Shown here one piece after another: positions 1 to 41,821 of a stretch of 41,821 nucleotides of DNA. Below the pieces are notes generated by a model, which was not told the DNA's origin, made no database searches, and saw nothing but the letters and a program-made list of their open reading frames with translations. The stretch comes from Pseudomonadota bacterium (GTDB lineage Bacteria; Pseudomonadota; Gammaproteobacteria; Steroidobacterales; Steroidobacteraceae), in the NCBI GenBank assembly GCA_947453065.1, contig CANGFJ010000004.1:1-41821 (forward strand), given 5' to 3'. The position numbers and the translations under genes are program-made. Position 1 is the first letter of the stretch, and every line of letters starts with the position of its first letter.

Positions 1-1419
1 GCCATCGCCGCGGGTACGCCAGGCTATACCTTGATGGAACGGGCGGGCCATGCCGCACTGCGCGTGCTGCGCAGTCGCTGGCCCACTGCGCAGCGCATCG
101 CCGTGGTCTGCGGCGGGGGCAACAACGGTGGCGATGGCTATGTGCTGGCGCGGCTGTTGCGGGCCGCAGGGCTTGCCGTCACGGCGCTGGCTGCCGTCGA
201 GCCGGCGCAGCTCAAGGGCGATGCGCGGCGCGCCTATGACGATGTATTGGCCGCCGGCCTGACGGTCACGCGGTTCGACGCTGTGGCCCTGGTGCAGGTC
301 GAGGTGGTGGTCGATGCCCTGCTGGGCATTGGCGCACAGCTACCCCTGCGTCCGGCTGCGGCGGCCGTCGTGCAGGCGATGAACCACTGCGGCCATCCGG
401 TGCTGTCGATCGATGTGCCGTCGGGCCTGGATGCCGACCGGGGCGCCGCCACGGAGGCCGTGCGGGCCGATGCCACGGTCACCTTCATTGCACTCAAGAC
501 CGGCCTGTTCGTGGGCGACGGGCCGGAATACGCCGGTCGCCTGTATTTCGAGTCGCTGGGCGTCGACTCACCCACCGACCGGCCCCGCCTGCAGCGGTTG
601 GTCGACAGCGACATTGCCCAGGCCCTGCCGCCCCGGCCGCGCAACGCGCACAAGGCCAGTTTCGGTCGCGTGCTGATCATTGGCGGCGGCCCGGGCATGC
701 CGGGCGCCGTGCGGCTGGCCGGCGAGGCGGCGCTGAGTGTCGGGGCAGGCTTGGTCACCGTGGCCAGCCTGCCCGAGCACCTGGCGGCCATCGTGGGACC
801 TAGACCCGAGCTGATGTTCCAGGCGCTGCCCGATGCCGCGCCGCTGCGGGCCCTGCTGCAGCAGGCCGATGTGGTGGCGATCGGCCCGGGGCTGGGCCGC
901 ACGCCCTGGTCCCGCGACGTGCTGGATGCCGTGCTGGCCTACCGGCCGGCGCGACAGCCCCTGATCCTCGATGCCGACGCCCTGAACCTGCTGGCTACGC
1001 TGGAATCGCCGCAGCGCTGCGAGGACTGGATCCTCACGCCGCATCCGGGGGAGGCGGGTCGGTTGCTGGGCCTGACCGCCAGCGAGGTGCAGTCCAACCG
1101 CCTTGCTGCGCTGGAGCATCTGGCCAGCCGCCGGGGCGGCGTGGTGGTGCTCAAGGGCGCCGGTACGCTCATTGCCTCCCCGGGCACCGTGCCGTCGCTG
1201 TGCGAGCGGGGTAATCCCGGCATGGCCATTCCTGGCATGGGGGACGTACTGACCGGCGCCATCGCCGGCATCCTCGCGCAGTGTCGCGACGGGGGTCTGG
1301 CGACCCGTGCCGCCGTGATGGCCCATGCGGCTGCCGGTGACCAGCTGGCCCGTGGCGGTGAGCGCGGCCTCCTGGCCGGCGATGTCGCGCGCGAGTTGCG
1401 GCACTGGGTGAACCGATGA
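1..1419 (+). CDS. nnr: Bifunctional NAD(P)H-hydrate epimerase / ADP-dependent NAD(P)H-hydrate dehydratase, 5' end truncated by window edge
   Basis: Frame open from base 1 (AIAAGTPGYTLMERAGHAAL); epimerase motif VVCGGGNNGGDGYVLAR, then dehydratase motifs LIIGGGPGMPGAVRLAGEAAL and GNPGMAIPGMGDVLTGAIAG. Confidence 0.95.
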   Translation, partial: AIAAGTPGYTLMERAGHAALRVLRSRWPTAQRIAVVCGGGNNGGDGYVLARLLRAAGLAVTALAAVEPAQLKGDARRAYDDVLAAGLTVTRFDAVALVQVEVVVDALLGIGAQLPLRPAAAAVVQAMNHCGHPVLSIDVPSGLDADRGAATEAVRADATVTFIALKTGLFVGDGPEYAGRLYFESLGVDSPTDRPRLQRLVDSDIAQALPPRPRNAHKASFGRVLIIGGGPGMPGAVRLAGEAALSVGAGLVTVASLPEHLAAIVGPRPELMFQALPDAAPLRALLQQADVVAIGPGLGRTPWSRDVLDAVLAYRPARQPLILDADALNLLATLESPQRCEDWILTPHPGEAGRLLGLTASEVQSNRLAALEHLASRRGGVVVLKGAGTLIASPGTVPSLCERGNPGMAIPGMGDVLTGAIAGILAQCRDGGLATRAAVMAHAAAGDQLARGGERGLLAGDVARELRHWVNR

Positions 1420-1895
1420 GCCTCACGCTGCATCTGGGCGACGAGGCGGCAACCACCGCCCTGGGGGCCGCTGCCGCGCGTTGCCTGCCCACGGCCGCGC
1501 AGCCCTTTGTCGTCGAGCTGGCCGGCGACCTGGGCGCCGGCAAGACCACCTTTGCGCGCGGGCTGCTGCGCGAGCTGGGGGTGAGCGGCCAGATCCGCAG
1601 CCCCAGCTATGCGCTGCTGGAAACCTATGACGCGGGCGGCTGGCAGGTGCTGCACCTGGACCTGTACCGGTTGCTGGACCCGGAGGAGCTCGAAAACCTC
1701 GGCGTGCGCGACTATCACGACGGTCGCTGCCTCTGGCTGGTCGAGTGGCCGGGCAAGGGCGAGGGCTATCTGCCCCGGGCCGACGCGCGGCTGGAATTCG
1801 CGTCCGGTGCCACCGAGCACACCGTGACGCTTGCGGCCCAGGGCGCGGCGGGCGCAGCCTGGATCGCTGCGCTGAACCCAGACACAGGCTCATGA
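1416..1895 (+). CDS. tsaE: tRNA threonylcarbamoyladenosine biosynthesis ATPase TsaE
   Basis: Walker A GDLGAGKTTFARGLL, SPSYALLETY, HLDLYRL; ATGA overlap with nnr. Confidence 0.95.
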   Translation: MSLTLHLGDEAATTALGAAAARCLPTAAQPFVVELAGDLGAGKTTFARGLLRELGVSGQIRSPSYALLETYDAGGWQVLHLDLYRLLDPEELENLGVRDYHDGRCLWLVEWPGKGEGYLPRADARLEFASGATEHTVTLAAQGAAGAAWIAALNPDTGS

Positions 1896-1950
1896 TGTTG
1901 CGCTATGTCATTCTTATTGCTTGATAATCCCGCAGTGCAGTCGTAGATTT

Positions 1951-3228
1951 ATGTCTATGAAGGCTGCCCCGACCTGCCTCGTCGCCGCGCTGCTGGCGAC
2001 CGTGTTGCCGCTGTGCGCGCAGGCAGCCCCCCAGCTCAGTGCCATCGAACTGGCCGCTGAGGGGCAGGTGGGCGCCCGCCTTACGCTCACCCTCACCGAG
2101 TCGGTCCCGCGCAAAGTCTTCTCGCTGTCCGGCCCGGAGCGGCTGGTCATCGACCTGCCCGCCACCCGGCTGGCACCCGGCCTGCGTCTGCCAGCCGCCG
2201 TGGGGCCAGTCAGTGCCCTGCGCTCCGGGCAGCAGCCCGGCCAGACCTTGCGGCTGGTGCTCCAGTTGCAGGCCCCGCTGGCCATCCACTCCGATTTCAC
2301 CGGCAACGCCCAGCAGGGCTACCGCCTCGTGGTAAACCTGGGGGGCGGCGTGGCCGCCCCGGCTGCGCCGACCAGCGCGCCCCCGCCTGCTGTCGCGACG
2401 GGCCCTGTGGCCGTGGCGGCCACCGCGCCGGCGCCTGTCCTGCGTCCGGCGCATGCGCCGGCCAACTCCGGTCGCGACATCATCGTGGCCATCGATGCCG
2501 GCCACGGCGGCCAGGACCCGGGTGCCATCGGCCATGGCGGCACCCAGGAAAAGGACGTCGTGCTGGCCATCGCCCGCGCGCTGGCCCGGCACGTCAACGA
2601 CGAGCCCGGCATGAAGGCCTATCTCACCCGCGACAGCGATTATTTCGTCGTGCTGCGCGATCGCATCAACCGCGCCCGCGCGGCCCGTGCCGACCTGTTC
2701 GTGTCCGTGCATGCCGACTCCATCGCCAATCCCGATGTGTCCGGTTCGTCCGTCTATGTGCTGTCGGATCGCGGTGCCTCCAGTGAAGCGGCGCGCTGGC
2801 TCGCCGAGCGCGAAAACGCGGCTGACCTCAAAGGCGGCGTGTCGCTGGGCGACAAGAGCGGCCAGCTGGCCTCGGTGCTGATGGACCTCTCGCAGACCGC
2901 CAGCATCGGGTCGAGCATGGAGGTGGCCGGGCGCGTGCTCACCTCGCTCGACCGTGTCGGCGAGATCCGCAAGTCCCAGGTGCAGCAGGCGGGCTTCCTG
3001 GTGCTCAAATCCCCGGACATTCCGTCGATGCTCATCGAGACCGCCTACATCTCCAACCCCGGCGAAGAGCAGCGCCTGCGCACCGGCAGTCACCAGGAAG
3101 AGGTGGCCAGTGCCATCTTCACCGGGCTGCGCGACTACTTCCGCAAGAGTCCGCCCGATGGCTCGCTCTTCGCCCTGCAAAAAGGCCGGGGCGGCGGTGT
3201 CCCGATCATGGCGGCCGGCACGCCTTAG
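1951..3228 (+). CDS. amiC: N-acetylmuramoyl-L-alanine amidase with N-terminal AMIN domain (AmiB/AmiC type)
   Basis: Signal peptide MSMKAAPTCLVAALLATVLPLCAQA; AMIN-like region; Amidase_3 motifs IVAIDAGHGGQDPGAIG, FVSVHADSI, SMLIETAYISNPGEE. Start chosen at ATG 1951 rather than TTG 1921. Confidence 0.9.
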   Translation: MSMKAAPTCLVAALLATVLPLCAQAAPQLSAIELAAEGQVGARLTLTLTESVPRKVFSLSGPERLVIDLPATRLAPGLRLPAAVGPVSALRSGQQPGQTLRLVLQLQAPLAIHSDFTGNAQQGYRLVVNLGGGVAAPAAPTSAPPPAVATGPVAVAATAPAPVLRPAHAPANSGRDIIVAIDAGHGGQDPGAIGHGGTQEKDVVLAIARALARHVNDEPGMKAYLTRDSDYFVVLRDRINRARAARADLFVSVHADSIANPDVSGSSVYVLSDRGASSEAARWLAERENAADLKGGVSLGDKSGQLASVLMDLSQTASIGSSMEVAGRVLTSLDRVGEIRKSQVQQAGFLVLKSPDIPSMLIETAYISNPGEEQRLRTGSHQEEVASAIFTGLRDYFRKSPPDGSLFALQKGRGGGVPIMAAGTP

Positions 3229-3265
3229 CCCAGCGGCAGCGGCTTTGCCGTAAACTCGGCGCCCC

Positions 3266-5041
3266 ATGGCGATCCGCGTACTGCCCCCCCAGCTCATCGA
3301 CCAGATCGCCGCCGGCGAGGTCATCGAGCGCCCGGCGTCCGTGGTCAAAGAGCTGGTTGAGAACGCGCTGGATGCCGGCGCCACCCGTGTGGACGTCGAG
3401 ATCGAACGCGGCGGCGTGGGCCTGATCCGCGTGCGCGACGACGGGCAGGGCATGTCGGCCGAAGAGCTGCCGCTGGCCATCACGCGCCACGCTACGAGCA
3501 AGATCGCCAACCTCGACGACCTGGAACGCGTGCTGTCGCTGGGCTTCCGCGGTGAAGCCCTGCCGTCGATCGGCGCCGTCTCGCAGCTGCGCATCCTGTC
3601 GCGCCGGATCGCCGATCGGCAGGGGCATGAGCTGCTGGTCGATGGCGGTGACGTGGCTGCCGTGCGGCCCTCTGCCCACCCGTCGGGCACAGTCATGGAA
3701 GTGCGCGAGCTGTTCCACAATGTGCCCGCGCGCCGCCGCTTCGTGCGCACCGAGGCCACCGAGGCCGGTCAGGTGCAGCGCCTGATGGAACGCATGGCGC
3801 TCTCGCGCTTTGATGTCGGCTTCAGCCTGCGCAACAACGGCCGCGAGGTGTTCCGCTACGCGCCGGCCCTCAGCGAGAAAGATCGCCTTGCGCGCGTTGC
3901 CGACATCCTCGGCGAAGAGTTCGCCGCCAACTGCCTGCCCGTCGATGTGCAGGCCGGGTCGCTGCGACTGGGCGGCTGGATCAGCTTGCCCACCTTCTCG
4001 CGCGCCCAGACCGATCTGACCTACTGGTTCGTCAATGGCCGCGCCGTGCGCGACCGCCTGCTGATGAACGCGGTGCGCGTGGCCTATCGCGACGTGCTGT
4101 TCAACGGGCGCCACCCGGCCTATGTGCTGGAGCTGGCCATCGATCCGCGCGAGGTCGACGTCAACGCTCATCCGCAGAAGCAGGAAGTGCGGTTCCGTGA
4201 ATCGCGTGGCGTGCACGATTTCATTCATCGCGCGCTGGAACGCCGGCTCGCCGACACGCGTCCCGGCCTGCAGGCGACCGCCAGCGATACGCGCGGCACC
4301 GCGTTCTCGGCGCCCTCGCGTCCGTTCAGCGACCCGCAGCCGCGCGGTCTGGACTTTGCGCACAGCAGCCCCTGGCAGGTGGCCGATGCCTTTGCCCGCA
4401 CTGAAACGCGGGCCATGGCCACCGGGCCCGGGCCCGGGCCCGAGCCTGCGGCCGACACGCGCCCACTGGGCGTGGCGCTCGCCCAGCTGCACGGCATCTA
4501 CATCCTCGCGCAGGACGCCGACGGCCTGGTGCTGGTGGACATGCATGCCGGCCACGAGCGCGTGCTCTACGAGAAGCTCAAGGCCGACCACGCCGAACGC
4601 CGGCAGGATGCGCAGGTGTTGCTCGAGCCGCTGGTGATCACGCTCAAGGACTATGAGATCGACGCCGTGCTCGAGTCGCTGCCCGAATGGGAGCGCACGG
4701 GCTTTGACCTGGCGCGCATCGCGCCCGACAAGCTGGCCGTGCGCAGCGTGCCGGCACTGTTGGGCAAGACCGATGTGGGCGCACTGCTGCGCGAGGTGGT
4801 CTCGTCGGTCGTGGCAGACGAGGGCGCCCACCATGTGCAGGGCGCCGAGCACCAGTTGCTGGCCACGCTGGCCTGTCGCGCCGCCATCCACGCGCACCGC
4901 CGCCTGACCCTGCCCGAGATGGATGCGCTGCTGCGGCAGATGGAACAGACCGAGCGCGCCAGCCAGTGCAACCATGGCCGCCCGACCTTCGCGCGGGTGT
5001 CACTGCCCGACCTGGACCGCCTGTTCCTGCGGGGCCGCTGA
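3266..5041 (+). CDS. mutL: DNA mismatch repair protein MutL
   Basis: GHKL ATPase motifs IAAGEVIERPASVVKELVENALDAGA, RDDGQGM, RHATSKI, LGFRGEALPSI; C-terminal CRAAIHAHRRLTLPEM. Confidence 0.97.
   Translation: MAIRVLPPQLIDQIAAGEVIERPASVVKELVENALDAGATRVDVEIERGGVGLIRVRDDGQGMSAEELPLAITRHATSKIANLDDLERVLSLGFRGEALPSIGAVSQLRILSRRIADRQGHELLVDGGDVAAVRPSAHPSGTVMEVRELFHNVPARRRFVRTEATEAGQVQRLMERMALSRFDVGFSLRNNGREVFRYAPALSEKDRLARVADILGEEFAANCLPVDVQAGSLRLGGWISLPTFSRAQTDLTYWFVNGRAVRDRLLMNAVRVAYRDVLFNGRHPAYVLELAIDPREVDVNAHPQKQEVRFRESRGVHDFIHRALERRLADTRPGLQATASDTRGTAFSAPSRPFSDPQPRGLDFAHSSPWQVADAFARTETRAMATGPGPGPEPAADTRPLGVALAQLHGIYILAQDADGLVLVDMHAGHERVLYEKLKADHAERRQDAQVLLEPLVITLKDYEIDAVLESLPEWERTGFDLARIAPDKLAVRSVPALLGKTDVGALLREVVSSVVADEGAHHVQGAEHQLLATLACRAAIHAHRRLTLPEMDALLRQMEQTERASQCNHGRPTFARVSLPDLDRLFLRGR
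4424..4441 (+). repeat. Hexanucleotide tandem repeat (GGGCCC)x3 in mutL linker
   Basis: Direct reading: accGGGCCCGGGCCCGGGCCCgag. Confidence 0.9.
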
Positions 5042-6027
5042 TGCCGGGCGAGCGCCCGCTGCGCGCGCTGGCGATTCTGGGTCCGACCGGCGCCGGCAAG
5101 AGCGACTTTGCCCTGCGCCTGGCGCAGGACCTGCCCATCGAAATCCTCAGTGTCGATTCGGCCCAGGTCTACCGCGGCATGGACCTGGGCACGGCCAAGC
5201 CCAGTACGGCCGAGCAAGCGGCTGTCCCCCATCACCTCATCGACCTGCGTGAGCCCGAAGAGGCCTATTCCGCCGGTGATTTCCGTCGCGACGCGCTGGC
5301 CTGCCTCGCCGCCGTCAGCGCGCGCGGACGGCTGCCGGTGCTGGTCGGCGGCACGATGCTGTATTACCGCGCGCTGTTCCGGGGGATTGCGCCCATGCCC
5401 CAGGCCGACGCGGCGCTGCGCGCGCAGATCGATGCGCAGGCGGCCCGCGAAGGCTGGCCCGCCCTGCATGCCGAGCTGGCGCAGCGTGACCCCGAGGCCG
5501 CCGCCCGCATCCACGCAAACGATGCGCAGCGCATCCAGCGCGCGCTGGAAGTCCATGCGCTGGCCGGCCGCGGCCTGAGCGATCTGTGGCGCGAGGCCGC
5601 AGCAGCCGACGCAGCGGCCGATGCGGGCCCGCAGGTCCAGTACCGCAGTTGGGCCCTGGAGCCCCAGTCGCGCGCCGCCTTGCACGAGCGCCTGGCCCAG
5701 CGACTGGACGCCATGCTGGCCAGTGGGTTCGTCGAAGAAGTCAGGCAGTTGCTCGCGCGCGGGACGCTAAACGCCGACAGCCCAGCCCTGCGCGCCGTGG
5801 GCTATCGCCAGCTGGCCGCTTTCTGCGAGGGCAGGGAGTCGCTCGCCGAGGCCAGTCAGAAGGCCTTGTTCGCCACGCGGCAGCTGGCCAAGCGCCAGCT
5901 CACCTGGCTGCGTTCCGAAGGCCTCTATCCGCCTGACGCCGATGTCCTCCGCGTCGATCCCCTGCAGGCGGGCAGCTTTGAACGATTCCGCGCTGACACG
6001 CTCGAATGGTGTAAGTCCCTACGCTGA
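5041..6027 (+). CDS. miaA: tRNA dimethylallyltransferase
   Basis: ILGPTGAGKSDFALRLA, SVDSAQVYRGMDLGTAKP, VGGTMLYYRALFRGIA; start overlaps mutL stop (TGATG). Confidence 0.97.
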   Translation: MPGERPLRALAILGPTGAGKSDFALRLAQDLPIEILSVDSAQVYRGMDLGTAKPSTAEQAAVPHHLIDLREPEEAYSAGDFRRDALACLAAVSARGRLPVLVGGTMLYYRALFRGIAPMPQADAALRAQIDAQAAREGWPALHAELAQRDPEAAARIHANDAQRIQRALEVHALAGRGLSDLWREAAAADAAADAGPQVQYRSWALEPQSRAALHERLAQRLDAMLASGFVEEVRQLLARGTLNADSPALRAVGYRQLAAFCEGRESLAEASQKALFATRQLAKRQLTWLRSEGLYPPDADVLRVDPLQAGSFERFRADTLEWCKSLR

Positions 6028-6180
6028 TGCGCGCCTTGGGTGTCCTGACGCCGTGGTACGATAACTCTCAATTACGCGCTGAATTGTCTTAAGCGTTTGC
6101 CGGTCAGCGACCCCAAGGATGGGCACGCGCTTTCCGAACGCTTAACGGCAATGTTTTGAAAGAATAAGGAGATCCCCCCC

Positions 6181-6434
6181 ATGGCCAAAGGCCAGTCCTT
6201 GCAGGACCCGTTCCTGAACGCACTCAGGAAAGAACGCATCCCGGTTTCCATCTACCTGGTCAATGGCATCAAGCTGCAGGGTCAGATCGACTCCTTCGAC
6301 CAGTTCGTGGTCCTGCTCAAGAACACCGTCAGCCAGATGGTCTACAAGCACGCCATTTCGACGATCGTGCCCGCGCGCAACGTGCGCCTGGCCGGTGAGG
6401 ACGAAGAGGGCGCTGCGGAGTCCCTCGCCGAGTA

Positions 6435-6435
<1 letters not shown>
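6181..6435 (+). CDS. hfq: RNA chaperone Hfq
   Basis: [48 protein letters not shown]...[10 protein letters not shown]; Shine-Dalgarno aaggaga upstream. Confidence 0.99.
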
Positions 6436-7709
<1,274 letters not shown>

Positions 7710-7812
7710 TGCTTGTTTACGTCCGGGTCGCTACCTACAATCGACCGTTCGTCCCTGCGCCGCTCCGGCGCCCCTGTTTTCCCCGGATCTCACACAAAGC
7801 GCTCTGATAACT

Positions 7813-8982
7813 ATGGCCTGGAACGAACCCGACAACCGGGGCGAGTCGCCCTGGGGTAAACGTCCGTCTGGCAGCCCATCCGGCGGCAGCGGCGGCGATC
7901 TCTTCAAGGCCCTGCAGCGTCGTCTGGAGGCCCTGTTGGGGGGCAGCCGCGGCAGCAGTGGTGGTGGCGAGTCCCCCCTGGGGGACAGCAGCGGTTCACT
8001 GGCCGTGCTGGTGGCCCTGGGCCTGCTGGTGCTCTGGCTGGCCTCGGGTTTCTTCCAGGTGGATGCCTCCGAGCGCGCGGTCATCCAGCGTTTCGGTAAG
8101 TTCACTGTCATCCGCAATCCCGGCCTGGGCTGGGCGCTGCCCTGGCCGATCGAGTCGGTTTCCAAGGTCAACGTCTCCAAGGTCAACAGCGTCGAGTACC
8201 GCTCGCGCATGCTCACCGCCGACGTCAACCTCGTCGAGATCCGCTCGGCCATCCAGTACCAGTACAGCGATCCGGTGAAGGTGCTGTTCCAGGTGCGCGA
8301 CCCCGAATCCACGCTGCGCGAAGTCAGCGAGAGCGCCATCCGCGAGATCGTCGGCCAGGCCCAGCTGGACCAGGTGCTGGGCGTCTCGCGCCAGCGCATC
8401 ACCGAGGAGACGCGCGATCTCATCCAGCGCACCCTCGACAGCTACAACAGCGGCATCCGCGTCAGCAGCGTCAACCTCACCGACGTGCAGGTGCCCGAGG
8501 CGGTGCTGGCCTCGCAGCGCGATGCCAACAAGGCCATCGAGGACCGCGACCGCTTCAGCAAGGAAGCCCAGGCCTATGCCAACGACATCCTGCCCAAGGT
8601 GCAGGGCGCCGCGCAGCGCCTGGTGCAGGACGCCGAGGGCTACAAATCTCAGGTCGTCTCGCAGGCCGAAGGTGATGTGGCGCGCTTCAACAGCGTCTAC
8701 ACCGCCTATGCCGCGGCACCGGAAGTCACCCGCCAGCGCATGTATATCGACGCCATCGAGTCCATCCTGCAGCGCTCGAAGAAAGTCATGCTCGACGCCA
8801 AGGGTGGCGCCAACGGCAACATGATCTACCTGCCGCTGGACCGCATGTTCGACAAGGGAACCTCGGTCAGTGCGGCGCCTGCCCAGCCTGCCGCGGCACC
8901 GGCCGCCGCCGGCCAGCCGTCGCGGTCGCCCGCCGACCTGGAGTCCCTCATTATCGAAGGCCGCGGCCGGGGAGAGCGTTGA
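7813..8982 (+). CDS. hflK: FtsH protease modulator HflK (SPFH/band 7)
   Basis: Gly-rich N-terminus, single TM segment, VDASERAVIQRFGKF, band-7 domain; followed by hflC. Confidence 0.96.
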   Translation: MAWNEPDNRGESPWGKRPSGSPSGGSGGDLFKALQRRLEALLGGSRGSSGGGESPLGDSSGSLAVLVALGLLVLWLASGFFQVDASERAVIQRFGKFTVIRNPGLGWALPWPIESVSKVNVSKVNSVEYRSRMLTADVNLVEIRSAIQYQYSDPVKVLFQVRDPESTLREVSESAIREIVGQAQLDQVLGVSRQRITEETRDLIQRTLDSYNSGIRVSSVNLTDVQVPEAVLASQRDANKAIEDRDRFSKEAQAYANDILPKVQGAAQRLVQDAEGYKSQVVSQAEGDVARFNSVYTAYAAAPEVTRQRMYIDAIESILQRSKKVMLDAKGGANGNMIYLPLDRMFDKGTSVSAAPAQPAAAPAAAGQPSRSPADLESLIIEGRGRGER

Positions 8983-9851
8983 TGTTCGGTCGTGCTACCC
9001 CGTTGGTCATTGCCCTTGGCGTTGCTGCCCTGCTCAGCCTCACGGCGCTGTTCCAGGTCAACGAAACCCAGGTGGCGATGCGCACCCAGTTCGGGGAGAT
9101 CCAGGGCATTCAGTACGGGCCCGGCCTGCATCTGAAATGGCCGTTCGTCGACCAGGTGGTCAAGTTCGAGCGCCGCGTCGTGACGCAGAACTACCAGGGC
9201 GAGACCTTCCTCACCAGCGAGAACAAGGGCCTCATCGTCGACTTCTACGTGAAGTGGCGCATCAAGGATGTCGGCCATTACTACCGCACCAGCGGTGGCA
9301 TCGAAGACATCGCCGGCAGTCGCCTGGGCGAGATCGTCAAGGACGGCATCAAGAGCGTGGTGGCCAAGCGCACGCTGCAGGAAATCGTCATCGCCGAGCG
9401 CACCGCCTTTACCGGCGACATGTTCGCCCGTGCGAGCGAGGCCGTCCAGGAGTTGGGCATCGAACTGGTGGACGTGCGCGTGCAGCGCATCGACCTGCCG
9501 GACGAGGTCAGTGGCTCGGTGTACCAGCGCATGCAGGAGAGCTTCCGCGCGCTGGGCAACCGGCTGCGTGCCGAGGGCAGCGCAGAGGCCGAGCGCATCC
9601 GTGCCGAGGCCGACCGCAAGCGCACGGAACTGCTGGCCACCGCGCAGCGTGATGCGCAGTTGCTGCGCGGCGAGGGCGATGGCGCGGCGGCCCGCATCTA
9701 CTCGGGCGCCTACGGCAAGTCACCCGAGTTCTACGGCTTCTATCGCAGCCTTCAGGCCTATCGCAACGCGCTGGGCAAAGACGGCGACGTCTGGGTCGTG
9801 GCGCCCGAGGGCGAGTTCTTTAAGTACCTCAATAGCTCCGGGAAGCGTTGA
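8982..9851 (+). CDS. hflC: FtsH protease modulator HflC (SPFH/band 7)
   Basis: N-terminal TM, VNETQVAMRTQFGEI, GPGLHLKWPFVDQV; ATG overlaps hflK stop. Confidence 0.96.
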   Translation: MFGRATPLVIALGVAALLSLTALFQVNETQVAMRTQFGEIQGIQYGPGLHLKWPFVDQVVKFERRVVTQNYQGETFLTSENKGLIVDFYVKWRIKDVGHYYRTSGGIEDIAGSRLGEIVKDGIKSVVAKRTLQEIVIAERTAFTGDMFARASEAVQELGIELVDVRVQRIDLPDEVSGSVYQRMQESFRALGNRLRAEGSAEAERIRAEADRKRTELLATAQRDAQLLRGEGDGAAARIYSGAYGKSPEFYGFYRSLQAYRNALGKDGDVWVVAPEGEFFKYLNSSGKR

Positions 9852-10045
9852 GCATCCAGTGGGATGACCTGCTGGCAGGGCTCGCGATCCTGCTGGTGGT
9901 GGAAGGGATGTTTCCCTTCCTGAACCCGGCGGGTGCGCGCCGCAGTTTCGAGCAGCTCTCGCGCCTGGGCGAACGGGAGCTGCGTATCGCCGGCCTTCTC
10001 AGCATGGGCGTGGGGCTGGGTCTTCTTTTCTTTGCAAGGTCTTGA
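9848..10045 (+). CDS. yjeT: DUF2065 inner-membrane protein (YjeT family)
   Basis: 65 aa, two hydrophobic segments, LLAGLAILLVVEGMFPFLNP; between hflC and purA as in E. coli; TTG start. Confidence 0.85.
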   Translation: MSIQWDDLLAGLAILLVVEGMFPFLNPAGARRSFEQLSRLGERELRIAGLLSMGVGLGLLFFARS

Positions 10046-11347
<1,302 letters not shown>

Positions 11348-11496
11348 CGGGCTGATTGTTGCGTAATGCCAACGGTCCGGTACGGGCCGTGGGCTTGCCT
11401 TAGCCCTGCACCCCATGGTCTGATCAGTCCATGCTTTGACCTTTAACCGGGTCTTGGCTCCAAGAACAAAAAACAATGGTCAAAAAGGGAAACTGC

Positions 11497-13920
11497 ATGA
11501 ATTCCAATCAGAAATGGTCGGTTGCTTTCGCTGTCCGTCTTGCCTTGGGTCTGGGTCTTTCCGGCGTCGTCATGGCTGCCGCGCCGCCCGCAAAGCCGGC
11601 TGCCACCGGCGATGCCCTCGATGAGATTGTCGTCACCGCACAGTTCCGCGAGCAGAACCTGCAGGACACGGCACTGGCGATCACGGCCATGTCGGCTGCG
11701 CTGCTGGAGTCGCGCAACCAGACCAACATCACCGAGATCACGAACCAGGCCCCGAACGTCACGCTGAAGCAGCAGGGTGCCAACTTCGGTCCGGCCATGG
11801 CCGCCTCGATCCGCGGCGTCGGCCAGGGTGACTTCAACCCAGCCGTCGAGCCGGGCGTCGGCATCTATGTTGACGATGTGTACTACGCCACGCTCACCGG
11901 TTCGGTGCTCGACCTGCTCGACCTCGAGCGTGTCGAGATCCTGCGCGGCCCGCAGGGTACGCTCGCCGGCAAGAATTCGATTGGTGGAGCCGTCAAGCTG
12001 TACTCCAAGCAGCCCAAGGGCGATGACACGGGCTCGATCCAGGCGACCTACGGTTCCCGCAACCGCATGGACCTGCGCGCCAGTGGCGACTTCGCCATCA
12101 CCGACACGCTCTTCGCCCGCGTTTCGGGCGTCAGCAAGAAGCAGGAAGGCTACGTTGATCGCGTGGATTATGGCTGCGCATTTCCGGGCAACCCCTACGG
12201 CATCCAGGCGACCCGTGCCACGGGCCACGGTTGCGTCGTTGCACGCGATAGCAATGTGGACTTCAGCGCCGTGCGTGCTTCGTTGCGCTGGCTCGCCAGC
12301 GACAACCTGGAGTTCAACCTGTCCGGTGACTACACCGCCGACCACCGCAACCCGACTGGCATGGTCCTGCTCGATTACGGCACTCGGTCCGCGGCCAACA
12401 TTGCCAACGTCGCGGCCGTCTATGACAACAACCCGGCGAACGACGCCCAGGGCAAGGCATTCGTTCCGCCTGCCGGTTCGTACTACAACTATGCGACGTT
12501 CAGCAATGCTGCCGGTACCTACAATGGCTACATCCCGGTAGGGGGAGCGTATGCCACCCAGTACAACGGTTCCCTGCTGACGAACTACACGCTGACCCCC
12601 TCCGTGTCCGTTCCGCGCATGTGGTTCGACGGTGGTGGCGGCTCGCTGGGGATCGACTGGAAGATCAGCGACACGATGTCTGTGAAGTCGATTTCGGCTT
12701 ACCGCGAGTATCAGAGCGGTTTCACGAACGACAGCGACTGGTCGCCGCTGAGTGCCCAGCTGGGTGACGGCAACCTGCCGTTCCACTCGTTCAGTGAAGA
12801 GCTGCGCCTCAACGGCAACCTCGTTGGCGGCAAGCTGGACTACACCGTGGGTGGGTTCTTCATGGACCAGACCGCGCGGTACATGTCCTACCAGGACCTG
12901 CGTTACACCGGTAATTACCCGTTGCAGTTCCAGCAGAACGACATCACTAACTCCGATAGCAAGGCCGCATTTGTCCACACGAGCTACACCGCGACCGACA
13001 AGTTGTCACTGACGGCTGGCATTCGCTATACGAAGGAACACAAGGACTACACCTTCAGCCGGCTGAATCGTGATGGCACGGTGCATCCGTTCCTGGGTGG
13101 CCTCAATGGCGTGCGTAGCGACTACAACGGCAGCAATGTCGATTACCACGCGGCCGCCCAGTACCGCTGGAACGACGAGCTGATGACCTACCTGCAGTAT
13201 TCGACCGGTTTCAAGGGCGGCGGCGTCAGCCCGCGTCCCTTTGTTCCGTCGCAGGCCACGCCCTTCAATCCTGAAAAGCTGAACTCGCTGGAAGCCGGTG
13301 CCAAGACCGACTTCTTCGACCGCAAGCTGCGCCTGAATACGGCTGTGTTCTACAGCAAGTACAAGGACCTGCAGCTCGGTCTGCAGCTGTGCCCGACAGC
13401 GCCTTGCGGCAAGATCGCGAACGCAGGCGACGCCACGATCAAGGGTGTGGAGATTGAGGCAGTGCTGCGTCCGGTCGCGGGCCTGTCTATCGATGCCTCC
13501 TACAGCTACATCGACTTCAGCTACGATCGCCTGAGTTCGCAGGTCACCGCTTACAAACTCAGCTTCGTCGCACCCTGGATGCCGAAGCAGAAGTGGAGCA
13601 GCGGTGCGCAGTACGAGCTGGTGATGGGTGATGCGGGCACGCTGACACCCCGTGTCGACGTGAGCTACCAGGGTGGCCTCTACACCAACGGTAACAACCA
13701 GCCGACGAACTACATTTCGGCGTACACGCTGGCTAACGCCCGCGTCACGTGGCGGCCTTCCAGTGGCAAGTGGGAGTCGTCTCTTGAGCTGACCAACATC
13801 AACGACAAGTACTACCTGCAGTCGCGTGGTGACGCGTTTGCGGGTTCCGGTGCCGGCCAGACGGAAGGCCAGCCGGGTCGTCCGCGTGAATGGGCGCTGA
13901 CGGTGAAGCGTAAGTTCTGA
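11497..13920 (+). CDS. TonB-dependent receptor, paralog 1
   Basis: Signal peptide, TonB-box-like ALDEIVVTA, plug motif RGPQGTLAGKNSIGGAVKLYSKQP, C-terminal GRPREWALTVKRKF (terminal F). Start at ATG 11497 by comparison with paralog 2. Confidence 0.95.
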   Translation: MNSNQKWSVAFAVRLALGLGLSGVVMAAAPPAKPAATGDALDEIVVTAQFREQNLQDTALAITAMSAALLESRNQTNITEITNQAPNVTLKQQGANFGPAMAASIRGVGQGDFNPAVEPGVGIYVDDVYYATLTGSVLDLLDLERVEILRGPQGTLAGKNSIGGAVKLYSKQPKGDDTGSIQATYGSRNRMDLRASGDFAITDTLFARVSGVSKKQEGYVDRVDYGCAFPGNPYGIQATRATGHGCVVARDSNVDFSAVRASLRWLASDNLEFNLSGDYTADHRNPTGMVLLDYGTRSAANIANVAAVYDNNPANDAQGKAFVPPAGSYYNYATFSNAAGTYNGYIPVGGAYATQYNGSLLTNYTLTPSVSVPRMWFDGGGGSLGIDWKISDTMSVKSISAYREYQSGFTNDSDWSPLSAQLGDGNLPFHSFSEELRLNGNLVGGKLDYTVGGFFMDQTARYMSYQDLRYTGNYPLQFQQNDITNSDSKAAFVHTSYTATDKLSLTAGIRYTKEHKDYTFSRLNRDGTVHPFLGGLNGVRSDYNGSNVDYHAAAQYRWNDELMTYLQYSTGFKGGGVSPRPFVPSQATPFNPEKLNSLEAGAKTDFFDRKLRLNTAVFYSKYKDLQLGLQLCPTAPCGKIANAGDATIKGVEIEAVLRPVAGLSIDASYSYIDFSYDRLSSQVTAYKLSFVAPWMPKQKWSSGAQYELVMGDAGTLTPRVDVSYQGGLYTNGNNQPTNYISAYTLANARVTWRPSSGKWESSLELTNINDKYYLQSRGDAFAGSGAGQTEGQPGRPREWALTVKRKF

Positions 13921-13925
13921 TGGAC

Positions 13926-13939
13926 TGACCGCAAGGTCA
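13926..13939 (+). other. Short hairpin with GCAA tetraloop (tgacc-gcaa-ggtca) in the 3' UTR of TonB receptor 1
   Basis: Perfect 5-bp inverted repeat closing a GNRA loop; identical copy at 16654-16667. Confidence 0.6.
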
Positions 13940-13955
13940 CTCACTGGACTGTGAA

Positions 13956-13981
13956 ACGGGGGCCACGAGGCCCCCGTTTTT
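13956..13981 (+). terminator. Rho-independent terminator of TonB receptor 1
   Basis: acgggggcc-acga-ggcccccgt hairpin followed by T-run. Confidence 0.92.
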
Positions 13982-14239
13982 ATTGGTGTCGGCAGTGGCA
14001 GGCAGGAAAAGCAGGGTTGGGCCAGGCGTTGCGCTTCAGCGACCATCGAGAGTGGGTTGCCGGAGCCCGTCATTCGGCCGATATGACCCTGCCTCGAGAG
14101 CCAAAAACCTATTGTTTTCAAACGAGTAATGGCCGAACTTGCCAAGGTCTGGCATCCAGTGTTCTGATTGCGCCGCACCGCTGATGGCCCAGGTCGTCTC
14201 GGTTAAGCAACAAGAATCCTGACCAAGTAGAGAATCTTT

Positions 14240-16648
14240 ATGAACTCGAATAATTCCTTGCACGCTGGGCGTGCTTCCCGCGCGGTGGCCGTCGCCGTGC
14301 GCCTGGCGCTGGGCCTTGGCCTCTCTGGCGCTGTCCTGGCTGCCACGCCCGCCGCCTCTGGCGATGCCCTCGAAGAAATTGTCGTCACGGCGCAGTTCCG
14401 TGAGCAGAACGTCCAGAACACGCCGCTGTCGATCACGGCGATCTCCGGTGCCCTGCTCGAGGCGCGCAACCAGACCAGCCTGGTCGATGTGACCAATCAG
14501 GCACCGAACGTGACGCTGAAGCCGCAGGGGGCCGCGTATGGTCCGGCCATGGGCGCCTCGATCCGCGGCGTTGGCCAGTTCGACTTCAACCCGGCACTGG
14601 AGCCTGGCGTGGGCATCTATGTTGACGATGTGTACTTCGCCACGCTGACGGGTTCGATCATGGACCTGCTCGATCTGGAGCGCGTCGAGATCCTGCGCGG
14701 TCCGCAGGGCACGCTGGCTGGCAAGAACTCCATCGGTGGTGCGGTCAAGCTGTACTCGAAGAAGCCGGAGGGTGACGGCGGCTATGTGTCGGCCACCTAT
14801 GGCTCGCGTGAGCGCGTCGACCTGCGCGCCAGCGGTGACTTTGCCCTCAGCGACAGCCTGTTTGCCCGCGTCTCCGGCGTGAGCAAGCGCCAGAAGGGCT
14901 ACATTCAGCGCCGTGACTACGGCTGCGCCTTCCCGACCAGCGGCGTGCCCAACCTCGCGCCGGGCAGCAAGGACTGCGTCGTCGGTACCAACGGCGACGT
15001 CAACTACGACGCAGTGCGTGCGCAGCTGCGCTGGGTCGCCAGCGACAACGTGGAAGTCAGCGGTGCCGTGGACTACACGGACGACTACCGCAGTCCGGCC
15101 GGTGCGGTGCTGGTGCAGGGCTCGACCACGGTCAACCCGAATGCCCAGCCGGTGTTCGGTGCCGGTGGTACGGCCTTGGCTGCGTCGGCCTTCGTGCCGC
15201 CGGCCGGCTCCTATTACAACTACGCGACCTACTACAACCCGGCCGGTACGTTCACGAAGCTGTCGGCGCCTGCCGGCGCGACCACGCCGATGCTGGAAGG
15301 GCGCCCGGAAATTGCGGTGCACTACACGGGCTGGGGCGCAGCGGGCAACATCAACTGGAAGCTTAACGACACGCTGTCCGTGAAATCTGTCAGCGCCTAC
15401 CGCGAATACGACAGCTACTTTGCCAACGACAATGACCTCTCGCCCCTTGCCAGTTCCCTGGGCTGGGGTAACTTGACGTTCCATTCGTTCAGTGAAGAGC
15501 TGCGGCTCAACGGCGCAGCGCTGGCCAACGATGCCCTGGAATACACCGTTGGCGGGTTCTACATGAACCAGACTTCGGTCTACAGCACGGCACAGGACCT
15601 GCGCTATTCCACTGCCTCGCTGACGCAGTTCGTTGGCAATGACCCGGTTCGCGCCGACACCAACGCGTACTTTGCCCACGTCTCGTACAAGGCCACGGAC
15701 AAGCTCACGCTCACCGGTGGCCTGCGTTACACCGACGAGCACAAGGACTACACGTTCTCGCGCCGCACCTATGCCGGTGCGCTGCATCCGACGCTGGGCG
15801 CGCTCGATGGCTTCACCAGCAACTACAACGGCAACAAGCTCGATTACCGCGCCAACGTGCAGTACCAGTGGACCGATAGCCTGATGACCTACGCCCAGTA
15901 CGCCACGGGGTTCAAGGGCGGTGGCGTTTCTCCGCGGCCGTTCTCCGCAGCGCAGGCCATCTCGTTCAATCCCGAGGAGATGAAATCCTACGAAGTGGGC
16001 GTGAAGTCCGACCTGTTTGAGCGCACGGTACGCATCAACGCATCGGCCTTCCTCAGCAAGTACTCGGATCTGCAGTTGGGCCTGTCGACCTGCCCCGTGC
16101 AGTACGCGCCGGTTTCACCCTGCGCGATCATCACGAATGCCGGCAACGCCGACATCAAGGGCTTCGAGCTGGAAACGGTGCTGCGTCCGGTGGATGGTCT
16201 CTCCATCGATGCGTCCTACAGCTACCTAGACTTTGAGTACAAGCGCTTCAACCAGTACGCCGGTGGCACGACCAACCTGCGTGGTCCGCAGTTCGGCATG
16301 CGCCCGGCCTACGTGCCGAAGCTCAAGTGGAGCGTTGGCGCGCAGTACGAAATTGGCCTGGGTGACAAGGGCACGCTGACGCCGCGCGTTGACTTCAGTC
16401 ATCAGGGTGAGCTGTTCTCGAATAGCTTCAATGCGGCGACCAACCGCATCGACGCGTATTCGTTGGCCAATGCCCGCCTGACCTGGCGTGGTGGCAAGGG
16501 GGATTGGGAGTCGTCGTTTGAGGTGACTAACCTCACCAACAAGTACTTCTTCCTGACCCGTTTCGACCAGTTCACCACCACGGGTGTGACGGACGGGCAG
16601 CCGGGTCGGCCGCGTGAAGTGGCGCTGACGGTAAAACGCAAGTTCTGA
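14240..16648 (+). CDS. TonB-dependent receptor, paralog 2
   Basis: Strong similarity to paralog 1 throughout; ALEEIVVTAQFREQNVQNTPLSITAIS; RGPQGTLAGKNSIGGAVKLYSKKP; ends ALTVKRKF. Confidence 0.95.
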   Translation: MNSNNSLHAGRASRAVAVAVRLALGLGLSGAVLAATPAASGDALEEIVVTAQFREQNVQNTPLSITAISGALLEARNQTSLVDVTNQAPNVTLKPQGAAYGPAMGASIRGVGQFDFNPALEPGVGIYVDDVYFATLTGSIMDLLDLERVEILRGPQGTLAGKNSIGGAVKLYSKKPEGDGGYVSATYGSRERVDLRASGDFALSDSLFARVSGVSKRQKGYIQRRDYGCAFPTSGVPNLAPGSKDCVVGTNGDVNYDAVRAQLRWVASDNVEVSGAVDYTDDYRSPAGAVLVQGSTTVNPNAQPVFGAGGTALAASAFVPPAGSYYNYATYYNPAGTFTKLSAPAGATTPMLEGRPEIAVHYTGWGAAGNINWKLNDTLSVKSVSAYREYDSYFANDNDLSPLASSLGWGNLTFHSFSEELRLNGAALANDALEYTVGGFYMNQTSVYSTAQDLRYSTASLTQFVGNDPVRADTNAYFAHVSYKATDKLTLTGGLRYTDEHKDYTFSRRTYAGALHPTLGALDGFTSNYNGNKLDYRANVQYQWTDSLMTYAQYATGFKGGGVSPRPFSAAQAISFNPEEMKSYEVGVKSDLFERTVRINASAFLSKYSDLQLGLSTCPVQYAPVSPCAIITNAGNADIKGFELETVLRPVDGLSIDASYSYLDFEYKRFNQYAGGTTNLRGPQFGMRPAYVPKLKWSVGAQYEIGLGDKGTLTPRVDFSHQGELFSNSFNAATNRIDAYSLANARLTWRGGKGDWESSFEVTNLTNKYFFLTRFDQFTTTGVTDGQPGRPREVALTVKRKF

Positions 16649-16653
16649 TGGAC

Positions 16654-16667
16654 TGACCGCAAGGTCA
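16654..16667 (+). other. Short hairpin with GCAA tetraloop, 3' UTR of TonB receptor 2
   Basis: Identical to 13926-13939. Confidence 0.6.
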
Positions 16668-16684
16668 CCCACTTGACTGTGAAG

Positions 16685-16712
16685 CGGGGGCCACGAGGCC
16701 CCCGTTTTTTTT
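16685..16712 (+). terminator. Rho-independent terminator of TonB receptor 2
   Basis: cgggggcc-acga-ggcccccg followed by T8. Confidence 0.93.
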
Positions 16713-16777
16713 GGGCAGCCGGGGCTGGCGGGATACACTCCCGCCAAGCCATTGACTGGCTTGTCCAAGGATGTCGC

Positions 16778-17617
16778 ATGACGGATCCGTCTTTGCCCCT
16801 GTTGATTGCGGTGGCGCCTACCGGCGCGCGCAAGCGCAAGATCGACCATGACGCCCTGCCGATCGAGCCCCGGGAGATCGCCCTCACGGCGGCCCGCTGC
16901 CGCCTGGCGGGGGCCGGCATGCTTCACCTGCACGTCCGGGACGAGCAGGGTGAACACAGCCTGTCGCCGGTTCGTTACCGTGAAGTGCTGCAGGCGGTGC
17001 GAACGGTGGCAGGCAGTGAACTGCTGGTACAGATCAGCACCGAGGCCTGCGGCCAGTACAGCCTGGAACAGCAGATGGCCACGGTGCGTAACCTCAAGGT
17101 AGACGCCGCGTCCTACGCCCTGCGGGAGTTTTTCCCGGGTGAGGTCGTGGATCCGCGCGTCGTGGAGTTCTTTGCCTGGGTGACGGGGCTTGGCGTGGGG
17201 GGGCAGTTCATCCTGTACACCCCCGCGGAACGGGACCGGCTGCAGGCGCTGGTAGCCCGGGGCATCATCCCGGCAAAACGCCCGCACGCCTTGTTCGTGC
17301 TGCCCCGGCACGGCGCGAACCCGCAGTCTGATCCGGCTGACCTGCACGCCTTCCTGCAGGGCTGGCCGTCTGACTGGCCCTGGAGTGTTTGCGCGTACGG
17401 GCCTTCCGAGCTTGCGGTGGCCGAGCTCGCGATCCGGCTCGGCGGGCATGTGCGCGTCGGCTTCGAAGACAATCTCTACGATGTGGATGGCGAACTGCTC
17501 GAGAACAACGAGGCGCGCGTGCGCCAGGTGGCTGAGCTGGCAGCCAGGGCGGGTCGCCCGCTGGCAACGCCCTCGCAGATACGGGGCCTCTTCGCCGCAC
17601 AGGACGCGGCATACTGA
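16778..17617 (+). CDS. DUF849 / beta-keto acid cleavage enzyme (BKACE) family protein
   Basis: LLIAVAPTGARK, AGAGMLHLHVRDEQGEHSLSP (HxH), VRVGFEDNLYDVDGELLENNEARV, RPLATPSQIRGLF. Start moved from 16673 because the extension reads through the preceding terminator. Confidence 0.85.
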   Translation: MTDPSLPLLIAVAPTGARKRKIDHDALPIEPREIALTAARCRLAGAGMLHLHVRDEQGEHSLSPVRYREVLQAVRTVAGSELLVQISTEACGQYSLEQQMATVRNLKVDAASYALREFFPGEVVDPRVVEFFAWVTGLGVGGQFILYTPAERDRLQALVARGIIPAKRPHALFVLPRHGANPQSDPADLHAFLQGWPSDWPWSVCAYGPSELAVAELAIRLGGHVRVGFEDNLYDVDGELLENNEARVRQVAELAARAGRPLATPSQIRGLFAAQDAAY

Positions 17618-17654
17618 TTCCATCAGGAACCCTGAAGCCACGCGGAGAGATCCC

Positions 17655-18065
17655 ATGCGCCAGCGTCTGTTGCCTTTGATTGCCGGAGTGCTCGCGATGT
17701 CCGCCTTCACGGTGTCGCCGCGCGTGCAGGCCGAAGAGCTGGGGGCGTACTCCGGCGCTCAGCTGTATCAGCGCCTCTGTGCCAGTTGCCATGGTCCGGG
17801 GGGTGCCGGGGACGGCCCGGTGGCCGCCAGCTTCAAGACTCGCATCCCGGATCTGACCGGTTTGGCCGCGCGTCGTCGCGGTGAGTTCCCCACCGAACGC
17901 ATCCGGCAGATCCTCGATGGCCGATCGGGCATGGCCCCGCATGGCGCGCGCGACATGCCGGTCTGGGGTGTTGACCTGCGCACGGCCGGTGCCGCTGATG
18001 TCGATGCGCTGTTGTCACGCCTGGTCGAGCACCTTCGCAGCCTGCAGAAGCCTGCTCGTCAGTAG
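17655..18065 (+). CDS. Exported monoheme c-type cytochrome
   Basis: Signal peptide MRQRLLPLIAGVLAMSAFTVSPRVQA; heme motif CASCH; distal MPVWG methionine. Confidence 0.85.
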   Translation: MRQRLLPLIAGVLAMSAFTVSPRVQAEELGAYSGAQLYQRLCASCHGPGGAGDGPVAASFKTRIPDLTGLAARRRGEFPTERIRQILDGRSGMAPHGARDMPVWGVDLRTAGAADVDALLSRLVEHLRSLQKPARQ

Positions 18066-18114
18066 GGGTGATTCCCGATTGCCAGCACGCGGTGTGTCTG
18101 GCATCAGTGAGGCA

Positions 18115-19659
18115 ATGATCCGACCGATCTTCCTGCTGCTGGCGATGCTGAGTGCTGGGTCCCTCCAGGCAGCGACTGCGCCCCAGCCCGATGCCGGATC
18201 AGTGCTCTGGGTACGCGATGGCGCCGTCACCGCAGCGGCCCGTGCTGTGCTGGCCGAGTTGGGCCACGCCGATGCCCGAGGACTGCGCGCCGCAGACTAC
18301 GCCGCGGTCTCGCTGCAACAGCGTGCCGATGCGCTGTCTGTGCCGCGCAGCGATGCGGCAGCGCTGATCGCCTTTGATCGAGATCTCTCGCAATCCCTGG
18401 CTCGCTTCATCACCCATCTGCAGCGCGGTCGAGTCCGGCCTCAGGACGCGGGCTATGCCTTGGCAGTGGCGCGCGAGGCCGCGGATCCACTGCCGGCGCT
18501 GCGTGCGCTGGCCGCCAGTTCCGATGTGGCCCGGACGCTCGATGCCCTGGAGCCCCACTACCGACACTATGCGCTGCTCAAACAGGGCCTCGCGCAGTAC
18601 CGGGCACTGGCCATGTTGCCGGTGTTCACGGAGCTGCCGCCATTACCCCGGCGCAGTGTAAAACCCGGCGAGGCATATGCCGGGGCCGATGCGTTGCGCC
18701 GCGAACTGGTCACGCTCGGCGACCTCCCCGCGTCGGATGCGGCGCACAGTCAGGGTCCACAGCTGGATGACCTGCTGGTGGCTGCCTTGTCGCGTTTCCA
18801 GCTGCGCCATGGCCTGGGCCCGGATGGCGTGCTGGGGGCATCGACCTGGCGCGCGCTGGTCACACCCATGGCGGCGCGCGCGCGGCAGATCGAGCTGGCG
18901 ATGGAGCGCGTTCGCTGGTTACCCCCACCGACTGGCGGTCCGTTCATCTTCGTCAACATTCCGCAGTTCCGCCTGTTTGCGTTCCGCGGACCCGATGACG
19001 GGGAGCAGGCGATGACCCGGATGAATGTCATCGTGGGGCGCACCTTCTCCCTCCACAACACGCCGGTTTTCATGGCAGATCTGCGCTACGTGGTGTTCCG
19101 TCCCTACTGGGACGTGCCAGCCAGCATCATGCGCAAGGAAGTGCTGCCGCTGCTGCGCAAGAACCTGGCCAAGGGAGAGAAGGAAGGCTTCGAGCTGGTG
19201 CGCGGCCAGAGCAACAGTTCCCCTGTCGTGCCACTGGATGAGGCGGGTCTGGATGCGCTGGAGCGGGGTGAACTGCGCGTGCGCCAGCGCTCAGGCAAGG
19301 CCAATGCACTGGGCTACGTGAAGTTCATGCTGCCCAACGACTACAACGTCTACCTGCACAGCACGCCCGCGCAGCGGCTCTTCGGGCAGGCGCAGCGCAC
19401 GTTCAGCCATGGCTGTGTGCGGGTCGAAGATCCCGTGGCCCTGGCGCGTTTCGTGTTTGAAGGGGACGGCGGCTGGAGCCCGGAGCGCATCACCCAGGCC
19501 ATGCAGGCCGAGGGTCCCCCGGAGCGCATTGATCTGCGGGCGCCGATCCGCGTGGTGATGTTCTATGCGACGGCCGTGGCTGCCGAAGACGGCCGCGTGC
19601 TGTTCTTCCAGGACGTCTATCGCCACGACCTGCGCCTTGAAAAGCTGCTTGTCCGGTAA
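18115..19659 (+). CDS. L,D-transpeptidase, YcbB/LdtD-like, with peptidoglycan-binding-like segment
   Basis: Signal peptide; FQLRHGLGPDGVLGASTWRAL; catalytic TFSHGCVRVEDPVALARFVF. Confidence 0.9.
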   Translation: MIRPIFLLLAMLSAGSLQAATAPQPDAGSVLWVRDGAVTAAARAVLAELGHADARGLRAADYAAVSLQQRADALSVPRSDAAALIAFDRDLSQSLARFITHLQRGRVRPQDAGYALAVAREAADPLPALRALAASSDVARTLDALEPHYRHYALLKQGLAQYRALAMLPVFTELPPLPRRSVKPGEAYAGADALRRELVTLGDLPASDAAHSQGPQLDDLLVAALSRFQLRHGLGPDGVLGASTWRALVTPMAARARQIELAMERVRWLPPPTGGPFIFVNIPQFRLFAFRGPDDGEQAMTRMNVIVGRTFSLHNTPVFMADLRYVVFRPYWDVPASIMRKEVLPLLRKNLAKGEKEGFELVRGQSNSSPVVPLDEAGLDALERGELRVRQRSGKANALGYVKFMLPNDYNVYLHSTPAQRLFGQAQRTFSHGCVRVEDPVALARFVFEGDGGWSPERITQAMQAEGPPERIDLRAPIRVVMFYATAVAAEDGRVLFFQDVYRHDLRLEKLLVR

Positions 19660-19664
19660 GGGGG

Positions 19665-20228
19665 CTAGCCCTGCCAGCTCCGGATGTGCCCCGTGTCGAC
19701 ATGCACGAAATCAGAACTGCGGTAGTAGCCCACGCCGCCACGCTGCACGGTGCGGGCCAGTTCGCCCAGCCGCTCGCAGCTCACGCCGTGCAGGCGCACG
19801 TCGATCGCCCGGCCTTCCAGGTGCATGCTCTTGACTGCGACACCGGCGCTGCGCTCGTGCAGGGCAGCGTTGGTCTCGGGTGAGCGGTAAGCGGAGATGA
19901 TCTGGTAGCGGGGCTCGACACCCGCCAGCTCGGCCAGGTCGGCCAGCAGGTCATACAAGCCTGTGTCGATGGGGTGCTGCCGGTTGTTGCGGTGGTCGCG
20001 TAGCAGATGCTGTAGCCCCAGTACCGCATGGTCGACCAGTCCCGTGGCGCTGCGATAGGCCACGGACAGCACTTCACCCGTGTGGGTGCTGGCCAGTTCC
20101 AGCCACCGAGGCCTTACGACGGCGAGTGGTTGACTCGCCAGGGCCGCACGCCCCGCAAGCCCGAGTCCGCCCAAGGCGAGCAAGGAGGCCAGCGCGTGGC
20201 GTCGTGTAGTTGTTTTTACGGGTGCCAT
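19665..20228 (-). CDS. DUF882 / peptidase M15-like murein endopeptidase (MepK/YcbK-like), Tat signal
   Basis: TTRRHALASLLALGGLGLAG; SAYRSPETNAALHERS, KSMHLEGRAIDVRL, DFVHVDTGHIRSW. Confidence 0.87.
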   Translation of the reverse strand: MAPVKTTTRRHALASLLALGGLGLAGRAALASQPLAVVRPRWLELASTHTGEVLSVAYRSATGLVDHAVLGLQHLLRDHRNNRQHPIDTGLYDLLADLAELAGVEPRYQIISAYRSPETNAALHERSAGVAVKSMHLEGRAIDVRLHGVSCERLGELARTVQRGGVGYYRSSDFVHVDTGHIRSWQG

Positions 20229-20283
20229 TCTTTCAATGGTGCCTTGTGAAGGATCTGGAGAACAAGGTGGGCCGCAGCAAAGA

Positions 20284-23253
20284 ATGTCGCAAAGCGGCGA
20301 TGAACAGTGGATTGCCGTCAACGCTTTGTGTTTGCATGGCACGGAGCGTCGCACGCTAACTCAGGATCATCACTTGCCCAGTTCGCTACTTTGGCGTGTT
20401 GCCCCACAGCGATGGCTACTGGGGATGCTGTCTGTGCTGCTCTTGTGCGGCGCGGGGCTGTTTGTCCTCGACAAGAGGGCGGAGTCGCGCCACGCCAAAA
20501 GCCTGCAGCAGATAGAGAACCTGGAAAGCGCGAGCCTGACTTTTTCCGAAGCCTATCTTCATCTTAATGGGGGTCGTTCCGGGCTTTTCCAGAGGGCGAG
20601 GGCGCTGACTCTGCTGGATCCGTCGCTGCAGGCATTCGAGCAGTCCGCTTTGCGTCTACCCGCGGACTCTCCCGCTGGCCTGAGCTTGCAGCAGGACGTG
20701 CAACACCTGCGTGACCTGCTGGGCCAGAGTGGGGAGGGGCTGCCGGTCGAGTGGGCTGGCCATACCCTTGCCAGCGCCCGGACTGCGGTGACGGCTTTGC
20801 AACATGCCCATAGAGCGCAAGTACTTCAGGACGAGCGCTATGACCTGATTCTGGTGGTGGTGTTTCTGCTGTCTACGCTCGCCCTGGGGGGGGTGGCGTA
20901 TTTGGCGTTGCGCCAGCGGCAACGCGCGGAACAACGGCGACGCGAGAGCGAAGGCTTGTTCCGCGGTGTGTTTGAACAGTCCCTGGTCGGCGTTGGCATC
21001 CTGCAGGAGGGTAGGGTGATTTATGCCAACGAACGAACCGCCGAGATTCTGGGGCATCCGCTCGAGCAGGTCATCGGTCGGGAGATCGTGGACTTCATGT
21101 TGCCCGAATACCGCGAGCGCACACGCACGACCCTGGATGCGATGGGCGGAGAGGACGGCGGGAATGTGCAGCGTGCGGTTCGCTATCAGCGTCCGGATGG
21201 AAAACTGATCGACTATGAAGTGCAGGCCACCGCAGCCATTGTGCAGGGCAAATCCAGCCTCATCGCCATCCTGAAAGATGTGTCGGAGCAGACGCGCCTG
21301 GAGCGGGAGCGTCGCAATGCCTTGAGCGTGCTGGAGTCGCTGACCGAGAGTTCCGGTGACGCGATCTTCGCCAAGGACCTTGAAGGGCGTTACATCCTGA
21401 TCAACGCACAGGCACGACGGTTTACCGGAAAGTCGGCTGCTGAAATTCTGAAGCAGGACGATCGGGCGCTGTTTCCTCCGCAGCAGGCAGCACGCCACAT
21501 GCAGATGGACAGCCGCGTGCTGACAGAACGCCGTCTGCTTCGGTATGAGCTCGAGCTGTCGACGGTGGATGGGCTGCGGTCCGTGGAGTGCATTAAGGGT
21601 CCCCTCTTTGCGGCGGATGGCTCCCTGATGGGGCTGTTTGGCATTACGCGTGATATCACCGAGCGCAAGGCCCAGGAACTGGTGCTGGAGGAAAGTCGCT
21701 CCCAGTTGGAGAGCATCCTCGAGTCGCTGGAGGAAGGGCTGATGGTGTTCGACCCTCACGGAAACGTCCTGCGGATGAATTCAGCGGCGCGGCGGCTGAC
21801 TGGCACCGACGTGCCGCCCGCCCTTGGCAGCTCCGTGCGGCAATACCATTCACAGCGTGTCATCGAGCGGCTCGATGGGCGGATCCTGCCAATCGAGGAG
21901 TGGCCTTCAAGCCGCTTGCAGCGAGGTGAGGAATTCCATGACGTGGAGCTGCGACTGCGCCATAGCGCCAGCGCCTGGTCGCAGATTCTCAGTTTCAATG
22001 GCACGCAGGTTCGCGCTGCGGACGGCAGCATCCGGTTTGCGGTGGAAACGTTTACCGACATCACACAGCGTAAACAGGGCGAGGCGGCCCTGCAGCAGGC
22101 CCAGCGCCTGGAGTCGCTGGGTACGCTGGCGGCCGGCATCGCCCACGACTTCAACAATGTGCTGTTTGCGATTTCCGGTAACACGTCGCTGGCCTTGTCC
22201 GAGTTGCCTGCCGGGCATCCGGTGGCCCGGGCCCTTGCCGAGATCCAGCGTGCGGAACGTCGTGCCAGTGATCTGGTCCGGCGCATCCTGCTGTTTGCGC
22301 GGGCCGATGAATCGAGGCGTGCAGTGGCATCGGTGCAGGCTGTCATCGAGGAAGCGCTGGGTCTGCTGCGGCCGACCTTGCCGGCCCGCATTGAACTGCG
22401 CACCCAGTTCGCCACCGCTGTCGGCTCGGTCAACATGGATGTCACCCAGATTCATCAAGTCATCGTCAACTTGATGACCAACGCGGCGATGGCCATTGCC
22501 GAGCGGGGGGCGGACGGTGAGGCGGCGATCGGCATTGACCTGCAGCAAGTGAACCTGCCGGTCGATACGCTTGTGGGTACTCGGACGTTGATGGCGGGAT
22601 CCTATGTCCGCCTGACGGTGAGTGACACGGGATGTGGCATGGATGCCGCTGTCCTGCAGCGGATCTTCGATCCGTTTTTCACCACGCGGGCTGTGGGACA
22701 GGGGACTGGATTGGGGTTGGCGATGGTCCTGGGGATCGTGCAGGAGCACGGCGGCGCGATTCGCGTCAGTAGTCAGCTCGGCGAGGGCAGTCGATTCGAG
22801 GTCTATCTCCCGGTGAGTGAGTCGCAGCCGGAGGGGGTGGCGGTTGCCGCCACGGTCCCGCGGCGGGGCTCGAACCAGCATGTGCTCTATCTGGATGACG
22901 AGGGTTCGCTGGTCTTCCTGGTCTCGCGCTATCTGCGTCGGCTGGGCTATCGCGTGACGGGTTACACAAAGCCTGTCGAGGCGCTGGCTGCGCTGACGGC
23001 GTGCCCTGGCGACTTTGACCTGGTGGTCAGCGACCTGTCGATGCCAGTGATGTCGGGCCTGGAGTTCGTGATGGCCCTTAAGAAGGCTGGCGTCTCCGTG
23101 CCCGTGATCCTGATGTCCGGTTTCGTCCGTGCCGAGGACCGTGCAGAAGCGGCGCGCCTCGGCGTCAATGCATTGCTGCTCAAACCATCGACGGTCGATG
23201 AACTCGGCGAGGCCATCGACCGTCTGCTGAACCCGAGCGGGCAGTCCGCTTAG
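20284..23253 (+). CDS. Hybrid sensor histidine kinase: two TM segments, PAS repeats, HisKA/HATPase, C-terminal receiver
   Basis: TM segments; PAS (GLFRGVFEQSLVGVGILQEGRVIYANERTAEILGH and later repeats); H-box GTLAAGIAHDFNN; DTGCGMDAAVLQRIFDPFFTTRAVGQGTGLGLAMVLGI; REC LYLDDEGS...LVVSDLSMPVMSGLEF. Start uncertain. Confidence 0.9.
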   Translation: MSQSGDEQWIAVNALCLHGTERRTLTQDHHLPSSLLWRVAPQRWLLGMLSVLLLCGAGLFVLDKRAESRHAKSLQQIENLESASLTFSEAYLHLNGGRSGLFQRARALTLLDPSLQAFEQSALRLPADSPAGLSLQQDVQHLRDLLGQSGEGLPVEWAGHTLASARTAVTALQHAHRAQVLQDERYDLILVVVFLLSTLALGGVAYLALRQRQRAEQRRRESEGLFRGVFEQSLVGVGILQEGRVIYANERTAEILGHPLEQVIGREIVDFMLPEYRERTRTTLDAMGGEDGGNVQRAVRYQRPDGKLIDYEVQATAAIVQGKSSLIAILKDVSEQTRLERERRNALSVLESLTESSGDAIFAKDLEGRYILINAQARRFTGKSAAEILKQDDRALFPPQQAARHMQMDSRVLTERRLLRYELELSTVDGLRSVECIKGPLFAADGSLMGLFGITRDITERKAQELVLEESRSQLESILESLEEGLMVFDPHGNVLRMNSAARRLTGTDVPPALGSSVRQYHSQRVIERLDGRILPIEEWPSSRLQRGEEFHDVELRLRHSASAWSQILSFNGTQVRAADGSIRFAVETFTDITQRKQGEAALQQAQRLESLGTLAAGIAHDFNNVLFAISGNTSLALSELPAGHPVARALAEIQRAERRASDLVRRILLFARADESRRAVASVQAVIEEALGLLRPTLPARIELRTQFATAVGSVNMDVTQIHQVIVNLMTNAAMAIAERGADGEAAIGIDLQQVNLPVDTLVGTRTLMAGSYVRLTVSDTGCGMDAAVLQRIFDPFFTTRAVGQGTGLGLAMVLGIVQEHGGAIRVSSQLGEGSRFEVYLPVSESQPEGVAVAATVPRRGSNQHVLYLDDEGSLVFLVSRYLRRLGYRVTGYTKPVEALAALTACPGDFDLVVSDLSMPVMSGLEFVMALKKAGVSVPVILMSGFVRAEDRAEAARLGVNALLLKPSTVDELGEAIDRLLNPSGQSA

Positions 23254-24725
23254 AACGGATAGGTGGGCGGCGTGTCCTTGATCGTCACCCACTGCCAGCA
23301 GGTGTACTCGTCCAGGTCCGCAGGCCCGCCCACTGCCGCACCGGCGCCGGCCACGCCCGGTCCGCCGAACGGGTTGTTGCCATCGTCGTTCACGGTCTGG
23401 TCATTGATGTGCACCATGCCGGACTTGAGCCGGTCGGTGATGCGCATCGCGCGACCGACCGAGCGTGAGATGACCGCAGCAGCCAGCGAGCCGTCATGGC
23501 GGTTGGCCAGTTCGAGTGCCTCTTCATCGGTACCGAAGGTGATGAGGTTGGCCACGGGGCCGAAGGTTTCCTCATCAAAGGCGCGCATGCCGGGCTTCAC
23601 GCCAGAGAGCACGGTGGCATCGTGGAAGAGGTCGCGACTGGTGCCGCCGGCCTCGATCTTTGCACCGGCCTTCACCGAGTCGGCCACGATGCCCTTGATC
23701 CGCTGCAGCTGACGTTCGCTGATGACAGGCCCCAGCGCCACTTGCCCGGTGATCGGGTCACCGACCGGCAGGTGCCCGGCACGCTCGGCCAGCCGCCGCG
23801 TGAATTCCGCGGCAATCGACTGCTGCACGAAGATGCGGCTGGAGGCCATGCAGATCTGGCCCTGGTGCAACCAGGCACCCCAGGCGGCGTTGTTCACGGC
23901 CAGGTCCAGGTCCGCATCATCCAGGATGATCAGCGCGTTGTTGCCGCCCAGTTCCAGCGAGACTTTCTTGAGCGTGCGGCCGGCCAGTTCGCCGACGCGC
24001 CGACCCACGGCCGTAGAGCCGGTGAACTGGATCATCTGCACATGCTTCGACAGGCACAGCGCCTCGCCGGCCTCTGCGCCACCCGGCACCACCTGCAGCA
24101 CGCCGGCCGGAAGGCCTGCTTCCTCGAAGGCGCGCGCGATGAGCACGCCGCCGGAGAGCGGCGTCTGCGGGTCGGACTTGAGCACCACGGCATTGCCCGT
24201 GGCCAGCGCCGGTGCCACCGCGCGCACGGACAGGATCAGCGGGAAATTGAACGGCGAAATGATGCCCACGACGCCACGCGCGACACGGCGCGCATAGCTG
24301 AGCCGACCGGGCGGATTGGCCAGCACTTCGCCACGCGGCGCCAGTGCCAGCGCGGCAGCACTGTGCAGGATCGCGACGGTCTCGCGGATTTCATGCTGGC
24401 CTTTGGGGAGGATGCCGCCGGACTCGCGTGCGACCAGCATCGCCATGGCCTCGGCGTCCCGCTCCAGGATCTCGGCGGCGCGGCGCAGGATGCCGGCGCG
24501 ATCCCGCGCACCCAGTATCGCCCAGGCCGGCTGCGCGGCCGCCGCGAGGGCCGTGGCCGCATCGATATCGAGGGCATTGCCAAAGCCGGTGTGGGACAGC
24601 GTCTTGCCGCTGGCCGGTTCCGGCACGTCGCGTGCGCCGCCCTGGGCCGTGACCCAGGCCCCGTTGAAGATCTTTCCGACCCAGCGTTTGTCAGCCAGCA
24701 GATGGCCCAGATTCAGTTCGGTCAT
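23250..24725 (-). CDS. NAD(P)-dependent aldehyde dehydrogenase (benzaldehyde-dehydrogenase-like)
   Basis: ISPFNFPLILSVRAVAPALATGNAVVLKSDPQTP, FTGSTAVGRRVGELAG, LELGGNNALIIL, GQICMASSRIFV. Confidence 0.92.
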   Translation of the reverse strand: MTELNLGHLLADKRWVGKIFNGAWVTAQGGARDVPEPASGKTLSHTGFGNALDIDAATALAAAAQPAWAILGARDRAGILRRAAEILERDAEAMAMLVARESGGILPKGQHEIRETVAILHSAAALALAPRGEVLANPPGRLSYARRVARGVVGIISPFNFPLILSVRAVAPALATGNAVVLKSDPQTPLSGGVLIARAFEEAGLPAGVLQVVPGGAEAGEALCLSKHVQMIQFTGSTAVGRRVGELAGRTLKKVSLELGGNNALIILDDADLDLAVNNAAWGAWLHQGQICMASSRIFVQQSIAAEFTRRLAERAGHLPVGDPITGQVALGPVISERQLQRIKGIVADSVKAGAKIEAGGTSRDLFHDATVLSGVKPGMRAFDEETFGPVANLITFGTDEEALELANRHDGSLAAAVISRSVGRAMRITDRLKSGMVHINDQTVNDDGNNPFGGPGVAGAGAAVGGPADLDEYTCWQWVTIKDTPPTYPF

Positions 24726-24785
24726 GGCGTGCACCTTTTTTGTTGATCTCGCAACATTCTAGCCGTGCTGGCTCGAAAGGTCTGC

Positions 24786-24803
24786 CTGCCACGCTCGTGG
24801 CAG
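24786..24803. promoter_or_regulatory. Perfect dyad in the aldehyde dehydrogenase / glcD divergent intergenic region (candidate operator)
   Basis: ctgccacg-ct-cgtggcag, 8-bp arms. Confidence 0.4.
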
Positions 24804-24823
24804 CTTCCCGGTAAACTGGCCGG

Positions 24824-26299
24824 ATGGACGATTCCGCCGTCATCGAGTCACGCCCCGAGGTCATTGACGGCCTGCGCCGCCTGTTGCCCGCGCGGGCGCT
24901 GCTGGTGGCGGCCGAAGACACCCGTCCCTATGAGTGTGATGGCCTCACGCTGATCCGCCAGCGGCCCATGGCCGTGGCGCTGCCCGAGACCGAGGCGCAG
25001 GTGGTGGCCATCCTCAAGCTCTGCCACGCGCACCAGGTGCCGGTGGTGCCGCGAGGCGCGGGCACCGGCCTGGCCGGCAGTGCCTTGCCCCATGCGGGCG
25101 GCGTGCTGCTGTCGCTGGCGAAGTTCAATCGCATCCTGGGGGTCGATCGTCGTGGCCGCACGGCCACCGTGCAGCCGGGCGTGCGCAACCTGGCCATCTC
25201 CGAGGCGGCGGCCCCGTTCGGGCTGTACTACGCGCCCGATCCGTCCAGCCAGATTGCCTGCACCATCGGCGGCAACGTCGCCGAGAACTCCGGTGGCGTG
25301 CACTGCCTCAAGTACGGCCTGACCCTGCACAACGTGCTGCGCGTGCGCGGCTACACTTCGGCCGGCGAGCCGGTGGAGTTCGGCAGTCTGGCCCCCGACG
25401 CCGCAGGGCTGGACCTGCTGGCACTGGTGATCGGCTCCGAGGGCATGCTCGCCCTCACGACCGAGGTCACGGTGCGACTGGTGCCCCGGCCCACCGTGGC
25501 CCGCTGCCTCATGGCCAGTTTTGCCGATGTGGGCGATGCCGGTGATGCGGTGGCTGCCTTGATCGCCGCGGGCATCATTCCCGCCGGGCTCGAGATGATG
25601 GACCAGGCCGCCACGCGGCTGGTCGAGCCCTTTGCCAAGGCCGGCTATGACCTGGAGGCCGCCGCGGTGCTGTTGTGTGAATCCGATGGCACGGTCGACG
25701 AAGTGGAAGCAGAAATCGCCCACATGAGCCAGGTGCTGCGCGACGCCCGCGCCACGCGCCTGCAGGTGTCCACCAGCGAGGCCGAGCGCCTGACGTTCTG
25801 GGCCGGTCGCAAGAACGCCTTTCCGGCGGCGGGCCGCGCGGCGCCCGCGTACTACTGCACCGATGGCACCATCCCGCGCAAGCACATCGGCCAGATGCTC
25901 AAGTCCATCCAGGCCATGGAACAGCGCTTTGGCCTGGCCTGCCCGAATGTGTTCCATGCCGGCGATGGCAACCTGCATCCGCTGGTGCTGTTTGATGACA
26001 GCGACCCGGACTCGGTCGCGCGTGCCGAGGCCTTTGGCGCCGAGATCCTGGAAGAGAGCGTGCGCCTGGGCGGCACCGTCACCGGCGAGCATGGCGTGGG
26101 CGTCGAGAAGCTCAACCAGATGTGCTCGCAGTTTGACCGTGCCACGCTCGATGCCTTCCTCGGCGTGAAGCGCGCCTTCGATCCGGCTGGCACCCTGAAC
26201 CCGGGCAAGGTCATCCCGTCGCTGCATCGCTGCGCCGAATATGGCCGCCAGCGCGTGACAGGCGGCGCCGTCTCGTTTCCCGACCTGCCGCGCTTCTGA
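24824..26299 (+). CDS. glcD: Glycolate oxidase FAD-binding subunit GlcD
   Basis: VPVVPRGAGTGLAGSALPHAGGVLLSL, FHAGDGNLHPLVLFD, GTVTGEHGVGVEKL, AFDPAGTLNPGKVIP. Confidence 0.95.
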   Translation: MDDSAVIESRPEVIDGLRRLLPARALLVAAEDTRPYECDGLTLIRQRPMAVALPETEAQVVAILKLCHAHQVPVVPRGAGTGLAGSALPHAGGVLLSLAKFNRILGVDRRGRTATVQPGVRNLAISEAAAPFGLYYAPDPSSQIACTIGGNVAENSGGVHCLKYGLTLHNVLRVRGYTSAGEPVEFGSLAPDAAGLDLLALVIGSEGMLALTTEVTVRLVPRPTVARCLMASFADVGDAGDAVAALIAAGIIPAGLEMMDQAATRLVEPFAKAGYDLEAAAVLLCESDGTVDEVEAEIAHMSQVLRDARATRLQVSTSEAERLTFWAGRKNAFPAAGRAAPAYYCTDGTIPRKHIGQMLKSIQAMEQRFGLACPNVFHAGDGNLHPLVLFDDSDPDSVARAEAFGAEILEESVRLGGTVTGEHGVGVEKLNQMCSQFDRATLDAFLGVKRAFDPAGTLNPGKVIPSLHRCAEYGRQRVTGGAVSFPDLPRF

Positions 26300-27375
26300 T
26301 GCACGACATCCTCCGCACATTCGCCGAGCGCGTACAGGCCGCCGCGGCCGCGCGCACGCCGCTGTGCCTCCGCGCAGGCGGCACCAAAGACTTCTACGGC
26401 AACACCCCGCGTGGTGAGATCCTCGACCCGCGGGTCTGGTCCGGCATCGAGGACTACGAGCCCAGCGAACTGGTCATGACCGTTCGCGCCGGGACGCCGC
26501 TGGCCGAGGTGGAAGCCACCTTGGCCGCGCAGGACCAGATGCTGGCCTTCGAACCGCCGCACTTCGGTGCCGGTGCGACCCTCGGCGGCTGCGTGGCCGC
26601 GGGCATTGCGGGGCCGCGCCGTGCCTCGTCCGGTTACACCTATGGCAGCCTGCGCGATTTCGTGCTGGGCACGCGCCTGCTGGATGGCCATGGACGCCTG
26701 CTGCGCTGCGGTGGCACCGTCATGAAGAACGTGGCCGGATACGACGTCTCGCGCGTGCTGGCAGGGTCACTGGGTGTGCTGGGTCTGATCGTCGACGTGT
26801 CGATCAAGGTGCTGCCGCGGCCGCGCGCCGAGGCGACGCTGCAGTTCGAATGCGATGAGCCCACCGCGCTGGACCGGCTCAATGACTGGGGCGGCGAGCC
26901 GCTGCCCCTCTCGGCCAGTGCCTGGCAGGACGGGTGCCTGCGGCTGCGGCTCTCCGGGTCCGAGGCAGGCGTCAGGTCGGCCGTGCTTCGCCTCGGGGGT
27001 GAACGTCTGCCCGAAGCCGTAGCCCAGGCCTACTGGCAGGACGTGCGCGAGCAGTCCCTGCCGTTCTTTGCGGGCAACACGCCGCTGTGGCGCATTGCCG
27101 TGCCGTCTACGGCCGAACCTCTGGCGCTGGAAGGCGCGATGCAGGTGGAGTGGGGCGGTGGCCAGCGCTGGCTGCGCAGTGACCTTCCAGCCGCCGACAT
27201 TCGCGCCAGGGCGCAGGCACTGGGTGGCCATGCCACGCTGTTCCGCGGCGGTGATCGGGGGCAGGGCGTGTTCACGCCGCTGTCGCCTGCCTTGCACGCC
27301 ATTCACCAGCGCCTGAAGGCGGAGTTTGATCCCGCCGGCGTGTTCAACCCTGGCCGGCTGATCCGGGACCTATAG
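26299..27375 (+). CDS. glcE: Glycolate oxidase FAD-binding subunit GlcE
   Basis: LRAGGTKDFYGNTPRGEILD, FGAGATLGGCVAAGIAGPRR, FDPAGVFNPGRL; between glcD and glcF. Confidence 0.95.
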   Translation: MHDILRTFAERVQAAAAARTPLCLRAGGTKDFYGNTPRGEILDPRVWSGIEDYEPSELVMTVRAGTPLAEVEATLAAQDQMLAFEPPHFGAGATLGGCVAAGIAGPRRASSGYTYGSLRDFVLGTRLLDGHGRLLRCGGTVMKNVAGYDVSRVLAGSLGVLGLIVDVSIKVLPRPRAEATLQFECDEPTALDRLNDWGGEPLPLSASAWQDGCLRLRLSGSEAGVRSAVLRLGGERLPEAVAQAYWQDVREQSLPFFAGNTPLWRIAVPSTAEPLALEGAMQVEWGGGQRWLRSDLPAADIRARAQALGGHATLFRGGDRGQGVFTPLSPALHAIHQRLKAEFDPAGVFNPGRLIRDL

Positions 27376-27381
27376 CCCCTT

Positions 27382-28575
27382 ATGCAGACCACCCTCGCGC
27401 CCGCATTCCAGAACCGCCCCGATGCCCAGGAGGCGGCCGCGCTGCTGCGCAGCTGTGTGCACTGTGGCTTCTGCTCGGCGACTTGCCCGACCTACCAGAT
27501 CCTGGGCGATGAGCTCGATGGCCCCCGTGGCCGGCTGTATCTCATGAAGCAGGTGCTGGAGGGGGATCGTCCCACTGCCAAGACGCGACTGCATCTGGAT
27601 CGCTGCCTGACCTGCCGTGCCTGCGAGACAACCTGTCCGTCGGGCGTGCAATACGGCCGCGTGCTCGACACGGGTCGGCAATTGGTGAACGAGCAGCTGC
27701 CGCGACCGCTGCTGTCGGGGCTTGTCCGGCGATTGCTCGCTGTCTGGCTCACGGGCCCGCTGTTCGCGCCCGCCGTGGCCATGGGCCGGCTACTTCGCGT
27801 CCTGCCAGCGGCACAAGCCGCTGGCGTCGTGCCGCATCGCCTTCACGCGCGTCGCATGCTGTTGCTGGCCGGCTGCGTGCAGCCTGCGCTGTCGCCCAAT
27901 ATCAACGCGGCCACGCTGCGTGTGTTCGATGCGCTGGGCATTACGTTGCAGGTGGCGCCGGATGCCGGCTGCTGTGGCGCCATTCGCCATCACCTCGACG
28001 ACCACGATGGCGCGCTCAGCGAGGCCCGTCGCAACATCGATGCCTGGTGGCCGGCGGTGGAGGCGGGCGCCGAGGCCATTGTGCTGAATGCGTCGGGCTG
28101 CGGCACGATGCTGCACGAGTACGGCCATCTGCTGCGGCATGACGCCGCCTATGCCGCGAAGGCCGCGCGCATCAGTGCGCTGGTGCGCGATGTGGCCGAG
28201 GTGCTGCCAGCGCTGGTGGGCCAGTTGGCGCCGCGATTGCGTGAACGCCAACCTCAGCGCGTGGTTTTCCACCCGCCCTGCAGCCTGCAACACGGACAAA
28301 AGATTCGCGGTGCTGTCGAATCAATGCTGACGACGCTGGGCGCCGAGGTGCTGCCCTTTGCCGATGCGCACTTGTGCTGCGGTTCTGCGGGCACTTACTC
28401 GCTGCTGCAGCCGCAGCTCTCGCGCGAGCTGCGGGATCGCAAGCTTGCCGCGCTGGGTGCGCCCCGGCCCGAGGTCATCCTGTCTGCCAACATCGGCTGC
28501 CTCACCCACCTGGCCGGCGGCACGCCGCTGCCCGTCCAGCACTGGATCGAATGGCTGGACGCGCAGTTGGCCTGA
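27382..28575 (+). CDS. glcF: Glycolate oxidase iron-sulfur subunit GlcF
   Basis: CVHCGFCSATCPTY and CLTCRACETTCPSGVQYG 4Fe-4S motifs; CCG motifs. Confidence 0.96.
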   Translation: MQTTLAPAFQNRPDAQEAAALLRSCVHCGFCSATCPTYQILGDELDGPRGRLYLMKQVLEGDRPTAKTRLHLDRCLTCRACETTCPSGVQYGRVLDTGRQLVNEQLPRPLLSGLVRRLLAVWLTGPLFAPAVAMGRLLRVLPAAQAAGVVPHRLHARRMLLLAGCVQPALSPNINAATLRVFDALGITLQVAPDAGCCGAIRHHLDDHDGALSEARRNIDAWWPAVEAGAEAIVLNASGCGTMLHEYGHLLRHDAAYAAKAARISALVRDVAEVLPALVGQLAPRLRERQPQRVVFHPPCSLQHGQKIRGAVESMLTTLGAEVLPFADAHLCCGSAGTYSLLQPQLSRELRDRKLAALGAPRPEVILSANIGCLTHLAGGTPLPVQHWIEWLDAQLA

Positions 28576-28578
28576 CGC

Positions 28579-30585
28579 TTACTTGCCGGTCACCGGATTC
28601 ACATAGTGATACGGCGGCAGGAAGCCCTTCGGATACATGTCGAAGTGGAACGAGGGCGGCCGGTCCGGCGGATTCGACTCGGTGATGCCCGGTGCGGCAC
28701 GCTGGTTGATGTCCTTCCAGCCGATGTCATAGGGCGTGAAGTAGGTGTTCATCACCTGGTCCTTGTGGAACTTCCAGACGCCGTTCACCTTCACGAGCTG
28801 GTTCTCGTAGATGCCGCCCATCCACATGCCGGTCTTGCCGAAGTTGCCCAGCATGCTGAGGGCGCGTGAACGCAGTTTCGCGCTCTGGCCATCGTCGGCG
28901 ACATCAATCACCGGCTGGTACTGCATGTGGTTGTGCAGGACGCCGTCGTCCAGGCCCGCCTGGCCGTAGAGGTTGAGGTTGCGACGGACGGCGGGCTTGC
29001 CCACGTAGATGCCGCGCAACGCGATCTCGATCGTGCCGTTGTCGTCGAACAGGTCGGTGAGCGCGTCCCATTGCAACGTGGCCAGGTAATAGCCATAGGT
29101 CATCTGCAGGTTCTCGACCTGCGCCACATCCTCCACGCGGCTGAGCTGGTGCTCGATGCTGGCCAGACGCGCCTGCAGGGTGGCCTCGTCCCGCGCGGCC
29201 CTGTGTGCAGAGGTGGCCTGCGCCCTTGTCGGCCGTGGTCCGGTGACCGGATGCCCATAGTGGAAGGGCACCGTAAAGCCCACGTCATAGGTGCTGGCCT
29301 TGCCGCGTGCCGGCACGTCAGGCGGCAACGCGGGCTCCATGCGGGAGTGGGGCAGGGACTGCTTGCCCCAGCCTGTTTCATAGGGCGTGATCATCGTCGG
29401 GTACAGGTGCAGGTGGCGGATCTTCCACACGCCGCCTTCTTTCACATAGTCGTTTTCGTAGACGCCCGTGCCCCATTCATGGAACACGCCCGCCTTGGCG
29501 AACTGCGCGAACCAGCGCCAGCGGCCCTTGGCGCTGCGACCGTCGGGGGCAACATGCACGATGGGCTGCAGTTGCATGTTCTCGTGCAGCAGGCCTTCGA
29601 GCTGGCCTTCTGGCCCGATCGCGCGCAGGTAGTTGAGCACGTGGGCCTGGCCGCGGTACGTACCACGACCGGCGATTTCGATACTGCCATCGTCAGTGAA
29701 CAGCGCCGCCGCCTGTTGCCACTGTGACTTGTCGATGTAGTAGCCGTAGATGCGCTGCAGCTTCTCGATGTCGTTCTGGTCGGCCAGGCGTTGCACATCG
29801 GCAGCCAGCTGCGCCACGCGGCGCGCCAGCACGGCGGGTGTTGTGGTGGCGGCCGCGGCCGCGGCCGCGGCGGGCGCTACCGTGGCGGCCACGCGCGTTA
29901 CGCCGGTGAAATGGAACGGCGGCGTGTAGGCGCCCGGCCAGGTCTTGTAGCGAATGCTGGGCGGGGCATCGGCCTTGAGCCTGTCGCCCACGAACTGTCC
30001 GCCGTTGACGTCGCCATGTTGCGTCCAGCCGCCGTCATAGGGCACGTACAGCGTCTGGAACCAGTGCAGGCGCTGGATCTTCCAGACGCCGTTTTCCTTG
30101 ACGTAGTCATTCACGAACGGGCCTTCGCCCCAGTACGCGTCCTTGCCCAGTTGCCCGGCCAGGATCACATCGCGCCAGGTGCCTTTGGCGCTGAGGCCAT
30201 CGGCGGAGAGGTCGACCACCGGCATCAGCTGCAGGTGTTCATTGAGCTGGCCCGGTTTGAGGCCTGCCTTGCCCTGGCCGAGTGCATAGAGGTACTCGCG
30301 CACACGCGCTCGTCCCTGGTAGACCCCATCCAGGCCCAGTTCGATCGAGCCCGCGTCGCTGAAGAGCTGGGCCACGTCATCCCAGCGCGCCTTGTCCACG
30401 TAATAGCCATAGGCGCGCTGCAGCCGCTTGATGGCGTTGACGTCCTCGGCCCGCGTGGCGCGCTGCTCCAGTTGCGCCAGGCGCCCGGTGAGGGCTGCGT
30501 CCACGCTGGCCTGTGCGGGTGCTTGCACGATGAGGCTGGTGCCCAGGGCGAGAAGCACGCAGGTCACGATGTGAAGTCGTTTCAT
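28579..30585 (-). CDS. Exported SnoaL/NTF2-like protein with three tandem ~200-aa units
   Basis: Signal peptide MKRLHIVTCVLLALGTSLIVQAPAQA; three copies of [LQxxYGYY ... VKxxGVWKI ... PPFHY] with YGYY near aa 59, 280 and 497. Confidence 0.85.
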   Translation of the reverse strand: MKRLHIVTCVLLALGTSLIVQAPAQASVDAALTGRLAQLEQRATRAEDVNAIKRLQRAYGYYVDKARWDDVAQLFSDAGSIELGLDGVYQGRARVREYLYALGQGKAGLKPGQLNEHLQLMPVVDLSADGLSAKGTWRDVILAGQLGKDAYWGEGPFVNDYVKENGVWKIQRLHWFQTLYVPYDGGWTQHGDVNGGQFVGDRLKADAPPSIRYKTWPGAYTPPFHFTGVTRVAATVAPAAAAAAAATTTPAVLARRVAQLAADVQRLADQNDIEKLQRIYGYYIDKSQWQQAAALFTDDGSIEIAGRGTYRGQAHVLNYLRAIGPEGQLEGLLHENMQLQPIVHVAPDGRSAKGRWRWFAQFAKAGVFHEWGTGVYENDYVKEGGVWKIRHLHLYPTMITPYETGWGKQSLPHSRMEPALPPDVPARGKASTYDVGFTVPFHYGHPVTGPRPTRAQATSAHRAARDEATLQARLASIEHQLSRVEDVAQVENLQMTYGYYLATLQWDALTDLFDDNGTIEIALRGIYVGKPAVRRNLNLYGQAGLDDGVLHNHMQYQPVIDVADDGQSAKLRSRALSMLGNFGKTGMWMGGIYENQLVKVNGVWKFHKDQVMNTYFTPYDIGWKDINQRAAPGITESNPPDRPPSFHFDMYPKGFLPPYHYVNPVTGK
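29849..29870. repeat. Hexanucleotide repeat (GCGGCC)x3 plus partial unit, encoding an Ala-rich linker between units 1 and 2 of the triple NTF2-like protein
   Basis: Direct reading: gcggccgcggccgcggccgcgg. Confidence 0.85.
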
Positions 30586-31970
30586 TTACCAGTCACCGGG
30601 TTCGCATAGTGGAAGGGCGGGATGAAGGGCGCCGGGTAGGGGTCGTAGGCCACCGACTGCGGCAGATCAGGCGGATAGCCGGCGAAGGGCGCGAACATGC
30701 CGGCCGAGTGCTTGGCCCAGCCCCCGTCATAGTTGGTGTAGAAGGTCTGGAAGCCGTTGAGGTTCTGGTACTTCCAGACGCCGTTTTCCTTGATGAAAAC
30801 GTTCTCGTACACGCCTTCGCCCCACTGTGCGGCCCGCTCGTACAGGCCGTACATCACGAACAGGCGCGCGCGCACCTTGGCCGAATTGCCGTCCGGGGCC
30901 ACGTCGACCACCGGCTGCAGCTGCATGTGGTTGAAGAGCGTGCCAAAGGTCGGTGCACCCAGGCGGCGCATGTACTCGTACACGCGGTCCCGCCCGATGA
31001 ACACACCGCGCCCCAGGATCTCCAGCGTTGCGTTCTCGGCAAACAGCGCCGAGATCGCATCCTGCATCGACTTGTCGGCGTAGTAGCCGTAGGTGTTTTC
31101 CAGGTTCTCCACGTCGTCGGTGGCCTTCAGGCGCTCGATCTTCAGTTCCAGCGCGCGCACCTGGGCCTCCAGCTCAGCGACGCTCTTGGGCCCGGTCGGT
31201 GCCGTGGCGACTGTCAGGCTGGCAGGCACCAGCTGGTACGCCGACTGCGCCGGGTTGTCGTAATGGAAGGGCACGACGAACTGTTCGGGGTAGGGCTTGT
31301 ACGCCACCGTCGTGGGCCGCGTCGGCTTGACGCCCGACTTGCCGAAACGCAGCGCGCTGTCGGCGCTGGCCCGCGTCCAGCCGCCCTCGTAGGGCGCATA
31401 GAACTTCACATACAGGTGCAGCGTGCGGATCTTCCACACGCCGCCTTCCTTCGCGTATTCGTTCTCGTAGACCCCCGCGCCCCAGTTGCCGCCCGAGCCG
31501 GCACCGAAGATGCCGTCCTGGATCACCGTGCGCCAGCGCGCCTTGGCGCTCTGGCCATCGGCAGACAGCGTGATGACCGGCGAGAGCTGGAACTGGTTGT
31601 TCAGCTGCGCCTTCAGCAACCCGGACTTGCCGCCCGTCAGGCTGTAGAGGTACTTGCGCAGGTTCGCCTTGCCGGCATACACGCCGTTGAGGCCCAGCTC
31701 GATGCTGCCGTCCTCGGTGAACAGGTCCACCACCTGGTCCCACAGTGCCTTGTCCGTGTAATAGCCATAGATCTGCTGCAGGTTGCGCAGGTCGTTGTAG
31801 TCGGCAAGGCGGTCAGCCTGCTGTGAGATCGTGCTGATGCGCGTTGCGGCCTTGGCAATGCGCGGTGAAAGGTCGGGCTGTGGCGCCGGGGCCTGTGCAA
31901 AGGCCGTGACCTGGAAGAGCAGCGCGGCGCAGGCGCCGGCCAGTGCGGCAAAGCGGGTGGGCGTGTTCAT
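30582..31970 (-). CDS. Exported SnoaL/NTF2-like protein with two tandem ~200-aa units
   Basis: Signal peptide MNTPTRFAALAGACAALLFQVTAFAQA; YGYY at aa 68 and 294; ends PPFHYANPVTGK; ATGA overlap with the next gene. Confidence 0.85.
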   Translation of the reverse strand: MNTPTRFAALAGACAALLFQVTAFAQAPAPQPDLSPRIAKAATRISTISQQADRLADYNDLRNLQQIYGYYTDKALWDQVVDLFTEDGSIELGLNGVYAGKANLRKYLYSLTGGKSGLLKAQLNNQFQLSPVITLSADGQSAKARWRTVIQDGIFGAGSGGNWGAGVYENEYAKEGGVWKIRTLHLYVKFYAPYEGGWTRASADSALRFGKSGVKPTRPTTVAYKPYPEQFVVPFHYDNPAQSAYQLVPASLTVATAPTGPKSVAELEAQVRALELKIERLKATDDVENLENTYGYYADKSMQDAISALFAENATLEILGRGVFIGRDRVYEYMRRLGAPTFGTLFNHMQLQPVVDVAPDGNSAKVRARLFVMYGLYERAAQWGEGVYENVFIKENGVWKYQNLNGFQTFYTNYDGGWAKHSAGMFAPFAGYPPDLPQSVAYDPYPAPFIPPFHYANPVTGK

Positions 31971-31980
31971 GGGGCGCGCC

Positions 31981-32724
31981 TCAGTAGTCCCAGCCGACTG
32001 GCTTGCCAGTGACCGGGTTTAGGTAGTGATAGGGCGGCAGGAAGAAGTTCGGGAAGGACTGGTACTGCTGCGTGGGCGGCCGGTCGGGCGGCAGGTCGGC
32101 CAGGGGGCCGGCCACCGGGAAGACCTGCTTGTGCCAGCCCTGGTCATAGGAGCCCGACACCGTGGTGTACCAATGCAGCGTGCGGATCTTCCAGTTGCCG
32201 CCTTCCTTGATGTATTCGTTCTCGTAGGGGCCTTCGGTCCAGCGACCGTCCTCGCCGTGTACGCCACCCATGACGAGTGAGCGCCAGCGCGCTTTGGCCG
32301 TGCGGCCGTCGGCCGCGACGTGGATCACGCCCTGCATTGTTGGGGTCTCTCGAATCTCACCGGGCCTGAGCGCTGCCCCGCTGATGGCCAGGAATTGTTC
32401 GATGCGCTTCCGGCCCACGAATACCCCCTGCTGGGCGTATTCAATCGAGGCGCCCGGGTCGTTGGAGAACAGGTCGGCGGCCTCGCGGGCTAGGCCAGCG
32501 CTCACGTAATAGCCATAGGCCTGCTGCAGGCGTTCGATCGACTTGGAATCCTCGAGCAGTCCGACCTGGCGCTGCAGGGAGGCCAGCTTGGTCTCCAGAA
32601 TGGCCAGGCGGCGGTCGTCGTTGATGATGCGGCTGTCGGTGACGACCGGATCGCTGGCCAAAGCCTGCGCCGAGACGCAGCACAGCGTCGCCAGCACGGT
32701 CAGCCAGCGTGGCTGGATGTTCAT
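31981..32724 (-). CDS. Exported SnoaL/NTF2-like protein with one unit
   Basis: Signal peptide MNIQPRWLTVLATLCCVSAQALA; single unit LQQAYGYY ... YENEYIKEGGNWKIRTLHWY ... FFLPPYHYLNPVTGK. Confidence 0.85.
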   Translation of the reverse strand: MNIQPRWLTVLATLCCVSAQALASDPVVTDSRIINDDRRLAILETKLASLQRQVGLLEDSKSIERLQQAYGYYVSAGLAREAADLFSNDPGASIEYAQQGVFVGRKRIEQFLAISGAALRPGEIRETPTMQGVIHVAADGRTAKARWRSLVMGGVHGEDGRWTEGPYENEYIKEGGNWKIRTLHWYTTVSGSYDQGWHKQVFPVAGPLADLPPDRPPTQQYQSFPNFFLPPYHYLNPVTGKPVGWDY

Positions 32725-32736
32725 TGTTGTGGACCC

Positions 32737-32757
32737 CCGGCGCGTGGGTTGCGCCGG
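32737..32757. promoter_or_regulatory. Inverted repeat in the divergent region between the NTF2-like operon and the MBL gene
   Basis: ccggcgc-gtgggtt-gcgccgg, 7-bp perfect arms, 13 nt from the operon start codon. Confidence 0.35.
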
Positions 32758-32907
32758 CTCATCTTACGAGAGCGATCGAGCCAGTGGGAAGACATCTCGG
32801 CAGTCCATCAGGCTTGAATCCGATACGGACCGTTGCGCGAACCGACAGGGTCGGAGCCCGTGCTAGGCTTTCCCAACCGCATCCGTCCCCCACCCGAGTA
32901 AGTCGCC

Positions 32908-35058
32908 ATGAACGCCACACTGTCCCGTCGCCAGTTCGGAACGCTGCTGGGCATGCAGGCAGTGTCTGCGTCGGCTGTTTCGCTGTCAGGCAGTGCCAGT
33001 GCTGCAGCCCCCAACGCGTCATCCCAGCCATTGCCGCACTCGGCAGGCGGCTTCGGGCGCGCAGAGTGCGTCGCCCTGATTGCCGACTATTTCGGATGGG
33101 TTCATTCCTCGGACTACGTAGATGCCTACAAGGCCGTCCAGCCGACCTTCATCGATGTCACCCTGGGCGTCACGCCCTATGCCCGGCAAATCGAGACGGC
33201 GCTGGAAGCCGGCGTGCTCGGCAACGCACAGGGCTACTTCCGTCCCGCTGCCGCCATGTCCCGCGAGGATGCCGCCGATCTGTTCGTAAAGGCCTTCCAG
33301 ATTCCGCCTGCCAGCACCGATGCGCTGTCGGCCTTTGCCGATGCCCACCTCGTCAGCCTGCACCGCAAAGCCAGTGTCACGGCATTGGTGGCGGCCGGCT
33401 ATCTGAAGGGCAGCAGCGCGACGCGCCTCTCGCCCGCCGCCGCGCTCACCGGCAGTGAGGCCGCCGCCATCCTCCAACGCATCACCACAGCGCGGGTGTC
33501 GCCCCCGCAGGTGATGTGCAAGGCTGGCACCACCGCACCGCGCCGCTACGTCCGCATCACCACGCCGACCGCGGGCGCGACGATCCGCTACACCGTCACC
33601 TTCGATGGAAGCGAGCCCGCCGATCCCAGCACCGCGGCCGGGCAGGTGTATGACTTCACGGTCGATGGCGTCCTGCAGTTCGTCAATCCCTTGAGTTCGA
33701 CGACGGACACCAGGCTCTACCGCCTCAAGACTGTGGCGAGCAAGCCGGGCCTGGCCAGCAGCACCGTGCAGGAATTCCGCTGGTACATCGTGCGTCCGCA
33801 GCTGGGCAGCTTCCAGGCGAAGCTGATGCATGCCGGTTCGGACAGTGCGCCCACGGTGTGGAAGATCCACAACCCGGCGGAGTACTACCAGGCCAATGCG
33901 TACTACATCGAGGGCACCCAGCGCGGCCTGCTCTTTGATGCGGGCGAGTACGGCTACCAGAAGGGCAACCTCAAGACCTTCGTCGATACCCTGGCCACCA
34001 AACCGTATGACGTCGTGCTGGGCCACAGTCATCCGGATCACGCCGAACAGATCTACAACTTCACGTCGGCGGGCACCGGCCTGCACCTCTCCGCCATTGA
34101 GCGGGCAGGGCTCCTTGCCTCACCTCGCCCGGACTTCCAGTCAGCCGGCAAGGCCGCCCGGGTGCTGCAGGACGGCCAGGTGCTGGACCTGGGCAACGTG
34201 CAGGTCACCGCGTTCCAGATTCCCGGGCACACGCACGGCCTGACAACGATCATCGTGAACCAGACCGGCTGGGTCTACGGCTCCGACATGTGGGGTTGCA
34301 ACCGGCCTCATACGGCCGACACCACCCAGTACCAGGGCGTGAAGGTGGACCTGTTCCTGTCCCTGGTGCAGCAGTTGCTCGCCAATTACCGCCGTGCCAG
34401 TCACGTCGGCGAGGTGACGGCGCTCACCAATGCGCACCAGGAGACCTCCGTGGGACAGGTCTGCATCCAGAACTTCCTGCAGTGCTTCCAGCAGCTGATC
34501 GATGCGGGCAATGGCGTCTCGAAACCCTCGATCCGTGGGGGGCTGAAGGGCGGCGATCGCATGAGCATGGTGGGCGACATGTGGCGCGACCGGAACTGGA
34601 TGGCGATCGGCCCCATTGGCAAATACGCCGAGCCGGCGGATTACCTGAGCCGGCCCACTACGGCATATGCCTGTGGCGCCACGATCGACTACAACGCTGC
34701 AGGCGGCCACCTGAAGTACTCGGTCCTCAGCAACGTGGAGTTCGCAGGCGGTGAGTTGGTGGGGGTAGAGGTGTCCTGGAGCGCCCCGGCCAATGGCATC
34801 GCGAACCGTCAGTCTGGCAAGTTCGACCCTTGGACCTATGCCTACGCGGTCAGGGTGCCAGCCGGTACGCGCAGCCTGGCGATCAAACCCACGGCGATGT
34901 CGAACCGGATCCGGTCGATGAAGGTGGACGGCAAGGCGCTGAAGCAGGGCGCCAGCGCCACGGTGGCGGTCTCAGCGGGCAGCCGGATCACCGTAGAGAT
35001 TGTGTCCCCCGATGGCAGTTCGGCCAGCACCTACACGTTCACGATCGCGCTGGCCTAG
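32908..35058 (+). CDS. Tat-exported multidomain protein: SLH-like repeats, chitobiase-C-like segment, metallo-beta-lactamase fold, C-terminal cadherin-like beta-sandwich
   Basis: SRRQFGTLLG twin-arginine signal; SLH-like GYFRPAAAMSREDAADLF and GYLKGSSATRLSPAAALTGSEAAAIL; TPTAGATIRYTVTFDGSEPADPS; GHSHPDH plus IPGHTHG, GSDMWG, NAHQE; C-terminal beta-rich repeat. Confidence 0.8.
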   Translation: MNATLSRRQFGTLLGMQAVSASAVSLSGSASAAAPNASSQPLPHSAGGFGRAECVALIADYFGWVHSSDYVDAYKAVQPTFIDVTLGVTPYARQIETALEAGVLGNAQGYFRPAAAMSREDAADLFVKAFQIPPASTDALSAFADAHLVSLHRKASVTALVAAGYLKGSSATRLSPAAALTGSEAAAILQRITTARVSPPQVMCKAGTTAPRRYVRITTPTAGATIRYTVTFDGSEPADPSTAAGQVYDFTVDGVLQFVNPLSSTTDTRLYRLKTVASKPGLASSTVQEFRWYIVRPQLGSFQAKLMHAGSDSAPTVWKIHNPAEYYQANAYYIEGTQRGLLFDAGEYGYQKGNLKTFVDTLATKPYDVVLGHSHPDHAEQIYNFTSAGTGLHLSAIERAGLLASPRPDFQSAGKAARVLQDGQVLDLGNVQVTAFQIPGHTHGLTTIIVNQTGWVYGSDMWGCNRPHTADTTQYQGVKVDLFLSLVQQLLANYRRASHVGEVTALTNAHQETSVGQVCIQNFLQCFQQLIDAGNGVSKPSIRGGLKGGDRMSMVGDMWRDRNWMAIGPIGKYAEPADYLSRPTTAYACGATIDYNAAGGHLKYSVLSNVEFAGGELVGVEVSWSAPANGIANRQSGKFDPWTYAYAVRVPAGTRSLAIKPTAMSNRIRSMKVDGKALKQGASATVAVSAGSRITVEIVSPDGSSASTYTFTIALA

Positions 35059-35169
35059 CGGGGAACGCGGGCTTCGTCAGCGCAGAGGCTGTACCGCTCG
35101 GGGCCATTTGTTCTATAAGGGTGACAAGGCGGCAGAGACCGCACGCAAAAAACCTGACCGGGGGGCGCC

Positions 35170-36405
35170 ATGAAGTACGTGATCTGGTTCGTGCGGTTTT
35201 GGTATGCGGGCTGGATGATTCCTGCCGGCATTGAACATTTCTACCATATCTATTCCCAGCCCGGAGCCAACAGCTCCCACCCGCTTGCGGCCCAGATGTT
35301 GAGCGCGCTGCTTCACACGCACCTGTTCGACCTCGTCAAGGCAGTCGAGCTGATCACTGGACTCGCCGTCCTGTTTGGCTACTTCACGCCGCTGGCCCTG
35401 CTGGTCTGCATGCCGGTCGCGTTCTGCGTGTTCTGGTGGGATGCGCCCCTTTCGGAGTGGAGCACCCGGAGCGTGATTGCCGGGGCAAGGGTGCTGGCCT
35501 CCAATGTCCTGCTGAGCGTGGCCTACATCGCCAGCTTCCGGTTGATGTTTGTCGTGCGCGCGAGCGTTGCGAACACCGTGCAGACACCGGCCGCGAAGCA
35601 GCTGGCAGTGGCCGCTCGCGTGCTCTTCGGCGCGTGGATGCTCCTGAACGGCGCCAACCATTTCTTCTTTTCGGCCTGGGCGACACCCGCTGGCCAGGGG
35701 CTGCTTTCCACGGAGCTTATGAGCGCGCTGGTTGACTCGCAGCTGCTGGATGTCTGCATGCTGATTGAGTTCATTGCGGGGGCGCTGATCTTGCTGGGTT
35801 ACTTCGTCCCGGCGGCCCTTTGCGTGGTGATGGCAGTCTCGACCTGCGCCTTGTACTGGGCGCTGCTCGACCATCAGCCCTTGAGCCTGGCCCTGGGGAT
35901 TGTTGCTTTCGCCCTGAACGGCTTCCTGATGCTTGCCTACCTCGACGCCTACAAGGGGGCTTTGCAGCGCGCGCCGCTGACGCTGGGCGAATCGGATCGC
36001 CGCACGTCCTGGAACCCGGTGTTCGTGAACCCTAACGGGCGCTGCTCGCGCGGACATTTTATGGGCGCGTTGGTCCCGCTCTCGCTGGCCGTCCTGTGGT
36101 ACGCGTTAAAGGGCCCTGCCGTCGACTACGCGTCCTGGGGCGTCTTGGTTCTTCTGTATCCCGCGGTTGTCCTGCACGTGCGACGCCTGCACGACATGGG
36201 CCGCTCCGGCTGGTTGATGCTTGTTCCCGGGGTGCTCACCGCGGTCGCCATGGGCATCTGGGCGCAACGCCTCCACCTGGGTGCCGCACTCGACAGCGCT
36301 GTGCCGCTGGCAGCACTCGCAGCCTTTATCGGCTTCGCCCTCTGGGGTTGCATCGCAAGCGGGCAGGCTGAGACCAACGCCTTTGGCCCGCCCATAGCAG
36401 CCTGA
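35170..36405 (+). CDS. Membrane protein with two DoxX-like four-helix units fused to DUF805
   Basis: VIWFVRFWYAGWMIPAGIEHF and VAARVLFGAWMLLNGANHFFF repeats; DUF805 signature VRRLHDMGRSGWLMLVP. Confidence 0.75.
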   Translation: MKYVIWFVRFWYAGWMIPAGIEHFYHIYSQPGANSSHPLAAQMLSALLHTHLFDLVKAVELITGLAVLFGYFTPLALLVCMPVAFCVFWWDAPLSEWSTRSVIAGARVLASNVLLSVAYIASFRLMFVVRASVANTVQTPAAKQLAVAARVLFGAWMLLNGANHFFFSAWATPAGQGLLSTELMSALVDSQLLDVCMLIEFIAGALILLGYFVPAALCVVMAVSTCALYWALLDHQPLSLALGIVAFALNGFLMLAYLDAYKGALQRAPLTLGESDRRTSWNPVFVNPNGRCSRGHFMGALVPLSLAVLWYALKGPAVDYASWGVLVLLYPAVVLHVRRLHDMGRSGWLMLVPGVLTAVAMGIWAQRLHLGAALDSAVPLAALAAFIGFALWGCIASGQAETNAFGPPIAA

Positions 36406-36420
36406 GCCTTTCCTTGCCTT

Positions 36421-36536
36421 ACGGTCAGGGTGCCAGCGGGTAGCCGCGTCAGCGTAGAGTTTGTGTCCCCCCGATAGTAGCCAGGTCAGCACCTATACGT
36501 TCTCGGTGGCGCTGACCTGCGGGGGACTCGGACTTC
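36421..36536 (+). pseudogene. Decayed 3' fragment homologous to the end of the 32908-35058 gene, with +1 C frameshift
   Basis: Removing one C from the C6 tract gives TVRVPAGSRVSVEFVSPDSSQVSTYTFSVALT versus TVAVSAGSRITVEIVSPDGSSASTYTFTIALA. Confidence 0.75.
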
Positions 36537-36580
36537 AACAGAGCGGCGACTGCCGGAGTGCGTCGCGCGATGCTCTAAAA

Positions 36581-36665
<85 letters not shown>

Positions 36666-36752
36666 CTTGATGGGGCGCGGAAATGTACTAATCGTGGCGA
36701 AGGCTGTCAATCAAATCCGCAGCTATTTTTCGTCAGGGGTACCATTGCAGCA

Positions 36753-38780
36753 GTGAAAAAACGAATACCCAAGAAAAGTGGTCCGGCCAGCAAGCGTCCG
36801 GCACAGTTTGGCGGCCGTCATGGCAAGCCTCGTTCAACAAGTTCTGGCACCGGCCAAGTCGTGGAAGGGCGCGTCAGTGCGCACCGTTCCGGCTTCGGGT
36901 TCGTCCGGGTCGAAGGCATGGTCGACAACATCTTCCTGCCGCCCCGCGAAATGTCCGGGCTGATGCACGGCGATCGCGTGCGGGTCCTGGCCGAGCAGGG
37001 TAGCGACAAGCGCTGGTCCGGCCGTGTCGAGAAGCTGCTGGAGCGTGGGGTCGAGGCCTTCCTGGCCACGGTCGAGATCCACGGTCGCAATGCCAGCGTG
37101 CATTCCGCTGACCGCCGCTTGGCGCTCTACTGCATGGTCCCGCCGGAACATCTTGGCGGCGCGCGCCACGGCGACTGGGTCATCGCGCGCGTACTCAATT
37201 ACCCCACTGATGGCGAGATCGGTACCGCCAAGGTGGAGCGTCGGCTCGACCCCGAGCGGCCGGTCACGCTGGCCACCGAGGCGGCCATTGCGCGGTTCGA
37301 CCTGCCGCAGGCATTTTCCCCCGAAGCCGTGCGCGAGGCCGAAGCCTATGGCGGCAGCATCGATCCGGAAGAGGCCGCCCGGCGCTTCGACCTGCGCACC
37401 GTGCCGCTGGTCACCATCGATGGCGAAGATGCCAAGGACTTTGACGACGCCATTTATGCCGAGGCCGTCGAAGGCGGCTTCCGGCTGATCGTCGCCATTG
37501 CCGACGTCAGCCACTACGTGCGCGAAGGCACCGCGCTGGATGATGACGCGCGTGAGCGCGGCACTTCGGTGTACTTCCCGCAGCGCGTCGTGCCGATGCT
37601 GCCGCCGGCGCTGTCCGACAAGCTCTGCTCGCTACAGCCGCATGTCGATCGCCTGTGCCTCGTGGCCGACATGCAGATCAGCAAGGGTGGCGCGCTCAAG
37701 GGCGCGAGCTTCTACCCGGCGGTCATGCGCTCTGCCGCGCGGCTGACCTACAACCTGGCCCATGCGGCGCTGTTCGAGGGGCGCCCGGAAGCACGGCGCA
37801 AGATCGGCCCGGTGCTCGAACGCCTGCTGCCCCTGGTGGATGTGTACAACGTCCTGCATGCCGCGCGGGCCAAGCGCGGCGCGCTGGACTTCGACGCGCC
37901 CGAGGCGAAGTTCGACATCGACGAGTCCGAGCACATCAAGGGCGTGCTGCTGTACGCGCGCAACGATGCGCACCGCATGATCGAAGAGTGCATGGTGCTG
38001 GCCAACGTCGCCGCGGCGCGCGAGCTGGAACTGCACAGCCTGCCTACGCTGTACCGCGTCCATGCCGAGCCCGACGCCCGCAAGCTCGATATCCTGGTCA
38101 ACACGCTGCGCGCCATGGGCGTGGGCGTGGAGCTGCCCCCGGAGATCACGACGCGCGACCTGCAGAAGATCGCCCCGCGCATCAAGGATCCAGCAGCGCG
38201 GCCGTTCATCGAATCGCTGGTCGTGCGCTCGATGATGCAGGCCACCTACCAGCCTGCGAACATCGGCCACTTCGGCCTGGCCCTGAAGCAGTACGCGCAC
38301 TTCACCTCGCCCATCCGGCGCTATCCGGATCTGGTCGTGCACCGCACGATCAAGGCCCGCCTGTCGCGCGAGGACAAGAGCGGCCGCGCCTACAGCGCCG
38401 AAGAGGCGCTGGTTCTGGGCGAACAGCTGACGACGCTGGAAAAACGCGCTGACGAGGCCGATCGCTACGTCGACAACTTCCTCAAGTGCGTCTACCTGCG
38501 TGACCGCATCGGGCAGACCTTTGAAGGCCTGATCACGACCGTGGTCGACTTCGGCTGCTTCGTGCAGATCCTCGAGGCGTCCGTGGACGGACTGCTGCAC
38601 CTGGACAACCTGCGCGACGATGAGTACGTGAAGGACGAGGACGGGCAGGCCTGGGTCGGTCTGCGCAGCAAGCGCCGGTTGCGCCTTGGCACCCACGTGC
38701 GCGTCATCGTCACGTCCGTGAATCCGGTTGAAGGCCTAATCGACATTGAACTTGCCATCGAGCCCCCGACACGAAAATGA
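36753..38780 (+). CDS. rnr: Ribonuclease R
   Basis: RNB motif DGEDAKDFDDAIYAE, GTSVYFPQRVVPMLPPALSDKLCSL, FTSPIRRYPDLVVHR, C-terminal S1 domain; GTG start. Confidence 0.97.
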   Translation: MKKRIPKKSGPASKRPAQFGGRHGKPRSTSSGTGQVVEGRVSAHRSGFGFVRVEGMVDNIFLPPREMSGLMHGDRVRVLAEQGSDKRWSGRVEKLLERGVEAFLATVEIHGRNASVHSADRRLALYCMVPPEHLGGARHGDWVIARVLNYPTDGEIGTAKVERRLDPERPVTLATEAAIARFDLPQAFSPEAVREAEAYGGSIDPEEAARRFDLRTVPLVTIDGEDAKDFDDAIYAEAVEGGFRLIVAIADVSHYVREGTALDDDARERGTSVYFPQRVVPMLPPALSDKLCSLQPHVDRLCLVADMQISKGGALKGASFYPAVMRSAARLTYNLAHAALFEGRPEARRKIGPVLERLLPLVDVYNVLHAARAKRGALDFDAPEAKFDIDESEHIKGVLLYARNDAHRMIEECMVLANVAAARELELHSLPTLYRVHAEPDARKLDILVNTLRAMGVGVELPPEITTRDLQKIAPRIKDPAARPFIESLVVRSMMQATYQPANIGHFGLALKQYAHFTSPIRRYPDLVVHRTIKARLSREDKSGRAYSAEEALVLGEQLTTLEKRADEADRYVDNFLKCVYLRDRIGQTFEGLITTVVDFGCFVQILEASVDGLLHLDNLRDDEYVKDEDGQAWVGLRSKRRLRLGTHVRVIVTSVNPVEGLIDIELAIEPPTRK

Positions 38781-39523
38781 GTGAACTCCAATACGTCTTT
38801 GGCCTGCACGCCGTGCGGGCGCTGCTGACCCGTGATGCTGCGCGTGTGCGCCGCGTGACCCTGCAGCTGCGTCGGGATGATCCGCGCAGCCGCGAGATCG
38901 AATCCCTGGCGCAGGCAGCCAATGTGAAGCTTGACCGCGCCGAGGGCGAGCAGCTCAAGCGCCTGGTGGGCGATGTGGTGCATCAGGGCGTGGTCGCCCA
39001 GGTGGAGCCGCTGAAGCCCTGGACCGAGGAAGACCTCATCGAGGCCCTCAGGTCGCGCCCAGACCCGCTGGTGCTGGTGCTCGACAGCGTTACCGACCCG
39101 CACAATCTGGGCGCCTGTCTGCGCACGGCCGATGCCTGCGGTGCGATTGCCGTTATGGTGCCCCGGGACCGGGCCGCCGGCGTCAATGCCACGGTGCGCA
39201 AGGTGGCCGCCGGCGCCGCCGAGACCACCCCGGTGGTCACGGTCACCAACCTGGTGCGCAGCCTCAAGCTGCTGCAGGAGGCGGGTCTGTGGGTGGTGGG
39301 GGCGGATGCCGCGGGCGAGAAGCTGGCCTTCGATGCCGACCTGACTGGGCCGCGCGCGCTGGTGCTGGGCGCCGAGGGCGCCGGCCTGCGGGAACTCACC
39401 CGCAAAACCTGCGATTACTTGGTGCGCTTGCCCCAACTGGGCAGTGTGGAGAGCCTGAACGTGTCGGTCGCCGCTGGCATGCTGCTCTACGAATCGCTCC
39501 GCCAGCGCCTCAAGGGTGCCTGA
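38777..39523 (+). CDS. rlmB: 23S rRNA (guanosine-2'-O-)-methyltransferase RlmB (SpoU family)
   Basis: LVLDSVTDPHNLGACLRTADACG, LVLGAEGAGLRELT, SLNVSVAAGMLLYE; ATGA overlap with rnr. Confidence 0.96.
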   Translation: MSELQYVFGLHAVRALLTRDAARVRRVTLQLRRDDPRSREIESLAQAANVKLDRAEGEQLKRLVGDVVHQGVVAQVEPLKPWTEEDLIEALRSRPDPLVLVLDSVTDPHNLGACLRTADACGAIAVMVPRDRAAGVNATVRKVAAGAAETTPVVTVTNLVRSLKLLQEAGLWVVGADAAGEKLAFDADLTGPRALVLGAEGAGLRELTRKTCDYLVRLPQLGSVESLNVSVAAGMLLYESLRQRLKGA

Positions 39524-39535
39524 TTCACACGTAAG

Positions 39536-39564
39536 TTGCGGGAAGTGCAGGGGTTGCGTACACT
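39536..39564 (+). promoter_or_regulatory. Candidate sigma70-type promoter of the rpsF operon
   Basis: TTGCGG, 17-bp spacer, TACACT, about 65 bp upstream of rpsF. Confidence 0.5.
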
Positions 39565-39570
39565 TCGCGC

Positions 39571-39628
39571 CCCTTCCCGCCACACCACCTAGCCTTGGGT
39601 GGGTGGCTAATATCCGCGAGGAAAATTC
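39571..39628 (+). promoter_or_regulatory. Candidate rpsF leader region (possible S6:S18 autoregulatory RNA)
   Basis: Short leader with complementary ccacc/ggtgg segments and a CCG near the RBS; position fits known S6:S18 leaders. Not folded computationally. Confidence 0.3.
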
Positions 39629-40027
39629 ATGAGGCATTACGAAGTTGTGGTCCTGGTGCACCCGGACCAGAGCGAGCAGGTTCCTGCCATGCTCGAACGC
39701 TACAAGGGCATGATCGCCGCCGGCGGTGGTGCTGTTCACCGTGTCGAAGACTGGGGCCGTCGCCAGCTCGCCTTCCCGATCACCAAGATTCACAAGGCGC
39801 ACTACGTCCTGTTGAACATCGAGACCGACCAGAAGACCCTGGCCGAGCTCACTGGTGCCTTCCGCTTCAGCGATGCCGTCCTGCGCCACCTGGTGGTCAG
39901 CATGGACAAGGCCGTCACCGAGCCGTCTCCGATGGCCCGTGGCGAAGAAGAGGGCGACAGCGAGCGCCGTCGTGACCGCGATTCGCCCCTGGGCGATGAT
40001 GACGACGCACCGTCGTCGCGCGGCTGA
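39629..40027 (+). CDS. rpsF: 30S ribosomal protein S6
   Basis: [25 protein letters not shown]...[20 protein letters not shown]; acidic C-terminal tail. Confidence 0.98.
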
Positions 40028-40051
40028 TCGGCACTTACCCGGAGTTAATTC

Positions 40052-40276
40052 ATGTCACGTTTCATTCGTCGCAAGAAATTCTGCCGCTTCACCGCCGACA
40101 AGGTCGAGTCGATCGACTACAAGGACCTCGGCACGTTGAAGGGCTACATCTCGGAGACCGGCAAGATCGTCCCGAGTCGCATCACCGGCACGAAGAGCTT
40201 CTACCAGCGTCAGTTGGCGGTGGCCATCAAGCGCGCGCGTTTCCTCGCGCTGCTGCCGTACACCGATCAGCATTGA
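40052..40276 (+). CDS. rpsR: 30S ribosomal protein S18
   Basis: [42 protein letters not shown]. Confidence 0.98.
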
Positions 40277-40287
40277 GGTCTTAGTCC

Positions 40288-40743
40288 ATGAACGTCATTC
40301 TTCTGGAAAAGGTCGCGAACCTGGGTAACCTGGGTGACCGCGTCGACGTGCGTTCGGGCTATGCCCGCAACTTCCTGCTGCCCAAGGGCAAGGCGACCCT
40401 CGCCACGGCCGCCAACGTGGCCCGTTTCGAGAGCCGCCGTGCGGACCTCGAAAAGGCTGCCAACGACCAGTTGGCCGCTGCCCAGGCCCGCGCTGCCAAG
40501 TTCGAGGGCTTCAAGCTCACGATCACGGTGAAGGCCGGCAACGAAGGCAAGCTGTTCGGTTCGATCGGCACCAGCGACATCGCCGATGCCGCCAGCGCCG
40601 CCGGCCAGCCGCTCGAGCGCAGCGAAGTGCGCATGCCGAACGGTCCGCTGCGCAGCACCGGCGAGCATGTGGTTTCGGTGCACCTGCACTCCGACATCAA
40701 CGTCGAGCTGCCGGTCAACATCGTCGCCGAAGAACAGGGCTGA
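40288..40743 (+). CDS. rplI: 50S ribosomal protein L9
   Basis: [36 protein letters not shown]. Confidence 0.98.
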
Positions 40744-40783
40744 CGGCACCCGCCGCCATTCCCCGGGGTAAGGAGCGTCACCT

Positions 40784-41821
40784 ATGGCCGGTCCACAAAG
40801 ACTGAGCCTAAGTGCGTCCGACAGCGCCGAGTCGCTGCGCACCCCACCGCACTCGATTGAAGCGGAGCAGGCCGTACTCGGCGGTCTGCTCCTGGATACC
40901 AACGCCTGGGACCAGGTCGGAGACAGCGTCTCCGCCGATGATTTCTATCGTCCCGACCATCGCCTGATCTTTGACGCCATCTGCTCGCTTGCGGGCGAGT
41001 CCAAGCCCTGCGATGTCGTGACGGTGTCCGAATACCTTGAGCGTCGAGCCCGGCTCGACGACGCCGGCGGCCTTGCCTACCTGGGCACGCTGGCCCGCGA
41101 CACCCCCACTGCAGCCAACGTTCGCGCCTATGCGCAAATCGTCAAAGAGCGTGCGTTGCTGCGCGGCCTGATCAGTGCGGGCACGTCCATTGTGTCCTCG
41201 GTCTTCAATGACGAAGGGCTGACCGCCCGCGAACTGGTCAATCTGGCCGAGCAGAAGGTCTTCGAGATCGCGGAGCGCGGCTCGCGTCGCACCGACGGTG
41301 CGCAGCCCGTACGGGCAATGCTGCCTGCGCTGATCGACAAGATCGACGAGTGGCAGAGCAACCCCGATGCACTACGGGGCCTGGCCACGGGCTTCGAGGC
41401 TTTCGATCGCCTGACCGGCGGCCTGCGCGGTGGCGACCTGCTGATCGTTGCCGGCCGGCCGTCGATGGGCAAGACCACGCTCGCCATCAACATGGCCGAG
41501 AACGTGGCAGTCGACCCCAAGACGCGCGGTTCGGTGTTGATCTTCAGCATGGAAATGCCCTCCGAGCAGTTGATGACCCGCATGCTCTCGTCCATCGGTG
41601 GAGTGCCGTTGCACCACATCCGCAGTGGTCGCATCAGTGACGAAGAGTGGATGCGCGTCACCAGCGCCACCAGTCAGCTCACCGATTCGCGCATTTTCAT
41701 CGACGAGACGCCGGGGCTGTCTCCCAGGGACCTGCGCGCCCGGGCGCGCCGCGTGAAGCGCGAGCACGGTCTGGACATGGTCGTCGTCGATTACCTGCAG
41801 CTGATGCAGGTGCAGGGCTCC
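40784..41821 (+). CDS. dnaB: Replicative DNA helicase DnaB, 3' end cut by window edge
   Basis: Open frame from ATG 40784 to window end: PPHSIEAEQAVLGGLLLD, GGDLLIVAGRPSMGKTTLAINMAENV, FSMEMPSEQL, VVVDYLQLMQ. Missing from the ORF track because no stop is in the window. Confidence 0.96.
   Translation, partial: MAGPQRLSLSASDSAESLRTPPHSIEAEQAVLGGLLLDTNAWDQVGDSVSADDFYRPDHRLIFDAICSLAGESKPCDVVTVSEYLERRARLDDAGGLAYLGTLARDTPTAANVRAYAQIVKERALLRGLISAGTSIVSSVFNDEGLTARELVNLAEQKVFEIAERGSRRTDGAQPVRAMLPALIDKIDEWQSNPDALRGLATGFEAFDRLTGGLRGGDLLIVAGRPSMGKTTLAINMAENVAVDPKTRGSVLIFSMEMPSEQLMTRMLSSIGGVPLHHIRSGRISDEEWMRVTSATSQLTDSRIFIDETPGLSPRDLRARARRVKREHGLDMVVVDYLQLMQVQGS

Follow-up and report, generated by a model that had tools for sequence, protein, structure and literature searches.

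Two sets of three LdpA-like units in one operon: a putative exported heterotrimer and a candidate single-chain trimer

Three adjacent minus-strand genes of the window (the whole stretch of 41,821 nucleotides that was analysed) encode exported proteins, termed here A, B and C, in which a shared SnoaL_4/NTF2 unit occurs once, twice and three times, respectively. Combining sequence comparison, unit trees and structure prediction, we consider it fairly probable that these proteins make up two enzymes of the LdpA branch, each exported and built of three units, namely a heterotrimer of A with B and a trimer formed by the single chain of C. The single unit of A and the two fused units of B would assemble into one heterotrimer, and the three units of C would fold as a trimer on one chain. 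Units B2 and C1 would retain a His-Asp pair inside the NTF2 cone, and the units that lack one or both of these residues would probably act as partners for structure or substrate binding. The reaction would most likely be that of a cofactor-free lyase or dehydratase, which eliminates water and/or formaldehyde from aromatic alcohols derived from lignin or humus, with the periplasm as the presumed site of action. Trimerisation, extracytoplasmic site, chemistry and substrate are what we infer from the combined analysis; trimers are proposed because of the constant sum of three units and the occurrence of homotrimers, such as LinA, within this group of enzymes.

Operon layout, family membership and predicted fold

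The genes are transcribed in the order A (31981..32724, 247 aa), B (30582..31970, 462 aa) and C (28579..30585, 668 aa), all on the minus strand; 10 nt separate A from B, and B and C overlap by the sequence ATGA. A sequence-only reading of this DNA had reported exactly this layout and had called all three products exported, and their N-termini are indeed Sec-type signal peptides (MNIQPRWLTVLATLCCVSAQALA- in the case of A). Protein A contains one SnoaL_4/LdpA-like unit, B comprises the units B1 (31233..31856) and B2 (30585..31187), and C comprises C1 (29896..30498), C2 (29221..29832) and C3 (28582..29178). The six units share pairwise identities of 36-46% over the whole aligned length of about 200 aa together with their common motifs, as had been proposed. 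The earlier observation that the proteins end with or close to NPVTGK stands, as B and C terminate exactly with this motif and A has it close to its C-terminus; the motif is not specific for the operon, given that the tail is found family-wide (LdpA, ...PMSFAHPVLGK). A scan for promoters and terminators yielded nothing above chance. In the window the operon is flanked by glcDEF, convergent to it, and by a divergent gene for an MBL-fold protein; a function guessed from glcDEF was dropped in view of the convergent orientation.

The Pfam profile SnoaL_4 (PF13577) matches one stretch in A, two in B and three in C (E = 4e-20, 2e-48 and 2e-77; 72, 164 and 257 bits, respectively, against a curated cut-off of 24), which bears out both the reported copy numbers and the assignment of the units to the NTF2/SnoaL-like proteins. 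Such a 1-2-3 arrangement is far beyond chance. No NCBIfam model names these proteins. For all three of them, the closest solved relatives are the LdpA structures 8abt, 8abu, 8abv and 8abw (E 1e-24 to 1e-33), and other NTF2 enzymes follow far behind in the sequence search (E 1e-4 or worse). LdpA (previously LsdE) of sphingomonads is an NTF2-family erythro-DGPD gamma-formaldehyde lyase, which converts erythro-DGPD, a beta-1 lignin dimer, to lignostilbene and formaldehyde and is followed in the published route by lignostilbene dioxygenase (PMC12997858, PMC11323797).

The AlphaFold2 model of mature C, based on 27 aligned sequences, reached a pLDDT of 92.7 and a pTM of 0.93. When this model was compared with the PDB using Foldseek and VIA, the top matches were all LdpA (E 1e-13, Z 17.5), followed by scytalone dehydratase-like proteins, BaiE and LinA. 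Modelled alone, B yielded a pTM of 0.74 with an alignment of 13 sequences versus 27 for C; the poorer model is in line with a missing partner, and the shallower alignment may be another cause. With LdpA as the best match in both sequence and predicted fold, the operon proteins are assigned to the LdpA branch of the SnoaL_4/NTF2 proteins.

Unit counts and unit trees

Our census comprised 53 complete multi-unit clusters from 23 genomes; a sixth 1+2+3 block (L061) was set aside as near an edge. Twenty-nine clusters consist of a single three-unit gene, 10 of 1+1+1, three of 1+2, three of 2+1 and five of 1+2+3 units, and three are exceptions (1+1). Thus, 45/53 clusters contain three units, 5/53 six and 3/53 two, so that three or a multiple of it is found in 50/53, although many of these loci are orthologous and the 53 clusters are not independent counts. 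Proteins with more than three units were not found in these clusters. Among the exceptions, L080 and L094 contain two closely related single units each, and L122 holds only A and B1, with the B2 orthologue on a different contig of that genome (L128). In new genomes of two other families, searched after the trimer idea had been noted, 14 clusters contained three units and one was an exception. The genome that harbours the window contains 19 unit matches on eight contigs. The 1-2-3 arrangement is real and recurs within the genus in six genomes or more, and the complete block is kept in six loci. A fixed-stoichiometry assembly, as suggested earlier, is likely, with three units per set.

The sequence-only reading had further considered the two-unit protein an intramolecular dimer. 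Dimerisation is common among NTF2 proteins, and according to the titles of their structures Lsd19 and MonBI-MonBII represent fused or paired NTF2 dimers. An Lsd19-like B would leave A and C as separate oligomers and would make the sum of three a by-product of shared ancestry. We regard this explanation as highly improbable, as 11/11 intact two-unit genes adjoin a single-unit gene and none stands alone, and as A together with B1 and B2 matches three separate adjacent genes. Moreover, the fused dimers Lsd19 and MonB (3rga/4rzm/9kw6) superpose only at ~15 Å rmsd on the model of C, which was used for this comparison in place of the packing of B, and the related LinA forms a homotrimer.

A tree of 211 units indicates how the sets are related. 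In five loci with three separate genes (L070 and L131, L132, L133 and L134), A corresponds to gene 1, B1 to gene 2 and B2 to gene 3, in the same order and with high support (0.981, 0.998 and 0.999 in FastTree; SH-aLRT 98.5, 99.4 and 99.7 in IQ-TREE). This position-wise orthology indicates that B is a fusion of what are two genes in a related family (f6), to which these loci belong, and that A and B form one set. The units C1-C3 are a second set, independent of A and B, which is encoded by one gene in most genomes, by 1+2 in L129 and by 1+1+1 in L130. In other genera, the AB and C sets lie at separate loci (L065 and L066; L070 and L069; genomes G029 and G055). Genome G012 contains AB, but no C-type set was found in it; conversely, G414 contains C, and an AB set was not found there. 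Taken together, the unit trees and the separate loci reveal the 1-2-3 series as two adjacent three-unit sets. The proposed stepwise duplication from one to two to three units is not upheld, as the units do not nest in this way. The first reading was therefore partly supported and partly a misreading, with three in place of two and sets in place of a ladder.

The packing of the three genes into one operon in the genus, along with the six loci that keep the 1+2+3 block, might be taken to mean that A, B and C jointly form one six-unit complex, either a dimer of trimers or a hetero-oligomer, for a single reaction. Given the separation of AB and C in G029 and G055 and the genomes in which one set was found without the other, we consider such a complex quite unlikely and favour two separate trimers.

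The FastTree trees also contained deep alpha, beta and gamma classes for all sets, but IQ-TREE gave these deep nodes little support (SH-aLRT 11-57), and we therefore claim only orthology within sets. The difference in gene order between C (1-2-3) and the L071-type sets (1-3-2) rests partly on the same weak nodes.

In split sets, inspection by eye placed a lipoprotein Cys on one gene per set, that is, on the third gene in L070 and L131-L134 and on the C1 gene in L129 and L130. One such Cys per set at seven loci would be expected if a single anchor serves the whole assembly.

Catalytic residues and gene neighbourhoods

The catalytic His97 of LdpA is indicated by the title of PDB entry 8abu, which describes the NaLdpA mutant H97Q with erythro-DGPD. 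At this position only B2, C1 and C3 contain His, whereas it is replaced by Thr in A, Gln in B1 and Asn in C2. The Gln of B1 is thus a natural occurrence of the NaLdpA H97Q laboratory substitution. In LinA, a homotrimer, His73 and Asp25 form a dyad inside each cone (PMC3507683). At the site that would be equivalent to LinA Asp25, Asp is present in B1, B2, C1 and C2 and replaced by Ser in A and Ala in C3. Both residues are kept in every orthologue of B2 and C1. The His is lost in most orthologues of C2, and the Asp-to-Ala exchange of C3 is found in all of its orthologues. In the family of the window A has lost both residues; the A-equivalents of the unfused f6 loci retain the His-Asp pair in 5/6 cases, with Tyr in place of His in L133. 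In the PQQ-linked sister type described below, the His is lost in the first and usually in the second unit, and the third unit is intact. This distribution suggests a division of labour among the units within each putative trimer.

The loss of His or Asp in several units, together with TonB-dependent receptors near some sister loci, would also fit proteins that bind or carry hydrophobic aromatic compounds delivered by such receptors and catalyse nothing. The published statement that non-catalytic versions exist within the NTF2 superfamily (PMC3924330) counts in the same direction. In each set, however, at least one unit (B2 and C1) has both the His and the Asp throughout its orthologues, a pattern that would not be preserved if catalysis had been lost; hence, a purely binding or carrier role appears distinctly unlikely to us.

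At the window locus, no stilbene dioxygenase gene adjoins the operon. The genes around it do not single out a substrate; the genomic link to genes of the lignostilbene dioxygenase family is seen in sister sets. A gene of the RPE65/carotenoid-oxygenase family adjoins the L050-type sister three-unit proteins in 10/11 interior loci, with 68-90% identity to the one of L050, and a TonB receptor is often found there as well, as is a fused alpha/beta-hydrolase domain. The RPE65 family is the family of lignostilbene dioxygenases. Three C-type sets (L129, L130 and L139) are likewise located beside RPE65-family genes (~41% identical), and plasmid matches in Novosphingobium sp. RL4 and Sphingobium sp. 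V4 are single-unit proteins encoded ~4 kb from such a gene in each case. Another sister type, including alphaproteobacterial 1+1+1 loci, adjoins genes for PQQ/cytochrome c (quinohaemoprotein) dehydrogenases, and a tannase/feruloyl esterase gene is found near the operon in L057 (CAIPVV010000002.1).

Substrates other than lignin-type aromatics, such as steroid- or bile-acid-like compounds in a BaiE-like dehydration or halogenated rings, would be in keeping with BaiE and LinA among the next structural matches and with a relative labelled Steroidobacteraceae. LdpA is clearly closer in both sequence and fold, and the neighbours of the sister sets include the RPE65-family dioxygenases and the tannase/feruloyl esterase. 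We therefore rate such substrates as unlikely, albeit worth keeping in mind, and prefer aromatic alcohols of lignin or humus.

More tentatively, and with somewhat less than even confidence, we propose that these proteins represent a hitherto undescribed class of exported NTF2 enzymes that are obligate heterotrimers. Three diverged LdpA-like units would always be present, as 1+1+1, 1+2, 2+1 or a fused chain, with catalysis in one or two units and the LdpA-mutant substitution in one other. Outside the cytoplasm, the enzymes would act on aromatics from lignin or humic matter. If true, related bacteria would provide a natural experiment with matched split and fused versions, leading from a homotrimeric enzyme to a heterotrimer and to a single chain, and the active sites that still function would be clearly predicted. 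LdpA-type chemistry, so far a matter of sphingomonads, would be placed in the export route of bacteria related to the Steroidobacteraceae. Dozens of uncharacterised enzymes encoded beside stilbene-dioxygenase-family and quinoprotein genes would then bear on the microbial turnover of lignin-derived carbon.

Relation to known NTF2 enzymes

No SnoaL protein in tandem, fused or heterotrimeric form emerged from searches of the literature. The multi-unit sets, split or fused, appear to be new; LdpA itself has until now been described only as a single-module protein. The operon proteins share with LdpA the common NTF2 core, the motifs YGYY and YENDYVKExGVWKI and the C-terminal tail, and the His97 position is kept in B2, C1 and C3. 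They differ from it in several respects. LdpA is a single-unit protein, whereas the chains of B and C comprise two and three units, respectively; the crystallised LdpA sequence contains no signal peptide, whereas the operon proteins carry export signals. In addition, the operon encodes inactivated-looking units, the identity to LdpA is ~30-34%, and the loop insertions of LdpA are absent.

PcfL, a phenylcoumaran gamma-formaldehyde lyase that opens phenylcoumarans and is 44% identical to LdpA (PMC11323797), has the family and the presumed class of chemistry in common with the operon proteins; unlike in their case, its description mentions no multi-unit sets, split or fused. LinA, scytalone dehydratase and BaiE share the fold and catalyse cofactor-free eliminations, but consist of identical subunits encoded by one gene, in contrast to the three different units, split or fused, of the operon. 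In Lsd19 and MonBI-MonBII, finally, NTF2 domains are likewise naturally fused or paired; these proteins comprise two domains and not three, and their packing is unlike that predicted for C.

Genes surrounding the operon

Convergent with the three-unit gene C, glcDEF-like genes occupy positions 24824-28575 (plus strand), a synteny shared by no fewer than four further genomes from the genus, as GlcD matches at L057, L060, L062 and L087 show. In genome G007, C is convergent with a carotenoid-oxygenase-family gene (L058:3638-5110, plus strand), the product of which is 35% identical to the corresponding protein of sister locus L050. On the other side, a divergent plus-strand gene (32908-35058) encodes an exported protein comprising a Tat-like SRRQFG signal, SLH, a metallo-beta-lactamase fold and a cadherin-like domain; its orthologue (62%) adjoins the operon in L059. 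Elsewhere in the window, two plus-strand genes for TonB-dependent receptors (11476-13920 and 14240-16648), both 36% identical to the receptor adjoining the L050 set, are followed by a BKACE gene (16673-17617).

Split and dehydrogenase-paired sets

In seven split sets (L070, L129-L134), exactly one gene encodes an apparent lipoprotein, as judged by a lipobox Cys, while the products of the others bear ordinary signal peptides. A second three-unit type, found in gamma- and alphaproteobacterial genomes alike, is partnered by a PQQ/cytochrome c quinohaemoprotein dehydrogenase (L052, L077, L088, L089, L114, L118, L135).

Hydrolase-fused sister proteins

Sister three-unit proteins at six loci (L050:5032-8073, L068, L073, L074, L075 and L144) end in a C-terminal alpha/beta-hydrolase domain (BD-FAE/Abhydrolase_3-like). 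An RPE65-family dioxygenase gene adjoins them, and in several of these loci a TonB receptor is likewise nearby. Taken together, these genes possibly constitute an extracytoplasmic stilbene-type pathway.
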